Positions 1 through 64,000 of a stretch of 64,000 nucleotides of DNA are shown here, piece by piece. Origin of the DNA: an uncultured Latescibacterota bacterium (GTDB taxonomy: Bacteria > Latescibacterota > UBA2968); contig OX638329.1 in assembly GCA_951812755.1 (NCBI GenBank), forward strand, positions 6,439,107 to 6,503,106, in the 5' to 3' direction. Position 1 is the stretch's first letter. Each line of letters starts with the position of its first letter. Made by a program: the position numbers and the translations under genes. The notes under the pieces are model-generated. The model had not been told where the DNA came from. It did no database searches and saw only the letters and a program-made list of their open reading frames with translations.

Positions 1-1
1 A

Positions 2-256
2 CAGGAGTTCGCAGAAGAACATCATGGAGAGTGTGTATTGATATACAAGCAGAAAGAAAGGGGATTTTTTGCCTCACATGCTGATGCCTATTTTGAGGCT
101 CTTAAACGCAAGTATATAGAAGGTGAATTCCTCATAAGTGAGTGCATCCGCCCTGAAGAAGAAACACCTATTATATTCCATTCACGTCTAGTGCATCGTG
201 GCGTAAGTCATGCCCCATATAGAAGCGAACAGCAAAACCTTCTGGATTGCGGCTAA
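2..256 (+). CDS. C-terminal end of an uncharacterised small protein (starts before the window)
   Basis: The frame is open from base 2, so the start lies upstream. About 84 residues remain. The part up to about residue 64 (ending near PIIFHSRLV) resembles small proteins with a 'GEFVLIKxxxVxGFFxSxxEAxxxG' pattern that are often found next to retropepsin-like proteases. That link is from memory and tentative. The last 20 or so residues are encoded by the first unit of the tandem repeat that starts at 188, so the native C-terminus seems to have been replaced or extended when the repeat arose. Function unknown. Confidence 0.45.
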   Translation, partial: QEFAEEHHGECVLIYKQKERGFFASHADAYFEALKRKYIEGEFLISECIRPEEETPIIFHSRLVHRGVSHAPYRSEQQNLLDCG

Positions 257-590
257 AACCATGCCGCAATGACAACGCAAGTAAGATTGATATGGATAGC
301 CTCTTTTGCCGTGATGCACTAGTGCATCGTGGCGTAAGTCATGCGACATATAGAAGTGAACATCAAAACCTTCTGGATTGCGGCTAAAACCATGCCGCAA
401 TGACAACCGCAAGTCAAATTGATATGACCAGTTTCTTTTGCCGTGATGCACTAGTGCATCGTGGCGTAAGTCATGCCCCATATAGAAGCGAACAGCAAAA
501 CCTTCTGGATTGCGGCTAAAACCATGCCGCAATGACAATCGCAAGTAAGATTGATATGTGTAGCCTCTTTTGCCGCGATGAACTAGCGTA
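188..590. repeat. Three tandem units of about 131 bp, each with a REP-like hairpin
   Basis: Units begin at 188, 319 and 451 with CTAGTGCATCGTGGCGTAAG, and a broken fourth start is at 583. Each unit holds a short inverted repeat, TTGCGGC...GCCGCAA, inside a sequence also found singly near 33754 and 42917. The units are near identical, so the expansion is recent. From 590 to 802 I see no gene, only the upstream region of the next CDS with a GAGG ribosome-binding site just before 803. Confidence 0.9.
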
Positions 591-802
591 ACCAGGGGTG
601 GCTATTTTGTCACAAACTGATCCCCATAACAGGCGTTGATGTGCTCATAGAGATGGATATTATTGGGTGTGGTGATTTCGCGGTAACAAACTATGAGGGC
701 AAGACCTGTGTGAGTTTTCGGGTTCCTTCCAGGCAGAAAATTGATTTTGGCAGATGGACTTGACCCGTTTTATTTTTTCACTCTTAAACTATCGAGGTAA
801 AT

Positions 803-1696
803 ATGGCAAATTCAGATTACAAAATTGGCGTGGTTGGCGTTGGTCGAATGGGTGCGAATATTGCGCGTCATCTCAATGATGAGGGGTTTTCGGTCGAGGC
901 GGTGTACGATATTCGCACAGAGGTCGCATCGGATCTTGCCAGCGAGTTGGGTTGTGAGGCACATACGGAACTCGCGGGTGTGACGGCTGCTGCTGATTAT
1001 ATCATTACAGTTGTGACAGACGACGCTGCGATGGGGGCTATTTATGCCGAATCTGGCGATAGTCTGCTGCAAGGTGCTCAGGGCAAGGTTTTTATCAATT
1101 GCGCGACGATTACGCCACAGATTCACGTGGATGTCGAGGGTCTTGCAGAGCAGGCGGGTGCAAGCAGTCTGGAAGGGTGCATGGCCAGCAGTATTACACA
1201 GGCGCGTGAAGGTACGCTCTATTTGATGTGCGGTGGTAAGCGCGCTGTTTTTGACCAGGCGAACCCGATTCTCGAATCTATGAGTACAAATTTGATCTAT
1301 ATCGGTACGGCAGGACAGGCCGCGCAGGTCAAGGCGCTCGTCAATATGGTTATGAATATCAATACCGCTGGTCTGGCAGAGGGCCTGGGGTTGGGTGCTG
1401 CGCTCGGCCTGGATTTGAATATGGTCATGGAGGTGTTTTCACAAACGGGGGCAAATTCTCGCGTGCTGGAGACCGATGGCGAAGATATGCTCATCCGCGA
1501 TCACGAATGTTATTTTTCCGCCGATCATGCGGCGAAAGATTCGGGGATTGCGCTTTCGCTCGCTCAGGACGCGGGTCTCAATCTTCCATTGGCAGAGGCG
1601 ACAAAAGCCCAATTTGAACTTTTGAAAGAGAAGGGCAAGGGCGATCTGGACAAATCGGGTGTTGCCGAGTTGACTTTCCCGGGGCGTGATGATTAA
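803..1696 (+). CDS. NAD(P)-dependent oxidoreductase, 3-hydroxyisobutyrate / 6-phosphogluconate dehydrogenase-like
   Basis: This 297-residue protein has the size of the beta-hydroxyacid dehydrogenase family. The N-terminal Rossmann motif GVVGVGRMG is at residues 9-17. The substrate-loop region (about 125-145, GCMASSITQAREGTL) matches the family position but departs from the usual PVSGG sequence, so the substrate cannot be assigned. The catalytic lysine is K177 (QVKALVNM), followed by the all-helical C-terminal domain. It should oxidise a short 3-hydroxy acid or reduce a semialdehyde in the cytoplasm. Only 3 bp separate it from the M20 peptidase at 1700, so the two are almost certainly co-transcribed and may act in one degradative route. 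The start has a GAGG motif seven bases upstream. Confidence 0.85.
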   Translation: MANSDYKIGVVGVGRMGANIARHLNDEGFSVEAVYDIRTEVASDLASELGCEAHTELAGVTAAADYIITVVTDDAAMGAIYAESGDSLLQGAQGKVFINCATITPQIHVDVEGLAEQAGASSLEGCMASSITQAREGTLYLMCGGKRAVFDQANPILESMSTNLIYIGTAGQAAQVKALVNMVMNINTAGLAEGLGLGAALGLDLNMVMEVFSQTGANSRVLETDGEDMLIRDHECYFSADHAAKDSGIALSLAQDAGLNLPLAEATKAQFELLKEKGKGDLDKSGVAELTFPGRDD

Positions 1697-1699
1697 ACC

Positions 1700-2884
1700 A
1701 TGCAGACACAAGATCTCATAGCGGCTATTGACCGGGAGTGGGTGGCGGAACGGACGCTGGAGTTGGTCGATATATACAGTGTTACTATGGACGAAGCCGA
1801 GGTATGCCGCGCGTATTGCGACATGATGCGCGGGATTGGTCTGGATGTGGATGTGCGGGAAGTCACGCCGGGGCGGAATAATCTCTACGCGCGTATCGCA
1901 GGGCAGGGAGATGGTCCCGCGCTTATGCTCAATGGCCATCTCGATACGATTCCCGTGGGGGACTGTCCGCCCGCTCGTCGCGAGGGCAATCGCGTGTACG
2001 GTCGAGGGTCAACCGATATGAAGGGGGGGATGGCCGCGGCGTTGGGCACGGTCAAGGCACTCATAGAGAGCGGCGTGGAATTGCAGGGTGATCTGTGGCT
2101 GACGGCAGTTGTGGGGCACGAGGAGGTCGAGGCGCAAAAGGACGGGCCCTGGGCGCTGATTGCCGATCGCAATAGTGGCCGGATTGGCGGAGATCGGATT
2201 TTGATTGTCGAGGGCCGCGACGCGCTGTGGGTGATGAGTATGGGGTCGATGGTTTTTACTATCACGCTCGAATCGGACGCTGGCGGCAAGCACACGCAGT
2301 ACGTGCCTTTTGCAGAGAATCCGATCCGTTTTGTGGGCGCACTTATCGAGCGGATCCACCAGTATCAACTCGAACTCGACGCTGGACCGGCACACGCTCT
2401 TGCCGGCGCAGAGCGGATTGATCTGGGTATTGTCACCGGGGGCGACTATTTTAATCGCACGCCTCTGTGTTGTACGCTGACCGGGACCCGGCGCTGGCTG
2501 CCAGGGCGCACCGCGCCACAGGTTTTGGCGGAGTTGGAAGATCTGGCGCGGCCATTTGCCGAGGCCGGAAAGTTGCGTCTGCAGGTTGAGATGGAGCACG
2601 AGCGCGAGCCTTTTGATACCCGTGCCGAGGATGCGGCCGTGCAAGCGGTTGCCCGGGCGCACACACAGGTGACGGGCCAGGATGCGGAACTGGTGGGGAT
2701 GCGGATTGTGGGGGATGCCAATTTATACGTGCATGGGACAGGGGTGCCGACTTTTTATTACGGTCCTTCCAATGAGACGGCACACGCAGATGTAGAGTGG
2801 GTAGAGGTGGATCGGTTGGAGCGGGCAGCGCAGGTGTACGCGTTGGCTGCGGCTGACTATTGTGGTCTTGTGGGGGAGGAATGA
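1700..2884 (+). CDS. M20 family zinc peptidase / deacylase (ArgE-DapE-CPG2 type)
   Basis: A 394-residue M20 metallohydrolase. Metal ligands visible: H80 and D82 in NGHLDTIP, D106 in GRGSTDMKGG, and the catalytic or bridging pair E141-E142 in GHEEVE. A final His lies in NETAHADVE near the C-terminus. The central dimerisation (lid) domain is present at about 195-310. Such enzymes hydrolyse N-acyl amino acids, small peptides or carbamoyl groups with two zinc ions. The exact substrate cannot be read from sequence. Second gene of a two-gene unit with the dehydrogenase at 803. A strong hairpin terminator follows at 2913-2945. Confidence 0.88.
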   Translation: MQTQDLIAAIDREWVAERTLELVDIYSVTMDEAEVCRAYCDMMRGIGLDVDVREVTPGRNNLYARIAGQGDGPALMLNGHLDTIPVGDCPPARREGNRVYGRGSTDMKGGMAAALGTVKALIESGVELQGDLWLTAVVGHEEVEAQKDGPWALIADRNSGRIGGDRILIVEGRDALWVMSMGSMVFTITLESDAGGKHTQYVPFAENPIRFVGALIERIHQYQLELDAGPAHALAGAERIDLGIVTGGDYFNRTPLCCTLTGTRRWLPGRTAPQVLAELEDLARPFAEAGKLRLQVEMEHEREPFDTRAEDAAVQAVARAHTQVTGQDAELVGMRIVGDANLYVHGTGVPTFYYGPSNETAHADVEWVEVDRLERAAQVYALAAADYCGLVGEE

Positions 2885-2912
2885 TAGGGGTTTAACGTTC
2901 CGTACAAAAGAC

Positions 2913-2945
2913 AAAAGGGCTGTGCAATGAGTGTACAGCCCTTTT
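2913..2945. terminator. Bidirectional rho-independent terminator
   Basis: An 11-bp perfect stem, AAAAGGGCTGT / ACAGCCCTTTT, with an 11-base loop. The A and T tracts let it work on both strands. It lies between the convergent M20 peptidase (+) and response-regulator gene (-). Confidence 0.85.
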
Positions 2946-2949
2946 GCTG

Positions 2950-3819
2950 TCACCTGTTGGTATCTTTTGGAAGGTCGAGATATTTGACAAAGGCCACTTC
3001 GTTGCGGGCTTCGTTGTAGATCAATTCGTCTGCGCTGGTTTTGACCATTAGCAGGCCAAATCCGCCTGGGCGGAGTCCCCGGTTTTCTCTGACGCTCATG
3101 TGGGCGATGGGATCGTCGGGGTTGTTGAGGGCTGCATGTTCGAGTTCATCCATGTCAAAACCCGATCCGGGATCTTCTATGCGGAACATGAGCATGCGCT
3201 CAAAGCGGAGAAACGCGATTCGAACCTTTTTGCTCGGGTCGAGTTGCCCGCCCCATTCAATGGCATTGGCGAGGAGTTCGTAGAATGACATCGCGATGGT
3301 CTCGCGGAGGTCTTCGGGCAAGTCGGCTTCTAATTGCATTACGAAATTGCGCATTCGTCCCGCTGATTTTTGATCGCAGGGCACCAGAAGTTCAACCCAG
3401 TTAGGGGTCGCCGATGTCACTTCGATAATTGTTTCCTGGCGACTTGCGCCGAGGCCGTCCTGGACGAGGCGTGTCAGTTCCTGTGGATCTATGGGTTTTG
3501 GGATATAGTGATATGCCTGTTCGCGGATTGCTTTGAGGAGGGTGGCTGAGGTGTCATCGGAGGTCATGACAATGACTGGCGGCGGTGAGGGCAGGGTTTT
3601 TATTTTCGACAATAATTCCAAACCGTTGAGTCCGGGCATCCATATATCTGTAAGCAGTAAGTCGAATGAGGTTGTGGCGATTCGGTCATAAGCCTTTGCC
3701 CCATCGGTAACCGTTTCGATTGTGTACCCGACGTCTTCGAGTATGGCTTCTACCAGCACTCTGGTTGGGCCGTCGTCTTCGGCGATCAGTATTTTGGGCA
3801 TGTTTGGTGCTCGGTTCAA
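2950..3819 (-). CDS. Response regulator with C-terminal RsbW/SpoIIAB-like ATPase (HATPase_c_2) domain
   Basis: Residues 8-120 form a REC domain with acidic pocket E14-D15-D16, phosphoacceptor D58 (LLTDIWMPG), MTSD at 85-88 and K108 (PKP). Residues about 145-280 form a GHKL ATPase of the serine-kinase/anti-sigma type: N185 in ELLANAIEWGG, the DPGSGFD box at 216-222 and a glycine-rich lid (GLRPGGFGLLM). Phosphorylation of REC would switch a kinase or anti-sigma output in the cytoplasm. The start overlaps the stop of the upstream Hpt gene (ATGA, 3816-3819). An inner start at MPKIL (residue 7) is also possible. A likely partner is the STAS protein at 8091; that pairing is inference. Confidence 0.85.
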   Translation of the reverse strand: MNRAPNMPKILIAEDDGPTRVLVEAILEDVGYTIETVTDGAKAYDRIATTSFDLLLTDIWMPGLNGLELLSKIKTLPSPPPVIVMTSDDTSATLLKAIREQAYHYIPKPIDPQELTRLVQDGLGASRQETIIEVTSATPNWVELLVPCDQKSAGRMRNFVMQLEADLPEDLRETIAMSFYELLANAIEWGGQLDPSKKVRIAFLRFERMLMFRIEDPGSGFDMDELEHAALNNPDDPIAHMSVRENRGLRPGGFGLLMVKTSADELIYNEARNEVAFVKYLDLPKDTNR

Positions 3820-4511
3820 AAGGATAAGGTGAGTTCTTTGAGTGCATTTTGAACAGCAGACAACTCGTGTTCGAGCGTTTGGCAGGTTGCGGGAGCCTGG
3901 TTCAAGTTGTTCGATTTACCCATTTGCTCGAGTGCGAAAGCTGCCTCATAAGCTGCACTGGCGTCAAAATTGGCCACTGAACCTTTCAGCGCGTGGGCTG
4001 CCTGGCGCAGGTCTTCGGGCGATTGTTGGTCAATGGCACGATGCAATGCGGCGATCTGGTCGGGCAATTCTTCTGTAAAAATATCTACCATTTTTTTTAG
4101 AATTTGTTTTCTTCCGCTTACCCGTGTCATGATGCGATCGATGTCAATAGGAGGTGTTTGTAGAGAGGCAGATACATTCAGACTTTGCAGGACAGCAAAG
4201 ATCTGGTCTGCGCGGACAGGGCGGATGAGCGTTGCTGCGGCACCTGCGTTGAGACAGGGTTGATCGTATTTTTCGTGTGATACGAGACCAATAATGGGAA
4301 TGTCCGATTGCGTCCGCGCAATTTGCTGTTCAAAATTTTCACACTCATCAATGTCCATCATCGCGAAACGATAAGACAGGGCTTTTTCTGGCGGTTCGGG
4401 AACTGCCACGACCTGATAGCCCATTTGCTCGAGTAGCGCGCAGAGCAGGTGGCGGTGGATGGGGTTGCGGTCTATAATGAGTGCGTCACAAGAAGTTGGG
4501 AGATGATCCAT
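3816..4511 (-). CDS. REC-like domain plus histidine phosphotransfer (Hpt) protein
   Basis: 231 residues from the ATG at 4511, chosen because GGAG lies nine bases upstream; a longer frame to 4577 has no such signal. Residues 8-110 look like a receiver domain with D53 as candidate phosphoacceptor, but the conserved Lys of KP is Arg98 (RPV), so it is degenerate. Residues about 125-225 are an Hpt helix bundle with H173 in AAHALKGS. It would relay phosphate between a hybrid kinase and a REC. It is translationally coupled to the REC-ATPase gene at 2950 and lies upstream of, and divergent from, the hybrid kinase at 5183, whose own Hpt region lacks the His. Confidence 0.85.
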   Translation of the reverse strand: MDHLPTSCDALIIDRNPIHRHLLCALLEQMGYQVVAVPEPPEKALSYRFAMMDIDECENFEQQIARTQSDIPIIGLVSHEKYDQPCLNAGAAATLIRPVRADQIFAVLQSLNVSASLQTPPIDIDRIMTRVSGRKQILKKMVDIFTEELPDQIAALHRAIDQQSPEDLRQAAHALKGSVANFDASAAYEAAFALEQMGKSNNLNQAPATCQTLEHELSAVQNALKELTLSF

Positions 4512-4571
4512 CGAATCTGACTCCGGGAATGTATCCGCAGATGAACGCAGAAAAAAACGCGAGTGAGCGGT

Positions 4572-4600
4572 GTACAACTGGCCGCCTCTCAGGCCAGTTC
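4572..4600. repeat. Dispersed hairpin repeat (AACTGGCC family), copy 1
   Basis: Stem AACTGGCC / GGCCAGTT within GTACAACTGGCCGCCTCTC. An inverted, near-identical copy is at 32854-32882. Probably a REP-like intergenic palindrome. Confidence 0.75.
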
Positions 4601-4724
4601 ATTTGAGCGTTTTACGCAGATGAACACCACAACATAATAGGTACAACGAATTGGCAGTTTATGTCAACCACAATTATTTGAGCTTGTGGGTGGCTCGAAC
4701 TAATATGGAGAAGTAGATTTTTGA

Positions 4725-4750
4725 TTGACTTCTGTTTTTGTGTGTATAAT
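4725..4750 (+). promoter_or_regulatory. Possible sigma-70-type promoter for the small membrane protein
   Basis: TTGACT at 4725 and a perfect TATAAT at 4745, but only 14 bases apart, shorter than the usual 16-18. It lies 55 bases before the ATG at 4805 in the divergent spacer, so it is plausible but unproven. Confidence 0.35.
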
Positions 4751-4804
4751 CTTAATGGCGAAATGTCCTCGCAATCGTTATTCCGATAGCATCAGGAGGT
4801 ATTT

Positions 4805-5044
4805 ATGGATCTTAAAGATTTGGACCGTATCCACAAGGAACAGGCAGAAAGACAAAAGTTCAAAAGTATTCTTCAACGTTTTGAAGAAGGGAACAATGTG
4901 AGGAATGGGTTTATTGTCATTGCCATTGTGATTGTCCTGGTCATTGTGATTTACGGTTTTAAAGAAATGAATTTTCTCTTTGAATCTATTCCGGGCGGTG
5001 ATCCGGTAGAACAAGTAACACCCCGGGGAACAGAGGGTGAATGA
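4805..5044 (+). CDS. Small single-pass membrane protein of unknown function
   Basis: 79 residues, preceded by an ideal AGGAGG ribosome-binding site at 4795. Residues 1-33 are charged and helical, 34-51 form one strongly hydrophobic Ile/Val segment (FIVIAIVIVLVIVIYGF), and the tail is short and polar. No family recognised. It lies just before the hybrid histidine kinase at 5183 and could be a membrane anchor or regulator for it, but this rests on position only. Confidence 0.7.
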   Translation: MDLKDLDRIHKEQAERQKFKSILQRFEEGNNVRNGFIVIAIVIVLVIVIYGFKEMNFLFESIPGGDPVEQVTPRGTEGE

Positions 5045-5081
5045 ATTGAGAATTAAGAATTGAGAATTAAGAATTGAGGAA
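5044..5081. repeat. Short AT-rich direct repeat (GAATTAAGAATTGA units)
   Basis: Two and a half copies of a 16-base unit, followed by GAACGGTGT. A similar run with the same AAGGAACGGT neighbour occurs inverted near 46530-46565, so this is a dispersed intergenic element. The rest of 5045-5182 holds no gene. Confidence 0.6.
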
Positions 5082-5182
5082 CGGTGTATGAAGGCGAGTG
5101 AGCAGTTCAATCGAGCATGACTGCGTAGCAGTTCATTAAGGGTCGGGAGCGAGGCAAAAAGTAGTAAAGCTGAAAGCTTACC

Positions 5183-8077
5183 ATGGCAAAACGCGATACA
5201 CATACGGTTGATTCTACTGGTGGATTTCAACAGATTCGGGATGCGTTAGACGCATTGCAGCGGAGTGAAGAGCGTCTAACACACGCGCTCGAAGCCGGTG
5301 GAATTGGTCTGTTTGATTGGGATATCCAAAACGATAGTGCTGTGTGTACAGACCGGTACTTTGAACTTTTTGGCTTTCCCCCACGAGATACAATGGTCTC
5401 TGAGGCCGAGTGGTTGGCGTGTGTTTATCCAGATGATCGCGATCGCGCGCAGAAGGAGGTCAGACAAGCTCTTGAAGGACGCGCTCCTTATGACACTGAA
5501 TACCGAATTGTACATGCCAATGGCGAGGTAAGATGGGTCAGCAGCAAAGCCAAAGTTTTTTTTGACGCAGGTGAGGAAGTGCCGGTTCGCATGATTGGGG
5601 CGGTGGCCGATATTACCCGACAAAAGCGGGCAGAAGGTGCGCTTGGCGAGCAAGTGGCTTTTCAGAACGCGCTTTTACAGGTCAGTCGCGCTGTGCAACA
5701 GATGACGCGGCCAGAGCATCTCGAGGTGGTTGTTCGCGTGTGTAGAGAGCAGTTGCTGGCTCTTGATGTATCAGTTGTCGCGATTGCGGTGCATCGATTG
5801 CTCGATCCCAAAACGCGTACTTTTGAAACGTACGAAGTGATGCCTTCGGGGCAGATCAATTGCATGGTGCGCGAGGTGCCGAATGTATATCGGATGTGGC
5901 AACAGCAGAAAACAATTTACCGCGAGAATCTCGTAGAAAATATGGGGGGGTTGTCACAGGTGGGATTCAAGGCCATAGCTGCGCGATTCGGGGTTGAGGT
6001 GCGGTGTATTCTCGATATTCCCCATGTGCGGGGCACGCTGGCTTTGATGAGTGATGAGGTTTCTGCTTTTTCAGAGGCCGAAGTTCTGTTTTTGGAAAGT
6101 ATTGCAGAACTGGTTTCGATGGGTATTACCCGTTTAGACGATCTCGAGCGCCTTGAAGCGCAGAACAAAGAACTTGAAAATGCCCGTATAGCAGCCGAAG
6201 CAGCCAATCAAGCAAAGAGCCAATTTTTGGCCAATATGAGCCATGAGATCCGCACGCCAATGAACGGCATTATGGGGATGATTGAGTTGTTGGGCAATAC
6301 CGAATTGACTGAGCGGCAAAAGGAATACGCCGATCTCGCTTATAATTCGGCAGATACGTTGCTCGTGTTGCTCAACGATATTCTCGACCTGTCCAAGGTA
6401 GAGGCAGGCAAGCTCGAATTGGAAAGCATTCCGTTCGCGTTGAGAGATACGCTTGGCGATACGTTGCAGACGCTGGCTGTTCGGGCGAGTGAGAAGGGGC
6501 TTGAGTTGACCTATCGGATTGCGCCAGAGGTTCCCGACGAACTGATAGGCGATCCCATTCGCCTGAGACAAGTCGTGGTCAATCTGGCGGGCAATGCCAT
6601 CAAGTTTACAGACCATGGGGGTGTGGATATCGATGTTGACCTGATAGAGGTGCGCGAGGAGGACACAAGACTGCGGTTTGAGGTGCGCGATACAGGTATC
6701 GGTATTCCATTACAGGTACAAAGACAGATATTCAGCGCGTTTGATCAGGCCGACAGTTCAACGACGCGGCAATATGGCGGCACGGGGCTTGGTTTGACCA
6801 TTTCTGCCCAATTGGTCGGATTGATGGGCGGGAAACTCGATGTAAAAAGTGAGCCGAACAAGGGCAGTGTTTTCTTTTTTCAAGCCAGTTTTTTGCGTCG
6901 CACCAGCGGTGTGTTGTACAGAGATGTTTTGCCAGATACATTGCACGGCATGCCCGTATTGGTCGTTGATGATAATAATACCAATCGGGTGATTTTTGAA
7001 GAGATGTTGTCCTGTCATGGCTTGAAACCCTCTCTGGCTGAGAATGGTCAGATAGCATTGGAAGAGTTGTTGCGCGCACAACAGGCGGGCAGCCCATATC
7101 CACTGGTTCTGCTCGACGCGGAAATGCCCGTTATGAACGGTTACGCGCTCGCAAGGCAGATTGCCGCTGACGCAACGCTGAAATACACGCGCGTGGTGGT
7201 TTTGACTTCTGCCGGCCGCCCGGATATGGCTTCTACCAGGGAAATGCTGGCCGGGCACTTGTCCAAACCCATCAAGCAATCCGATCTTTTTAATTTGATC
7301 GCTGGCATATTTGAGGAATCTGCGCCAGATGCTTTGGGAACGGGCGATATTATAACCGATAAGGCGCGGAAATCTCTGCGCATTTTATTGGCCGAAGACG
7401 GTCTGGTCAACCAGCGCGTTGCCATTGATATGTTGCACCAGCGCGGTCACACAGTCGTTGTGGCAAATAATGGTGTGGAGGCTCTGGAAGCACTTGACAA
7501 AGACGACACCTTTGATCTGGTGTTGATGGATGTACAAATGCCCGAAATGGATGGGCTTGAAGCTACCAAAGAAATTCGCGAGCGGGAAAAGGTATCGGGG
7601 GGTCATATTCGAATTGTTGCGATGACAGCCGATGTGATGAAGGGCGACCGCGAGCTTTGCATAGCGGCTGGCATGGATGGGTTTGTCGCCAAACCGCTTC
7701 GGTCTCGCTTCCTTTACGATGCGGTAGAATCGACCGATCCCGCCGTGCAACAGACGCTCAATTGGGAGGCATCATTGCAACATGTTGGTGGGGATGAGGC
7801 GCTTCTCGTGCGGTTAGCCGAGATGTTTTTAGAAACGAGGGACGATTTGATTGGCCTTCTTGACGACACAGAAACGCTTCGCCAGGGAGCGCGTGGATTG
7901 AGAGAAAACGCCGAATTGTTTTACGCGAATGACGTAAGAGAAGTTGCCGCGACAATTGAAGAGTTGGCAAAGGATGAAAATTGGTCAGGTGCTGAGCGCT
8001 TTGTGGCAGATTTAAGCGCGCATGTGGAATGCCTTGCAGCCGCACTCGCGGTGCAAAGAGATCTGGTTCACAAATAG
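5183..8077 (+). CDS. Hybrid sensor histidine kinase: PAS-GAF-HisKA-HATPase-REC-REC with degenerate Hpt
   Basis: 964 residues, cytoplasmic (no clear membrane segments). Order: PAS/PAC about 30-155, GAF-like 165-320, coiled linker, HisKA with H354 in MSHEIRTPMNG, HATPase about 450-580 (NLAGNAIKF, DTGIGIP, GGTGLGL), REC1 with D645 (LLDAEMP), REC2 with D783 (LMDVQMP) and a final helical domain at about 865-960. The last part matches the Hpt fold in length and pattern, but the phospho-accepting His of the AHxLKG motif is R904 (ARGLREN). Phosphate probably passes to the separate Hpt protein at 3816-4511. The STAS gene at 8091 follows after 13 bp. Confidence 0.93.
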   Translation: MAKRDTHTVDSTGGFQQIRDALDALQRSEERLTHALEAGGIGLFDWDIQNDSAVCTDRYFELFGFPPRDTMVSEAEWLACVYPDDRDRAQKEVRQALEGRAPYDTEYRIVHANGEVRWVSSKAKVFFDAGEEVPVRMIGAVADITRQKRAEGALGEQVAFQNALLQVSRAVQQMTRPEHLEVVVRVCREQLLALDVSVVAIAVHRLLDPKTRTFETYEVMPSGQINCMVREVPNVYRMWQQQKTIYRENLVENMGGLSQVGFKAIAARFGVEVRCILDIPHVRGTLALMSDEVSAFSEAEVLFLESIAELVSMGITRLDDLERLEAQNKELENARIAAEAANQAKSQFLANMSHEIRTPMNGIMGMIELLGNTELTERQKEYADLAYNSADTLLVLLNDILDLSKVEAGKLELESIPFALRDTLGDTLQTLAVRASEKGLELTYRIAPEVPDELIGDPIRLRQVVVNLAGNAIKFTDHGGVDIDVDLIEVREEDTRLRFEVRDTGIGIPLQVQRQIFSAFDQADSSTTRQYGGTGLGLTISAQLVGLMGGKLDVKSEPNKGSVFFFQASFLRRTSGVLYRDVLPDTLHGMPVLVVDDNNTNRVIFEEMLSCHGLKPSLAENGQIALEELLRAQQAGSPYPLVLLDAEMPVMNGYALARQIAADATLKYTRVVVLTSAGRPDMASTREMLAGHLSKPIKQSDLFNLIAGIFEESAPDALGTGDIITDKARKSLRILLAEDGLVNQRVAIDMLHQRGHTVVVANNGVEALEALDKDDTFDLVLMDVQMPEMDGLEATKEIREREKVSGGHIRIVAMTADVMKGDRELCIAAGMDGFVAKPLRSRFLYDAVESTDPAVQQTLNWEASLQHVGGDEALLVRLAEMFLETRDDLIGLLDDTETLRQGARGLRENAELFYANDVREVAATIEELAKDENWSGAERFVADLSAHVECLAAALAVQRDLVHK

Positions 8078-8090
8078 GAAGGAAAACGAG

Positions 8091-8435
8091 ATGGCTTTTG
8101 AAGAAACAATGCGGGAGAATATTCGCGTTATAAAACTCGATGGTCAGGTGACGGACCGCGAGATGTCGGGGTTGGCCGATCATGTAACCGGATTGCTCGA
8201 CAAGAATGAAGGAATAAAAGTGGTTTTAGATTTGGGGCAGGTGCGGTGGTTAAATAGCATGGCATTTGGGGTTTTGACCGCGCTTTTGCAGCGTTTGCGC
8301 AAGGCCAATGGCGATTTGAAACTCGCCAATGCCCACGATCATGTGATCAGCGTTTTTGTGCAGACGCAGCTGATTAAAATTTTCGATCTGCACAATTCCG
8401 TAGATGAGGCTGTTGCGGCATTTCAGACAGCGTGA
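8091..8435 (+). CDS. STAS-domain anti-anti-sigma-like protein
   Basis: 114 residues from the ATG at 8091, with AGGAAGGAAAA just upstream; a longer frame from 8022 overlaps the kinase gene and is unlikely. The STAS fold is clear: strand IRVIKLDGQV, then VVLDLGQVRWLNSMAFGVL. The phosphoacceptor Ser of SpoIIAA (DSSG) aligns with S56, while the preceding Asp is Asn55 and the Gly is Ala. It should bind an RsbW-like ATPase and be switched by serine phosphorylation. The obvious ATPase partner is encoded at 2950-3819 on the other side of the kinase. Confidence 0.85.
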   Translation: MAFEETMRENIRVIKLDGQVTDREMSGLADHVTGLLDKNEGIKVVLDLGQVRWLNSMAFGVLTALLQRLRKANGDLKLANAHDHVISVFVQTQLIKIFDLHNSVDEAVAAFQTA

Positions 8436-8489
8436 ATCTTTTTCTTGCCTGAGAATGAAATTGTGGTATTTTTTTAGACAAATAGCAAA

Positions 8490-8566
8490 CGGGGCGTGGC
8501 TCAGCCCGGTAGAGCGCCTGCTTCGGGAGCAGGAGGCCGGAGGTTCAAATCCTCTCGCCCCGACCA
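8490..8566 (+). tRNA. tRNA-Pro (anticodon CGG)
   Basis: 77 bases including an encoded CCA. The acceptor stem CGGGGCG (8490-8496) pairs with CGCCCCG (8556-8562), followed by A and CCA. The anticodon arm CCTGC-TTCGGGA-GCAGG gives CGG at 8524-8526. The T arm has GGTTCAAATCC. C1-G72 is typical of bacterial tRNA-Pro. Confidence 0.95.
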
Positions 8567-8573
8567 TAAAATA

Positions 8574-8609
8574 AAAAGCCCGTCAATCGGTGGTGATTGA
8601 CGGGCTTTT
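8574..8609 (+). terminator. Rho-independent terminator after tRNA-Pro
   Basis: A perfect 15-bp stem, AAAAGCCCGTCAATC / GATTGACGGGCTTTT, with loop GGTGGT, eight bases after the tRNA 3' end. Confidence 0.9.
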
Positions 8610-8711
8610 GTTTGTACTCGAGGTGAGTAGAGGGGTATAACTACGATAGTAGTTTGTCAGCGTCATGCGTACGAATCAGAACACGTAAAAAATCTTCTCG
8701 AATGTGACTTC

Positions 8712-8736
8712 GGACGGTCTGTGTAAGAGACCGTCC
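8712..8736. other. Hairpin in the tRNA-to-island spacer
   Basis: Stem GGACGGTCT / AGACCGTCC with a 7-base loop. No gene is visible in 8610-8808. This is where composition shifts to the AT-rich island. Confidence 0.5.
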
Positions 8737-8808
8737 AACCACCGAGACAAATTGACTCACTCGCAAACCACACCCCTCTGTCATGGCTCTTTTTTTTATG
8801 CATACATC

Positions 8809-9705
8809 TCATTCATCCAATATTTTTTTATCAATAAAACCTCTAATAGAACCTCTAAAATTATTTCTCAATTTTTTACGTACAGCCTTGTATCTCTTTC
8901 TCCCTATAACTTTTATTGTTCTTTTTTTAAACCTCTTGAAAATATAGAATATCATGACATAAGTACTCACATCTCGAATACTAAAATGGTCTTCTTCAAT
9001 CAATTTTATTAGATGCAAAAAGTTATCAATTCCACCAAGATCAACTGAGAATTTCATTATATCAAGTTCAGGAGGTTTAGGTTCAATCTCCACATTACTT
9101 TTTTCTATCTCCGCCAAACCAAGAGTAACACTTTTCTCTATCAAATCAGAAACATCCCAATTATTTATTCCCGATATATACTTAATAACATGAAGCACTG
9201 GCAAGGGAACGTTAATAGGAACAAAAGTTTTTTCATCCCCTAAACTAACATTTACAGATACCAGCCCTGTACATTCACTATCTTCTGGATTACTACTATA
9301 AAGAACACCTAAACAAACATAATATTCTTTAAATACAGATATTCGACCATTAACTCCTTCTTGCCTCGCTAGATGTTCAGCAAAATCTCTATTAAAACGA
9401 GTAAGAGCAAACAAAGACTCCCCACGAATTTCAAGTTCACTTATCCACCCAGAAGCCTGACCGTCGCTAAAAAATTTATATTCTGTACTCCACGGCCTTT
9501 TCCATGTTGATCCTCTTTTTTTTATCTCATAAAAATCAGAAACAATTTTTTCAAGATCGCCTACACTAAAATCGTCGTCAGTTTGAATAATCTCTACCCA
9601 CATTTCTCTATTTTCTGGTTGTGACAAATCTTCTTGTGACAAATCTTTGTCCTGAAGATATGCTATCACATCATCAAGAGGCAGTGGTTTTGTATATTGT
9701 ACCAT
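8809..9705 (-). CDS. Hypothetical protein, AT-rich accessory gene
   Basis: 298 residues, not recognised. The N-terminal 70 residues are acidic and polar. The middle looks like a soluble alpha/beta domain, and the C-terminal 45 residues are very basic (FKKRTIKVIGRKRYKAVRKK), suggesting nucleic-acid or ribosome contact. Base composition is much more AT-rich than the signalling genes to the left, fitting recent acquisition. GAGGATATAAA lies upstream of the ATG at 9705. First gene of the island after tRNA-Pro. Confidence 0.65.
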   Translation of the reverse strand: MVQYTKPLPLDDVIAYLQDKDLSQEDLSQPENREMWVEIIQTDDDFSVGDLEKIVSDFYEIKKRGSTWKRPWSTEYKFFSDGQASGWISELEIRGESLFALTRFNRDFAEHLARQEGVNGRISVFKEYYVCLGVLYSSNPEDSECTGLVSVNVSLGDEKTFVPINVPLPVLHVIKYISGINNWDVSDLIEKSVTLGLAEIEKSNVEIEPKPPELDIMKFSVDLGGIDNFLHLIKLIEEDHFSIRDVSTYVMIFYIFKRFKKRTIKVIGRKRYKAVRKKLRNNFRGSIRGFIDKKILDE

Positions 9706-9911
9706 TTTATATCCTCATAAAAATTGGTCCCAAAAAACTGATAGAACCCGTAAACCGTAGTAACCATTTCCCATGGCTCATTTGGAGTTACCCCGCTTCG
9801 GTGGAGAATTTAGGGCTTGTGTATCAAGCCTGTGATTGATGCAGTTTGCCGTATAGATTCATTACGGCACATGCTCCGTAAGCTATCGGCGTAGGGTAGG
9901 CGATAAACGAG

Positions 9912-10142
9912 TTAAGATGAAACTTCATAGTAATATATATCATAGAGATTGCCGTCGAATCTAAACTTACAAATCAGATCGCAATGACGGCGAATTTCAA
10001 ACGGCACATCGTAGATGGTTATGGTATTTACGTCATTGCGCTCCCACTTCAATCCCTCTATAGATTGCACGAGATTCTCAACCTCACTTATTGCCATCTC
10101 CATTTTTAATCCGAAGGGATATTTTTCTGGTGGTAAAATCAT
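9912..10142 (-). CDS. Small hypothetical protein
   Basis: 76 residues from the ATG at 10142, which has AAGGAG eight bases upstream. A longer frame to 10211 would take its first 23 residues from a miniature element at 10167-10255, so it is not chosen. The protein is an alpha plus beta fold: a helix EMAISEVENLVQSIEGL, then strands rich in Ile, Phe and Tyr, ending LYDIYYYEVSS. Function unknown. Bases 9706-9911 contain no gene, only a small hairpin (GCCGTA / TACGGC) and a fragment of a dispersed repeat. Confidence 0.55.
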   Translation of the reverse strand: MILPPEKYPFGLKMEMAISEVENLVQSIEGLKWERNDVNTITIYDVPFEIRRHCDLICKFRFDGNLYDIYYYEVSS

Positions 10143-10166
10143 AGGTATCTCCTTATGAGGAGTTGC

Positions 10167-10255
10167 TTTCGTGGATAATGTAGAAGGTTCAGCCCCATCA
10201 TCCTGTGCCATCAGTTTTTCATAGGTGATGGAGTTTTATGCTATTATCCACCAAA
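10167..10255 (-). mobile_element. Miniature inverted-repeat element, GTGGATAA family, copy 1
   Basis: 89 bp bounded by TTTCGTGGATAA and TTATCCACCAAA. The inside contains the family's shared segment ACCTATGAAAAACTGATGGC (reverse strand). Full copies are at 18821-18910 and 57350-57438, and a decayed one at 55026-55082. No transposase is encoded, so it must move in trans, if at all. Confidence 0.75.
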
Positions 10256-10264
10256 ACAGGTAAC

Positions 10265-10312
10265 GCAGGGCAGGGTCATTTAGAAGCAGTTTGATCCTGC
10301 CCTGTAATTTTT
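10265..10312. terminator. Hairpin terminator near the end of RM system 1
   Basis: CAGGGCAGGGTCA pairs with TGATCCTGCCCTG (one mismatch) and is followed by TAATTTTTT on the plus strand. It may also stop minus-strand transcripts from 10373. Confidence 0.65.
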
Positions 10313-10372
10313 TCCTCTCCGGCACTATCCTACATCCCTAGGCAAGAGTGAGAGCCAGAGTCAAGGCAAGAG

Positions 10373-11257
10373 TCACGGGACAGAATAGGGCAATCGAATT
10401 TGATCAATGTCTGAGGGGGCTTCCTCAAGTTGCACATCAAATTTCAGGGACGGCTCAACACGGCGACTTGCGTTATGGATGCGGAACCCGATAGTCCAGT
10501 CTGCATCCATATACATCATCGCGGTTGTACTGCTACCAGGTTTCATCCTAAGCTCAAATATTGTTTTGGGTGCAGGGAGTCTATCTCCCCATTTTAGTTG
10601 TCCGTGTAGATTAAAAGATTGCAGGAACACAGTCCCGTTTTCTTTTATCACCTTGTAGTAGTCATAACGCCCCAAGAGATAGTAGAGAAGTTGATCCAAG
10701 TTGGCATACTCTCTCACCTCATTCATAAAGGCTACCAAGATCGGGATGTAATACATGGTGTGCTTGTCTGGCAAATCTCTCCAGAGCGTGCCAAGCTCTT
10801 TATGAAGTCGCAAATGCTCAAAGATCGGGACGACTGCATCCCAATACTCGACTGAACAGGGTGTCCCGTACCACTTTTTGCCGAAGTCATTCTGGTCGGA
10901 TAGGCGCGAATGTTTAACTGCGGTGTGTCTGTGTTTCGCACTTATTCCTATTTCACCTTCTTTTGTGTGCAGAATTATATCTCTTACGTCTCCTGCGACA
11001 CCCTTCCTGTCGTCTTGTAGCATTACAGACCTAGTATTATAGGGAAGGCGATCATCATTGGCATATAAAAACTCGACCGCACGAAAAGCAGCCCCATCAA
11101 TGCGATTGCGGTCGTATTGAGACAAAGCATTGTAAGACTCATGCGCTTTGACTAAGGCATTATTCTTTTCTAATGTGGCATCCAATATACCGGCGAATTT
11201 ATACGCTAAACCATATTCCCACGCTTTACCGCTTTGTGTCTGGTCAGAAGTTGGCAA
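10373..11257 (-). CDS. Probable HaeIII-family type II restriction endonuclease
   Basis: 294 residues. The N-terminal GKAWEYGLAYKFA and the block GDVRDIIL...EIGISAKHRHTAVKHSRLS...DFGKKWYG match the pattern I associate with the HaeIII restriction family. Candidate catalytic residues of a PD-(D/E)xK-type site are D90, D93, E102 and K108. It would cut unmethylated DNA at a specific site. It overlaps the 3' end of the adenine methyltransferase gene by 14 bp, giving a compact restriction-modification operon. The neighbour is an N6-adenine enzyme, so the target must contain adenine and cannot be GGCC, the HaeIII site. Family call is moderately sure. Confidence 0.65.
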   Translation of the reverse strand: MPTSDQTQSGKAWEYGLAYKFAGILDATLEKNNALVKAHESYNALSQYDRNRIDGAAFRAVEFLYANDDRLPYNTRSVMLQDDRKGVAGDVRDIILHTKEGEIGISAKHRHTAVKHSRLSDQNDFGKKWYGTPCSVEYWDAVVPIFEHLRLHKELGTLWRDLPDKHTMYYIPILVAFMNEVREYANLDQLLYYLLGRYDYYKVIKENGTVFLQSFNLHGQLKWGDRLPAPKTIFELRMKPGSSTTAMMYMDADWTIGFRIHNASRRVEPSLKFDVQLEEAPSDIDQIRLPYSVP

Positions 11258-12035
11258 TTAACACCTCCCGTGATTTTTTGTTCTTCGACATGCCATAAAT
11301 CCATTCAGGTTCTACAATCTTAAATCCATCATATAGCTTTCGGATTTGTGGGTGATCATTGTAGCTCAGTAGCCAACCGTTCCGACCTTTTAACTCGTTA
11401 TATAGATCTTCATGGTTAAACCCTTCATGCATATTTCCCTTATTGCCATATAGCCTTTCGCCGTTGGCATAGGGAGGGTCTAAATACAAAAAATCATTGG
11501 GATGGTTTCGTATGGTGTCTTTGTAATCCGCACAAGAGACATGCAAATTATCAGCCCTGAAATCCCTCAAACGGTTTATGGCACTTTCGTTAAAACGCGG
11601 ATGGTTTGGGGACATCCCACCAGAGAGAGTCGTGCCAGAAAAAGACGACCTGTTCAGGACAAAGAAAACCGCTGCCCGATCCATGTCGTTTCGCAAATTC
11701 ATAAACCGTTTTTGTAACCTGTAAAACTTACTCCGGGTTAAAGGGTGGTACGTTCTAACGCGCTCAGAAAGCAGAACAGGATTTGCTTGTGCGTGTCGCC
11801 AGAAATTTACAACAGGCGCAAAAGCATCTGCACCAAACACCTCAATGCCATCGGCCGCACAGGATATTTCAACACTTGCTCCACCCAAAAATGGGGAGAC
11901 AAGCGTCTTTATACGAGGGATAAAAGACCTTATCGTCTTAACCGCTCGCGTTTTGCCTCCGGGATAGCGAAGGACAGATGTTCGACTCTGTGGGAGACTT
12001 GGAGCCAATAAAGTCGGCTCAGTCATGCGCGTCAT
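11244..12035 (-). CDS. DNA adenine methyltransferase, D12 (Dam-like) class
   Basis: 263 residues. The AdoMet-binding motif RYPGGKTRAVK is at about 23-33 and the catalytic DPPY motif is in FLYLDPPYANG. Length fits the alpha class (Dam/DpnM-like) of N6-adenine methylases. It protects the site cut by the downstream endonuclease at 10373. The start at 12035 has AAGGAG six bases upstream. The 230 bp upstream hold four copies of a TCTCAxTxTGAAAT-like motif that may control the operon. A second D12 methylase lies at 16662. Confidence 0.9.
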   Translation of the reverse strand: MTRMTEPTLLAPSLPQSRTSVLRYPGGKTRAVKTIRSFIPRIKTLVSPFLGGASVEISCAADGIEVFGADAFAPVVNFWRHAQANPVLLSERVRTYHPLTRSKFYRLQKRFMNLRNDMDRAAVFFVLNRSSFSGTTLSGGMSPNHPRFNESAINRLRDFRADNLHVSCADYKDTIRNHPNDFLYLDPPYANGERLYGNKGNMHEGFNHEDLYNELKGRNGWLLSYNDHPQIRKLYDGFKIVEPEWIYGMSKNKKSREVLIANF

Positions 12036-12081
12036 GGACTACTCCTTTCTAAAAATTTGTGGCCTTTCCACATTCAGGTAC

Positions 12082-12241
12082 AGTCTCAGTTTGAAATAGC
12101 GTCAAGTCGCCAGCCCTAAATTTGTGTGAGTATCTCATTTTGAATTTGGTTGTAAGGCGCGAAAACCTCAAGGCGACAAAGCAAAGTGTCTCACTCTGAA
12201 ATCGAAGGATATGGACACAAGAAATTTCAAAGTGAGACACT
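12082..12241. promoter_or_regulatory. Repeated operator-like motif upstream of RM system 1
   Basis: Related copies at 12082-12098 (AGTCTCAGTTTGAAATA), 12129-12147, 12185-12202 (AGTGTCTCACTCTGAAAT) and an inverted copy at 12224-12241. The last two form an 18-bp inverted repeat with one mismatch and a 21-base loop. They fill the space between the methylase start (12035) and the small gene at 12268. Such arrays commonly bind a regulator. No C protein is recognised nearby. Confidence 0.55.
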
Positions 12242-12267
12242 AAAAAATAGATTAAAAAAATTGAGAA

Positions 12268-12522
12268 TTATATATTTGACCAACCACTTTGGTGTTTGTA
12301 TCGGCGAACAGACTCGCGCAACACGTCTTGAACATCCTTAATTTTTTTCTCAGAAAACAGATCGCTTGTCTTAACCCAAATAGTTTTGGCATCGCCGTCA
12401 TAGGTCGGAAACGTCTCGTCCTGAAAAAGTCTCAAATTTACTTCTTGATTATGTTTGTGCTCAGGGTTGTAAATTCCAGACTCCTGACACTTTTCGCCTG
12501 TTCTGCCATTTGAAAATTCCAT
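12268..12522 (-). CDS. Small YjzC-like hypothetical protein
   Basis: 84 residues from the ATG at 12522, chosen for the GGAGG eight bases upstream; a longer frame to 12657 lacks one. The pattern TGEKCxESGIYNxEHKH...FPTYDGDAKTIWVK recalls the YjzC-like 'GxxCPxSGxY...FPPC...W' small proteins, with some Cys lost. The C-terminal 30 residues are a charged helix. Function unknown. It lies between the IS256-type element and the operator-like repeats of RM system 1. Confidence 0.55.
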   Translation of the reverse strand: MEFSNGRTGEKCQESGIYNPEHKHNQEVNLRLFQDETFPTYDGDAKTIWVKTSDLFSEKKIKDVQDVLRESVRRYKHQSGWSNI

Positions 12523-12661
12523 GATAGATTCCTCCAAGGATTGAATGGAATTAGTGAGTGGGCGGTATGTCAACCGCCCACTCACGCTAAATTTTGTTGT
12601 ATAGGAATATACGAAATACTTTCCGATTCCAACAGGGGCAATTTTGGTCAAGTCCAAAAAG

Positions 12662-13955
12662 TTCTGTAAAAAGGTAGCTCCGTGAAATAGGGGTCACAGA
12701 TTTTATTTTAAATCCGTCATGTCCAGATAGCGTCTGCCCGTGATCCACTCTTCAGACCACTCCATACACAACGCGCCGATGAGACGTTCACAAGCCTTTT
12801 GATTGGGGAAGATCTGCACCACATCAGCCCGTCTTTTGATCTCACGGTTGAGTCGTTCCAACAGGTTGGTTGTCCGGATGCGTCTGCGGTGCTTTTTGGG
12901 GAAGTGGAAGCAGGCCAGACAATGGATGATATCCTGGTCGATTTTGTCCATGACATTGGGCAGTATCTTTTCATAGGTGTCCATCATATCAGATAGACGG
13001 TGTTGTGCGGTGGCAAGATCGGGAGCGTTGAAGACATCTTTGAGTGCCTCGGCAACCTCGCGTTGGTACTTGGGCGGTGTAATGCCTTTGATATTTCTGT
13101 GAAAGTGGGTTTGACAATGCTGCCAAGAGGCTCCCTGGAAGTGTCGTTTGATGGCGTTTTGTAAGCCTTCGTGGTGGTCAGAGATGACGAGATGCACACC
13201 CTTTAACCCACGCTTTTTAAGGTCTTTAAACAAAGAGGTATACGTGGCTTCTGTCTCAGTGTGCGCCACGTCAAGTGACAGGATGTCTCGGTGTCCACTC
13301 TGTGCGATCCCAGAAACAATTAAGACGCCCTCAGATGCGACCTGACCCCTGGATCGGATGTGGAGATAGGTCGCATCAATGATCAGATAAGGGTAGGCCT
13401 GTTCAAGGGGTCGCTCGCGCCAGGCTTTGATATCTGCATCAAGGTCTTGACATAGATCAGATATGTGAGACTTTGAAAAGCTGGTACCACATAGCTGTTC
13501 TGTGATCTTCGTGACTTTGCGTGTGGAGACCCCTTGCAGATACGCTTCTTGAAGCGCAAGAATCAGGGCTTTTTCACTGCGTTGAAAGCGTGAGAATAAC
13601 TCACTACTAAATCGCCCTTCCCGATCTTGGGGTGCACTCAGTTCGATACGGCCTACGCGCGTCTTGAGTATCCGCGGCTTATATCCGTTACGATAGCCCG
13701 TACGCTGTGTCGTGCGTTGATAGGGCTCTGCTTGTAAAAACGACGTGATCTCGGCTTCCATAAACTGCTGAAGGAAGCGTGTCACGGCCTGATTGAGAAA
13801 ATCAGGGTCATTCAAAAGTGCAAATTGCTCTGGCGCGGTAATTTTTATATCTTTGGGGTAAGTCATCGTAGCCTCCAAGTTAGGGTTTATACTACTTGTC
13901 ACCCCTATTTTAAGATTTTTCTCGGAGCTACGGTGACTTTTTACATTTTACAGAA
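12662..13955 (-). mobile_element. IS256-family insertion sequence
   Basis: About 1.29 kb with imperfect terminal inverted repeats. The left end reads TTCTGTAAAA then GTAGCTCCG...ATAGGGGT. The right end, reverse-complemented, reads TTCTGTAAAA, an extra 14 bases, then GTAGCTCCG...ATAGGGGT. It contains one intact transposase gene. No 8-bp target duplication is evident, so the element may be old or its edges may differ slightly. Confidence 0.8.
12703..13866 (-). CDS. IS256-family transposase (Mutator-type)
   Basis: 387 residues from the ATG at 13866, which has GGAGG nine bases upstream. The DDE residues are visible: D in LIIDATYLHIR, D in VISDHHEGLQNAI, and E in TTNLLERLNREIKRR. The C(2)H-like block ASWQHCQTHFHRNI is typical of the family. 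It appears full length and may be active. It catalyses copy or cut-and-paste movement of its own element and may have helped assemble the island. Confidence 0.95.
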   Translation of the reverse strand: MTYPKDIKITAPEQFALLNDPDFLNQAVTRFLQQFMEAEITSFLQAEPYQRTTQRTGYRNGYKPRILKTRVGRIELSAPQDREGRFSSELFSRFQRSEKALILALQEAYLQGVSTRKVTKITEQLCGTSFSKSHISDLCQDLDADIKAWRERPLEQAYPYLIIDATYLHIRSRGQVASEGVLIVSGIAQSGHRDILSLDVAHTETEATYTSLFKDLKKRGLKGVHLVISDHHEGLQNAIKRHFQGASWQHCQTHFHRNIKGITPPKYQREVAEALKDVFNAPDLATAQHRLSDMMDTYEKILPNVMDKIDQDIIHCLACFHFPKKHRRRIRTTNLLERLNREIKRRADVVQIFPNQKACERLIGALCMEWSEEWITGRRYLDMTDLK

Positions 13956-13980
13956 ATATAAGGACGCTATCGCAATTTTT

Positions 13981-14016
13981 CGGCGATGGGTCAAGCTAGC
14001 GTTTGACCCATCGCCG
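13981..14016. terminator. Strong hairpin downstream of the IS element
   Basis: A perfect 14-bp stem CGGCGATGGGTCAA / TTGACCCATCGCCG with loop GCTAGCGT. There is no long T tract, so it may be a terminator or simply a structured spacer. Confidence 0.55.
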
Positions 14017-14060
14017 GGAATTTGGTAATATCGAGACAAGGAAAAAATTTCAATTGTTCA

Positions 14061-14103
14061 AACCCCCGCCTCGTAGTGCATTGTGTTCTCCGAGGCGGGG
14101 GTT
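14061..14103. promoter_or_regulatory. GC-rich leader hairpin before the HEPN-like gene
   Basis: AACCCCCGCCTCG pairs perfectly with CGAGGCGGGGGTT over a 17-base loop, ending 18 bases before the ATG at 14122. It stands out in AT-rich surroundings. It could insulate the gene from upstream transcription or act as an attenuator. Confidence 0.5.
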
Positions 14104-14121
14104 ACAAAGGAGAGTTGTGAA

Positions 14122-14763
14122 ATGAAAAGAGTAGGTAGAAAAATGACACAAAGGCAATTGAATATGTCCAGCTTACAAGCACGAGGGTTTTTAAGAAGTG
14201 CTCGTGGTCTTTACGATAATGCACAGGAAAGTAAATTCAAAGAAATTCCTGATGATAAACACTTTATTGTGCAAGGTGTTGACGGTATAACCTATTCTTG
14301 GGGAGATATGAATGCAATTCTTGTCAATATAGGATTCTCTTTAGAACTTATATTAAAACGTATCCTATATTACGACTGCGGAGAGATACGTGAAGAACAT
14401 TATGATCCTACCCACAAATTGAGTAAAATTTATGATCTGTTGTCTGACGAGATCAAAGAATACATAGATTCTGTTTTTTCAGAAACGTCTAAAAAGTATG
14501 GATATTTTCATCTTGTTGCAATGATGATTAAAGATACATCAGACATACCTGATAAACCAGAAGATGTAAGGCTGAATGGTTTAGATGATATACTCAAGTA
14601 TGTAGATGATGAAGATATGCTATACGGAAAACGGTATGAATGCTTTAATCTCGAAAAGAATAAGTGGTATTTTTTCATTGATAATTTAGAGTCTTTCTTT
14701 CTTTTTATGGAAAGACTTTTGTGGTTGCATAATAAAGCTGTGCATGATGAATCTGACGTTTGA
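14122..14763 (+). CDS. HEPN-like hypothetical protein
   Basis: 213 residues from the ATG at 14122, preceded by AAAGGAG. The middle, NIGFSLELILKRILYYDC followed by THKLSKIYDLLSDEIKEYI, has the helical layout of HEPN domains. The C-terminal HNKAVHDE resembles the HEPN catalytic end, but the usual Arg (RxxxxH) is His, so ribonuclease activity is doubtful. AT-rich and alone between hairpins. HEPN proteins are common in defence and toxin systems; the role here is inferred from family and location. Confidence 0.5.
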   Translation: MKRVGRKMTQRQLNMSSLQARGFLRSARGLYDNAQESKFKEIPDDKHFIVQGVDGITYSWGDMNAILVNIGFSLELILKRILYYDCGEIREEHYDPTHKLSKIYDLLSDEIKEYIDSVFSETSKKYGYFHLVAMMIKDTSDIPDKPEDVRLNGLDDILKYVDDEDMLYGKRYECFNLEKNKWYFFIDNLESFFLFMERLLWLHNKAVHDESDV

Positions 14764-14781
14764 TCTTGCCCTTACGAAATT

Positions 14782-14918
14782 GGAGAGGCAATGCAAAAGG
14801 CACGCCTTGTCAGAGACGCGCCTTTGATAGACTATCTCATGTAGTCTATGCGGATGGCTAAACAGATATTACAAACTCTGATAGCCAATAAAACAATGAG
14901 TATTCTCATTGCCTCTCC
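14782..14918. repeat. 12-bp inverted repeat enclosing 113 bp of non-coding DNA
   Basis: GGAGAGGCAATG (14782) and CATTGCCTCTCC (14907) bracket a stretch with further small palindromes and no gene. It could be a miniature element or a structured RNA. The rest of 14919-15170 holds a small stem (GTATATAAT / ATTATATAC near 15091) and no gene. Confidence 0.5.
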
Positions 14919-15170
14919 TTTCTCCCGTAGGGATTAGGAGTTGATAGAATACATCATAGCTATATGAAATCAGTGACTAATATAATCTGTCACTAATTTA
15001 TATGTTTTTACCCTACATTACAAGCAAAAGCCAGTAGGAACTAAACGCGTAAATTAAAAGAAAATGAACCCTGAGAAATGGTTACCAAAGTATATAATCC
15101 CCTTAAAACGGGAATTATATACTACGTTACAGAATAGTAGCGTAAGATATTGTAATATATAGATATATAG

Positions 15171-15205
15171 AAAAGGGCTGATTTGTGGCGAAATCAGCCC
15201 TTTTT
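15171..15205 (+). terminator. Rho-independent terminator
   Basis: Stem AAAAGGGCTGATTT / AAATCAGCCCTTTT with loop GTGGCG, followed by T residues. Confidence 0.85.
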
Positions 15206-15246
15206 GGGGTTGACAATGCCTGAGGTGGTTAGCTATATTGGGAATA

Positions 15247-15283
15247 GAGGAGGCCGAGATTGTGTTAGAATCTCGGCCTCCTC
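15247..15283. promoter_or_regulatory. Perfect 15-bp leader hairpin
   Basis: GAGGAGGCCGAGATT / AATCTCGGCCTCCTC with a 7-base loop, just upstream of the small gene and RM system 2. Its placement matches the hairpin at 14061, suggesting each island gene is insulated or attenuated by a leader structure. Confidence 0.55.
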
Positions 15284-15327
15284 CTAAGCATCAAAACACT
15301 GAACATGGCAAAAATATAAAAATTCAA

Positions 15328-15501
15328 ATGGAGAACAGGCACAGGCGTAAGAAGTTAAATTCGACACTGGAAGATTTGCCACGATATACCGGAGAAAAGA
15401 TAGGGTATAGATGTCCTCACTGTGCGTATCTGAAAGGATATGAAGACGCGATGAACGAAGTGGAAAAGCTTTCAAAGTCACTCAAAGAAAATCACGAGTA
15501 G
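15328..15501 (+). CDS. Small CxxC protein upstream of RM system 2
   Basis: 57 residues from the ATG at 15328. A TTG at 15238 would extend the frame through the 15247 hairpin, which is unlikely. No good ribosome-binding site is seen for either, so the start is uncertain. It is basic at the N-terminus (RHRRKK), has a single CPHC motif and ends in an acidic helix. It lies 31 bp before the endonuclease-like gene and could regulate the RM operon, but it does not look like a typical HTH controller protein. Confidence 0.4.
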   Translation: MENRHRRKKLNSTLEDLPRYTGEKIGYRCPHCAYLKGYEDAMNEVEKLSKSLKENHE

Positions 15502-15532
15502 TTAGGATTGTAGCCAATAAGAGGAAAGTTCT

Positions 15533-16669
15533 ATGCCTATATCTATCAAAGGGGTCATACGCAATATAGCGTATGACCCTTGCTTTCGCCCTGCACAGCT
15601 TCAGGAGTATCATATAAACGGTTTTGATATAAACGAAGTTTCTTCGAGTGGTTTAATTAACCTGGGGGATCCAGGAGACTGTTTGGCGTATTCAAAGTGG
15701 ATTACACCCAAACGGACGCGATCATATCCATTCACTCGGATTTACAACACGTATCATCTCAACACCAAAAAGGTCACAATTATTCCTATCATCAAAGATG
15801 AAGGGGCGAGTACAAATAACGACCGTATCAATTTTATTACCTTATCGTGGATGAACCTGTTAAACATCTATATCATTTTGGCGTGGTACGACGAAGCAGA
15901 GAGAAAGCCGGGCACGTTTGATCGGATTACTAACCAGACTTTTCATGCAGAAAGCGTGAGAGAGCGTTTGCGTCAGGTAAGCCAGTGTCCATTGAGTGCT
16001 TTACACTGGAATACTGAGCATTTTAACAGGGACTTTGAATCAACCTATCGCCTTGCTGTTGAGGCGTATGAGCAAATATCTTGGGATAATGATGTTCTAT
16101 TACACAGTTCGGAGGTTCACCTGAGAAGGCTCGACAGGTTTATGGAATATGGGGAATTTAGTCTCGATGCTTTTCAAGAACAAAGCCTTTCAAGTTCGGA
16201 AAAAGCTGCTCACAGAGAAACGCATACATCCCACTGGCATGAGAGGTTAAGTGAAGACACAGAGAAAGGGCAACTTTACATTACAAATTACTTAGGCGGG
16301 GAGTACCATTTAACAGCCGATGAGGTCTATTATGAGGATGGACGATGGGTGTTACAGGAATCAAAAAACAGTAGAGGAAAATTCCCGTCTGAGAATGACA
16401 TAAAATCTGGCTTGTTTGTGGGGATTCTTTATTCAAATATGGAGGAAGTTTCCATTTACGGGGAGACAGATGTCGAATTTATCACACGCTTGAAACTAAC
16501 GGGTAATCTAATCGGAGAATTGCACCTACCCCGTGATATGTCAAAAATAGTCGATTTTTGTTCCATTAATCGGCTAACCAAAACCCAACTGCAGACAATC
16601 GTCCTGCTTAACCAGGAAGCCATAAAAAACGAGAAGCTCGAAGTGTGGATAAAGGGTCAAGATGGATAA
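15533..16669 (+). CDS. Putative restriction endonuclease of RM system 2
   Basis: 378 residues, no family recognised. A candidate PD-(D/E)xK core lies late in the protein: acidic residues in LTADEVYYEDGRW, then VLQESKN with E276-x-K278. Its stop overlaps the start of the D12 adenine methyltransferase by 8 bp, the arrangement expected of a type II restriction operon. The nuclease call rests on that partner and the ExK motif. If correct it would be a poorly described endonuclease family. The start is an ATG with GAGGAAAG upstream. Confidence 0.5.
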   Translation: MPISIKGVIRNIAYDPCFRPAQLQEYHINGFDINEVSSSGLINLGDPGDCLAYSKWITPKRTRSYPFTRIYNTYHLNTKKVTIIPIIKDEGASTNNDRINFITLSWMNLLNIYIILAWYDEAERKPGTFDRITNQTFHAESVRERLRQVSQCPLSALHWNTEHFNRDFESTYRLAVEAYEQISWDNDVLLHSSEVHLRRLDRFMEYGEFSLDAFQEQSLSSSEKAAHRETHTSHWHERLSEDTEKGQLYITNYLGGEYHLTADEVYYEDGRWVLQESKNSRGKFPSENDIKSGLFVGILYSNMEEVSIYGETDVEFITRLKLTGNLIGELHLPRDMSKIVDFCSINRLTKTQLQTIVLLNQEAIKNEKLEVWIKGQDG

Positions 16670-17495
16670 GTTAGCAAGAAGCCCGTTAAGATACCCTGGT
16701 GGAAAATCTAAGGCGTTAAAACAAATTCTTCCACTTATCCCTCTAAACATCTCTGAGTTTCGAGAACCTTTTGTTGGGGGCGGGTCTGTGTTTTTGGCGA
16801 TCCGCAGTCTCTTAAAGGATCGCGTTAAATCCTATTGGATCAATGATCTCAATTATGACCTCTTTTGTTTTTGGGCACAGACGCAAGACAACGTTGAACG
16901 CCTTGTTAGCAGGCTGGCTGAGATGCACACAAAACACGACGACGGACGAGCGTTATTTGAAAGATTGACAAAGCAGAAGGATTTGTTGAATACGCACGAG
17001 GACATGCTTTCTGAATTTGAGCGGGCATCCCGATTTTTTGTTCTTAATCGCATTACGTTTTCTGGTCTTGTAGATTCCGGGGGGTACTCACAATCTGCCT
17101 TTGATACGCGCTGGACGGCTTCCTCAATTGATCGTGTCAAAAAAGTTTCGGAATATCTCGGCGGTGTCAAAATTACGTGTAAGGATTATTCAGATGTAAT
17201 TTTCAAAGATGGGGAAGGTGTCTTTCTGTTTCTCGACCCCCCATATTGGAAGACGACAGCATCGAGACTTTACGGAGTAAGAGGGTCATTGCATACTGCC
17301 TTTAACCATGAACAATTCGCTGAGAATATGAAGAAGTGCCGGCACAAATGGCTCATTACCTACGACGACTGCCCAGCAGTCAGGCATTTGTTTAAGTTTG
17401 CTGACATTCAAGCGTGGACACTGCAATATGGGATGAATAATTACGGAAAGACGATTGCGCCAAAAGGGGAAGAATTGTTTATTAAAAACTATTGA
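16662..17495 (+). CDS. DNA adenine methyltransferase, D12 class (RM system 2)
   Basis: 277 residues with AdoMet motif RYPGGKSKALK at about 9-19, a FREPFVGGGSVF block and the catalytic DPPYWK motif. It methylates adenine N6 in the target of the upstream endonuclease at 15533, with which it overlaps by 8 bp. It is related to but clearly diverged from the methylase at 11244, so the two systems probably have different targets. A run of Cys-poor, Phe-rich sequence fits the family. Confidence 0.9.
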   Translation: MDKLARSPLRYPGGKSKALKQILPLIPLNISEFREPFVGGGSVFLAIRSLLKDRVKSYWINDLNYDLFCFWAQTQDNVERLVSRLAEMHTKHDDGRALFERLTKQKDLLNTHEDMLSEFERASRFFVLNRITFSGLVDSGGYSQSAFDTRWTASSIDRVKKVSEYLGGVKITCKDYSDVIFKDGEGVFLFLDPPYWKTTASRLYGVRGSLHTAFNHEQFAENMKKCRHKWLITYDDCPAVRHLFKFADIQAWTLQYGMNNYGKTIAPKGEELFIKNY

Positions 17496-17657
17496 CTCCG
17501 GCTCTCTCACTCTGGCTTTATCAAAGGGGACGATATGTATAAACTCATAGATATATTAAGCCTGATGCTTCTGCCTCAAGGCGTCCAAGCGCAGAATTAA
17601 GACGGGCGTATTGAGTTGCTTTTTACACCAGGGATACACAGAATTAACCTGGACTTG

Positions 17658-17684
17658 ACCCGTTTCGGATGCTGTTGCCGAATT
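17658..17684. repeat. Left arm of a long-range inverted repeat (GATGCTGTTGCCGAATT)
   Basis: The segment ending CGGATGCTGTTGCCGAATT is repeated inverted at 19031-19058 with a one-base difference, and a third copy in direct orientation starts at 18913. Together they bracket the gene at 17909. The spacer 17496-17715 contains no gene. Confidence 0.7.
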
Positions 17685-17715
17685 GGTCGAGGTTTGTTTG
17701 AAGGAGACGTGACCA

Positions 17716-17886
17716 ATGGCTAAGACAAGAGATGCAAATCGAATCATAGATGATGTAACAGGGGATGATGAAGAATTGCAGCAGATGATTGCAACTGAAT
17801 AGCGGAATCTGTCCAAGAACGGGGTAACTCCATTATCAGACCACGATGCTCAGTACATTGAAGAGCGCCTGAAAGAAATGCTGTGA
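17716..17886 (+). pseudogene. Fragment resembling the start of an antitoxin gene
   Basis: An AAGGAG and ATG at 17716 open a 28-residue frame (MAKTRDANRIIDDVTGDDEEL) that looks like the N-terminus of HTH-type antitoxins, ending at a TAG at 17800. The frame continues after the TAG for 27 codons (LSDHDAQYIEERLKEML) to a TGA at 17884. It could be a remnant with a nonsense codon or two stitched fragments. Weak evidence. Confidence 0.3.
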
Positions 17887-17908
17887 ACAGCCTTTGTAAG
17901 GGCATATA

Positions 17909-18802
17909 ATGAGGAAAATGGGACCAGTACCAGTACCATCTACAATCACGAAGACTTACCCTCAGAGAGGACCACTACAGCAATTTAGATTTGCTACGGC
18001 AACAGCATTTCGCTGTTTCCGATGTGGAGCTACGAAAAAATCCAAGCTAATTACCATCTATCATAGTGATTGGACGAGACAGCTATGCAATGGTTGCTAT
18101 GGTCGTCTTCTCTCCCTGTACGAGATTAAGGCTGGTACAGATAGTACGGACAAGAGAGTGGAACGAATGGTCGTATTACTGCTCTCTTTAGCCCGTGTCA
18201 ATGATCGCCGCAATTCAGAGCAACGCTTGCTTGCCTCGGAGAGCCGTTCAAAACATCTATGCCCAGAGGCACTACGGTTTCTCGCAACAGCTGAATTCAT
18301 AGCATCACAGTTAGGCTCAAAACCAGAGCTTGAGTGGTCTCCTGCGATTGTCGGTCTCTGCAAGGCAGTTGAGGTAGAGGTTATTAATCGTCTCATCCTA
18401 CCTCTCGCTCAAAGAGTTGTCTCCGAAGATATCTCAAACGATAAAAAAGATAAGGATATAGGACGAGTAGCAGCGTTTTGTGCTGATCCGAAGCGGTATC
18501 CACTAGAATTGGGAGGTATCTCTCATTTCTTGCAAACGACGATTCACAGCCAACGACGACGAGAAAGTAGTGTCCTGATGGGTGCATTCTTACACCTTGC
18601 ATCTGATTGGGCTGGCTCTCAATGGATATTGGATCCAAATGGTATCTTCAAAGCCCTGTCAAAACTCAGAACAGATTTCAGGAATAAATCTGCACATATT
18701 GATGAAATGAGTGAAACACACTATCGTCAATGCAGGGAATTAGTCATGGGAACTGATGGTGTTCTTTGGAAACTCACACTATCAGTTGAAAGACATCAGT
18801 GA
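17909..18802 (+). CDS. Zinc-ribbon plus HEPN-type protein, putative RNase
   Basis: 297 residues. The N-terminal part has two CxxC knuckles (C36/C39 and C60/C63), a likely zinc ribbon. The C-terminal helical domain ends with FRNKSAHIDEM, where R258 and H263 form the Rx4H motif of HEPN ribonucleases. Proteins of this type often act in antiviral or toxin systems by cutting RNA. No obvious antitoxin is adjacent apart from the fragment at 17716. The gene is enclosed by inverted repeats at 17658 and 19031, so it may have moved as a cassette. Confidence 0.55.
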   Translation: MRKMGPVPVPSTITKTYPQRGPLQQFRFATATAFRCFRCGATKKSKLITIYHSDWTRQLCNGCYGRLLSLYEIKAGTDSTDKRVERMVVLLLSLARVNDRRNSEQRLLASESRSKHLCPEALRFLATAEFIASQLGSKPELEWSPAIVGLCKAVEVEVINRLILPLAQRVVSEDISNDKKDKDIGRVAAFCADPKRYPLELGGISHFLQTTIHSQRRRESSVLMGAFLHLASDWAGSQWILDPNGIFKALSKLRTDFRNKSAHIDEMSETHYRQCRELVMGTDGVLWKLTLSVERHQ

Positions 18803-18820
18803 TTAGTGGCCTTGACTCGT

Positions 18821-18910
18821 TTTAGTGGATAACAGCATAAATCACCCACCACCTATGAAAAACTGATGGCACAGGATAATTGGGATGAAACTACTACATT
18901 ATCCACTAAA
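18821..18910 (+). mobile_element. Miniature inverted-repeat element, GTGGATAA family, copy 2
   Basis: 90 bp with perfect 12-bp termini TTTAGTGGATAA and TTATCCACTAAA. This is the best-preserved copy. It abuts a second element at 18913. Confidence 0.8.
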
Positions 18911-18912
18911 GC

Positions 18913-19047
18913 GATGCTGTTGCCGAATTGGTCGAGAGGAAATCTGCGGTTGGAAAAACGGCTGTTTGTGGCCTGAATTCAGGTTCTGTAAGCCCTATGT
19001 TTAGTTGCATCGGAACAAAATAGAATTCAGAATTCGGCAACAGCATC
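18913..19047. mobile_element. Second miniature element with 17-bp terminal inverted repeats
   Basis: GATGCTGTTGCCGAATT at 18913-18929 and its exact reverse complement at 19031-19047 enclose 101 bp with no gene. Part of the inside (CTGTAAGxCCTATGTTTA) recurs inverted near 55110-55140. Confidence 0.65.
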
Positions 19048-19069
19048 CGAAACGGGGTAACTCCACTTT

Positions 19070-20248
19070 ATGCCAGGTTCGCGTCATCATTATATCCCTC
19101 GAATGTTGTTGAATGGATTTAGTCCATCAAATAATAAGAAAGTATGGTATTACTATAAAGATCGTGAACCGAGATTGGTTAGCACTAAAGATATAGGTGT
19201 CTCTAAGAATTTCTATCACGAACCTACAAGAGGTATAAATCAGGATGTTAGAATAAGTAGTGCAGAGCATTCTCAATTAGACTTAATACAAAAATTGAGA
19301 ACAGACCCAGACTTAAAATTTTCTCACAAAGATATATTTTACTTAATGATCTTGTTGGCAGTCAGAGGAGATGCTTTCAAGGATGAGATGAGTAAAGGTT
19401 TGAGAAGAGCATTCAAGAGACGTTCTGAATTACTGAAGTCTAATGAGATTAATGAGTTGAAGGTGGAGCTTAATGTAAGTCGTAGAGTCATTGAGTATTC
19501 TTATAAGTATTTTAATTGGCACTTTGGTCAGGCTTATGGAATAAGTTTTGACAAGTATCTTTATGATCTTGGTAGTAGATTAGTCTTCTTGAATAGTTAT
19601 GAGCTATCTAATTTAGATAAGGAGTTCTTAATTGCTTGCGAAGTTAAGGACTTTCAGCTATTTGCAATTTACTACTTTACTCTTTTCGATGCTACTTACA
19701 AAGAATATGACGATAAGTTACAAACAACAGAATTAGAAATTGATAAGTTTACTCATTTACAGATGATTGATTATTTTCAGTCTCATAATAGAAGTGTAAT
19801 TAAATCATTAATACCTGATGAGGATTGCTTATTTGACTATTATCAGCAAGATTATGGCAACAATCATTATCTTATACTAGGAGACTATATAACATCTATC
19901 ATTAAGGATGGTGAAATAACAAAACTTTCAAATCCCGCAGCACTTTACAATGCAGATGCTTTTCTACTTCCTTTGTCCTATAATCAACTTTTCTTCGGAA
20001 ATAGAGGAGGAATTGATACAGGTATTGAAAAGATAAATGAAGAGACTGCTCGAAATTCTAGCAAATTCTTTATCAGTCCTTATGATACTCCAGAGTGTAG
20101 AAAGTATCATAAGCTAATAGGTCAAAAGTCCGATACTTCTAGTGATTTCAAGTTCGATGATATGATACTAGGAAAATCAGAGTATAGCGGGACTTGTGAC
20201 AGGATTTACGATATACTACTGAAAATTTCCAAGCAAGTGCCAAAATGA
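19070..20248 (+). CDS. DUF4238 family protein
   Basis: 392 residues. The start SRHHYIPRMLLNGFS, then KVWYYYKD and KNFYHE, is the DUF4238 signature. The role of this family is not established. The rest is AT-rich and mostly helical, with no membrane segment. The gene is much poorer in G+C than the kinase operon at 20421, fitting horizontal transfer. It is the last gene of the island and is followed by a terminator at 20391. Confidence 0.8.
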   Translation: MPGSRHHYIPRMLLNGFSPSNNKKVWYYYKDREPRLVSTKDIGVSKNFYHEPTRGINQDVRISSAEHSQLDLIQKLRTDPDLKFSHKDIFYLMILLAVRGDAFKDEMSKGLRRAFKRRSELLKSNEINELKVELNVSRRVIEYSYKYFNWHFGQAYGISFDKYLYDLGSRLVFLNSYELSNLDKEFLIACEVKDFQLFAIYYFTLFDATYKEYDDKLQTTELEIDKFTHLQMIDYFQSHNRSVIKSLIPDEDCLFDYYQQDYGNNHYLILGDYITSIIKDGEITKLSNPAALYNADAFLLPLSYNQLFFGNRGGIDTGIEKINEETARNSSKFFISPYDTPECRKYHKLIGQKSDTSSDFKFDDMILGKSEYSGTCDRIYDILLKISKQVPK

Positions 20249-20390
20249 ATTTTTACCCTTTACAAGCCGATAACCAGTTAGACCCTTATAAATGATGGTC
20301 AAGTCCACCTGCGGATGTGATGGATAGGGAAGTGGTCCCATACGGTAAAAAGTTCAGTGAGTGGTACAGTTGGGCGACCAATAGAATGAA

Positions 20391-20424
20391 GGGGTTGCGT
20401 TATTTAACGCAACCCCTTTTTTAT
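20391..20424. terminator. Rho-independent terminator between the island and the kinase operon
   Basis: GGGGTTGCGTT / AACGCAACCCC with a 4-base loop and a long T tract on the plus strand. It separates convergent genes (DUF4238 + and PhoR-like -). The region 20249-20390 has no gene. Confidence 0.85.
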
Positions 20425-22244
20425 TTTTTGGGCAATGTCAGTCCAAATGTCGATCCCTTGCCCTGTTCACTCTCGACATAGACCCGCTCGCCGTGTGCAT
20501 CCATGATGTGCCGAACAATTGACAAGCCCAGGCCCGTCCCGCCCATTGCCCGCGAGCGCCCTTTATCGACCCGATAAAATCGCTCAAAAATGCGATCCAT
20601 ATCTGAAAGCGGAACCCCAATACCCGTGTCCTTTACTTCAAGTGCAATGCGACGCATGCGGGTCTGATTTTCGTTTTCCACAGGTCTATTGCGACGGTTT
20701 TCATCTACATTTTCCACATGCTTGAAATCCCGCGTCTGAATCCAGATTTTACCCCCTTCAGGCGTGTATTTTACGGCGTTGTCGAGCAAATTTATCAATG
20801 CCTGTTCGATGAGCTTGCGATCGCATTGCACCTGCACATTTTTTTTTATATTTATCTCGATGGTAAGGGTTTTTTCTTTTGCCATTGGGCGTATTTGTCC
20901 AACCACGGAATTGATCATCTCATGTATGGGATAAACGCCGGTCTCAAGGGGCAGGGCACCCGATTCTATACGCGACAAATCCAGAATATCTTCTACCAGA
21001 TTGTGCAAGCGATCCGCATGGGTGTTGATCATTTGCACGAATCGCTGTGAGGCTTCCCGGTCGTCTAAGGCACCGTCTGCCAGCGTAGCCGCACATCCCT
21101 TAATGGTTGTAAGTGGGGTACGCAATTCATGGGAAACATTGGCGACAAAATCTTTGCGAATGCGCTCCAGGCGGCGCAGTTCTGTGATGTCGTAAAAAAT
21201 AGTTACAGAGCCCGCGATATGATCGTTTTGCAAAATAGGTGCAATCTGCACATCGAAATGGCGTTCTCGACCATCTGAGCGGGTGAGGTCTAAAAACACC
21301 GCTTGTCCAGTTGATAGGGTTTGATCAATTGCATTTTGCACATCCCGATGGCGCACAAGCTCAATGGGCATGCGCCCTTCAATGGCGCCAGACACACCAA
21401 ATAGCTTTTCAAATGTCTGATTGCCCATCAGGATGCGACCACTCTGGTCTGTGACCAGAATTGCTTCTGTAATGCTCGTCAAGACGGACTCTAAACGCGA
21501 TTTTTCAAGTGTGATTTGCCCGATGTGTGTCTGGACCTGCCGGCGCATGTCGTCTAATGCGGTGCCCAATTCGCGTAATTCTCGCGTGGATCCAACGCGG
21601 AGTGTGCGGTGTTTTAATCTCCCTGAAGCAATATTTCGGACGAACCAGATGGCATCTAAAATCGGGCGCGAGATATATCTCGAGGTGGTATAAGCCAATA
21701 ACAAGGCGAGGCATAATCCCAAGATCGATACTATCCATATCGCCCGTGAAATCAGTTGTTCGATATACTCCATATCGCGCAAGGGCAGAGCCAATCTCAG
21801 GACATAATGTCCATCGCCAATTTCCGGTACTGCCGTTGCTACATATAATATTTCGGTATCCAGTATATTGCTATAACGCAAGCTGCTTCCCCGCCCCTGT
21901 TGACGTGCCGCGCTGATTTCTGGGTGATCGGCGTGATTCTCCAGAGCACTCAGATCAGATGGATCGGTTTCCGAATCGACCAATACGCGCCCTTTGCCGT
22001 TGATCAGCGTTGCACGCACGCCCAAACGCAAGCCCACCTCGCTGACAAGTGGAATGAGTCTTTCATCGGTATTTGCTACATCGCTGAGATGCCAGCGGGC
22101 AAAACGCACTTCTCGCAAAAGTCTCTGCTCGAGATGAGAAATCCAGAAGTCGCGTATGGCGTGATCCAGATATAGATGTGCAGATGCCAGTACCAGTACC
22201 AGCACAGAAAGGCAAGCGAGCATCCATTTCCAGTGCAAACGCAT
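20421..22244 (-). CDS. PhoR-like membrane sensor histidine kinase
   Basis: 607 residues from the ATG at 22244; a longer frame runs back into the regulator gene and is rejected. Order: TM helix 6-28, periplasmic sensor about 29-165, second TM 170-192, HAMP, PAS about 250-360, HisKA with H372 in VSHELRTPLTTIKG, HATPase with NLLDNAVKY, DTGIGVP and GGTGLGL. It phosphorylates the PhoB-like regulator encoded just upstream (1 bp between stop and start). Phosphate limitation is the common signal for this architecture, but no pst or phoU genes are present, so the stimulus is unproven. Confidence 0.88.
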   Translation of the reverse strand: MRLHWKWMLACLSVLVLVLASAHLYLDHAIRDFWISHLEQRLLREVRFARWHLSDVANTDERLIPLVSEVGLRLGVRATLINGKGRVLVDSETDPSDLSALENHADHPEISAARQQGRGSSLRYSNILDTEILYVATAVPEIGDGHYVLRLALPLRDMEYIEQLISRAIWIVSILGLCLALLLAYTTSRYISRPILDAIWFVRNIASGRLKHRTLRVGSTRELRELGTALDDMRRQVQTHIGQITLEKSRLESVLTSITEAILVTDQSGRILMGNQTFEKLFGVSGAIEGRMPIELVRHRDVQNAIDQTLSTGQAVFLDLTRSDGRERHFDVQIAPILQNDHIAGSVTIFYDITELRRLERIRKDFVANVSHELRTPLTTIKGCAATLADGALDDREASQRFVQMINTHADRLHNLVEDILDLSRIESGALPLETGVYPIHEMINSVVGQIRPMAKEKTLTIEINIKKNVQVQCDRKLIEQALINLLDNAVKYTPEGGKIWIQTRDFKHVENVDENRRNRPVENENQTRMRRIALEVKDTGIGVPLSDMDRIFERFYRVDKGRSRAMGGTGLGLSIVRHIMDAHGERVYVESEQGKGSTFGLTLPKK

Positions 22245-22245
22245 A

Positions 22246-22944
22246 TTAGACTCTCTCTCGGCGGAAGCGATAGCCCACGCCCCGCACGGTTTCGATCCAT
22301 TTGCTTGCCTCGCCGAGTTTTTCGCGCAACCGCCTGATGTGTGTATCGACCGTGCGCCCATAACCGCTGTATTCATAACCCCATACTGTATCGAGTAAAT
22401 CGTCGCGTGTTTGCACGCGCCCGCGGCGTTCGATCAGGGTTATGAGCAACTTAAACTCTGTGCCCGTCAATTCTAATGGGTCACCGTTTAACAGGGCCTG
22501 GTGTGCAGCTTTATCGATAGAGATGGGCCCTGTATGTAACCAGGCCTCGGTCTCTGTGGCCGATTGCGAGCTACCCTGACTGCGCCGCAGAATCGCCTGC
22601 GCTCTCAAGACGAGTTCGCGTGGTGAAAAGGGTTTGACGACATAGTCATCGGCTCCCAACTCCAATCCCACAATGCGATCTACTTCCTCTTTGCGCGCGG
22701 TCAACATTAAGATGGGTATGTGACGGGTTCGAGCATCTTGTTTTACTTGCCTGCACATATCCAGCCCATCAATGCCCGGCAACATCAGGTCCAGTATGAT
22801 CAAATCTGGCAGAATTTCCTGAACGCTCTGGAGGGCACACTCGGCATCTTCTGCTGTTTCAACATCTAATCCAGCCTGATCGAGGTTGTAGCGCACCATT
22901 TCCAAAATATCGGGTTCGTCTTCAACCACCAGAATTTTATTCAT
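22246..22944 (-). CDS. PhoB/OmpR-type response regulator
   Basis: 232 residues: REC domain with D52 (LIILDLMLPG), MLTARKEE and KPFSPRE, followed by an OmpR-type winged helix with GRTVDTHIRRLREKLG and the terminal RGVGYRF. It binds DNA as a dimer after phosphorylation by the kinase at 20421, encoded in the same operon. The start is an ATG with AGGAGA upstream (reverse strand). 232 residues is the normal family length. Confidence 0.92.
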   Translation of the reverse strand: MNKILVVEDEPDILEMVRYNLDQAGLDVETAEDAECALQSVQEILPDLIILDLMLPGIDGLDMCRQVKQDARTRHIPILMLTARKEEVDRIVGLELGADDYVVKPFSPRELVLRAQAILRRSQGSSQSATETEAWLHTGPISIDKAAHQALLNGDPLELTGTEFKLLITLIERRGRVQTRDDLLDTVWGYEYSGYGRTVDTHIRRLREKLGEASKWIETVRGVGYRFRRERV

Positions 22945-22991
22945 TTTAATCTCCTGGTCTGAAAATGAAAGTACGTATTTCTACAGTATAA

Positions 22992-23145
22992 CTGATGTTA
23001 CGCATAGGCACGATATAATGCGTCTGTCATTCTGAGCGTAGCGCAGCGGAGTCGAAGAATCTACTACTAACGCAGGTGGAACAGATGCTTCGGCTCCGTT
23101 CCACTCCGCTCAGCATGACAAAAACGCAGACATGCGTAACATCAG
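22992..23145. mobile_element. Dispersed 154-bp element with 14-bp terminal inverted repeats
   Basis: CTGATGTTACGCAT (22992) and ATGCGTAACATCAG (23132) are exact inverted repeats. Inside is a TCATTCTGAGCG...CGCTCAGCATGAC palindrome-like core containing GAGTCGAAGAATCT. A related core lies inverted at 28119-28294. It lies in the spacer between the PhoB-like operon and the gene at 23172. Confidence 0.7.
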
Positions 23146-23171
23146 AATATAAATATAATACGGTGGTCAAA

Positions 23172-25403
23172 TTATTGTGACCGTTTGAGGACAAAAACCA
23201 TGTCAATGGCTTGCAATTGTTTGGTTAGCTCATCTAAGGCGCTTAGTTCGGACAGATTGACAGGTGTTTGCAATAGACGCTGAATATCGCGATGGTCAAA
23301 AATGCGTTGGGGTCGTGTTTCGTAGCCTTTTGCTTCTACGTGAATCTGGCTGGTTGCAGGCACCCAAATTTGAAATGTTCCGCGTGGAGCTGCTGTTTGC
23401 AGGACTGTTCTGCCAATGGGGTCAACGGCTCGAACAATGGCTTTGGGCACAGAAGCACTGTCGGCCATTTCAATTTTGCCTCGCACAATAGCCTGAACAG
23501 GTTGGGGGGGCGCGAAATTCTCTGTTTGGAAATAGATTGGATTCGTCAATGCCACGCGCGACATATCTGCACCATAGCACCGGGCGAGGTACCAGCAATT
23601 GACCGAATCTTCGAGTGCTGTTGATATCCGATATTTTCGAGGCTGTTCTTTCAAATTCCAACTCTGGATTACCCGTGCATTGCGAACCAGTTCAATGCGC
23701 GTCAAATACGCATCGGATTTTGCGGCTGCCCAGGCGTGAATTGTTGCCCGTCTTTTGCGGCCTGCGGGCAATTGGTTACCAGGTCCGGCTGCAAAGACGG
23801 ATAATGAGATCAGAGGCCCATTGGTTATCATATTTTGTCCGTTGGCAATTGCGCGCATCAGTCTATCAGCGGTCAGGTCACCGGGTACTTGTGTGTATGT
23901 GCGAAAATGTTCGTCTGAAAAAGCTGTACCCGCAATGCGATATCCCCGATTGAGCAGTGCAAACCAGAGTGCTTGTGCATCGGGATGCGTGACATCGAGT
24001 GCGTCAAAAGCCGGGCCGGCGAGAATGTCGAATAAATTCGATGTGCCGAAAATATCTGTATAGCCAATAATACCGCGGTCTAAATGCGCCTGGGCATGCA
24101 CTTCGAATCCGGCTTTTTCAGAGGTAAATAGCGTGCCCATCACCCATTGTTTTCCTCCGCGAATTTCAACATATTTGCCGGGTAGCGTCAGTATCGAATT
24201 CCCACTCGCATTCACTGGCAAAGCTGCCCAGTCCAGTCCGCGTGCCCGCGCGTCATTGGTGCTATTGAGAAAATCGCCAGCTACCCATCCCCGCGCCTGG
24301 AGATCTGCCCATGGCTCGAAGGGCAATTCTACCATGTGTTCTCGATCAGGTACGAGGTGCAAAATCTGCGGTTCTGGCGGCAAGTGCGTAAAACCGCGCA
24401 TTGCGGATACGGTGACTGTTTGGGGTGGTACATCAATTGCAAATGCACTGTCGGCAACAAAACCGCGCTCTACAAATCCCGTCTGCAAAATAGTGCCCAG
24501 AGAATCGGTGACGATTACCCGGCCCGATAGGGGTTGCCCGGTCGCGGTGTTAAAAAGACGACCGCGCAATCGGACCGCTTTTTTGTCGCCAACATAGGCC
24601 CGGGCGCTGAGATGAGCTAACCGCGCCCGCACATAGATGCCGCCCACATTTTCGTCGTCGCGCAATGTGGCTGTCGCTGTGCCATTTTTGATTATTGCCC
24701 AGGGGGTTATTTGCCCGCGACTCGCTTCAAAAATAACCACGGCTCCATCATGAGAAACCACACTGTCCTGTCCCGTTGCCTGCATGTGGTGAGGCAGCGC
24801 AATAATACTGTCTTTTATGGTCACGCGCACCCTTGAGACGCGCGCACCACGTATGGGAAAATCTGTTGCTTTTAATTGAAGACCGAGGGGCATTCGCGGT
24901 GCGATTTCGTGCAGACGCACATTGTCAAAAGCTGCTTCTTTTCCATGTGTGAGACAAATCACACGTCCAAATACGGCTTTTGTGGGGACCACAAAAGTAC
25001 CTGTCCATTGCGTCCACGACGCGCTTGTCACTTCTGTTGTTGTCCGGCTTTCGCCCACCGCGGTCTGATCTTCTGACAACCATCGGATGCGTGCAAAAGC
25101 TCTTGCGCTGTCGGCACGCGCCCATCCGGTTAAGACATAAACAGCCCCCGGCTGAATACTGATGGGATCGCTGATCAATGCGGTGGGTTCACCCTGCGGT
25201 CCACCCAGCATAAGGGCTGAGATTTTGCCGCTGTGGGCGCGTTCGCGTTCGACCATGACCCGCGTAGAATCGGGTATGGGTACCCAGTTTACAGGCATCT
25301 GAGATGCTGTTATTTGTTCAAACCCTCCGTTGGGCACGTCTGCCCAGAGGTGCGTGGTAAGGGATAAAAAGAAAAAACAAAACAGGTGCCACGCGCGAAT
25401 CAT
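23172..25403 (-). CDS. Exported CehA/McbA-like protein with degenerate PHP metal site
   Basis: 743 residues. Signal peptide about 1-21 (HLFCFFFLSLTTHLWA). Residues 22-165 resemble a carbohydrate-binding-type beta sandwich (NGGFEQI...FDNVRLHE). A carboxypeptidase-regulatory-like domain lies at about 285-360, a CehA/McbA-like PHP region from about 370 to 590, and a last beta domain at 640-710. In active enzymes the PHP core begins GDxHxH; here it is GDFLNS (G376-D377), so at least two metal-ligand His are missing and hydrolysis is doubtful. It may bind ligand in the periplasm or outside. Distance to RNase II gene is 62 bp, same strand. Confidence 0.6.
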   Translation of the reverse strand: MIRAWHLFCFFFLSLTTHLWADVPNGGFEQITASQMPVNWVPIPDSTRVMVERERAHSGKISALMLGGPQGEPTALISDPISIQPGAVYVLTGWARADSARAFARIRWLSEDQTAVGESRTTTEVTSASWTQWTGTFVVPTKAVFGRVICLTHGKEAAFDNVRLHEIAPRMPLGLQLKATDFPIRGARVSRVRVTIKDSIIALPHHMQATGQDSVVSHDGAVVIFEASRGQITPWAIIKNGTATATLRDDENVGGIYVRARLAHLSARAYVGDKKAVRLRGRLFNTATGQPLSGRVIVTDSLGTILQTGFVERGFVADSAFAIDVPPQTVTVSAMRGFTHLPPEPQILHLVPDREHMVELPFEPWADLQARGWVAGDFLNSTNDARARGLDWAALPVNASGNSILTLPGKYVEIRGGKQWVMGTLFTSEKAGFEVHAQAHLDRGIIGYTDIFGTSNLFDILAGPAFDALDVTHPDAQALWFALLNRGYRIAGTAFSDEHFRTYTQVPGDLTADRLMRAIANGQNMITNGPLISLSVFAAGPGNQLPAGRKRRATIHAWAAAKSDAYLTRIELVRNARVIQSWNLKEQPRKYRISTALEDSVNCWYLARCYGADMSRVALTNPIYFQTENFAPPQPVQAIVRGKIEMADSASVPKAIVRAVDPIGRTVLQTAAPRGTFQIWVPATSQIHVEAKGYETRPQRIFDHRDIQRLLQTPVNLSELSALDELTKQLQAIDMVFVLKRSQ

Positions 25404-25464
25404 ACTCTTGTATCCTTTTTACGTCTTGTATCTTAGTGTCTTTGTGTCTTTGTGTGAGGCCCTC

Positions 25465-27423
25465 TCACTCCATTACAAATTGAATATCATCCGCCCAGGG
25501 ATCTACCCGCGTCAGGCGCACGCTTATGAGTTCACCCGCGCTGATTTGTCCAGATAGGCGCATGTCAACTTGTAAAGCGTAGTCCAGGACTTCGATCCGG
25601 GCGCGCTGGTCCCAGATATTTAGCACGAGTGCGTCAAATACCTGTCCTCTGTGTTGCGAGAGATGGTGGAATATCCAGTAGCGCTCTCGTCGCTGCTCCA
25701 GGCGATTGATCAGGCGGAGGCGTTCTTCGACGTAGGCACAGAGTTCCGTCAGGTCGTCCAGAGAATAGGGCAAGGCTTTATTGTCGATGATGGCGACGAG
25801 TTGTCGCTGTGATATCAGGTCCAGAAATCGCCTCAAGGGAGATGTGGTCTGGCAATAGGGTTCTACCCCCAGGCCACCGTGCAGGCCGGGTTGTAGTGAG
25901 ATTGCCGCTGCGCGCATGCGCGTCAATACCCGATACCTGTGCAATAGCTCGATGTCCGTGGGTTCTAAGTCGGAGAGGTCGGGTGCGTTTTGCACGCGAA
26001 AGATCGCGGGCGCGTTTTGCTCAACACACAATTTTGCGGCTTCGACATTGGCTTTGACCATCAGTTCGCTGACCAGCAAATCGGCACTGGAGTCGCGTTT
26101 TTTTATTTCGATATTTACGGTTCCGTCGGTCGAGATATTCACGCGGCGATCAATTTGATTAACTGCCACAGCACCGGCTTCTACGCGGTGTATCAAAAGC
26201 GTTTCTGCCGCGTCAAATAGGGCCGATAACATCGCGTGCTGGGGGTGCGTTATGTCGTCGAGTATTGCGTCTGCCTCGTCATAACTCAGTTTTTCGCAAC
26301 ACCGGATGATGGAAAGTGTCCAGGTCGGCGTTTCCATTATGCCATCTGGTCCCACATCCCACAGGAGGCTGACGGCCAACCGATTTTCATGCGGGATAAG
26401 ACTGCCCAGGTTTTCCGATAAGACGGGCGGCAACATGGGGTATTTTGCCTCTGGCAAGTATAGGCTTGCGCCGCGGTTTCTGGCTTCTTCATCGAGAGCT
26501 GAATGCGCGGGGATCAGTGTGGAGACATCGGTAATATGCACGCCGACTTGATAGCTGCCGTCTTCTCGAAATTGAACCGATACCGCATCGTCCATGTCTG
26601 TTGTCGATGCGTCGTCAATGGTTACGGCATCCAGATATGTCAGGTCCTGGCGGTGCGCAAGTTGCGATCCGTTGTACATGGCTTGAATCGCGTCTGCTTC
26701 TTTGATCAACAGGTCGGGAAAATTCAGAGGTATATCTTCGCGCATCAATTCGACAAAGGCATGCTGGTCCAGTATGCCTTCGGCAACTAAGCGATCAAAG
26801 GCCTTGCGCGCAGAGATGGTCTCGCCGGCCATGCGTTCCAGCCAGTGTGCATATTTGCTCTGGTTGCCGTATATTGCGACGTCTTTTAGCCGGTCGATCC
26901 AGTCGTCTTTGCCGGTGCCCTTATATTGGAGCCATCTCAAAAATGCCTCTCGCTCCGCTTCTCGCTCCTTGCCGCGGGCGACCACTTCCAGTCTGTGGCT
27001 GACCTCTGACCGATCAACTGCGCGAAATCCCCGTCCTTCGGCATCGAAATAGGTACTTGTTTCCAGTGCGACTAAAAATGCCGACAGTTGTTCCGATGTC
27101 GGCGTATGATTGTAATACAGTTCGGTCAATTCGTTCAGGTGCCAGATTTCATTTTCTTCTAAGACGAGTTCCCACAGGTCGCAAAGGTCAATGTCGGCAC
27201 TTGTGGTTTCTGCTCGATTGAGCCACGCCGCGCCAGCGGATTTGTCGTTTCCGATATGTCCGGTTGTCTGAAGAATATTTTCGAGGGGTACATTGTGAGA
27301 CGTACGCGCCGATACCGCAAATCTGGCTCTGGTGTGTGAGATGTTGACACACACACCCGCCATAAGCCGATTTCTGTAGCGGAACAAAGCTATTTCGTTT
27401 TCTTTGGGTAAGGTATAATTCAT
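25465..27423 (-). CDS. RNase II/RNB-family exoribonuclease
   Basis: 652 residues if started at the ATG at 27423; a Met at 27465 is also possible and neither has a clear ribosome-binding site. The RNB catalytic block AVTIDDASTTDMDDAVSV is at about residues 266-283, followed by GVHITDVSTLIP, YLPEAKYPMLPP and the conserved TSPLRRFLDLISQRQL. The N-terminal 180 residues are a winged-helix-like region seen in short RNB proteins rather than two clear cold-shock domains. The C-terminal S1-like barrel is present. It degrades RNA 3' to 5' in the cytoplasm. Confidence 0.88.
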   Translation of the reverse strand: MNYTLPKENEIALFRYRNRLMAGVCVNISHTRARFAVSARTSHNVPLENILQTTGHIGNDKSAGAAWLNRAETTSADIDLCDLWELVLEENEIWHLNELTELYYNHTPTSEQLSAFLVALETSTYFDAEGRGFRAVDRSEVSHRLEVVARGKEREAEREAFLRWLQYKGTGKDDWIDRLKDVAIYGNQSKYAHWLERMAGETISARKAFDRLVAEGILDQHAFVELMREDIPLNFPDLLIKEADAIQAMYNGSQLAHRQDLTYLDAVTIDDASTTDMDDAVSVQFREDGSYQVGVHITDVSTLIPAHSALDEEARNRGASLYLPEAKYPMLPPVLSENLGSLIPHENRLAVSLLWDVGPDGIMETPTWTLSIIRCCEKLSYDEADAILDDITHPQHAMLSALFDAAETLLIHRVEAGAVAVNQIDRRVNISTDGTVNIEIKKRDSSADLLVSELMVKANVEAAKLCVEQNAPAIFRVQNAPDLSDLEPTDIELLHRYRVLTRMRAAAISLQPGLHGGLGVEPYCQTTSPLRRFLDLISQRQLVAIIDNKALPYSLDDLTELCAYVEERLRLINRLEQRRERYWIFHHLSQHRGQVFDALVLNIWDQRARIEVLDYALQVDMRLSGQISAGELISVRLTRVDPWADDIQFVME

Positions 27424-27491
27424 ACACGATTTGTGTACATCAAGTAAAACGGCAGACGAATACAATCCGTCTGCCGCGAGTCAATGCATCC

Positions 27492-27929
27492 CTATATTGT
27501 GGGCAATAATGCCTCGGGATGCTTGCGCGCATCCACGTTGGTATGGATTTGCGCGATTGTCCCATCGGATGCAATGAGGTATGTCATGCGTTTGGCAGCG
27601 CGGTCCGATGCCGATTGACAAGCCCCGTAAGATAGACAGATTTCGCGTTCTGTGTCGCACAATAAGGGATATTCAAATTCCTGTGTTTTTGCAAATTTGG
27701 CGTTGGTGGCAACGCTGTCTGTGCTCACGCCCAGAATTTGTACATTTCTATCTGCGTAGTCCTGGATTCGCTCCTGGAATCCTGCACCTTCAGCCGTTCA
27801 GCCACCCGTGCTTGCTCTGGGATAAAACCAGAGTACGACGATTTTTCCGCGATAATCACTGAGTTTTACTTCACTGCCTGTGTGGTCTTTGACCAGAAAA
27901 TCAGGCGCGACATCACCAACAGCGAGCAT
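27492..27929 (-). CDS. Peroxiredoxin (Bcp/PrxQ-like) with in-frame UGA at the peroxidatic position: probable selenoprotein
   Basis: Reading from the ATG at 27929 (AGGAGG six bases upstream) gives 145 residues if the UGA at codon 44 (complement 27798-27800) is read as selenocysteine. The frame is otherwise unbroken to 27492. The N-terminus MLAVGDVAPDFLVKDHTG and VVLWFYPRASTGG-U-TAEGAGF match Bcp-type peroxiredoxins, whose motif is FYPKxxTPGCT. So the UGA sits exactly where the peroxidatic Cys belongs. The Cys five residues later in Bcp is absent. Residues 45-145 keep the thioredoxin fold with YPLLCDTE and KRMTYLIASDG. It would reduce hydroperoxides in the cytoplasm. A candidate SECIS hairpin follows the UGA. 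No sel genes are in the window. Confidence 0.8.
27764..27800 (-). promoter_or_regulatory. Candidate bacterial SECIS element after the UGA codon
   Basis: On the minus strand, 15 bases after the UGA, GGATTC (27782-27777) pairs with GAATCC (27769-27764) over the 7-base loop CAGGAGC. The loop begins 22 bases after the UGA, within the usual distance, and holds guanines. The stem is short, so this is tentative. Confidence 0.4.
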
Positions 27930-28118
27930 TATAACCTCCTGAAAAAATTGAAGTGTTGACAGACGGTGGCAATATAGGCAAACGGGATGTGTAAATCCAG
28001 TGAGAAGTAAGAAGGGGCGAAAAATCTTTCGCCCGTACTGGGAAGTAAAAGCTGAATCAAGCCTTTACCGCATTCCCTGTTCTGTGTATCTTGGAATTGA
28101 CAACTGATAACTGAGAAG

Positions 28119-28294
28119 CTGTTTTAAAATTAATACCTGATGCTACGGATGTCCGGCGTTTTGTCATGCTGAGCGTAGCCGAAGCATCTTTTCCACCTGA
28201 GTTGGTAAGAGATTCTTCGACTCCGCTGCGCTCCGCTCAGAATGACAGGGCAATAGCGCATCGCCGAGAAGGGGCAAAATGAGTTTTAAAACAG
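28119..28294. mobile_element. Dispersed element related to 22992-23145, with CTGTTTTAAAA ends
   Basis: The outer inverted repeat is CTGTTTTAAAA (28119) / TTTTAAAACAG (28284). The core TGTCATGCTGAGCGTAGC...GAGATTCTTCGACTCCGCTGCG...CAGAATGACA is an inverted relative of the core at 23020-23120. It sits 18 bp before the phosphoesterase start. The region 27930-28118 has no gene. Confidence 0.65.
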
Positions 28295-28311
28295 TCTCTG
28301 AGGATTACACA

Positions 28312-29025
28312 ATGAAAATTGCACATATTTCCGATTTCCATCTTCGCCACTATCTCGAGGGCGATAATATTAAGTGTGGGCCTGATCTCATAGCCGAAGG
28401 TGCGCGTCTTATGGCCGCGCATTCTCCCGATTTGGTCGCTATTACGGGTGATCTGGTCGATTATCCGCTCGATGCAATGGACGATCCCGATATGGTTGCG
28501 CTGGGGGAAAAAGACCTTCATCTCGTGCGCGAATGTTTTGACAGTCTTTCCTGTCCTGTTGCGTATGTGCATGGCAATCACGATCATCCCGCGTCTTTTC
28601 GCCGCGTTTTTTCCGATCAGCCTTTTGATTTTGATGTGCAGGGTTTTCGCGTGATTATTTTTTTTGATGAGGAAGGGGATCACTATGTGCCGCAGCGCGT
28701 TGGGGCAGAACGAGCGCGGTTTTACTCTGTGTTGTCAGATGGCGATCCGCGTCCGCAAATTCATTTGCAACACTATTTGATTTTTCCCGAGCACAGCGGA
28801 GGGTATCCATATAATTATGGCGATGTGGCGGAGTTGAAAGCTGCATTGCTCGCAGATTCGCGCCGCAAACTCGTGCTTAGCGGGCATTATCACGAGGGAG
28901 AGGATCTTATGTCGGAAGGCCATATATCTTTTGCGACGGCGCGTGCTTTTCGAGAGCCACCCCATCCCTTTCGCGTGTACGAGATTACGGATGCGGATAT
29001 CACACAGGCTGAGTACACTCTTTGA
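28312..29025 (+). CDS. Calcineurin-like metallophosphoesterase
   Basis: 237 residues from the ATG at 28312 (MKIAHISDFHLRH). Metal-site motifs are in order: D and H in SDFHLRH, GDLVD, GNHDHP and GHYHEG. Such enzymes hydrolyse phosphodiesters or phosphomonoesters with two metal ions; the substrate is not evident. There is no signal peptide, so cytoplasmic. A longer frame from 28279 runs through the upstream element and is not chosen. The next gene overlaps its end. Confidence 0.88.
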   Translation: MKIAHISDFHLRHYLEGDNIKCGPDLIAEGARLMAAHSPDLVAITGDLVDYPLDAMDDPDMVALGEKDLHLVRECFDSLSCPVAYVHGNHDHPASFRRVFSDQPFDFDVQGFRVIIFFDEEGDHYVPQRVGAERARFYSVLSDGDPRPQIHLQHYLIFPEHSGGYPYNYGDVAELKAALLADSRRKLVLSGHYHEGEDLMSEGHISFATARAFREPPHPFRVYEITDADITQAEYTL

Positions 29026-29612
29026 GCGGAGGATGTGTGACTTTCAAGGCGCGATATATTTTTATACTAATTGCTACAATCGTTCTGGGGATCTGCGTTT
29101 TTGTGATTTTCCAGGATTACCGAGATGCTTTTCACCGTGCCCTCAATGTGCCGCCATCTTCGCATTATGCCGATGATATTTCCAATTTGGTTACGGCGTA
29201 TCACACGCGGTCAGATGCGTCAGATATAGAGTGGATTCTTTCCGAAACTCTTGCGTCCGAACAGCCGATTCGCCGTTTGGTTTTTGCCCTTTTTCTGGTG
29301 TACACACCACAGGAAAAGCGCGTTGCGGCGTTTTTGCATTATGCGCAGTTTGGCCCCGTGCAGGGTATCGAGCGGGCTGCGCTATATCATTTTGATATTC
29401 ATCATTCCAAACTCACGGCTGGCGAGGTTTTGCTGCTGTGCGATCTGGCGCAGGGTGCTGATCTTCCGATGAATGACCCCATTGCCGCGCTGGAGCGCCG
29501 CGATGCGCTTTTGTCCGATTTGTTCACACGCGGTTTTTTGTCCCAGGCTGTTTACAGCAGCGAGTGCGACCGCGCGCTGTCCCTTTCCGTTAATCCCATA
29601 CCGGTGAAGTGA
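29022..29612 (+). CDS. Hypothetical membrane-anchored protein
   Basis: About 190 residues. A TTG at 29022 or a GTG at 29037 could start it; the GTG has GGAGG close upstream and is as likely. One N-terminal membrane helix (YIFILIATIVLGICVFVIF) is followed by a helical extracytoplasmic domain with TPR-like leucine and alanine spacing. No family recognised. It overlaps the phosphoesterase gene by 4 bp, so the two are co-translated. No clear function. Confidence 0.6.
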   Translation: MSGGCVTFKARYIFILIATIVLGICVFVIFQDYRDAFHRALNVPPSSHYADDISNLVTAYHTRSDASDIEWILSETLASEQPIRRLVFALFLVYTPQEKRVAAFLHYAQFGPVQGIERAALYHFDIHHSKLTAGEVLLLCDLAQGADLPMNDPIAALERRDALLSDLFTRGFLSQAVYSSECDRALSLSVNPIPVK

Positions 29613-29633
29613 CCACAGAGGCGAAAGAACAAA

Positions 29634-30209
29634 ATGTCAAAAACAGAATGGTGTGTAAAACTCGATTATGCGAAAACAATTGCCGATCCATTGCGCCGTC
29701 GTCTCTATGTTTGCGCGCTTGTGACCGCAGCATTGCCACAAGCGAAAAAGTTGCCTTATGTCATTGTTGGTGGCAATGCCCTGGAGTTCTATACGCTTGG
29801 TGCTTATGCCACTGTGGATGTCGTTCTCGTGAGTGAAAGGCGAACCGAAATTGGCAATTTGTTGGCAAGCTGGGGGTTTGACCAGACGGGCAGGCATTGG
29901 CATCATGTGGGGCTGGATATTGCGATTGAGATTCCCGATAATATCCTCGCGGGATCTGAAGATAAGGTGACACGGGTCGAGATTGAGGATTTGACTGTCT
30001 ATATCATCGGTGTGGAAGATCTCATTATTGATCGGTTGGGTGCTTATGTCCATTGAGAGTCAACCGATGATGGAAATTGGGCGCAGGAACTCATGGTACT
30101 ATACCAGCAAGATATTGATTGGACATATCTCAAAACCCGCGCGCAAGCTGAAGGCGTGCTGGAGGCATTGATTGCGTTCAGAAATCAGGCGGAGGAGGAC
30201 AGGGGTTGA
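29634..30209 (+). pseudogene. Nucleotidyltransferase-like gene interrupted by one UGA codon
   Basis: The frame opens at ATG 29634 and stops at TGA 30054-30056 after 140 residues, but continues in frame for 51 more codons to TGA 30209. Residues 43-95 (VIVGGNALEFYTLGAYATVDV) resemble the minimal nucleotidyltransferase fold, with its usual DxD weakened. At the stop the text reads AYVH-stop-ESTDD, where relatives have Trp (HWxSxxD), so TGG has become TGA. The reading frame after the stop is well kept and its end overlaps the start of the next gene, so the mutation is recent. The short form may still fold. Confidence 0.6.
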
Positions 30210-30436
30210 AAACTGTAAATTTTGATCAACACGTTCGAGAGATACGACCGCGTGCGCGACGCTATCAACTCGAGCAACGTATGCAGCGACGCCAGCGCCT
30301 ACCCCGTCGTCGTCCTCGAGATGAGGAGGCACGTCGGAGTCTGATTCAATTGGCGTTGAAACGCCGGGCGCAGTGGTTGGAAGACGGTAGATTAGAAAAA
30401 ATTGGTCCCAGACACTATCGCTTGCGTCTCGATTGA
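30206..30436 (+). CDS. Small arginine-rich protein
   Basis: 76 residues from a TTG at 30206 that overlaps the stop of the nucleotidyltransferase frame (TTGA), with GGAGGAGGA just upstream. It is extremely basic (RPRARRYQLEQRMQRRQRL), so it may bind RNA or DNA. The coupling to a nucleotidyltransferase-like gene resembles small toxin-antitoxin pairs, but no family is recognised. Confidence 0.5.
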   Translation: MKTVNFDQHVREIRPRARRYQLEQRMQRRQRLPRRRPRDEEARRSLIQLALKRRAQWLEDGRLEKIGPRHYRLRLD

Positions 30437-30500
30437 AACAATAACACGCATGCCAATAAGACATCACATAGAATCTGGCGATGCGTATCTTCGCGGTTAC

Positions 30501-31889
30501 ATGGATCGCCGCAGGTTTTTGGTCGGCGCAACGCATTTTGCGGTGGGTATGGCTTTGTTGGTTGATCCCGTTTCCCGCGACGCGCTTGCACAACAGGTGA
30601 ATAGGAATGAGAGGCGAGTGATGAATAGCGATACGCAGTCCTGGACGTGTAATTTTCTGGCGGGTCGCATTGGTTCCGCAGATCCGCTTGCCAGAGGTAC
30701 GGAGATTGTGCATATCGAAGCGCATAAGGGACGGCTTTATGCCGGAAATGGCTATTGGATGGATAATCCTTATACCGCGATACCCTGGGCACAGGTTCTC
30801 GCGGTTGATTCACCGTCTGATAAGTGGCGTATAGACTACAGTCTGGGGGCGTCGCATCTTCGGGTTACTGCGCTGAGGTCGGTGGTTTTTGAGACGGATG
30901 ACTTGGGCAATTCCCTGTCCGAGAAAGTGAATCTTTTGCTCGCTGGTTCTGATCGGCGCAGGGGCGTTCGCGGGATGGGCGAGTCGAATATTTTTACGCG
31001 AGACGATGATAGCGGATCATGGGTCAGGACTACGCTTCAGTCCGGGCGGGGATACCGGCGCATGGTGCGCGCATTTTTTGTTCATCGCGATCGCGTGACG
31101 GGAGTGGATCGCATTTTTGTTTCTGCGGGACAATTGGGGATTTATTCGGGGGTGTATGATCCGGCTCAGTCGGGGAAGATTCGATGGGATGAGACGTCCG
31201 AGTTTGGGCCGATTAAAGCGCGTCCTATGTCTTTTGCAGAGGCAAATGGCGTTTTGTACGCTTCGGTTGGGACGTCGGTTTATCGCCGCGTGGATGGGCA
31301 GGCGCCTGTTTGGGGAGAGGTGTACACGGATGATACGCCGTATAGTTTTGAACAGGCTGGTATCCGCGGTCTGACGGCGGTTCCGTCTCCGGCAGGTGAA
31401 GGGGATTCTTTGCTGTTTTCTCACACGAATCGCATTATTCGCATGGATCCAAAAGAAAATTATGCAGCGACTGTTGAGTTGAAGATCGATGCGTTGCTCA
31501 ATAAGGCGTGGCGGCGTTCTATCAGGGGCCGGAGCATTATTGCCGCGTACAGCGATATGGTGCCTGTTACCGATCCTGCGACTGGGCAGACCGTTCATTT
31601 AATGGGTGTTCAGTCAAAGGTGAATGGGGGACAGACTTTTGGGGAGTGGTATCCGGGCGCGGCATATTTGATCCGATATCCCGATTTGAACTATCGGATC
31701 AAGGAGGTGAATGGGCGATGGAAACCCGGTGATCCGTTTCTGGTGGCGATACGCACGATTGCGTTGTCGCCTTTTTCTGAGGATGTGGGTCAATATCTCT
31801 ATTTTGGCGGTTTTGATGCAAATTTCCTCGATGCTCACGATACGGCGTGGATTTACCGCGCGCATGTGGATACGGTTTTGGAGCTTTAG
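30501..31889 (+). CDS. Tat-exported protein of unknown function, probably beta-rich
   Basis: 462 residues from the ATG at 30501, chosen because it gives a compact twin-arginine signal (MDRRRFLVGATHFAVGMALL, cleavage near DALAQQ). An ATG at 30450 would add 17 residues. The mature part has repeated short strands and loops typical of propeller-like proteins (RLYAGNGYW, VLYASVGTSVYRR, LLFSHTNRIIRMD). Tat export implies folding or cofactor loading before secretion. No catalytic motif recognised. A truncated ankyrin-like frame begins at the next base after its stop. Confidence 0.65.
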   Translation: MDRRRFLVGATHFAVGMALLVDPVSRDALAQQVNRNERRVMNSDTQSWTCNFLAGRIGSADPLARGTEIVHIEAHKGRLYAGNGYWMDNPYTAIPWAQVLAVDSPSDKWRIDYSLGASHLRVTALRSVVFETDDLGNSLSEKVNLLLAGSDRRRGVRGMGESNIFTRDDDSGSWVRTTLQSGRGYRRMVRAFFVHRDRVTGVDRIFVSAGQLGIYSGVYDPAQSGKIRWDETSEFGPIKARPMSFAEANGVLYASVGTSVYRRVDGQAPVWGEVYTDDTPYSFEQAGIRGLTAVPSPAGEGDSLLFSHTNRIIRMDPKENYAATVELKIDALLNKAWRRSIRGRSIIAAYSDMVPVTDPATGQTVHLMGVQSKVNGGQTFGEWYPGAAYLIRYPDLNYRIKEVNGRWKPGDPFLVAIRTIALSPFSEDVGQYLYFGGFDANFLDAHDTAWIYRAHVDTVLEL

Positions 31890-32060
31890 ATGTCACTGCT
31901 TACGGGTAAGGTCAGTAATTTTTTGAAGATAGGTGTTGCGGCTGCTGGTCGCGGCGATTTGGAGACTGTGCAGTTGGTGCTGGCAGAGAGGCCAGACTGG
32001 TTGTTGCGCGTTAGTCCTTCTACTAACGTTGACCGTAGCCTGGTAGTGTTAGAAAATTGA
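31890..32060 (+). pseudogene. Ankyrin-repeat-like gene fragment
   Basis: A 56-residue frame whose ATG follows directly on the preceding TAG. KIGVAAAGRGDLETVQLVLAERPDWL is a good match to the start of an ankyrin repeat (aAxxGdxxxVxxLL). The frame ends at 32060 in the second half of the repeat, so it is probably the truncated stub of a longer gene. Confidence 0.4.
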
Positions 32061-32156
32061 GTTGTCATACTTCATAAAAAGGTATATCATTCTTTTAAAA
32101 ATGAACAAAAAATCCAGAGTTTTTGTGCCAACAGACAAGATTCCAAAGGAGATATC

Positions 32157-32507
32157 ATGTCTGTCATAGATCGTAAAACTTCAACGCCAGTGTGGCGCAT
32201 AAACAAGCGCAATCGTATCAAGCGACTCATTGGGCGATGGTGGGGGTGCGTCAACAAGGAGGAGGCAACAATTCTAAAATATGTCTATTGGGTTTCTGAT
32301 TCCTGGTATTTGGGATATCTTGTAGATTATTCAGATTATTGGACACAGGGCGAAACTCTGGAAGAACTGGAAGATAATCTGGCTGATATTTATAGTGAAC
32401 TTGATAATCCCGAGTTGTTTTCAAGTGATAGTACCCATAATGACTTTCCGCTTGATGATGTTCCCGAAAATCATCAAACTGCTCAACTGTTGATTATCGA
32501 AAAGTAA
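32157..32507 (+). CDS. hicB: HicB-like antitoxin
   Basis: 116 residues with AAGGAG before the ATG. After a basic 38-residue lead, the HicB pattern appears: YVYWVSDSWYLGYLVDYSDYWTQGETLEELEDNLADIYSEL. It should bind and neutralise the HicA toxin and repress its own operon. The toxin gene follows after 5 bp. Antitoxin first is the less common order but is also seen at 59864-60533 here. Confidence 0.85.
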   Translation: MSVIDRKTSTPVWRINKRNRIKRLIGRWWGCVNKEEATILKYVYWVSDSWYLGYLVDYSDYWTQGETLEELEDNLADIYSELDNPELFSSDSTHNDFPLDDVPENHQTAQLLIIEK

Positions 32508-32512
32508 ATTCC

Positions 32513-32689
32513 ATGAAAAAACGAGATTTAATACGAGAACTCAAGAACATGGGTTGCGTATTTGTCCGTCATGGAAGTAAACACGACTGGTATAAAAACC
32601 CTGAAACAAACAAAGGTTGCCCTGTTCCTCGTCATAACGAAATTAAAGAAGGGACAGCAAGGCGTATCATCAAGATTCTTTCTTCGTAA
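32513..32689 (+). CDS. hicA: HicA-like mRNA interferase toxin
   Basis: 58 residues. MKKRDLIRELKNMGCVFVRHGSKHDWYKNP, then VPRHNEIKEGTARRIIKIL, matches the double-stranded-RNA-binding HicA fold. The catalytic His is in VRHGSKHDW. It cleaves mRNA when free of HicB. It follows hicB by 5 bp in one operon. Confidence 0.88.
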   Translation: MKKRDLIRELKNMGCVFVRHGSKHDWYKNPETNKGCPVPRHNEIKEGTARRIIKILSS

Positions 32690-32771
32690 TCAAAAATGGG
32701 CTTATTCTATTTGGGATAGGCCCATTTTTGCAACATTCTTTCTTTGTAATTATTTAGGTTCTTGTGGTCGC

Positions 32772-32882
32772 GTAGGAGGGAAATCCTTTTCCCGACCTTG
32801 ATCGCGGCAAGGATGCCGCTCCTACAGCATCCTTTTGTGATTTTTGTGCATTTGAACTGGCCTGAGAGACGGCCAGTTGTAC
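32772..32882. repeat. Cluster of dispersed repeats (GTAGGAG and AACTGGCC families)
   Basis: GTAGGAGGGAAATCCTTTTC at 32772 and GATCGCGGCAAGGATGCCGC at 32800 form a unit bounded by GTAGGAG / CTCCTAC; both parts recur near 45332-45393. An AACTGGCC / GGCCAGTT hairpin follows at 32854-32882 (copy of 4572). No gene is seen in 32690-33021. Confidence 0.7.
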
Positions 32883-33021
32883 CCCGCTTGTGGCTATTCT
32901 TTCAAATGACCTAAACAGTTACCAAAAATCAATACAAAATGAAATACATAATAATAGGTCCTGTGCCTGAGTGTTTCTTAAATAATTTCCAATAATAGAC
33001 GACCCAGTTCGTTCATTTCAA

Positions 33022-33711
33022 TTACGACTTTCTCCGTAAGAATGGAATAAAAAGCACGTAAAATAACACCAGAGCCACACCATCGATGAACAGGAGATAC
33101 CACGGCCACGGCAAAAAGAAAAAAGGCGATTTTGTAACGGGTGGTTGGCAGAGGAACATATAATTGCTCCCCAGCATCAAATTGACGCCGATCAAAACAA
33201 TAGCCAGAACATTGAGCAAAACAAAAACGCGCAAAACCGATCTGCCTGTCGGTCGCATGCCCAGACCCCACGTGGCGAACAGCGCAGCAGCGACAATACC
33301 GCCATGCGCGATAAAATATTGAAAAAAGCGATACTGCGGATACCCGATATCAAGCTGAGGCGTCACAACCGCATTCGTCGCGCCGACAAGTCCCCAGAAA
33401 TAGGCAATCTCGTAAGCCGTCTGCCGCCGAAAAACGAGCATAGCGACAACCGCAAAAACAGTAATACCGCACACATGCAACGGCATATACTCCCGCACGA
33501 ACTCATGCACCCCAACCGTCGCTATGCGATAGCTCCAATTCAGCCCCTCGTTGACCGCGATCACCCCCGCAAACCCATAGCAGATCGCCTGAGTCGCCCT
33601 CTCCGAATCCAGCCACCTGACAACAAGCGTCAAAACAATCGGCGCAGCGAGTATCACGCCCATCGCGACAACATGGGCAAAACCAAAAAACTCAAACTGG
33701 CTTGAAGGCAT
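33022..33711 (-). CDS. TIGR02206/YwaF-like integral membrane protein
   Basis: 229 residues from the ATG at 33711, which has GGAGA six bases upstream. About seven membrane helices are visible. The motifs MPLHVCGITVF, FWGLVGATNAVVTPQL and FFQYFIAHGG are characteristic of the TIGR02206 membrane family, whose role is unknown. Stand-alone gene between repeat clusters. Confidence 0.82.
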   Translation of the reverse strand: MPSSQFEFFGFAHVVAMGVILAAPIVLTLVVRWLDSERATQAICYGFAGVIAVNEGLNWSYRIATVGVHEFVREYMPLHVCGITVFAVVAMLVFRRQTAYEIAYFWGLVGATNAVVTPQLDIGYPQYRFFQYFIAHGGIVAAALFATWGLGMRPTGRSVLRVFVLLNVLAIVLIGVNLMLGSNYMFLCQPPVTKSPFFFLPWPWYLLFIDGVALVLFYVLFIPFLRRKS

Positions 33712-33753
33712 TATTTCTCCATGCGATAACAATCAAAATCAACAGCAAAACCA

Positions 33754-33785
33754 CTGGATCGCGGCTAACAGCACGCCGCGATGAC
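33754..33785. repeat. REP-like palindrome (CGCGGC...GCCGCG)
   Basis: CTGGATCGCGGCTAACAGCA then CGCCGCGATGAC. Same family as the hairpin inside the tandem units at 188-590 and the copy at 42927-42958. It lies in the spacer 33712-33941, which has no gene. Confidence 0.75.
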
Positions 33786-33941
33786 GACTCTGTTGTTAGG
33801 CGTGAATTAAAGTAAAAAATTTAACCATTAAGCCACTTTTCTTCAAAATATGAAAAAAATCAACCACCATTAAAACTTTTCGCCCCAACCAAACGTCTTG
33901 AAAGGTGAACATCACACAAAACACCAAAATAGGTCCACTGA

Positions 33942-34502
33942 ATGAACGATGCGGAATTGATTGCCCAGTTCCGAGCCGGGCAAATCGCGGCCTTTAACAC
34001 CCTGGTCAAACGCTGGGAATGTCCGATCTACAACTTTGTCCTGCGCTATGTGGGCAATCGAGACGACGCGTGCGACCTGTGTCAACAAACCTTTATCCGC
34101 GCGTACAAAAGCATACGGCACCTACGCGACCCCGACAAATTCACCTCGTGGATCTATCAAATCGCGCTCAACGCCTGCCGAGACGCGGGCCGCCGTCGCA
34201 GCCTCGTCTCCCTGGACACACTCGACATCCCCATAGCAGACACAACAACGCCCCCGGACGCGCTGATACACGAACAAAGCGTTCGGGACCTGCTCAACCG
34301 CGCACTGCAAAATCTGCCCGAAGAACAGCGTGTCGTCATCATCATGAAAGAATATCAGGGACTCAAATTCACCGAAATAGCCGAAACACTCAAAGTACCC
34401 ATCAACACCGTCAAATCCAGAATGTATTACGGCCTCTCTGCCCTCAAAAAAATCTTTGACCGCTGGCACATCAGCGAGGACATGGTGCGTTATGAACTGT
34501 GA
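33942..34502 (+). CDS. ECF-type RNA polymerase sigma factor
   Basis: 186 residues. Region 2 is DACDLCQQTFIRAYKSIRHLRDPDKFTSWIYQIA and region 4 is LNRALQNLPEEQRVVIIMKEYQGLKFTEIAETL, followed by VKSRMYYGLSALKK. It directs RNA polymerase to envelope-type promoters when its anti-sigma factor releases it. The anti-sigma gene overlaps its end by 11 bp. It heads the operon that includes the exported LRR and GWxTD proteins, so their expression probably depends on it. Confidence 0.95.
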   Translation: MNDAELIAQFRAGQIAAFNTLVKRWECPIYNFVLRYVGNRDDACDLCQQTFIRAYKSIRHLRDPDKFTSWIYQIALNACRDAGRRRSLVSLDTLDIPIADTTTPPDALIHEQSVRDLLNRALQNLPEEQRVVIIMKEYQGLKFTEIAETLKVPINTVKSRMYYGLSALKKIFDRWHISEDMVRYEL

Positions 34503-35325
34503 CATCACCCGCGAACAACTCATCGCCTACCTCTACGACGAAGACATCCGTCCAAACGAGCGTGAACGCCTCAAAGTTCACATTGAAACCTGCCCATCCT
34601 GCAACCAAACCCTTGAAGAACTGGGCAGCACATCCCGCATCCTCAATGCCTGGGGCGACGAAAAACCCAACCTGGATCTCGTCTTCGTACAGGAACGCCA
34701 ACCCCTATGGCAAAACCTGCTCCCCACGCGATACCCCAAAACCTGGGCAACGGCGGGCGTAGCCATCGCCGCAATCCTCATCTTCACCTTTCTCAACATC
34801 GAATTTGCCATACGAGACGGCGCATTCCACACCTCTATCGGCCAGCGATCCAGCGATTCGCCTGAACGCGTTGCCATCGCCGACACCTCTGAGGTCTCCA
34901 CATTAGACACCCCCATCACGCGCAGTGAATTTATCACCCATCAACAAAACTTAATCAACTATACCAATCGCCTCGTCCAGGAATCGCAAAACCAGCAACG
35001 CGATGAAATCAACAACACCTTCATCCGTCTCGTAAGCGAGCTCGAAACCCAGCGCCAACAGGACCTCCTGCACATTGACCACGTCCTGACACAGATGGAC
35101 TCTGTTAAAAACATCCTTCTCGAAACCCAACACGAGCAGGACCTCCTGCACATTGACCGCGGGCTACAGACCCTCTACAACACCTATGAAACTCGCTATG
35201 ACCATATCCTGACACAGATGGACTCTGTTAAAAACATCTTTTATGATAACGCAGTTGAAGTTCACGAGATACCCATAGAAAACCGACCATACCGCACGAT
35301 ACCCACAAGAGGAAAAACCCCATGA
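34492..35325 (+). CDS. Zinc-finger (zf-HC2) transmembrane anti-sigma factor
   Basis: 277 residues from the ATG at 34492, overlapping the sigma gene. The zinc motif H30-x3-C34-x2-C37 (HIETCPSC) is at the N-terminus. One membrane helix lies at 85-104. The extracytoplasmic part from about 140 is a long coiled-coil-like region with an internal duplication (DLLHIDxxLQT and HxLTQMDSVKNI occur twice), which is also visible as repeated DNA at 35062-35110 and 35145-35235. It holds the sigma factor at the membrane until a signal triggers release. Confidence 0.88.
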   Translation: MNCDITREQLIAYLYDEDIRPNERERLKVHIETCPSCNQTLEELGSTSRILNAWGDEKPNLDLVFVQERQPLWQNLLPTRYPKTWATAGVAIAAILIFTFLNIEFAIRDGAFHTSIGQRSSDSPERVAIADTSEVSTLDTPITRSEFITHQQNLINYTNRLVQESQNQQRDEINNTFIRLVSELETQRQQDLLHIDHVLTQMDSVKNILLETQHEQDLLHIDRGLQTLYNTYETRYDHILTQMDSVKNIFYDNAVEVHEIPIENRPYRTIPTRGKTP

Positions 35326-35687
35326 AGCGCGAACTCGGAAAACTCACAGTACTGATGACCGTGCCGATCTTCCTATCTCTGATTTGGAATATTCACGCAT
35401 CTGACAAAGCGCCATCAGACACACGGGTAAAAGCTGCGCAACCTGATACAATATCAGTGCCCCATACGGCACAACTCGATTCCTTAAGCAAGGCACTCTC
35501 CGATTCTCTGGGCAGGAGAATTAAAATTTTTATCTCAGAACGCCATAACTCTAACGCCCGCGACCTGCTTCTCCGCCCGGCTGACAAGGCCATCTACACC
35601 ACAAGCGACCTGCTTTTAAGACCCAATGACAACATCAATTCTATATTAATTTTACGTCACCTCGCGCGAGTAAAACGTCAGCATTGA
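35322..35687 (+). CDS. Small exported protein of the sigma operon
   Basis: 121 residues, start overlapping the anti-sigma stop (ATGA). Signal peptide about 1-27 (VLMTVPIFLSLIWNIHA). The mature part is Ser/Asp-rich with a duplicated LLLRPxDxAIYTTSDLLLRPND segment. No family recognised. Position suggests an envelope role tied to the sigma/anti-sigma pair. Confidence 0.6.
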   Translation: MKRELGKLTVLMTVPIFLSLIWNIHASDKAPSDTRVKAAQPDTISVPHTAQLDSLSKALSDSLGRRIKIFISERHNSNARDLLLRPADKAIYTTSDLLLRPNDNINSILILRHLARVKRQH

Positions 35688-35755
35688 ATTTTTGATTGTA
35701 AATGATACCGAATGGGAAGCGAGTATTGATTGGCTCCCAGCGATAGGAGAACACC

Positions 35756-36679
35756 ATGTCTAAACACATGACTATCATTGCTCTGGTGCTGGTGCTTCAT
35801 CCATTGTTTCTGTTATCCGCACCTTCTCCGGAATCTGAGGTGGACATTCCGGACGAGAATCTACGTGCCGTGATCGCAGACAGCTTGGGCAAGGCACCTG
35901 ACGAGGCGATCACTGCCGATGAGATGGCAACTTTAACCCGTCTTAAAGCACCAAATAGGGACATTCGTGATTTGACAGGACTGGAGTTTGCAACCGATCT
36001 GAGATCTCTGGATCTGGGTAATGAGAAGGTCAATGGTAAATACGTCAACAGCAATGAAATCTCAGACCTCTCGCCCCTGTCTGACTTGACCAGTCTGAGA
36101 ATACTGGATCTTTCCGACAATAGCATCTCAGATATATCCCCACTGTCCAGCTTGACCATCAATCTGACATTCCTGAATCTTTCCAAAAACAGTATCTCAG
36201 ATGTATCCCCACTGTCTAACTTGACCCACTTGGGAACGCTATTTCTTTCCAACAATAGCATCTCAGATGTATCCCCACTGTCTAACTTGATCGGCCTGAG
36301 ATTGCTGAGTCTTTCCGACAATAGCATCTCAGATATATCCCCACTGTCCAGCTTGATTAGAGTGGAAAGGCTGTTTCTTTCCAACAATGGCCTCTCAGAT
36401 ATATCCCCACTATCTGACTTGACCAATCTGACATTGTTGAATCTTACTGATAATGCCATTTCCGACGTGTCTCCACTGTCTGATTTGAGCCGCCTGAAAT
36501 ACCTGTATCTTCGTAGCAACAGCATCTCAGACCTTGCCCCATTAGTGGCAAACAAAGGATTGCGCGATAAAGATGCGGTTGATGTACAAAACAACCCGCT
36601 GAGTGCCACATCGCTCAACACGCACATTCCAGTTCTTCAGAGCAGAGGGATTAAAGTAAGGTTTAGCACATCAAGTTGA
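35756..36679 (+). CDS. Exported leucine-rich-repeat protein (internalin-like)
   Basis: 307 residues. Signal peptide about 1-22. Residues 23-100 form a capping region (DENLRAVIADSLGK...LTGLEFATDLRSLDLG), then about eight 22-residue repeats of the SDISPLSxLTxLxxLxLSxN type to residue 270, then a C-terminal cap (NNPLS). These proteins form curved solenoids that bind proteins or glycans outside the cell. Paralogue of the dockerin-LRR protein at 55241, sharing the cap sequence. GGAG lies upstream of the start. Confidence 0.88.
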   Translation: MSKHMTIIALVLVLHPLFLLSAPSPESEVDIPDENLRAVIADSLGKAPDEAITADEMATLTRLKAPNRDIRDLTGLEFATDLRSLDLGNEKVNGKYVNSNEISDLSPLSDLTSLRILDLSDNSISDISPLSSLTINLTFLNLSKNSISDVSPLSNLTHLGTLFLSNNSISDVSPLSNLIGLRLLSLSDNSISDISPLSSLIRVERLFLSNNGLSDISPLSDLTNLTLLNLTDNAISDVSPLSDLSRLKYLYLRSNSISDLAPLVANKGLRDKDAVDVQNNPLSATSLNTHIPVLQSRGIKVRFSTSS

Positions 36680-36696
36680 TCCATCGGGAGAACACC

Positions 36697-39264
36697 ATGA
36701 AAATTGGATTGCGGTTCTGGATGGTTATCTGCTGTGTCTCTTGCATTGCGCTGCCTCTTTTTGCCGAAGAAGATGAGACGCTTCAACAAGACAAAATCGT
36801 CCGAAATACGCTGTTTGCCCTGAGCCAGCGTCAGATTCAAGCGGGTGAAATCAACGAGGCCTTGGCGAATCTCCAACGCATTTTAGAACTTTTCCCAGAA
36901 GACGCCCATGTGTATTCCCAACTGGGTTATATCTATCTCAAACGGAAAGAATACAAAGAAGCCGAAGGCGCCTTCAAAACAGCCAAAAAATTCGACAAAA
37001 GCCTCGTCGAAGCCTATGTCGGACTTGGTCTTACGTATGCCGAAGCACCCACGCTTAGATATTCCGAAGCACCCACGCGGGGAATGCGATCTGATGACAA
37101 TTTCTACAGAGCTATTCGCGAAGCCAAGCGTGCCACCAAACTCGATCCCAACTACGGTCCGGCCTATCGCTTGCTCGGCGAAATCTATGAGCGATTCCAA
37201 GAAGACTACACCAGGGCCATACGGTATTATCAGAAATACGTCGAACTCGAACCCGATAATCCCGAGGGTCTTTATTACTACGGCTTAGCCTGTGTACAGG
37301 CCAAAGCATTTGACAACATTCGCGAACATATTGCTCCCTACCTCACGGCAAATCCCGGCGTCGTTCAACTCTTGCCCATTGTTGCACAGGGTCATTTTTA
37401 CAACGACGAGGCGCAAAAAGCCCTCGAACTCTTCGAGCGTTATCTCGCCAACATCGAAAGCAGTGAACGCGCACACTACACCAGTATTTCCTACGTCGCC
37501 TCAGATACAGAACTCGAAGAATACCACGCCGCCACACCGGGACCCGAACAACAGGCATATCGCGAGCAATTCTGGGCACGGCGCGACCCCGACATCCTCA
37601 CCAAACTCAACGAGCGCGTCATTGAACACTACCGCCGCACCTGGTATGCGCGCACCTATTTTTCATCCAAGTATGCGCGTGCCTATTTTTCGTCCAATGC
37701 CTATCTCTGGGATGAACGAGGGGCTGTATATATCCGATATGGCGAACCCGACTATCGCTCGCGCTCCAATGACCGCAACTTTTTTCAACCCACCGAAGTA
37801 GAGCGCGTGCGCACGCAGATGGCCATTGATATCTACGGCCCTGAAGCAGCCTTCTTCACCTTCACAGGTCCCGTCTTTCCCATTCGCTCCAGCCGCGAAA
37901 AAGACTCTTCCCTTGACTCAGACACCTTTTCCGACATCATCAACGAAAATGTTGCAGTCCCGCCCCCGATTCCACTCCCTGGTGAACCCGTCAATGAAGA
38001 TGAATATCTCGATGAATATATGGAAAAAACCGCTGAGCTTCAAAGTGATGAGGCTGAAAAGCTCAAATTCGGTTTTGAGCGCAATCCTTTAGAGCGCGAT
38101 GGTGCTACCATCGAAAGCGTCCTCGATGAGCAAACGGGAGAGCTCAGCACCCGTTTGCAATTTGGCCGCTATTCACCTGTTACCATTGACAGTGAAATCA
38201 ATAATATTGTGCCCTGGGAAACCTGGACCTATATTCAGATCAATGGGGGCATAGAGATTACATTTACCGACGAAAAACGCAATGGACGCTATGACTTTGC
38301 CCCATTGCCCGAAGCCACAAACAGAGATCCCGAAGCCATCGCTTATATCGCGCGCATGACCGAACACATGCCAGAAGTCATCTATCAGCAAGCCGTATCG
38401 ACTTCACCCGACTTCTATCGCCCTGGACTTCCCGGCGACATACTCAATTTCTACTATGATCTGGCGCACTTTCGCGGACAAGATGGACAAACCAATCTCG
38501 AGATTTATTACGGTATCCCGCCCGAGCAAGTCGAAATTGAGCAAGAAGCCGATTCGAGCTTCATACATGTAAAGTTGGCCGTCGCGCTGGCAAATGAAGG
38601 GCATACATCTATCTATCGCACAACCGATGAGTTCATGTATCGCGGCGCACAAATACCCAGCACAACCGAACAGGGTACTTTTGTGCCTGAAATCATTAAA
38701 ACACAGGTACCGCCTGGCAAATACGAACTTCAAGTACAAATGAAAGACCTCATATCTGGACGCACCGGACTCTACAGGCAAGAACTCGAAGTCAGAGACT
38801 ATCAAATCCCAGAGCTTCAAGTTAGCGAAATTCAACTGGCCTTGAACATCGCGGAAGAAGGCGCGACAAAATTCCAGAAAGAAGACGTGTGGATCATTCC
38901 CATTCCCACGCGCAGCTATGCTATAAAGCAAAATGCCTATGCCTACTTTGAAATCTACAACCTGACCAAAGACACCTTTGGACAAACCCGCTACAAAACC
39001 GAATACCGCATTCGCTCCAGCGCCATGCCTGCTGTTGGTGTAGTTGGCGCAGTGGCCACAGGGTTGCGAACCATCTTTAGAACCACCAAAGCCCAGGTAG
39101 CCATCACCAACGAACTCACTGGACGCGAAGCCGACGAACGCGAATACGTCGAAATCGTACTCAACAAAGTCAGACCCGGCGTCAACGCACTCGAAGTCAT
39201 CATAACCGACCTGGTCAGTGGCAAGAGCGTCGAACGCGAAGTGCGCTTCCGATATGGCAATTAA
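36697..39264 (+). CDS. TPR and GWxTD-domain exported protein
   Basis: 855 residues from the ATG at 36697, with GGAG upstream and a signal peptide about 1-22 (FWMVICCVSCIALPLFA). TPR repeats run from about 30 to 250 (ANLQRILELFPEDAHVYSQLGYIYLKRKEY). The GWxTD region is around 320-370 with WDERGAVYIRYGEPDYRSRS. The long C-terminal part is beta-rich. Function of the family is unknown; it is typical of Latescibacterota, Gemmatimonadota and Bacteroidota. Two short in-frame duplications are visible (YAEAPTLRYSEAPT and YARTYFSSKYARAYFSSN), signs of recent slippage. Last gene of the sigma operon. Confidence 0.88.
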   Translation: MKIGLRFWMVICCVSCIALPLFAEEDETLQQDKIVRNTLFALSQRQIQAGEINEALANLQRILELFPEDAHVYSQLGYIYLKRKEYKEAEGAFKTAKKFDKSLVEAYVGLGLTYAEAPTLRYSEAPTRGMRSDDNFYRAIREAKRATKLDPNYGPAYRLLGEIYERFQEDYTRAIRYYQKYVELEPDNPEGLYYYGLACVQAKAFDNIREHIAPYLTANPGVVQLLPIVAQGHFYNDEAQKALELFERYLANIESSERAHYTSISYVASDTELEEYHAATPGPEQQAYREQFWARRDPDILTKLNERVIEHYRRTWYARTYFSSKYARAYFSSNAYLWDERGAVYIRYGEPDYRSRSNDRNFFQPTEVERVRTQMAIDIYGPEAAFFTFTGPVFPIRSSREKDSSLDSDTFSDIINENVAVPPPIPLPGEPVNEDEYLDEYMEKTAELQSDEAEKLKFGFERNPLERDGATIESVLDEQTGELSTRLQFGRYSPVTIDSEINNIVPWETWTYIQINGGIEITFTDEKRNGRYDFAPLPEATNRDPEAIAYIARMTEHMPEVIYQQAVSTSPDFYRPGLPGDILNFYYDLAHFRGQDGQTNLEIYYGIPPEQVEIEQEADSSFIHVKLAVALANEGHTSIYRTTDEFMYRGAQIPSTTEQGTFVPEIIKTQVPPGKYELQVQMKDLISGRTGLYRQELEVRDYQIPELQVSEIQLALNIAEEGATKFQKEDVWIIPIPTRSYAIKQNAYAYFEIYNLTKDTFGQTRYKTEYRIRSSAMPAVGVVGAVATGLRTIFRTTKAQVAITNELTGREADEREYVEIVLNKVRPGVNALEVIITDLVSGKSVEREVRFRYGN

Positions 39265-39275
39265 AACACGCTCTT

Positions 39276-39410
39276 ATGCGCATCATCGCTGGGGAATTTA
39301 AAGGTCGCCGCATCCTATTCCGCGTTGCCAAACGCGACATCGACGCCTACGCCAGTCAAAAAATTGACCTCGACACATTTAAAAAAAGAGTTGTAATTAC
39401 TGAGATGTGA
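39276..39410 (+). pseudogene. Chimaeric fragment: RsmD start joined to an unrelated tail
   Basis: 44 residues. MRIIAGEFKGRRI is the hallmark N-terminus of RsmD, the 16S rRNA m2G966 methyltransferase, but after 13 residues it changes to FRVAKRDIDAYASQKIDLDTF, which looks like an excisionase/HTH-type tail. This suggests a deletion joined two genes. It lies 11 bp after the GWxTD gene. Confidence 0.5.
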
Positions 39411-39425
39411 GACAAAGGAAAAAAC

Positions 39426-39460
39426 AAAAATCCCACCCTGAACTCAGGATGGGATTTTTT
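39426..39460. terminator. Terminator of the sigma/GWxTD operon
   Basis: AAAATCCCACCCTGA pairs imperfectly with TCAGGATGGGATTTT, followed by T residues. It separates the operon from the convergent gene at 39530. Confidence 0.8.
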
Positions 39461-39529
39461 GTTTATTTTCAGCAGTAAATTTCCTGTCACTTCCGTATAT
39501 AATTCCCCTTTATTTTAATTCGCAGCGGT

Positions 39530-39952
39530 CTAATTTTTCTCTCTGCTTTGTGTTTGTAAATCATCATTGTATTGATTGAGATATTCTTTACCCAATGGGG
39601 TTATTTTTAGCCAGTACCGTTTATGCTCCCGTTTCATATCTTCAAAAGAATATAAATAACCTGATTCTCTTAATTCATTGATCACATTCTGCAAATGCTT
39701 TTCCTTTGTACCCTTTAGAGTATCGAGAATCCTCATTATTATCGGCAAAGCATGAGATTCAGGCACTCCTCCCTCATACAATTTCACTACACCTAAAATA
39801 ACTTTTTTTTCCTCTGGCTCTTGAGATGGAGGAGATACATATTCAAGAGCGATTTTTGGATATTTTTTAGAAAGCCTGTCAAAAATTTCCGGACGCCCTT
39901 CCTTATATCTTGTATCATAATATTCTTCTAATACACTTTGCCAACGTCCCAT
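39530..39952 (-). CDS. Hypothetical protein with winged-helix-like C-terminus
   Basis: 140 residues, not recognised. The second half (ALPIIMRILDTLKGTKEKHLQNVINELRESGYLYS...YWLKITPLGKEYLNQY) has the layout of a winged-helix domain with a 'TPLG' turn typical of MarR/PadR-like ends. It may be a DNA-binding regulator. It lies 22 bp after the membrane-protein gene at 39974 on the same strand, probably one operon. Confidence 0.55.
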   Translation of the reverse strand: MGRWQSVLEEYYDTRYKEGRPEIFDRLSKKYPKIALEYVSPPSQEPEEKKVILGVVKLYEGGVPESHALPIIMRILDTLKGTKEKHLQNVINELRESGYLYSFEDMKREHKRYWLKITPLGKEYLNQYNDDLQTQSREKN

Positions 39953-39973
39953 TATAGTTGTCCTTTCAAAGTA

Positions 39974-40363
39974 TCACTCAAATGGGTGTTCAATATCCCG
40001 ATGTTTTTCAACAAGTCGTTTAAGAATTTCTTTTTCACGCTTCTTCTCGGCTCTTCTCTCACGACACCTTGCCAAACCGAGTCTTATGCGCCCAATAGCT
40101 TCTTTTATCTCAAAACCAAGAAAAGTTAGTGTAAAGGCAACAAGACCAGTAGGCACAAAAGCCTTTGCTATACCAATAAATGCGGTTAAAGTACAACCCT
40201 TATTTTCATGACAAATGTGATACCAACATAACAATCCAAATCCCACAAGAAAAACAAGAGAAAACCAAAATGAAAAATCTAATCTATCCTTCTTATCTAT
40301 ACTCCAAAAGGATTCTCTTTCTTTTTTATTTTCACTACCAAGTGGCTGTGGATCAATTGACAT
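39974..40363 (-). CDS. Small two-helix membrane protein
   Basis: 129 residues. A basic and polar N-terminus is followed by membrane helices at about 30-52 (FWFSLVFLVGFGLLCWYHI) and 62-85 (FIGIAKAFVPTGLVAFTLTFLGF), then a long, highly charged cytoplasmic tail (RCRERRAEKKREKEILKRL). No family recognised. Upstream member of a probable operon with 39530. The spacer 40364-40595 contains the promoter of 40596 and no gene. Confidence 0.55.
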   Translation of the reverse strand: MSIDPQPLGSENKKERESFWSIDKKDRLDFSFWFSLVFLVGFGLLCWYHICHENKGCTLTAFIGIAKAFVPTGLVAFTLTFLGFEIKEAIGRIRLGLARCRERRAEKKREKEILKRLVEKHRDIEHPFE

Positions 40364-40525
40364 ATTACGCTTCTTTATCTCATACCTTGAGTTTTTCCGT
40401 CTGTTCTTTGTAAACTTCTGATGTTGTTAGTAAGGCAAGTACGACATTTGATATGTGTTGGCTGTTGTATTCAGCAGATCGGGTCTTGTCCAACAAGTGA
40501 CAAGGAAAATATACGAAAAAAATAC

Positions 40526-40554
40526 TTGACAGCAATCCAAAAAATTTGTAATCC
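40526..40554 (+). promoter_or_regulatory. Likely sigma-70-type promoter for the hydrolase gene
   Basis: A perfect TTGACA at 40526 and TAATCC at 40549, 17 bases apart, 42 bases before the ATG at 40596. Confidence 0.5.
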
Positions 40555-40595
40555 AATTCTCCGTTTTTTTTCTAAAAATAAAAAGGAAATCGCCC

Positions 40596-42011
40596 ATGTC
40601 TATAGATTCATCTGGTATGTTTCGCAAAGTATTGACAATCGCTGTCCTGGTACACGCAGGCGTCTCGGCTCAAGCGCAGGACGAGATCGCGGGCGTCTGG
40701 CACGGAGAAATCGAAATCCCCGGACAGCCCCTCGCTGTCAAAATTGTTCTCACGCGCGCCAACGCGGACTGGACCGGAACCATTGACATCCCGGCTCAGG
40801 GTGCGAAAGACCTCCCACTCATCAATATCAACGTCGAACCCGACGAAACAGACATACGGGTCACATTTGCGATACGCGGCGTACCGGGCAACCCGACCTT
40901 CGACGGCAGCTTGCAGAGCGATGGTGCCATTATCGGTACCTTCTCCCAGGGTGGCGCACGCCTAAAATTTCAACTCTCACGCGATAGTGCCGGACCAGCG
41001 AGACCTCAGGAACCCACAGCACCGTTCCCCTACCAGATTGAAGAAGTAAAATTCGAACGTGATTCAATACACTTCGCCGGCACATTGACCATCCCAGAGG
41101 GCACAGGTCCCTTTCCTGCGGTATTGCTCATCTCGGGCAGCGGGCCGCAGAATCGCGACAGCGAAATATTCGGTCACAAACCCTTCCTCATAATCGCCGA
41201 TCATCTGACACGAGCCGGCATCGCCGTACTCCGGGTTGACGACCCGGGCGTTGGCGGATCTACAGCGCATCCGCAGCCAGCCACAGCCTCAGATTTTGCC
41301 AGCGACGCCCTCGCTGCCATTGACTTCCTGAAGCGCGACAGCCGCATCAACCCCAATCAGATCGGCCTTATCGGACACAGCGAAGGCGGTATCGTCGCAC
41401 CCCTATCCGCCACTCGTGGGAAAGGCATCGCCTTCGTCGTATTGCTGGCCGCACCGGGTGTTTCCGGAAACGAAATGATAAGAAAGCAGAACGAGCGCAT
41501 TCTGGATGCCGCTGGCATCGCAGGCGAAAAAAAAGAGATACGCCTCGCCCTTTTCGATCAACTATCCACAGCTTTAACCTCGGATTTATCCGAAGCTGAG
41601 ATGCGTCGAGAAGTTGAAGAAATCGTGCGACAACAATTCGAGACCAATGGTATTCCCCGCACACAACAGGACGAGACCCATGTGAGAATGGCGGTTGAAC
41701 AAGCGATCAGCCCCGGAATGCGCTACTTGCTCGCTTACGACCCCCGACCTGCACTCGAAAAAATTTCTGTTCCCGTACTCGCATTAAACGGCGAATTGGA
41801 CACCCAGGTCGATGCAGAGCAAAATCTCGTCGCCATTGCCGCAGCACTGGAGAACAACAGCAACGTCACAATTCACCGCTTACCGGGACTCAACCACTTA
41901 TTTCAACATGCCAAAACAGGACTACTTGGCGAGTACGGTGTAATCGAAGAAACCATCTCGCCGGAAGTCCTGGACCTGATCCGCGACTGGATCCTGACCA
42001 TCACCCAATGA
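40596..42011 (+). CDS. Exported alpha/beta hydrolase (S9/YqiA-like esterase or peptidase fold)
   Basis: 471 residues. A signal peptide about 1-27 (VLTIAVLVHAGVSAQAQ) directs it to the periplasm. Residues 30-130 are a small beta domain (GVWHGEIEIPGQPLAVKIVL) found in front of such hydrolases. The catalytic domain has GHSEGG with nucleophile S262, a DTQVDAEQN acid region and the final GLNHLF His. AGGAAA lies upstream of the start. Substrate unknown; such enzymes act on esters or short peptides. Confidence 0.85.
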   Translation: MSIDSSGMFRKVLTIAVLVHAGVSAQAQDEIAGVWHGEIEIPGQPLAVKIVLTRANADWTGTIDIPAQGAKDLPLININVEPDETDIRVTFAIRGVPGNPTFDGSLQSDGAIIGTFSQGGARLKFQLSRDSAGPARPQEPTAPFPYQIEEVKFERDSIHFAGTLTIPEGTGPFPAVLLISGSGPQNRDSEIFGHKPFLIIADHLTRAGIAVLRVDDPGVGGSTAHPQPATASDFASDALAAIDFLKRDSRINPNQIGLIGHSEGGIVAPLSATRGKGIAFVVLLAAPGVSGNEMIRKQNERILDAAGIAGEKKEIRLALFDQLSTALTSDLSEAEMRREVEEIVRQQFETNGIPRTQQDETHVRMAVEQAISPGMRYLLAYDPRPALEKISVPVLALNGELDTQVDAEQNLVAIAAALENNSNVTIHRLPGLNHLFQHAKTGLLGEYGVIEETISPEVLDLIRDWILTITQ

Positions 42012-42055
42012 TCGTTAGCACCCCATCTAATCTGTTCAAAGGATTTCCCTCCTGC

Positions 42056-42718
42056 TCAATTCCCGCCACCGCCACCGCCGCGACCACCACCGCGCCCGCC
42101 TTGGCCACCGCGACGGCCTTGCTGGCCCCGAGCCTGTCTCGGCGGACCCGCTTCAATCGTAATATTCACCCGCACCTCATCCCCCAGCACATTGGCAAAA
42201 TTCGCCCAGCTATTCACGCCAAAATCCGAACACAACAGCGTCAACTCGGTCTCAAAACCAGCCAGAGGCGTATTGCGCTGCGGATGCGTGCCAACACCGA
42301 GCACCGTCACCGGCATCGTAATACTCTTCGTCACGCCGTGCATCGTCAAATCACCCGTCACCAGAATTTTTTCGCCTTCTTTCACAGCCGACGTACTCTT
42401 AAACGCGATCGTCGGATAAGTCTCCACCTCAAAGAAATCTGCACCGCGCAAATGAGTGTCGCGACGCTCATTCCCCGTATCAATACTCCTCGTCTGAATC
42501 GTCGCTTCAATCATCGTCTTCTCAGGCGCAGCCGGATCGTAATCAATCATACCACTAAACTGATTAAACCGACCCGCCGTACGGCTCACAAAGTGCCGAA
42601 TCGAAAACCCGACCGACGAATGCGCCCGGTCAATCTGGTACTTCTCGGCAAAACCCGTATCCGCCATCACAAGCGACGACACCAGCCCCAAACACAACAA
42701 ACGTATGACTCTCAACAT
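42056..42718 (-). CDS. YceI-family periplasmic lipid-binding protein with Gly/Arg-rich tail
   Basis: 220 residues. Signal peptide about 1-24. The YceI lipocalin-like fold is clear: YQIDRAHSSVGFSIRHF, then FFEVETYPTIAFKST and GDLTMHGVTKSI. It binds long isoprenoid-type lipids. The last 30 residues (about 190-220) are almost all Gly, Arg and Gln, a low-complexity tail not usual for the family, which could bind RNA, membranes or polysaccharide. AGGAGG-like sequence precedes the start. Confidence 0.9.
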   Translation of the reverse strand: MLRVIRLLCLGLVSSLVMADTGFAEKYQIDRAHSSVGFSIRHFVSRTAGRFNQFSGMIDYDPAAPEKTMIEATIQTRSIDTGNERRDTHLRGADFFEVETYPTIAFKSTSAVKEGEKILVTGDLTMHGVTKSITMPVTVLGVGTHPQRNTPLAGFETELTLLCSDFGVNSWANFANVLGDEVRVNITIEAGPPRQARGQQGRRGGQGGRGGGRGGGGGGN

Positions 42719-42825
42719 TACTACCCTCCTGTGTAAGAATTAACCCCGGCTTTATATTAACCTAATGAAAAGCAAAACATTCTGGATCGCGGATTAAAGG
42801 CAAAAACCGTCTGAATCAGGATTTG

Positions 42826-42958
42826 CAGAGCCTGCACTGGAATGATTCTATCCAGTGATGAAAGGATACACAGAGCCTGCACTGGAATGTTTCTATCCAG
42901 TGATGAAAGGCAAAGGCAAAAACCACTGGATCGCGGCTAAAATCATGCCGCGATGACG
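42826..42958. repeat. 45-bp direct repeat plus REP-like palindromes
   Basis: CAGAGCCTGCACTGGAATG at 42826 recurs at 42871 with stem CACTGGA...TCCAGTG in each. A CGCGGC...GCCGCG hairpin (family of 33754) follows at 42927-42958, then a GGGCGAGGC / GCCTCGCCC palindrome at 42958-42977. The rest of 42719-43003 has no gene. Confidence 0.7.
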
Positions 42959-43003
42959 GGCGAGGCATGCCTCGCCCCTACGGTTGTTCCCACTTCCTAC
43001 TTC

Positions 43004-45283
43004 CTACTTCACACTTCCTACTTCATCCATCACCACGCGCGACGCCGCCAACCCATCTACACTGGCGACCTGCCCGGTTGCAGGATCGATCTGCCCAAAC
43101 GTCAACACACCCGTCGGGCAACTCTGCACACAGGCCGAACAGCGCACGCACTCCGGATCCTCCATAGGCAAACCCTTATTCGCAAAATTCATCACATCGA
43201 TACCCTGATGGCACACCGACGTACACACACTGCACGAAATACACTTCTTCTTATCCGCAAAAATCCGAAACCGCGAAAACCGCGCATAAACATGCATCAG
43301 CGCAGCTAAGGGACACGCAAACCGACACCACATCCGCCCGCTAAAATGCCAGTAAAAACCCACCCCAATAATACCCGCCAAAAACAAATCCACAAACCAC
43401 TGATAATTCAAAAACGTCAGCGGAAATATCAGACCGCCCCAATTCACATCCTTGCCCATAAACAGCCCCATATACCCCGCATTCACCCAGTGATCATAAG
43501 GCAACAACCAGCCCGCAATCCGCAACGCCAAAAGCACAAAAGCCAGAACCAGAATCACCTGCCCCACCATATTCATCCGATTCCAGACTGGACCGTGTGG
43601 CATCTTCTGCCGGTGCATATCCCCCATCGTCTCTGCCAGTGCCCCGCACGAACAAATCCACCCGCAATAAGCCCCCTTGCCCCAACGCCAGATAATCAAC
43701 GGAATCACCACAAAAGTCTGCACCAGACTAATACCCAACCACCACCCCAGCGGCTGACTCGTAAACACATTCCAGAAAAACAGCGGCCACGCCAGAATAA
43801 AGCCCAAACTGCGCCAGTATTCCCGCCCGTGTGCATCCCACTCCGTCGCAGGGAACAACGCATCGGCCACAGGCTTTAAAAAAGCACCATCGGAAAACCA
43901 ACCATTGTGACCCAGCCACGGCAAAAAAATGTACGGCAACAAAAACAGAGGCACACACTGAATAACCATCAGCGTCACCGTCTGCACCGTCACATAAGGC
44001 GTCTGCCGCCGATTAATCCTGCGAATCCCAAACCCCACCACACACGCGCAATAAGCCAGCGAATAATAAAATCCAGGCTGCGTCATCGACGTCCACACCG
44101 TCCCGAAAAGACCCGACTTATCCTCTGCAGGCATCAAATTAAACGGAAACAGCTCTGCCCCCTTAAACCACTCGTAAATCGGAATCCCCGCCCCCGTCTT
44201 CCAGTGATACACAAACACACACGCCAGCATAACCAACGCAAAAGACACCCACGTCCCCACACGCCATTCCCCTCTAATCGGCACACCCGACCGCCTGAAA
44301 AAATCCAGCGGAGCCTCCCGCCCAATCATGGAAAACACCGCATCATTGGGCATCGCCTCATCACCCTCGCCCGTCGAAAGCACCACCTCCTGCTCATCAA
44401 TCGCCTTCACCTCACTCGCCAGCGCCATTCGCAAATATTCCCCACCCGAAAGCACGTCAATCTTATCCACATTCTCGGGCTTGGGACGACTCAATTCCGC
44501 GCGCCGATACGACAGCGTCACCCGCCCACCGGACTCGGCAATCGCAATCGCGGTCTCCAGCGCACTATCACCCCCACCCACCACCAGCACATCCTGGCCT
44601 GCATAATCCTTTGGATCGTGCAACCGATTCATCACCTTATCCAGATCCTCGCCCGGAACATTTAACTTTCTAAAATTGCCCGACCGACCAATCGCCACAA
44701 TCACCCGATGCGCCAGCAAGTCCTCACCCTCGGGAATCACCACCCGCAACACATCCCCCTCCCGCTGCACGCACTCTGCCCGCGCAAACACCGGCTCGAT
44801 ATCCTCAGTCCGCTCCTCCAACTCCTCCAACAACCGCTCCTTCACATCTGCCCGATCTGAAAACTGCAAATCACCTGCCGGAACCATATCCGTCGGATAC
44901 GTATAAATCGGCTTCGCCTTCGGAAAATTCACCACCGTGGAAAACCGCTCCGCCGCCTCCAACAGCACAAAATCCAATCCCCGATTTCTCGCCTCAATAC
45001 CCGCCGCCATACCCGACACACCCCCACCAATAATCACCAGATCGCGCACCCCATCCCTCTGCGTCCGACGCTCAAACCCCGCATCATCCGCAATCGTCTG
45101 CACTGCCCGCGCGCCCGTATCCGATGAAAACTTCAACAGCGGAATCCCCGTCAAATCCCCCACAATATAAAGCCCCGGCACCGCCGTTGACCCATCCTCA
45201 TTCATCTCGGGCAACTTCTCCACCACGCCCGAAGGCCACCGCGTGTGCAACCAGTGCATGTACCGCTTCAAAAATCCAAACAT
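43004..45283 (-). CDS. Membrane-bound fusion of thioredoxin-reductase-like FAD protein and NapH/NosR-type 4Fe-4S protein
   Basis: 759 residues. Residues 30-70 (GLYIVGDLTGIPLLKFSSDTG) look like the FAD-binding C-terminal end of a TrxR-type enzyme but stand first, followed by the FAD site DLVIIGGGVSGMAAG at about 81-95 and the NAD(P) site DVLVVGGGDSALE at about 230-242. This is a circularly shifted order. After about 345 come roughly six membrane helices with a YCGWICSCGAL block, then two 4Fe-4S clusters, CISCSVCTSVC and CVRCSACVQSC. It probably links NAD(P)H or a thiol to a membrane electron carrier. Alone, divergent from no gene nearby. Confidence 0.82.
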   Translation of the reverse strand: MFGFLKRYMHWLHTRWPSGVVEKLPEMNEDGSTAVPGLYIVGDLTGIPLLKFSSDTGARAVQTIADDAGFERRTQRDGVRDLVIIGGGVSGMAAGIEARNRGLDFVLLEAAERFSTVVNFPKAKPIYTYPTDMVPAGDLQFSDRADVKERLLEELEERTEDIEPVFARAECVQREGDVLRVVIPEGEDLLAHRVIVAIGRSGNFRKLNVPGEDLDKVMNRLHDPKDYAGQDVLVVGGGDSALETAIAIAESGGRVTLSYRRAELSRPKPENVDKIDVLSGGEYLRMALASEVKAIDEQEVVLSTGEGDEAMPNDAVFSMIGREAPLDFFRRSGVPIRGEWRVGTWVSFALVMLACVFVYHWKTGAGIPIYEWFKGAELFPFNLMPAEDKSGLFGTVWTSMTQPGFYYSLAYCACVVGFGIRRINRRQTPYVTVQTVTLMVIQCVPLFLLPYIFLPWLGHNGWFSDGAFLKPVADALFPATEWDAHGREYWRSLGFILAWPLFFWNVFTSQPLGWWLGISLVQTFVVIPLIIWRWGKGAYCGWICSCGALAETMGDMHRQKMPHGPVWNRMNMVGQVILVLAFVLLALRIAGWLLPYDHWVNAGYMGLFMGKDVNWGGLIFPLTFLNYQWFVDLFLAGIIGVGFYWHFSGRMWCRFACPLAALMHVYARFSRFRIFADKKKCISCSVCTSVCHQGIDVMNFANKGLPMEDPECVRCSACVQSCPTGVLTFGQIDPATGQVASVDGLAASRVVMDEVGSVK

Positions 45284-45331
45284 AATTTCCCTTCCGATAG
45301 AGCCTGCAAAAAATTTGCCCGCATAGCAGCG

Positions 45332-45393
45332 TCGGGAAAAGGATTTCCCTCCTACGATCCATCTATTGTAGGAGCGGCATCCCTGCCGCGATC
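45332..45393. repeat. Dispersed repeat pair (GTAGGAG family), copy 2
   Basis: TCGGGAAAAGGATTTCCCTC at 45332 and GTAGGAGCGGCATCCCTGCC at 45368 are reverse complements of the two parts at 32772-32825, in the same order. So the arms are arranged outward here and inward there. Confidence 0.7.
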
Positions 45394-45450
45394 TGAGCAG
45401 CAGTAATAGGATAGTTACGCCATCTCACATCGTCAATTCCAAAATCTGCG

Positions 45451-46470
45451 TTACCCATAAACATCATCAATCAACGCGCGGATATACCCAATCGCATACG
45501 CCTTGCCGTGCAATTGCGTGTACGCAGAATGGGCAAACCTCGGCGTGTGATCCATCATATACGGCCCATTGAACCCATTATCGCGATAAACCTCCATCGC
45601 GCGTTTCATATTAATATCGCCCTCATCCATAAAAACTTCCACAAACCGCGGCAACTGTCCCTTCACATTGCGGAAATGCACCCAAACAATCTTATTATTC
45701 GAAGCCATCTCGGCAATCGCATCATAAACGCCCTCACCCAGTAACTCCGTCATACACCCCTGGCAAAATAACATCCCGTTGTGTTCGCCCGGCGCAATCT
45801 CAAAAAGCGTGCGCCTGAACTGCTCCAGCGAAGAACAAATCTGTGCAATACCACCCAGAGGCTCTGGAACCGGCGGATCATCCGGATGCAGCGCCATACG
45901 CACACCCGCCTTTTCTGCAACGGGAATCACCGCCTGCAAAAACACCTCCATATTTGCCCACATCGTCCCCTCTGAAACAGGCGGATCGTATTGCTCTGGC
46001 CGGTTCTCACTAAAATACGCATAGTCAAACGTACTATAGCTCACCCCACCACGACCCGTATCTGAAGGCGTCCGAAAATTCCCCATCGGCTTGAAATTCC
46101 AGCCCAAACACGGAATCCCCGCCCTGCCCAGCGACGCCAGCATCTGACACCAGAACCCGATCTTCTCATCTCGATCTTCCATAGCCAGCGCAATCTCCTC
46201 CCAGCACGGCATAAAAATATTATTCAACCTCATGCCATGGGATTCCACCAGCTCCCGCGCCTGCTCAAACGCCTCCGTACAATCCTCCCCCGCGCGAAGC
46301 CGCTGTGCCAGCGCCGTATTCGCCACACCCGTACCACCGCGCTTCGCTGATTTTGCAGGCGGTCGTCCACCCCGCAACTCGAGATGAATCGAATCCACGC
46401 TAATCGCCCGATAAAAACTCAAAATATCATCGTCCAAATTATCGTAATGAACCTGATCTTGAATATACAT
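45451..46470 (-). CDS. uxuA: Mannonate dehydratase
   Basis: 339 residues. The TIM-barrel motifs MALHPDDPP, GMLFCQGCMTE and WVHFRNVKG, with MDEGDINMKRAMEV, are those of UxuA-type D-mannonate dehydratase, which makes 2-keto-3-deoxygluconate from mannonate in uronate breakdown. Slightly shorter than the usual 360-400. The two sulfatases on the same strand just upstream (46564 and 47986) suggest use of sulfated, uronic-acid-containing glycans such as ulvan or glycosaminoglycans; that is inference. GGAGGCGATGAG precedes the start. Confidence 0.85.
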   Translation of the reverse strand: MYIQDQVHYDNLDDDILSFYRAISVDSIHLELRGGRPPAKSAKRGGTGVANTALAQRLRAGEDCTEAFEQARELVESHGMRLNNIFMPCWEEIALAMEDRDEKIGFWCQMLASLGRAGIPCLGWNFKPMGNFRTPSDTGRGGVSYSTFDYAYFSENRPEQYDPPVSEGTMWANMEVFLQAVIPVAEKAGVRMALHPDDPPVPEPLGGIAQICSSLEQFRRTLFEIAPGEHNGMLFCQGCMTELLGEGVYDAIAEMASNNKIVWVHFRNVKGQLPRFVEVFMDEGDINMKRAMEVYRDNGFNGPYMMDHTPRFAHSAYTQLHGKAYAIGYIRALIDDVYG

Positions 46471-46529
46471 CTCTCATCGCCTCCTGTAGCTATCAGCCTC
46501 CATCTCAATAAACTGCCAAGCAGTTGTAC

Positions 46530-46562
46530 CGTTCCTTAATTCTTAATTCTTAATTCCTAATT
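46530..46562. repeat. AT-rich direct repeat (TTCTTAATTC), relative of 5044-5081
   Basis: Runs of TTAATTC preceded by CCG; on the reverse strand it reads GAATTAAGAATTAAGG then AACGGT, as at 5044. It lies between uxuA and the sulfatase gene. Confidence 0.55.
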
Positions 46563-46563
46563 C

Positions 46564-47970
46564 TTAACTCTCAACCTCGACATCGGACACCCGCCGTTGA
46601 CCACCTTGTCGTTCTTCCGCATCGACAATCTCCGGCACATACCCCTCAACCTCTCGAATATAGCCCAGCAACCGCGCCTTCATTCGATCTGCAACCGGAC
46701 GGTGGCTTTCATAGCCAATCAAATTGCGCAACTCGTACGGATCTGCCTCCAAATCGTAGAGATACGCCTCCTCATAACTTCTCGCACCCTCTGCACCGGG
46801 CGGCACCTCATCGCTTTGGACCGCGTACTTCCATCGCTTTGTGCGAACAGCGCGACCAATACCACTCTCTGAAATCTGCACAAACACATCATCCGGCCAG
46901 GGATCTGCGAGCGACTTGCCCCCACCGCCCAAAATGGAAAGCGCGGAACGCCCCGACATCTGCTCGGGAATCTCCAACCCGGCGCCATCCAACAGCGTAG
47001 GCGGCAAATCCACCAGACTCACCAACTCGCCCAACGTGCCCCCTCCTGTAAACGGACCACCCGTCAACACCGTTGGCGTGCGGATAGAACTCTCGTGACA
47101 CGAACGCTTGTACTCCCGATTGCGGGTGCGGAAATGACAGGCGTGATCAGAAGTGAACAGCACAATCGTATCCTCTAACAGCCCCAAACTCTTCAGTGAA
47201 TCGAGCAACCGCCCATAAGCCTCATCCAAACGCTTGATCATCCCCCAGTACCCACCCAAATGCTGCTGCGTACTCCCCCCCGTGGGAACCGCGCCGGGAT
47301 ACTCTCCCTCAGCAGACGGATGCGTGGGCAATCCCGCCAGATCGGGCGGTGTCCATCGCCCGGCATACATCTCGCGATATCCATCCGGCGGCGGATAATC
47401 GTCCAGATGATTCTGATGATGCGGTTCCAAAAATGAAATAAACAGATAAAAGGGATCGCTCTGATGATCATCCACATACCGAATTGCCGCATCGGTCAGC
47501 GCATCTACCCGATAACCGGGCAACTTCACCTCCTGATTATCATTATCATAAACAACGCAATCATACGTATCAGACGTCCCCTCCAGCGCATTTGCCGCGA
47601 GCCAGAACTGGTACCCACCGCGCGCTTCTTCCGGCACAAAACCGCGCCCACTCGTCGCCAGATGCCACTTCCCAATATACCCCGTGTGATAACCCGCATC
47701 ATTAAAACACTGGGCAAGCGTCTTGTGATCGGGATTCAGCCCAATCCCATTGCGATACACCCCCGTCTCACTCGCGTACATCCCCGTTTGCAAACACGAA
47801 CGCGCCGGACCGCACACAGGCTGACATGTAAAACTATTATAAACATGCGTCCCGTGTTGCGCCGCGCGATCCAAATTGGGCGTAATCCCCAATGGATTGC
47901 CATGCGCTGCCATACAATCCCAGCGCTGTTGATCCGTAAAAAATACAATGACATTTGGTCTATCTGCCAT
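46564..47970 (-). CDS. Type I sulfatase
   Basis: 468 residues. N-terminal FTDQQRWD (metal ligand D13) and the active-site motif C53-GPAR-x4-TG, whose Cys must become formylglycine. Later motifs GYHTGYIGKWHLA and LFTSDHACH complete the family. No clear signal peptide, so cytoplasmic or exported by another route. It removes sulfate from a glycan; the target is not evident. The upstream sulfatase gene (47986) ends 15 bp away, so they form an operon with uxuA. No maturase (FGE) is in the window. Confidence 0.92.
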   Translation of the reverse strand: MADRPNVIVFFTDQQRWDCMAAHGNPLGITPNLDRAAQHGTHVYNSFTCQPVCGPARSCLQTGMYASETGVYRNGIGLNPDHKTLAQCFNDAGYHTGYIGKWHLATSGRGFVPEEARGGYQFWLAANALEGTSDTYDCVVYDNDNQEVKLPGYRVDALTDAAIRYVDDHQSDPFYLFISFLEPHHQNHLDDYPPPDGYREMYAGRWTPPDLAGLPTHPSAEGEYPGAVPTGGSTQQHLGGYWGMIKRLDEAYGRLLDSLKSLGLLEDTIVLFTSDHACHFRTRNREYKRSCHESSIRTPTVLTGGPFTGGGTLGELVSLVDLPPTLLDGAGLEIPEQMSGRSALSILGGGGKSLADPWPDDVFVQISESGIGRAVRTKRWKYAVQSDEVPPGAEGARSYEEAYLYDLEADPYELRNLIGYESHRPVADRMKARLLGYIREVEGYVPEIVDAEERQGGQRRVSDVEVES

Positions 47971-47985
47971 AACATCTCCTTTCGT

Positions 47986-49482
47986 TCATGCACCAGGTGT
48001 AATTTTGGGATTATCCATACGCGTACAGCGAATACTCTCCCGCATCAAGCGCGTCAAAAGCTCGGCCTTCACATCCCGCGCCTCCGAACGATCCCACAAA
48101 TTTACTTTCTCGCGTGGATCATTTTCCAGATCTACCAGCACATTATGTCCAATACCCGAAGCATCCACCACAATTTTATAGCGCTCTGTAATCAACGTCC
48201 GCATGGACCCCATCTCCACAAAAGCCGCGCGGTCAGACATATCCGCACCATCATTTATAAAAGCGCCCAACGACCACCCGGGCAACTCAAAACCCTCAAC
48301 AGCCCAATCCTCGCGCCGAAAACGCATAGCCATCTGATCTACACCCGCATAATCCAGCACAGTAGGCACCAAATCTAAATTGCTCACCACATCATCGCAA
48401 ATACCTATCTGTCCCCCGGGCACCCGCCAAATACATGGCACGCGCAGCAACTCCTCCCACTGATAGGGCGTCTTAAGCCACAAATGGTGTGACCCCAGAT
48501 ACTCGCCGTGATCTGCAATAAACGCAACAACCGTATTATCGTACAAACCCTTCGCCTGCAAAAAATCAATCGCGCGACCCACATTATCATCAATATGCGA
48601 AATCATACCATAGGTCTGCGCCATCACCTGCCGCAAATCCTCCTCATCGCCACTGAACCAGGCGGGACCGACTTTCCGCAGCAAGCTGTCAGGGGTTGGA
48701 TTTTCATCCACAACATAAGTTTCCGGTAGCGTTAACGACGCGGGATCGTACATCTCGCTATAAGGCTTGCAAGCCACAAACGGATGATGCGGGTCGGGAA
48801 AAGAACACCACGCAAAAAAATTTTCACCCTCGTCCAGGCGGTCTATGAAAGCCATTGTGCGATCTGCAATCCAGTGATTGTAATGCAACTCTGCTGGTAT
48901 CTGATCGATCTTCCATGTCTGATAGCCAAAATTCTGATACGCCGAAAACTGAGCATAAGGAACACATGTTGAAGGACCATATTCCGGATGATCCTTTTGC
49001 GCGACATCCGGATATTCTTCTTCCAACCAATTTCGATAATCCCCGCAAACGTAATTCACATGTCCGCCCACATAATCCGTCTCGCCAAAACCGTAATACC
49101 CCTCGGGCAAATGGGTCACCTCACCGCTGTACCACCTATGTCGGTTCTCCCATGAATCACCACCCGAAAAAGGCTGCAAATGCAACTTGCCCGCCGCATG
49201 CGTGCGATACCCCGCTTCGGACAACGCCCCCGTCACAGTAGGCATTTCCTCAGACAGACTCATGCCATTTTGTATCACCCCGTGTTGCGAAGGCGTCAAC
49301 CCGGTTATCAAAGAAGATCGCGACGGCTGGCACACGGGATGCGAGCAATAATTGCGGCGAAACAAAACCCCATCTCCTGCCAGACGATCCAGATTGGGCG
49401 TCTGTACATCCGGATGCCCACTGCAACTCATACAATAAGCCTGCATCTGATCCACACAGAAAATCAAAAAATTCGGTCGCAT
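47986..49482 (-). CDS. Type I sulfatase
   Basis: 498 residues. The active-site motif is C51-QPSR-SSLITG, with D11-Q12 at the N-terminal metal site, GYRTHAAGKLHL and FIADHGEYLGSHHLW. Distinct from its neighbour at 46564 and likely of different substrate specificity. First gene of the sulfatase-sulfatase-mannonate dehydratase unit. GGAGTGAT is upstream of the ATG at 49482. Confidence 0.92.
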   Translation of the reverse strand: MRPNFLIFCVDQMQAYCMSCSGHPDVQTPNLDRLAGDGVLFRRNYCSHPVCQPSRSSLITGLTPSQHGVIQNGMSLSEEMPTVTGALSEAGYRTHAAGKLHLQPFSGGDSWENRHRWYSGEVTHLPEGYYGFGETDYVGGHVNYVCGDYRNWLEEEYPDVAQKDHPEYGPSTCVPYAQFSAYQNFGYQTWKIDQIPAELHYNHWIADRTMAFIDRLDEGENFFAWCSFPDPHHPFVACKPYSEMYDPASLTLPETYVVDENPTPDSLLRKVGPAWFSGDEEDLRQVMAQTYGMISHIDDNVGRAIDFLQAKGLYDNTVVAFIADHGEYLGSHHLWLKTPYQWEELLRVPCIWRVPGGQIGICDDVVSNLDLVPTVLDYAGVDQMAMRFRREDWAVEGFELPGWSLGAFINDGADMSDRAAFVEMGSMRTLITERYKIVVDASGIGHNVLVDLENDPREKVNLWDRSEARDVKAELLTRLMRESIRCTRMDNPKITPGA

Positions 49483-49595
49483 ATTATCACTCCGTGGTTA
49501 TATTCATACTTCTGCGGACATACCAATATACGACCAATACAAAAATTTTGCGGTACTATATTGCCCCCACCTATTTCCCTCAACAGGAGCACGCA

Positions 49596-50462
49596 ATGCG
49601 ACAACTAATCACCATATTTTTTGCTATCATCTTCATCGCCCCAACCCATGCAGAAGTAAAACCCTGGGATGACGCATTCAAAAAACAATGGTACGCCGGA
49701 CTCGCGGAAATCACCCGCTATGAACTCAAACAGGCGCAATATCGCGGTGTTTATGACGGCGATGCCGTACTCATATTTGTAACTGAGGATTTTCTCGCAG
49801 ACAAACACGTAAAGCATGAACGCGGCGACGGACCGAGCATCTCCGTACTCAAGCTCAACGCCATGCGCCAATTTACAACGGGTCTCTATCCCTATTCCAT
49901 CATGACCTCTGTATTCACACCTGTGGCACCCGAACAAACGCGATCGCTCAAAATTACGAGCACAGTCCAGGAATGGTGCGGACACACCTTTACCCAATTA
50001 AACCATCGCGACGGCAAATACAAAGCGACATTGCGCTCTTATTTTCAAAGCGATGGCGACCACGACCTCACGTTACCCAGTGCCATCCTCGAAGACGAAA
50101 TCTGGACGCACATCCGACTGGCACCCGAGCGCTTGCCCACTGGTGAAATCCAGATCATCCCCGGCATGCTATTCCAGCGCCTGACACACACCATGCCCGA
50201 TGTCCAAACCGCCAATGCGGAACTCGTCGAAAGCGACACAACCCAGGTCTATACCCTCACCTACACCTCCATTGGCCGCAAACTCGCCATAACCTTTGAA
50301 AAAAACTATCCCCACGCCATCCTCGGCTGGGAAGAATCCATTCAACGCCGGGGCCGCTGGAACACAACCACAGCGCGCAAAACGCATACCACAATGCTCG
50401 ACTACTGGAACAAAAACAAAGTTGAAGACATCGCCTACCGCGCACAATTGGGCTTAAAATAG
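49596..50462 (+). CDS. Exported protein of an uncharacterised FCB family
   Basis: 288 residues from the ATG at 49596 (AGGAG nine bases upstream), with signal peptide about 1-19. The blocks RYELKQAQYRGVYDGDAVLIFVTEDF, NAMRQFTTGLYPYSIMTSVFTP and VQEWCGHTFTQLN are those of a conserved family often (and wrongly) named 'septum formation inhibitor' in Bacteroidota. Function unknown. Divergent from the sulfatases and 78 bp before ccmE. Confidence 0.65.
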   Translation: MRQLITIFFAIIFIAPTHAEVKPWDDAFKKQWYAGLAEITRYELKQAQYRGVYDGDAVLIFVTEDFLADKHVKHERGDGPSISVLKLNAMRQFTTGLYPYSIMTSVFTPVAPEQTRSLKITSTVQEWCGHTFTQLNHRDGKYKATLRSYFQSDGDHDLTLPSAILEDEIWTHIRLAPERLPTGEIQIIPGMLFQRLTHTMPDVQTANAELVESDTTQVYTLTYTSIGRKLAITFEKNYPHAILGWEESIQRRGRWNTTTARKTHTTMLDYWNKNKVEDIAYRAQLGLK

Positions 50463-50539
50463 TTGTTAATTTAGGGGGACTTATCTATCTTTAATCTTCT
50501 AAGATCCCATCGAGTCGCCAAAAAAGCGCAGAGGTTGAA

Positions 50540-50977
50540 ATGACCACCAAAAAAATAAAATTCATCGCTGGATTTGCCGTCATTATCGCCAGCTTGCTCA
50601 CCATGATCGTGTACAGCTCTGAAAAAATGTCGCTGTACTACCTCACCGTCTCCGAACTGGAAGCGCGCGAAATCGAATTTGCCAACACCCGCTTCAAACT
50701 CGCCGGCAAAGTCATCCCCGGCACCATCACCTACCGCGACGGCAAGCGCACCGTCGAATTTGAAATCTCTGACCTCATCGACCAGGACCCATCTGCCAAC
50801 AAACGCACCATCCGCTACAGCGGCGTCGTACCCGACACTTTCCGCGAAGAAGCCGATGTCGTACTCGAAGGCAAAATCGGACCTAACGGCATCTTCGTAG
50901 CCGAAAACATGCTCGCCAAATGCCCCTCAAAATACGAAAGCCAGAGCTACGAAGAGATCAAAGCGTCGTACGAATAA
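50540..50977 (+). CDS. ccmE: Cytochrome c maturation protein CcmE, CxxxY variant
   Basis: 145 residues: one N-terminal membrane helix (about 8-26) and the CcmE OB-fold (FKLAGKVIPGTI, VEFEISDL, VVPDTFREEADVVLEG). The heme-binding residue, normally His in HxxxY, is C128 in AKCPSKY (Y132). Cys variants are known in some archaea and deltaproteobacteria and change how heme is held. It passes heme to the CcmF complex outside the membrane. First gene of the operon with ccmF after 15 bp. Confidence 0.93.
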   Translation: MTTKKIKFIAGFAVIIASLLTMIVYSSEKMSLYYLTVSELEAREIEFANTRFKLAGKVIPGTITYRDGKRTVEFEISDLIDQDPSANKRTIRYSGVVPDTFREEADVVLEGKIGPNGIFVAENMLAKCPSKYESQSYEEIKASYE

Positions 50978-50992
50978 ACGAGACCCAAACAC

Positions 50993-52978
50993 ATGCTCCC
51001 ACAACTCGGTAACTTTCTTCTCTATCTCGCCCTATTCACCTCGGCTTATGCGGTAATCGCCGCAATTCTCGCTGCCAAAACTGGGCGAATGGGCCTCATT
51101 CTGAGCACTGAACGCGCGGTCCTCACGGGTTTTGTACTCTGCCTCTCCGCCATGGCCATTCTCGAAGTGCTCTTCCTCACAGACCGCTTCGACATCTACT
51201 ACATCGCCACCCACTCCAGCCGCGACCTGCCCACGGGCTACAAATTCACGGCCGTCTGGTCCGGCATGCAGGGATCGCTCTTGCTCTGGGCACTTATCCT
51301 ATCCGGATTCATATTTTTTGCCGTCGTCAAAACCCGTGCCTTTCGCGGACCCCTCGCCTCTTATGCCACAGCCATCATGTCCTTCACGCTGGTCTTTTTT
51401 CTCGCGCTCATCTGCATCCACGAAAATCCCTTTGTCACCATGCCGCGTGCCATGCCCGATGGAACGGGCATGAACCCCTTGCTCGTCCATCCCGTCATGG
51501 CCATCCACCCCCCGATGCTCTATCACGGCTATGTCGGCTTTACCGTACCCTTTGCCTTTGCAATGGCCGCTCTCTTATCCAGACAAATCGATGAAGAATG
51601 GATTCGCACCACCCGTCGCTGGACCCTCCTCGCCTGGTTCTTCCTGGGCACGGGCCAGCTCCTCGGTGGCAAATGGGCATATGTCGTACTCGGCTGGGGC
51701 GGATACTGGGGCTGGGACCCGGTCGAAAACGCCGCCCTCTTGCCCTGGCTGACCGGCACCGCCTTTTTGCATTCCGTTATGATCCAGGAAAAAAAAGGCA
51801 TGCTCAAAGTCTGGAACATGGTCCTCATCATCGCCACCTACGCCCTGTGCATCTACGGCACCTTCCTCACGCGAAGCGGCGTCGTATCCTCCGTACACGC
51901 TTTTGCACAGTCCCCCATTGGACCCTGGTTTGGCGCACTGGTCGTCCTCATCGTCATCTTCTCAAGCCTCCTCCTCATCTCGCGCCTGGACCTGCTCAAA
52001 ACTAAAACGCAATACGAATCCCCCATCTCGAGAGAAGGTGGATTTCTACTCAACAACTTGCTCTTCCTCACCGCCACATTCGCCGTCTTCTGGGGCGTCA
52101 TGTTTCCCGTGATCTCCGAAGCCGTTACCGGTGATAAAATCACCGTAGGTCCCCCCTACTTCAATACTGTCATGGTGCCTATTGGCCTGCTCCTGCTCGT
52201 ACTCACCGGCATAGGTCCTCTGCTGGCCTGGCGGCGCACCTCGGGCAAAAGCCTGAGAAAGCACTTCACGGGATCAAGCATCCTGGGGTTAATCTGCGGC
52301 ATAGTCGCCATTGCCCTGGGTGTGCGCGACATCTACGCCATCATCTCCTTCCTCTTCTGCGGCTTTGTCACAGGTACCATCATCACCGAATTTCACCGCG
52401 GAGCGCGTGCGCGAGGCAGCAGCTCTGGCGAATCCTATCTCCGCGCAATCGTCAACCTCACCCGGCGAAATCGCCGCCGATATGGCGGTTATATCATCCA
52501 CTTTGGCGTGGTCTTGCTCTTCATCGGGTTTACCGGCAATGCGTTCAACAAAGATTCCCAGGTCGAACTTAAATACATGGAATCCACCGACATCGGCCCC
52601 TACACCCTCACCTATGAAGGCATTACCGAATCCACCAATCCACTCACCTGGGACATCGTCGCCCAGCTCGGCGTCTATAAATACGGGCAGCGATTGGGTA
52701 CCATGTGGCCCCACCAAAAAGTCTATTACAAGCGGCAAGATCAACAACGCACCACAGAAGTCGCCATTCGATCCAACCTGCGGGAAGACCTCTACGCGCT
52801 CTATCAGGGCGTTGACATGCGAGACGGCGAAGAAGTCGCCCTCTTTCACCTGTACATCAATCCTCTTGTCATGTGGGTCTGGATAGGCGCGTGGATACTT
52901 ACAATCGGCACCATTGTCGTCATGTGGCCCGATAAGCGCGAAAAACAGGCATTGCAAATGCGGGAGGCGATGGCATGA
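50993..52978 (+). CDS. ccmF: Heme lyase CcmF
   Basis: 661 residues with about 15 membrane helices. The WWD motif (GWGGYWGWDPVENAALLPWL) is at about 235-255, with HPPMLYHGY and the terminal periplasmic segment typical of CcmF. It ligates heme to apocytochrome c CxxCH motifs. The downstream ccmH starts inside its stop (ATGA, 52975-52978). Confidence 0.96.
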   Translation: MLPQLGNFLLYLALFTSAYAVIAAILAAKTGRMGLILSTERAVLTGFVLCLSAMAILEVLFLTDRFDIYYIATHSSRDLPTGYKFTAVWSGMQGSLLLWALILSGFIFFAVVKTRAFRGPLASYATAIMSFTLVFFLALICIHENPFVTMPRAMPDGTGMNPLLVHPVMAIHPPMLYHGYVGFTVPFAFAMAALLSRQIDEEWIRTTRRWTLLAWFFLGTGQLLGGKWAYVVLGWGGYWGWDPVENAALLPWLTGTAFLHSVMIQEKKGMLKVWNMVLIIATYALCIYGTFLTRSGVVSSVHAFAQSPIGPWFGALVVLIVIFSSLLLISRLDLLKTKTQYESPISREGGFLLNNLLFLTATFAVFWGVMFPVISEAVTGDKITVGPPYFNTVMVPIGLLLLVLTGIGPLLAWRRTSGKSLRKHFTGSSILGLICGIVAIALGVRDIYAIISFLFCGFVTGTIITEFHRGARARGSSSGESYLRAIVNLTRRNRRRYGGYIIHFGVVLLFIGFTGNAFNKDSQVELKYMESTDIGPYTLTYEGITESTNPLTWDIVAQLGVYKYGQRLGTMWPHQKVYYKRQDQQRTTEVAIRSNLREDLYALYQGVDMRDGEEVALFHLYINPLVMWVWIGAWILTIGTIVVMWPDKREKQALQMREAMA

Positions 52979-53433
52979 AGACTGCACTCCTGATCCCAAT
53001 ATTCTTTTTCTTTTTTGCAATACCTGTCCGCGCCGAAGTGACCCGGGAGCAGATCAAAGAAGTGGGTAAAGAACTTGCCTGTTTGTGTGGCGACTGCCCG
53101 CGCAGACCACTGGACGAATGCGTCTGTGGATACGCACAACAACAACACGAACGCATCAAAAAAATGCTGGCCTCCGGTCAAACGCCGCAGGCCATTGTCG
53201 ATGCTTATATAAGTGAATTTGGCTTGGAAATCCTCTCCAAACCGCCAGCCAAAGGCTTCAACCTTACAGCCTGGCTCATGCCGCCCCTCGTTCTTCTCCT
53301 CGGTTTCTTCGGTGTCCGCAGAGTGCTTCGCGCCTGGTCAAAAACAAAAATACCCGCCACACCAGCAACACAACTCGCGCGCGATGACCCGTACCTCGAC
53401 CGCCTTGAGAGCGACCTCAAGGAGCGAGAGTGA
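52975..53433 (+). CDS. ccmH: Cytochrome c biogenesis protein CcmH (CcmL-type)
   Basis: 152 residues. Signal peptide about 1-20, then the redox motif ELACLCGDC with C38 and C41 as the CxxC and an extra C36; DECVCGYA follows. A membrane helix (WLMPPLVLLLGFFGVR) lies at about 100-117. It keeps apocytochrome thiols reduced for CcmF. Overlaps ccmF and the following gene by 4 bp each. Confidence 0.92.
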   Translation: MKTALLIPIFFFFFAIPVRAEVTREQIKEVGKELACLCGDCPRRPLDECVCGYAQQQHERIKKMLASGQTPQAIVDAYISEFGLEILSKPPAKGFNLTAWLMPPLVLLLGFFGVRRVLRAWSKTKIPATPATQLARDDPYLDRLESDLKERE

Positions 53434-53810
53434 TGACCATTGCCGCTTTTATCCTCATCGCAGCGGGCATCTTGCTCTTTGTGTTCACACCGCTATTTGA
53501 CCCCCGCGACGCCAATACCATCAACCAGATCTCGCGCAGAGAAGCGCGACGTCGAGACCTGATCGAACAGCGCGACATGGTCTATGAAGCCATCCGCGAA
53601 CTCGACTTTGACTATCGCATGGGAAAAGTCGAAGAAGACGACTACCGGCAAACCCGCGCCCGTTATACAGCACAGGCCGTAGAACTCATCAAGTCCCTGG
53701 ACAAAGCCTCTGAACGCACAGACCGTCCCGCGCCCGAACCGCAGGGGATTTCCGACCAGATAGAAAAAGAAATCGCCGCCATTCGTCGCGGGAAAGGAAA
53801 ACGCGGATGA
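53430..53810 (+). CDS. CcmI-like small membrane protein
   Basis: 126 residues, overlapping ccmH by 4 bp. One membrane helix at about 2-20, then a helical charged region (RRRDLIEQRDMVYEAIRELDFDYRMGKVEEDDYRQTR) typical of the CcmI start, without the TPR part. It likely holds apocytochrome near CcmF/H. A similar helical segment occurs at the end of the gene at 62945. Confidence 0.7.
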   Translation: MMTIAAFILIAAGILLFVFTPLFDPRDANTINQISRREARRRDLIEQRDMVYEAIRELDFDYRMGKVEEDDYRQTRARYTAQAVELIKSLDKASERTDRPAPEPQGISDQIEKEIAAIRRGKGKRG

Positions 53811-53881
53811 AAGGCGTGGAGCCTGAAAAAATTAAAAGTAAAGTGTGCCTGATTTATTTGTTGTGGTCCAGCGACGTATAG
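53807..53881 (+). pseudogene. Broken start of the next ccm-operon gene
   Basis: An ATG at 53807 overlaps the CcmI-like stop (ATGA), as the earlier genes of the operon do, but the frame ends after 24 residues. This suggests the original following gene was cut here. The region 53882-54145 has no gene, only a 12-bp hairpin (CCGACTTTTTGT / ACAAAAAGTCGG, 53913-53944). Confidence 0.35.
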
Positions 53882-54145
53882 AGTTTTTTTCATTTTTTTG
53901 TGCCTTCGGCGACCGACTTTTTGTCAGCAGCCACAAAAAGTCGGCAAAAAAGGCCGCTCTCAAACGCCGAGGGGCTGGCACAGCGTAAATCGTTTCTGTG
54001 AGAGCACGACCTGATGTGACCTGCACAGTGGGAATGGCATAACGATGTCCGCTGCGAGACGGACTTACACGCTGTGCGGAATAGTTTTAGCTAATAAATA
54101 AGGCCAGCAAAGAGGAATTATACTGCGAGTGTACCGGAGGATATT

Positions 54146-54832
54146 ATGATTACAACAACAATTGACGGTGAGTGTCCAATCTGCCTTACTACCAAACTAC
54201 ATCTCAATACCAGCGACCTATTAGAGTGCCCAAAATGTAATTTGATGATTGCCACCGGCTTTCCAGCAACTGTAATGCCGGAAAGGGGAAATGGAAAATT
54301 TAGATTTGAGGATCAGGATCAGCCAATAAATCGAGAATTTTTAGCTTTAGCACCATCCAAAGATGGTTCCGTATTGCCAGATGAAAAAAATCTTTTTAGA
54401 GACTTGAATGCACTTGAAAAGTACCTACCCGTTGTAAAACAAGAAATTGGAAATATTGATGAATACCATTGGTGGTTTGAATTTATAGAACATTTCAATG
54501 TTTGTATCAAGAAATGCTCTGATGAACAATTGCGTCAAGCATGGAGCAGTCGCACCAATCGTACAAAATTCTATACTGATCACCTGCTACCCCAAGTAGC
54601 TAATGATATGGGCTTAAAAATAATCAAAGAAGAGTTTAAAGTTGATTTTGTGATGGCGGTAGAAGATCCATATTCTGAACATAAAATTCCCAAGATATAT
54701 ATTGAGTCCGAAAATGATTTCAATAAAGCAGAACACGAGATTAGGAAACTTTGTTCATTAAACTCGCCTTTGAGAATATTGATTACGATTGATGAATGGC
54801 CTACTGATCCTAAAAAAAAATTAGCAAATTGA
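54146..54832 (+). CDS. Zinc-ribbon plus nuclease-like protein, split by a frameshift (first part)
   Basis: 228 residues with GGAGGATATT upstream of the ATG. Two CxxC pairs (C10/C13, C28/C31) form a zinc ribbon. The last third (FKVDFVMAVEDP...KIYIESENDFNKAEHEIRKL, then RILITIDEW) resembles a PD-(D/E)xK nuclease core, though the residue order is not clear. The frame ends right after a run of nine A (54812-54820). Shifting there joins PTDPKKK to ISKLREWQSIIKAHKK of the next frame without a break. So the two parts are probably one gene of about 293 residues. Confidence 0.55.
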   Translation: MITTTIDGECPICLTTKLHLNTSDLLECPKCNLMIATGFPATVMPERGNGKFRFEDQDQPINREFLALAPSKDGSVLPDEKNLFRDLNALEKYLPVVKQEIGNIDEYHWWFEFIEHFNVCIKKCSDEQLRQAWSSRTNRTKFYTDHLLPQVANDMGLKIIKEEFKVDFVMAVEDPYSEHKIPKIYIESENDFNKAEHEIRKLCSLNSPLRILITIDEWPTDPKKKLAN

Positions 54833-55023
54833 GAGAATGGCAATCCATAATTAAAGCGCATAAAAAACAGAATAAACAGAATTTTTCAGGAACAATCGGG
54901 ATATTAATTGGGGGTTTCGAATCTGATATTTTAACATTTCATGCACTTGCATTTTGGCCTGATGGAGACTTAAGATATCCAGAGCATGTAATATTTGAGA
55001 GGGAGTTAAAGAGATTTATGTAG
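54829..55023 (+). CDS. Second part of the split nuclease-like gene
   Basis: 64 residues from the TTG at 54829, in the frame reached after a slip at the nine-A run. LREWQSIIKAHKKQNKQNF and GTIGILIGGFESDILTFHALAFWPDGDL continue the upstream protein naturally. It may be separately translated, made by frameshifting, or dead. Confidence 0.5.
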   Translation: MREWQSIIKAHKKQNKQNFSGTIGILIGGFESDILTFHALAFWPDGDLRYPEHVIFERELKRFM

Positions 55024-55025
55024 GA

Positions 55026-55150
55026 TGCCGAAAAACTGATGACCCAAGATGATTGGGCTACTTTCTATACTATCCATTAAAGCAATACTGTTGCCGGATT
55101 CCGAATTCGCCCTACAAAAATAAACATAGGTCTTACAGCATCATCAAGAT
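55026..55150. repeat. Decayed copies of the GTGGATAA and GATGCTGTTGCC elements
   Basis: GCCGAAAAACTGATGACCCA then CTATCCATTAAAGC match the right half of the 90-bp element. ACTGTTGCCG follows, and TAAACATAGGTCTTACAG (inverted) matches the inside of the element at 18913. The rest of 55151-55240 has no gene. Confidence 0.55.
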
Positions 55151-55240
55151 TCGCGACGGTTACAAGAACGGCATTTTTATCTGGTCATGACACGGTTTTA
55201 ATTCACAACTGAACAGAATATTTGCCATAAGGAAAAACCA

Positions 55241-57190
55241 ATGCGTAACCTGATTCTATGCACTCTATCAACACTCGCACTTTTGATGTACCCTCTATCT
55301 CTTTCGGCACAAGTTGCTACGATTCCTTCTGCTGACTTTGACGGCGATGGGGTTGTGGGGATTCCCGACTTTTTACTCTTCGTGGATGTGTTTGGTTCTC
55401 GGGAAGGACAAGAGAATTATGATGCGAAATACGATCTGGATAGAAATGGGGAGATAGGGATTCCCGATTTTCTGATCTTTGTCGATAACTTTGGCAAAAA
55501 GGTATCTTCACAGGTTACCATTTTGGATGTGAACCTGCGTGCTGCCATTGAGGATAGTCTCGGCAAGGCTCGCGGTACACCGATCACCAGAGCAGAAATG
55601 GCGACCTTGACGAGCCTTGAAGTGCCGAACAGGAATATTAGCGATTTGACCGGGCTTGAGTTTGCAACTGGGCTAACGTGGCTTGACCTTGGTGAAGAGG
55701 TGGTGAATGGGATAGGTAACAACAGCAACGAAATATCCAACCTCTCGTCTCTTTCAGGCTTGACCAACCTGACATATCTGAATCTTCGCAGAAACGAGAT
55801 TTCAGATATATCCGCACTCTCTAACTTAACCAACTTGACATTTCTGAGTTTTTCTTTTAATAAGATTTCAGATATATCCGCACTCTCTAACTTAACCAAC
55901 TTGACATTTCTGAGTTTTTCTTTTAATAAGATTTCAGATGTGTCCGTGGTATCTAACTTAACCAACCTGACAGAACTGGCTTTTGGCAGCAACGAGATTT
56001 CAGATTCAGATGTGTCCGTGGTATCTAACTTAACCAACCTGACAACGCTGTGGCTTTACAGCAACAATATCTCGGATATATCGCCGCTGTCAGGATTGAC
56101 CAAACTGGATTCGCTGTATCTTTACGACAACAGCATATCGGATATATCATCACTGTCAGGATTGAATAACCTGAAAGGGCTGTATCTTGACGACAATAAT
56201 ATCTCGAATATATCGCCACTGTCAGGATTGAATAACCTGAAATGGCTGTATCTTGACGACAATAATATCTCGAATATATCGCCACTGTCAGGATTGAATA
56301 ACCTGAAATGGCTGACTCTTGTTAGCAACAGCATATCGGATATGTCTGCTCTATCAGGCTTGACGAACCTAGAATGGCTGGCTCTTTCCAACAACTTTAT
56401 TTCGAATGTGTCTGCGCTGTCAGGATTGAATAACCTGAAATGGCTGGGGCTTAACGATAATGTGGTCTTAGATGTGTCTGCGCTGTCAGGATTGAATAAC
56501 CTGGTATCACTGTATCTTCCCGGCAACTTGATTTCGAATGTGTCTGCGCTATCAAGTTTGACCAGCCTGGAAACGCTATATCTTTCCGAAAACAGCATAT
56601 CGGATGTGTCTGCTCTATCAGGCTTGACGAACCTGGAATGGCTGGCTCTTGACAAGAACAACATCTCAGATATCTCACCACTATCAGGCTTAATCAAATT
56701 AAAAGTGCTTTGGCTTAATAGCAATGCCTTCTCGGATATATCGCCGCTATCAGGCTTAACCAATTTGACAGTGCTGGATCTTCAGAACAGCGATATTTCG
56801 GATATCTCCCTACTGGCAAGCTTTACAAACTTGACACATCTGTATCTTTACAACAATACCATCTCGGACATCATCCCATTAGCAGGCTTAACCAATTTGG
56901 AAAAGTTGACTCTTGGCTACAACGCCATCTCGAACATTGGCCCCCTGGTCGCAAATACGGGATTGGGTAGTGGCGATGAGGTTGACGTGAGGAACAACCC
57001 GTTGAATACCGATTCAATCAACCGATTCATTCCATTTCTTCAGAGTAGAGGAGTCACCGTACTATTTGGCGCGTCGAAGCCCGCGGTGGTGGAGGAGGAA
57101 CGAGACATTCCTCCTGTACTGAGAGAACCGGTTGGGGGCGAAGGAAGGGAAGCAAACGACTATATTTATCGCAGGCAGATGGAGGAGTAG
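55241..57190 (+). CDS. Exported dockerin-like plus leucine-rich-repeat protein
   Basis: 649 residues. Signal peptide about 1-24. Residues 30-85 carry two dockerin-type calcium loops, FDGDGVVGIPDF and LDRNGEIGIPDF. A cap shared with the LRR protein at 35756 follows, then about twenty 22-residue repeats (SDISPLSGLTNLTxLxLxxN) from about 165 to 575. The tail after 600 is proline- and charge-rich. It could sit on the cell surface or in a cohesin-bound complex and bind proteins or glycans. Neighbouring repeat DNA (such as 55803-55950) is nearly identical, a sign of recent duplication inside the gene. Confidence 0.85.
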   Translation: MRNLILCTLSTLALLMYPLSLSAQVATIPSADFDGDGVVGIPDFLLFVDVFGSREGQENYDAKYDLDRNGEIGIPDFLIFVDNFGKKVSSQVTILDVNLRAAIEDSLGKARGTPITRAEMATLTSLEVPNRNISDLTGLEFATGLTWLDLGEEVVNGIGNNSNEISNLSSLSGLTNLTYLNLRRNEISDISALSNLTNLTFLSFSFNKISDISALSNLTNLTFLSFSFNKISDVSVVSNLTNLTELAFGSNEISDSDVSVVSNLTNLTTLWLYSNNISDISPLSGLTKLDSLYLYDNSISDISSLSGLNNLKGLYLDDNNISNISPLSGLNNLKWLYLDDNNISNISPLSGLNNLKWLTLVSNSISDMSALSGLTNLEWLALSNNFISNVSALSGLNNLKWLGLNDNVVLDVSALSGLNNLVSLYLPGNLISNVSALSSLTSLETLYLSENSISDVSALSGLTNLEWLALDKNNISDISPLSGLIKLKVLWLNSNAFSDISPLSGLTNLTVLDLQNSDISDISLLASFTNLTHLYLYNNTISDIIPLAGLTNLEKLTLGYNAISNIGPLVANTGLGSGDEVDVRNNPLNTDSINRFIPFLQSRGVTVLFGASKPAVVEEERDIPPVLREPVGGEGREANDYIYRRQMEE

Positions 57191-57349
57191 AAGGACGTGA
57201 TCAGCCCAAAATCAAACCCGCCTATCAACGCGGAGATGTGATAAAATCATAGTCCTTTTAGGGTGGGACCAGGGAGAGGTCCCTCTCTACCACCGGCAAC
57301 ATCACCCTGACGTTGTTCCTACGCAGCCCCCCTTGTGGAGTTCTTCCGT

Positions 57350-57438
57350 TTTGGTGGATAATAGCATAAATCCCCATCACCTATGAAAAACTGATGGCAC
57401 AGGCAGATTGGGGTAAACCTGCTACACTATCCACTCAA
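57350..57438 (+). mobile_element. Miniature inverted-repeat element, GTGGATAA family, copy 3
   Basis: 89 bp with ends TTTGGTGGATAA and CTATCCACTCAA, and the shared inside ACCTATGAAAAACTGATGGC. It lies in the spacer 57191-57535, which has no gene otherwise. Confidence 0.75.
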
Positions 57439-57457
57439 GCGGGGTAACTACATGAGA

Positions 57458-57487
57458 AAAGGCTACGCCTTGAAAGACGTAGCCTTT
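57458..57487. terminator. Repeated hairpin terminator (AAAGGCTACG family), copy 1 of 4
   Basis: AAAGGCTACG / CGTAGCCTTT with a 10-base loop. The same hairpin and flanks (ATGAGA... and ...GTTxTTTGCCA) occur at 58404, 59812 and 60758, all in the same orientation. It follows the miniature element and precedes the toxin gene end at 57536. Confidence 0.7.
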
Positions 57488-57535
57488 GTTGTTTGCCATT
57501 GGACGTGCGATTGAGCATCACGGTCGATATATATA

Positions 57536-57880
57536 TCAGATATATCGGATCTGATTTATCATTTCCTCTGCTGTAACGCGATTTAAGATACCCAAAAGTC
57601 GTTGCACAATTTCGTAAGGTGAACGACGGACAGCAATAATTATCCCCCAATGTGTTTTATTTTCTTCAAAATATGACTTGGCAAGAATCTCGAAGTGAAC
57701 GCGATTATGAGTAAGAAATGCCCTCTGTTGTCTGGTTGCATAAGCCAATTGATCTGCATCGCGATTCTGAAGTTGGTCTGCATCTCTCGTTGTAAGTGCA
57801 GAAAAGTCATAAGCTTTGAGTAAATCGGCAATCAGGACATCGACATCTTCATCGAGATATAATTCAATAAATAAACTCAT
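57536..57880 (-). CDS. DUF5615 PIN-like toxin
   Basis: 114 residues. ELYLDEDVDVLIADLL and FLTHNRVHFEILAKSYFEE are the acidic motifs of the DUF5615 PIN-like family, probably an RNase. Antitoxin DUF433 gene overlaps its start (57877-57880). RDADQLQNRDADQL shows a small internal duplication. Confidence 0.85.
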   Translation of the reverse strand: MSLFIELYLDEDVDVLIADLLKAYDFSALTTRDADQLQNRDADQLAYATRQQRAFLTHNRVHFEILAKSYFEENKTHWGIIIAVRRSPYEIVQRLLGILNRVTAEEMINQIRYI

Positions 57881-58182
57881 TGTGTTGCGTGTGTCAGGGG
57901 ATCGATCAATCTTTTGGGAATGCGATTTTCTTCAATATATTTTTCTATTTCTTCTCGATGGTCGTTGTAATAGTTTAGGGCATCAAAAACTTGTCTTAAA
58001 GACAAATGTGGAAGGTGGTTTGGAATATTTTCGGGGTGTGTACCCAAACGCCAGACTTCAACAATCGCCCGAACAGGTGTGCGCGTATTTTTGATAACTG
58101 GCTCTCCGCCCAAAATCTGATTATTTGTGATAATATGGGGATGTTCCCGGACACCTTCGAAATCCCGTTTTGTAGATGACAT
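57877..58182 (-). CDS. DUF433 antitoxin
   Basis: 101 residues. HPHIITNNQILGGEPVIKNTRTPVRAIVEVW is the signature of DUF433, a HTH-type protein often paired with DUF5615. It should neutralise the PIN-like protein encoded next and repress the pair. The tail after residue 60 is the short helical partner-binding part. Confidence 0.88.
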   Translation of the reverse strand: MSSTKRDFEGVREHPHIITNNQILGGEPVIKNTRTPVRAIVEVWRLGTHPENIPNHLPHLSLRQVFDALNYYNDHREEIEKYIEENRIPKRLIDPLTHATQ

Positions 58183-58403
58183 ACTGAGCCTCGTTCTGGT
58201 TCATTTTTAGAATCACGTACACCCCGTTGGCAAGCCCGAGATTTTACACGCGGCCTTCCCTTTATCCTTTTGACAATACGGTATTAAGGATTACAGCGCA
58301 ACCGATTTTTCAAAAATTTCCCAAACCGCTCCACACAAGGCCCAAAAACGAAGCATTATGGAGTTGCGTGGATCAGGCAGAAAAATTTAGCAAGGGAATG
58401 AGA

Positions 58404-58433
58404 AAAGGCTACGCCTTGAAAGACGTAGCCTTT
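58404..58433. terminator. Repeated hairpin terminator, copy 2 of 4
   Basis: Same stem as 57458. It sits inside the 5' leader of the first Rpn gene, so it may attenuate it. Confidence 0.65.
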
Positions 58434-58758
58434 GTTATTTGCCAGAAGTTATAGATTAACTGACATTATGCAAAAACCACCGCGGCATCCACCTGGTCAA
58501 GCGGTACATATCTTTCATCTGACCGCCCATTCATCGCTCAAAATGTACCCTCTCGCCTTTCATCTGTGCCCATCTGCGGCCATAAATTCAGATTGTAAAC
58601 AAGTGTGTAAAACATCATATTTAAAGTATTTAGACATCTTCCAACGCAAATTATCGCTCAATTTTTGGAGGATTACCATTTTTGGCCTACCATTTGCTCT
58701 GTGTCTGACTGTTGCGCGTTTTCCACGCACTCATCCCATCAGACACGAGGCATCCCAC

Positions 58759-59760
58759 ATGGCGGAATATGACACTATCTCCAAACATCTCATCCAAACC
58801 TATCCAGAAGACTTCATCCGCCTCACACTTGAACAGGACGATGTAGAGGTCCTGGACATACTCGGCACAGAGCAAAACACGGTTGATACACGACATACCG
58901 ATAGCCTCATCCGCGCCCATATTGCGGGCAAGGAGGCATTGATACATCATGAGTTTCAGACGACTGACGATCCATCTATGCCGCTCCGTATGGCTGGCTA
59001 TATTATACGTGCGATAGAGCAGCACGACTTGCCGATTTATTCCAGCGTGATCTATTTACGGCGCAGTGCAGGTCGGCGCGATCCGGGGTACTTTAGTCTG
59101 GAAATATCCGGCCGTCGCGTTGTGATAGAATACACAGTGATTCGGCTGAGTGAGATAGAGGGACAGGATATTATTGATGGCGGACCTTCGGGCTTGTTCC
59201 CGTTTGTCCCCTTGATGAAACGTCCTGTTGGAATAGATTCTGAGGCGTGGTTGCATCACTGTGTTGACGCCGCGAATGCGCTGCCGGTTGATGAATCAAT
59301 AAAGGTTGACTTTTTGGGTCGGTTGATGATATTGAGTGGGTTAGAGTATGATCCGACACTCATCAATCGTATTCTATTACAGGAGGGTCTTATGGATGCC
59401 ATTATGCGCGAATCATCGTTTGCACAATACATTAAGCAATTGGGTATTGAGCAAGGCAGAGAGGAAGGCATTGAGCAAGGTATTGGGCAAGGCATTGAGC
59501 AAGGTATTGGGCAAGGCATTGAGCAAGGTATTGAGCAAGGTATTGGGCAAGGCATTGAGCAAGGTATTGAGCAAGGGAAAAGAAAAAGTACGCTCGAAGA
59601 TATCCTCGAAGTGTTGGAGATTCGATTTGACATGAGCGAAGCGCACCCTCTATCCACGCGCATTGCTGCCATCGACGATTTGCAACGTCTCAAGCAGTTG
59701 CACCGCGCGGCGATACAGGTGCCCAATCTCGAGGCATTTCAGAGTGTGTTAGATGCGTGA
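58759..59760 (+). CDS. Rpn-family recombination-promoting nuclease / putative transposase, IEQG-repeat variant
   Basis: 333 residues from the ATG at 58759; a weak GAGG lies upstream. The Rpn/YhgA-like nuclease domain is at 1-210: DFIRLTLEQDDVEVLDILGTEQ, LIHHEFQTTDDPSMPLRMAGY (E and Q of the PD-ExQ-like core), VIYLRR. Residues about 228-273 are a low-complexity run of IEQG/IGQG units. A normal C-terminal domain (STLEDILEVLEIRFDM) follows. It may cut DNA and promote recombination. A long conserved leader (58434-58758) precedes it, and a copy of gene and leader starts at 60611. Confidence 0.82.
   Translation: MAEYDTISKHLIQTYPEDFIRLTLEQDDVEVLDILGTEQNTVDTRHTDSLIRAHIAGKEALIHHEFQTTDDPSMPLRMAGYIIRAIEQHDLPIYSSVIYLRRSAGRRDPGYFSLEISGRRVVIEYTVIRLSEIEGQDIIDGGPSGLFPFVPLMKRPVGIDSEAWLHHCVDAANALPVDESIKVDFLGRLMILSGLEYDPTLINRILLQEGLMDAIMRESSFAQYIKQLGIEQGREEGIEQGIGQGIEQGIGQGIEQGIEQGIGQGIEQGIEQGKRKSTLEDILEVLEIRFDMSEAHPLSTRIAAIDDLQRLKQLHRAAIQVPNLEAFQSVLDA
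59443..59577 (+). repeat. 12-bp tandem repeats encoding IEQG/IGQG
   Basis: Units ATTGAGCAAGGT and ATTGGGCAAGGC alternate for about eleven copies within the Rpn gene. A variable-number tract that can change length without shifting frame. Confidence 0.9.
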
Positions 59761-59811
59761 CGCGATTTTCATAGGGGACTATATAGAATATTGCCGAAGT
59801 AGGGAATGAGA

Positions 59812-59841
59812 AAAGGCTACGCCTCGAAAGACGTAGCCTTT
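59812..59841. terminator. Repeated hairpin terminator, copy 3 of 4
   Basis: Same stem as 57458, after the first Rpn gene and before the convergent toxin gene at 59864. Here it fits the role of terminator. Confidence 0.7.
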
Positions 59842-59863
59842 GTTGTTTGCCAGAAGTTATGGA

Positions 59864-60145
59864 TTAAGTAATAATTTCAGCCTCGCGGAGATGGTCGTAA
59901 TATTGTTGTTTAGACATGCTACATGATGCAATTTCGTTATATTGGCGTTTTGTGATATGTAATTGCCCGCAAATTGCCTTCAAGAGATTATCTCCAATAT
60001 CCCTATTGTTGCGGCTTACGACTGTTTTTAAGTATAATCTCCCTGTTATCGAGTCTCTAAGAACCCATTTTTCGTGTTTTTTTCCCTTATCTGGCCTAAA
60101 TCCGATTTTTCTAAGTACCTTCCTCCGATGATCCCTCAAATTCAC
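59864..60145 (-). CDS. HicA-like toxin
   Basis: 93 residues. VLRKIGFRPDKGKKHEKWVL and VVSRNNRDIGDNLLKAICGQLHI match the small basic HicA-like fold with its KHEKW His motif. It overlaps the end of the antitoxin gene by 35 bp. Probable mRNA interferase. Confidence 0.65.
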   Translation of the reverse strand: MNLRDHRRKVLRKIGFRPDKGKKHEKWVLRDSITGRLYLKTVVSRNNRDIGDNLLKAICGQLHITKRQYNEIASCSMSKQQYYDHLREAEIIT

Positions 60146-60533
60146 GATTGAAAACCTTTCTCAGAAACTGGTGCCGTTTTGCCTGATATGGAGAGATGTT
60201 ATCTTTGTTTTCTCTGCTGTCCTGGAGATCGTCATTGACAATTTCTGCTAAACAAACTAATGCGTCCTCCAAACTATCATTACTCCCCGCGATTATATCT
60301 GGAGAATCCTTAAAATACACCGCCCATGACCCATCATCAGATTTTTCAGCAACGATAGGCCATTGACCAGTAGTAGATAGTACAAATTCCGTTTGTAATT
60401 CAAAAGATGTTGCTATATGTTCAACAGAGGAATGCAGGTTCTCATCTAAATACAAAGCCTTTCTCCACAACTGATAAGAGAATGGATAGATAGGATTTTC
60501 TTCCTGCATTGATTTCACGGTGGCTTCAGCCAT
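60111..60533 (-). CDS. HicB-like antitoxin with N-terminal extension
   Basis: 140 residues from the ATG at 60533 with AGGAGG eight bases upstream. Residues 57-105 (WPIVAEKSDDGSWAVYFKDSPDIIAGSNDSLEDALVCLAEIV) are a clear HicB core. The first 50 residues are a helical extension of unknown role. Pairs with the toxin at 59864. Confidence 0.75.
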   Translation of the reverse strand: MAEATVKSMQEENPIYPFSYQLWRKALYLDENLHSSVEHIATSFELQTEFVLSTTGQWPIVAEKSDDGSWAVYFKDSPDIIAGSNDSLEDALVCLAEIVNDDLQDSRENKDNISPYQAKRHQFLRKVFNREFEGSSEEGT

Positions 60534-60610
60534 AACAACCTCCTTCGGTGTCTTTTTCAGGTGGCCTGCATTACCTCTAACGCAGATCATCCAAAGGCTT
60601 TTCACCTGTG

Positions 60611-61113
60611 CGAGTATAATTTTTTGATAATACGGAATTAGGGATTAAAGTGCAACCGATTTTTCAAAAATTACCCAAATCGCTCCACACAAGGCCCAAA
60701 AACGAAGCATTATGAAGTTGCGTGGATCAGGCAGGAAAATTTAGCAAGGGAATGAGAAAAGGCTACGCCTCGAAAGACGTAGCCTTTGTTGTTTGCCAGA
60801 AGTTATAGATTGCGCAAGAACCACCGCGGCATCCACCTGGTCAAACGGTACATATCTTTCACATAACCACTCATTCATCGCTCAAAATGTACCCTTTCGC
60901 CTTTCATCTGTGCCCATCTGCGGCCATCTGCGGATTTAAATTCAGATTGTGAACAAGTGTGTAAAACAACATATTTAAAGTATTTAGACATCTTCCAACG
61001 CAAAATATCGCTCAATTTTTGGAGAATTACCATTTGTTGGCCTGCCATTTGCTTTATGTCTGAATGTTGCGCGTATCCCACTTACTCACCCCATCAGACA
61101 CGAGGTATTTCAC
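60611..61113 (+). repeat. Duplicated leader of the Rpn cassette
   Basis: Closely matches 58255-58758 along most of its length (for example CAACCGATTTTTCAAAAATT, the hairpin, CGCTCAATTTTTGGAG, GTCTGA). The start of the cassette (ATTAAGGATT...GCAACC) also matches the upstream region of the gene at 62945. No gene inside. Confidence 0.8.
60758..60787. terminator. Repeated hairpin terminator, copy 4 of 4
   Basis: Same stem and flanks as copies at 57458, 58404 and 59812. Confidence 0.65.
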
Positions 61114-61809
61114 ATGGCCAAATACGAAACCATCTCCAAACATCTCATCCAGACCTATCCCAAAGACTTCATCCGACTCACATTTGGACAGGACGATGTA
61201 GAAGTCCTGGACATACTCGACACAGAGCAATCCACGATTGAAACACAACATACCGATAGCCTCATCCGCGTTCATATCGCGGGCGAGGAGGCATTGATAC
61301 ACTACAAATCTCAAACCACTGACGATCCATCTATGCCACGCCGCATGGCGGGCTATATTATGCGTGCGATTGGGCAGCACGGTCTGCCGATTTATTCCAG
61401 CGTGATCTATTTACGGCGCAATGCGGGCCAGCGCGACCCGGGACGCTACATCCAGGAATGGCCCGGCTATGGTATTTTGGTAGAATACAGAGTGATTCGG
61501 CTCAGTGAGATAGAAGGACAGGACATTATTGATGGCGGACCTTCGGGCTTGTTTCCATTTGCCCCATTGATGAAACGTCCTGTTGAGATAGATGCAGAGA
61601 CGTGGTTGCGTCAATGTGTTCACGCGACGAATGCGCTGCCAGTTGATAAATCAATAAAGATTGACTTTTTGGGTCGGTTGATGATATTGAGTGGGTTAGA
61701 GTATGATCCAACGCTAATCAATCGTATTCTATCACAGGAGGGTCTTATGGACGCAATTATGCGCGAATCGTCGTTTGCGCAATACATTAAGCAAGAAGGC
61801 ATTGAGTAA
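61114..61809 (+). pseudogene. Second Rpn-family gene, truncated by a stop at the IEQG tract
   Basis: 231 residues, nearly the same as the first 210 residues of the protein at 58759. It ends YIKQEGIE-stop; the TAA at 61807 is CAA (Gln) in the other copy, so the IEQG run and C-terminal domain are lost. After the stop the frame goes on with QRAIEDLLKRHLSNQPEE, a trace of the missing part. The nuclease core is intact, so partial activity is possible. Confidence 0.8.
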
Positions 61810-62079
61810 GGGGGTAGGCAACGCGCCATTGAAGATCTCCTTAAAAGACACTTATCCAACCAACCTGAAGAGAGATGCAGCCATGAAGGCCAGGACACTT
61901 AAAGATGAAATTTCCGCGTACAACAAATTGTGCGAAGAGGGCCTTGAGCTTGACCACTTGGGAGTAGTCACGATACCTTCCCAGATCTGAAACCTAAAAA
62001 CGCTTGACTTTTTGAAGTGCCTTTCTATTTTTTGCACATGGCTAACTATTAAACGTAAGATAAGTGTAAAGGGATAGAT

Positions 62080-62610
62080 ATGGCTGCTGTAACTAATGTA
62101 AATGATCGCGTCAATTATTTACGGTCAGAAGTTTGGCAACGCATGTCTGATTGTATTAGAGTAGCCAGGTATTATGAGTATCGCGCTGCTCAATATCGTA
62201 GATGGCACAATACCATTCGCTTTCTTCTGTACTTGTCTGCGACGAGTGGAATAGCCACATTTGTCGAAGAGGTGCTGCCCCCTTTTTATAGTATTATTTC
62301 CGGTGTCTTTCTCGCTATTTTTATTACTATTGATTTTGTAATGAACATGGGGAGAAAGGCCGACGCTGCACGTACTCTTAGTGCTGTGTGTGGGATATTG
62401 CAAACTGAATGGGAATCTCTGTGGTCTGACATAAATTTAGGACGTGTTACAAATGAAGAAGTGGATGTCAAAATGAAAGAATTATCTCGATTTGAGTCAC
62501 TTATGACACAGGCTGCGGATCTCTCAGAGACTGCGATTGATGATGAGATCAATAAAAAATGTCACTACGAAGTCATTGATTATTTAAGGAGTCGGTATGG
62601 AGCAGAATAA
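62080..62610 (+). CDS. Two-helix membrane protein, SLATT-like
   Basis: 176 residues. An N-terminal amphipathic helix, then a membrane hairpin at about 45-65 (TIRFLLYLSATSGIATFV) and 70-90 (YSIISGVFLAIFITIDFVM), then a long cytoplasmic helical part (KADAARTLSAVCGILQTEWESLW). This layout is like SLATT effector proteins of defence systems that form pores on activation. That is fold-level inference only. It overlaps the next small gene by 14 bp. Confidence 0.5.
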   Translation: MAAVTNVNDRVNYLRSEVWQRMSDCIRVARYYEYRAAQYRRWHNTIRFLLYLSATSGIATFVEEVLPPFYSIISGVFLAIFITIDFVMNMGRKADAARTLSAVCGILQTEWESLWSDINLGRVTNEEVDVKMKELSRFESLMTQAADLSETAIDDEINKKCHYEVIDYLRSRYGAE

Positions 62611-62818
62611 CAAAACCAGAGTTGTTAGAGCCGTACAGCAACATAATGACGAACATCACAGGACGTTATCACGTCCGGCTCGTCCCATAAATGTGGCTCC
62701 GATACCATCTCCACCACCAATGCCATCCCCGTCACAAGATTCTCAACACGTTTCCGAACCGAGCGGTGGTGAAAATGGCAGTAATGAAAGCGCGGAGAAA
62801 GGCGATGATCGGAGGTAG
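62597..62818 (+). CDS. Small proline-rich protein paired with the membrane protein
   Basis: 73 residues, overlapping the two-helix membrane gene by 14 bp. It is mostly disordered: basic N-terminus, then IPSPPPMPSPSQDSQ and an acidic tail. It may bind the membrane protein through its Pro-rich segment. No family recognised. Confidence 0.45.
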   Translation: MEQNNKTRVVRAVQQHNDEHHRTLSRPARPINVAPIPSPPPMPSPSQDSQHVSEPSGGENGSNESAEKGDDRR

Positions 62819-62944
62819 CTGTCGGATGTCTTGATTTAGGAGACTATAATGGCACATCTTCTATATAGAACTTTTTCGATGGGCCGCGCTCTTGCACGCG
62901 GCCTTTCCCTTTATCCATTTGATAACACAGCATTAAGGATTAAC

Positions 62945-64000
62945 GTGCAACCAATATTCCTCATCGCATTCCTCACACTCCTTATCTCCACCCCCACCTC
63001 CGCGCTCACGGGGCATGTCATCAATCGGACCCTCAACCGTCCCGAACCCGATATTGAAGTCTCTTATGTCCTCCATGAAACTGGAAACATCACCGTAGTG
63101 CGCGACACCACAGATAGCAAAGGTCAATTCATCCTCGACGTCGCCTCAGACCCGGGCGCCGAACCACCGCCCATGCTATTTGCCCGATACAATGGCATTG
63201 ACTACCCGGGCAACCCGGCACCAGCGGGCGACACCGTCGATATCCCCGTATTTGAAACCACGGAATCCGACACCGCCATATCCCTATCTTCACACCACAT
63301 CCTCCTCGACGCCCAGGGTGGCACAGCCACATACATTTTCATCGTACACAACCGCGGCAACCGCACCTACCTCACGGGCGGCGACCACGGTCACGGCCTG
63401 GAAATACCCCTGCCCGACGGCGTAACCGACATACTTCGCGCACCGCAAGGCGTACACCTGCATGAAACATTACTCGTTGACCCGCGCCCTATCATCCCCG
63501 GAAATAGCCAGACCTTCTTCACATTTTCCATACCCCCGTCCAACCGCATCGCACAACGCATCACCTATCCCACCACGAGCATGGACTTGCTCGTTCAACC
63601 GACCGACACGCCCGTCTCCACAACAGTACTTCAAGACCTCGGGGACGTGACATTGGGCACGAATGTCTTTCGGCGCTTTGGCGCAGAACAACTCGCGCCC
63701 GGCACACAGATCGACATCAAACTCTCATCGACCGAAACCGCATCCAATTTACAAACCCCAATACTGAATAACAGCCTTTCAGCACATGCATGGATCGCTG
63801 CTGCCAGTGCGATCGTAATCGCAACCCTCGTCATCTACATGCGCTCTCTCAAAACAACCCCCAATCGGCGCACAATCCTGCTCGAACAAATCGCCGACCT
63901 CGACGAGCGATATGAAAGCGGTAATCTCTCAGAAGACGATTACAAAAACAGGCGCAATGCCCTCAAAGCCGAAGTCATTGATCTATCAACTTCTGAGAAA
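62945..64000 (+). CDS. Exported carboxypeptidase-regulatory-like protein with CcmI-type tail (runs off the window)
   Basis: Open to the right edge, 352 residues visible. GTG start at 62945 with AAGGA upstream and a signal peptide MQPIFLIAFLTLLISTPTSA-like, then a beta domain (LTGHVINRTLNRPEPDIEV, SKGQFILDVASDPG). A membrane helix is at about 284-300. The last part, LLEQIADLDERYESGNLSEDDYKNRR, is like the CcmI-like helix of 53430. An in-frame ATG at 62849 would add 32 residues before the signal peptide and is not preferred. Likely belongs to the ccm operon interrupted at 53807. Confidence 0.65.
   Translation, partial: MQPIFLIAFLTLLISTPTSALTGHVINRTLNRPEPDIEVSYVLHETGNITVVRDTTDSKGQFILDVASDPGAEPPPMLFARYNGIDYPGNPAPAGDTVDIPVFETTESDTAISLSSHHILLDAQGGTATYIFIVHNRGNRTYLTGGDHGHGLEIPLPDGVTDILRAPQGVHLHETLLVDPRPIIPGNSQTFFTFSIPPSNRIAQRITYPTTSMDLLVQPTDTPVSTTVLQDLGDVTLGTNVFRRFGAEQLAPGTQIDIKLSSTETASNLQTPILNNSLSAHAWIAAASAIVIATLVIYMRSLKTTPNRRTILLEQIADLDERYESGNLSEDDYKNRRNALKAEVIDLSTSEK

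Follow-up and report, generated by a model that had tools for sequence, protein, structure and literature searches.

What kind of nuclease is encoded beside the D12 methylase at 15533-17495, and which DNA sequence would the pair act on? The window, that is, the whole stretch of 64,000 nucleotides analyzed here from the genome of an uncultured Latescibacterota bacterium, contains an ORF of 378 aa followed by a D12 methylase ORF of 277 aa, with the overlap of 8 bp that the original prediction had described. The features of this pair are the following.

15533..16669, plus strand: predicted type II restriction endonuclease, SuaI-type (PDLC03572), 378 aa, from a PADLOC match and the catalytic residues D263/E276/K278
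16662..17495, plus strand: predicted N4-cytosine methyltransferase of the alpha class and M.CbeI type, with GGCC as target; 277 aa with a DPPY motif, from Pfam, PDB and PADLOC
16662..16669, plus strand: overlap of 8 bp between the nuclease 3′ end and the methylase 5′ end, from the ORF coordinates

The 378-aa protein had at first been considered to belong to no recognisable family. A described family does exist, given that the PADLOC type II restriction endonuclease model PDLC03572 matches residues 6-365 (E 7.4e-55, profile positions 9-357 of 371). No Pfam or NCBIfam model matches the protein, a PDB sequence search retrieved no related solved structure, and nothing useful came from tblastn of the nuclease against plasmids and phages, from a search of viral contigs or from a genome scan with the nuclease as a single query sequence. 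Membership of the HaeIII family (PF09556) was rejected, as there is no Pfam RE_HaeIII match at E up to 1, and alignment with a Nostoc member of that family (L011) gave nothing meaningful. Among 14 control genomes, PDLC03572 found a match only in Sulfolobus acidocaldarius, where SuaI/M.SuaI, a system of GGCC and m4C, is apparently the sole R-M system, according to excerpts of PMC5809426. By elimination, we take the S. acidocaldarius match to be SuaI itself; the link from the window nuclease to SuaI runs via the shared model, the S. acidocaldarius match having only been tallied as a control.

The E276-x-K278 core lies where the original prediction had placed it, and all 73 aligned sequences share these two residues as well as D263 upstream (the window, L003, L004 and 70 of the 80 loci described below; the remaining ten, which had an inner stop, lacked a usable start or were of odd length, were excluded). 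An AlphaFold2 model of the nuclease computed from 71 sequences has a mean pLDDT of 94.6, compared with 65, and weak structural matches, for an earlier model from 5 sequences. In the 71-sequence model, residues 244-301 form a strand-strand-strand-helix unit, with D263 on the second strand and E276-S-K278 on the third, an arrangement that is the usual layout of PD-(D/E)XK nucleases. A second structural aligner, applied to residues 233-378, gave modest matches (best Z 6.4, rmsd 2.9, 102 residues) to proteins that we take to be mostly PD-(D/E)XK nucleases, namely the XisH-like 2inb, the repair endonuclease 2vld, McrBC, Can2/Card1 and BamHI. BsmI could be aligned over residues 15-378 (Z 4.4, rmsd 5.4, 251 residues), and Foldseek with the nuclease models found no match at E <=0.001, those of the 71-sequence model all having E >0.1 and mixing nucleases with unrelated proteins. 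The predicted fold thus appears to hold a nuclease site, with D263, E276 and K278 on core strands, and the motif and topology of the model carry the PD-(D/E)XK assignment more than any strong structural match does.

A profile built from 5 aligned members was used to search 84,980 species genomes and returned 357 relatives, the best 80 of which were kept as L013-L092. These best 80 come from Poribacteria, Chloroflexota, Cyanobacteria, Bacteroidetes and others, and include one archaeal genome, a Methanothermococcus (L037). The nuclease gene recurs in these genomes together with a methylase: an alpha-class D12 methylase lies directly downstream on the same strand in 78 of the 80 loci, a beta-class methylase lies upstream of the nuclease in L079, and L069 is ended by a contig edge. 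Among L013-L030, a methylase start could be assigned at 17 loci, and the computed overlap is again 8 bp at 12 of them. A wider set of 386 genomes yielded PDLC03572 matches in 8, counting the own genome; two of these matches are weak (E 5.5e-5 and 2.9e-4), and a third is no more than a short remnant. The loci L008-L010 are weak or fragmentary matches, and L006 is truncated close to the edge of its contig. The nuclease has a beta-class-type partner (Pfam N6_N4_Mtase) in L003 and L004 and an alpha-class partner in L005, so that the partner of this nuclease family can be of either methylase class. The nearly full-length PDLC03572 match, the invariant D-ExK and the conserved pairing with a methylase all support the type II nuclease reading put forward in the original prediction. 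Neither of the two refuting results named there, homologues free of any methylase and a predicted fold lacking a nuclease site, turned up when sought. Two loci have an unusual gene content: L007 holds a remnant of the system (1098-1731, minus strand), with a 77-aa nuclease start beside the end of an alpha-class methylase, and L080, from a Pyrinomonadaceae genome, has two tandem SuaI-type nuclease genes followed by one methylase gene (4900-7059).

The 277-aa methylase matches Pfam MethyltransfD12 (E 3.4e-41) and PADLOC PDLC03247 (E 2.2e-114), and its motif is DPPY, not SPPY. Its closest solved relative is M.CbeI (PDB 7m6b, E 2.3e-94), to which 149 of 262 aligned residues are identical (57%). 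M.CbeI is an alpha-class N4-cytosine methylase according to excerpts of PMC8616854, and the parts of PMC3425538 at hand describe it as making m4C in GGCC, as having a DPPY motif and as being 57% identical to DmtB, another GGCC m4C enzyme. Because of this relative, a plain adenine methylase was dropped as a reading of 16662-17495; as far as sequence kinship can tell, a cytosine-N4 enzyme is the likeliest identity of the protein.

The same target emerges from the DNA around the relatives. In the flanks of the R-M genes at the 80 loci, we counted 293 GGCC sites for 2188.3 expected from trinucleotides, a ratio of 0.134 that puts GGCC last among 16 palindromic tetramers, CTAG being next at 0.583. 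The ratio is 0.24 in Poribacteria, 0.21 in Cyanobacteria, 0.064 in Chloroflexota and 0.126 in the others, while 20 control pieces from genomes without the nuclease gene (one without countable bases) gave 0.961. The median ratio is 0.10 for 74 loci and 0.83 for 19 control pieces, with a Mann-Whitney p of 8e-11 that is too small because the loci are related, the effect nonetheless being present in each group. GGCC is the most avoided tetramer in 40 of the 80 loci and ranks first to third in 71. The R-M genes themselves are poor in GGCC, with 10 sites in 77,996 bases in relatives (40 loci) and none for 4.1 expected in those of the window. Further GGCC systems in the genomes of the relatives could add to the avoidance; HaeIII-family genes were sought in 54 other genomes with a SuaI-type gene, one of which (G254) has it as a truncated copy, and none was found. 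A specificity can be predicted in this simple way without experiment, from a roughly sevenfold avoidance of one tetramer in family-flanking DNA in every group examined, and an unannotated nuclease gains a firm and testable predicted specificity.

We consider it very probable that the pair constitutes a GGCC/m4C type II R-M system, made of nuclease and methylase, that was acquired by horizontal transfer. With a nuclease of SuaI type and an N4-cytosine methylase of CbeI type, it most likely represents a known type of bacterial immune system. In this system, the methylase would set a methyl group on N4 of a cytosine in GGCC and so protect the host, and the 378-aa nuclease, a putative PD-(D/E)XK enzyme with a separate N-terminal part, would cut GGCC sites that lack the m4C mark. 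We infer expression of both genes from one transcript, the overlapping genes probably being co-transcribed with the nuclease first.

As for the origin of the pair, no copy of the nuclease was found in 63 other genomes of the phylum, and the 46 nearest other genomes offer no methylase match better than 33% identity. In midpoint-rooted trees, the nuclease branches within the Poribacteria sequences (support 0.975) and the methylase next to them (support 1.0). The 16S of the own genome shares 78% identity with those of three Poribacteria genomes and 79-80% with Bacillus or Tsukamurella, indicating that the genome is not specially close to Poribacteria. Poribacteria were accordingly rejected as the phylum of the window itself, the more so as the 64 genomes of its phylum contain the gene only once, whereas Poribacteria genomes carrying it are available. 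Both the absence elsewhere in the phylum and the grouping with Poribacteria despite the 16S values were counted for horizontal transfer. The own genome has a GGCC ratio of 0.62 over 260 kb, compared with 0.80 over 100 kb of one same-genus genome, and ten pieces from the same genus that lack the gene, one of them having no countable bases, hold 566 sites for 829 expected, or 0.68. This avoidance hardly goes beyond that of the genus and thus gives no sign of long exposure; it fits a recent arrival, which is what we predict for the SuaI-type system, or a weak enzyme. Another tetramer, CTAG, is found only 20 times in 260 kb of the own genome (ratio 0.08), and is also very rare in most same-genus pieces.

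The R-M genes have a GC content of 0.43, against 0.48 for the window, and lie in a mostly low-GC stretch from about 8 to 20.5 kb, interrupted at 13-14 kb by a transposase-like ORF at 0.485. The same stretch holds a second predicted R-M pair, and its landmarks are listed here.

8490-8566: tRNA-Pro gene near the start of the low-GC stretch
10373..11257, minus strand: HaeIII-family restriction endonuclease, 294 aa, TTG start as listed, from Pfam RE_HaeIII
11244..12035, minus strand: second D12 methyltransferase, 263 aa, M.CbeI-like, from Pfam and PDB 7m6b
12703..13902, minus strand: transposase-like ORF between both R-M pairs, presumably of IS256 type, from the ORF list

A copy of the end of the tRNA-Pro gene was sought on the far side of the island, up to 24 kb, and none was present at <=7 mismatches in 25 bases. 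Several smaller features were recorded in and around this stretch. A 67-nt inverted repeat (10165-10231 and 18846-18912, 90% complementary) brackets 8.6 kb with both R-M pairs; each of its arms resembles the start of a small gene, and it may be a trace of a past rearrangement. One short sequence is repeated, in direct and inverted orientation, at 17645-17691, 18913-18936 and 19031-19070, perhaps as remains of a duplicated gene. The gene at 17909-18802 has a weak DUF7685 match below the cut-off (E 0.0015), the gene at 19070-20248 belongs to DUF4238 (E 1.2e-11), and nothing in Pfam, NCBIfam, PADLOC or PHROGs matches the 226-aa ORF at 14083-14763 within the limits applied.

The second pair was found on searching the own genome for HaeIII-family nucleases, the match being at 10373-11257 on the minus strand. 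Pfam RE_HaeIII (PF09556) covers this ORF with E 1.9e-72 over profile positions 1-295 of 298, and among 47 related genomes the own one alone gave a match to the family. The ORF overlaps by 14 bp the second methylase, which matches Pfam D12 (E 5.6e-30), has 7m6b (M.CbeI) as its best PDB match (E 4.3e-34) and is 37% identical to the other methylase of the window. According to excerpts of PMC6791906, GGCC is regarded as the target of a HaeIII-family enzyme, whose partner there is an m5C methylase; the pair at 10373-12035 is for this reason predicted to act on GGCC. The window would therefore have two unrelated nucleases of one predicted target at a distance of about 3.5 kb, which appears to be an uncommon neighbourhood, and such neighbouring same-target pairs are a natural case for the idea of mutual relief or exclusion between R-M systems of the same specificity. 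When two systems share a target, either can go without killing the cell, as stated in excerpts of PMC3874152, and it follows that loss or change of either system here need not leave the genome exposed.

Such a neighbour opens an alternative in which the GGCC methylase works and the nuclease is weakened or inactive, owing to relaxed selection beside the HaeIII-type system, leaving in effect a spare methylase. Two residues suggest that the window nuclease may be weakened or altered: S292 and V296 stand in place of a D and a K, respectively, each present in 72 of 73 sequences, and both positions sit in the helix after the catalytic strand. The own-genome GGCC avoidance, not clearly beyond that of the genus, points the same way. 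Against this, the frame is intact, the three catalytic residues are kept, and 292 and 296 are the only departures among 55 highly conserved columns; two or more departures occur in 14 of 73 sequences, the window included. Two departures being unexceptional, S292 and V296 are a lead and not a finding of decay, and we regard a decayed nuclease as unlikely. To a wider scheme for the whole island we give comparably little credence: the methylation of the first arrival would have let the second system establish, neither would now maintain itself by killing cells that lose it, the SuaI-type nuclease would be free to weaken or change, and a GGCC hairpin in its leader would tie expression to the shared mark.

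Upstream of the active-system candidate that we prefer, a GGCC/m4C system with both enzymes, the leader contains three features, of which the hairpin and the small CxxC gene had both been noted in the original prediction as possible regulators.

15210..15239, plus strand: promoter-like TTGACA-N18-TATATT, 11/12 consensus, from a consensus match only
15247..15283, plus strand: leader hairpin, an inverted repeat with perfect 15-bp arms at 15247-15261 and 15269-15283 and GGCC at 15252 and 15275
15328..15501, plus strand: small CxxC ORF, 57 aa from an in-frame ATG, probably outside the R-M system, from a PHROG match

The hairpin is real as a structure, being a perfect inverted repeat, and the 91-nt RNA that contains it folds with -30.1 kcal/mol (z -5.6), a value that 0 of 200 shuffles equalled. 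It was rejected as a terminator, as a T run is absent on either side, and as a repeat element, as the exact hairpin occurs once in the genome. The CxxC ORF is present as well, spanning 15238-15501 from the listed TTG; ATG 15328 is the likelier start, given that a weak match to PHROG 3941, a family of unknown function (E 6.5e-6), covers residues 32-81 only. The proposal that it regulates the system finds no support: tblastn at E 1e-4 gave no match in 85 related loci, only the own genome among 47 has the ORF, and no transcription-factor family matches it at the cut-off. It is not conserved with the R-M system and is probably not part of it.

The two hairpin GGCC sites could act as a methylation-sensitive switch, such that methylation, or binding of the nuclease or methylase, alters transcription of the operon, a mechanism compatible with the GGCC/m4C system proposed above. 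From 13787 to 18807 there is no other GGCC site, against an expectation of 10.2, and the hairpin begins a few bases past the promoter-like site; control through methylation of the own site is reported for CfrBI and LlaDII, to judge from titles cited in PMC3874152. However, a hairpin doubles any site that it contains, so that the two sites amount to one event, and one spotted post hoc; in addition, a GGCC-bearing inverted repeat of at least 10 bp was sought up to 500 bp upstream (188 bp in L040) in 40 of the 80 loci, and none was found. Promoter-like sites in the scanned region number two, fewer than in shuffled sequence (mean 7.1). We hold a switch to be improbable. Least probable is a type II R-M system whose site has drifted from GGCC, for example to a longer or flanked one, as the two changed near-invariant positions and a GGCC avoidance at about genus level would allow, since the methylase is as close to M.CbeI, nearly full length, as M.CbeI is to DmtB, both of them GGCC enzymes in the excerpted text of PMC3425538.

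The GGCC/m4C system thus retained can be compared with four known ones. It resembles SuaI of Sulfolobus acidocaldarius in that its nuclease matches PDLC03572 and in its predicted GGCC site and m4C mark, but M.SuaI is a beta-class enzyme, according to excerpts of PMC3425538, whereas the window methylase is alpha-class; L003 and L004, in which a SuaI-type nuclease is paired with a beta-class-type methylase, may be set beside it. With CbeI/M.CbeI of Caldicellulosiruptor bescii (GG/CC, m4C), the window pair shares the DPPY methylase, 57% identical over 262 residues, and a nuclease gene adjoining the methylase gene, apparently upstream in the source extracts. In contrast, the title of the CbeI paper, as cited in the excerpts of PMC3425538, describes that enzyme as HaeIII-like, while the window nuclease has no Pfam RE_HaeIII match, and a 45-bp gap is given between the two CbeI/M.CbeI genes in the extracts, in place of the 8-bp overlap of the window. 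The Nostoc plasmid pair of L011, a HaeIII-family nuclease with a D12 methylase, has a methylase of the same group (50% identical), the same gene order and an 8-bp overlap, but its nuclease has no sequence relation to the SuaI-type one; it has its nuclease family in common with the second pair of the window at 10373-12035, in which the methylase gene comes first. Two methylase classes thus occur with one nuclease family, and two nuclease families with one methylase class, all with GGCC as the predicted target. Finally, M.Ssp6803II of Synechocystis (GG-m4C-C) makes the GGCC m4C mark predicted for the window methylase, which is tied in the excerpts of PMC6560206 to regulation, replication and repair, whereas the window methylase has an adjoining nuclease gene.
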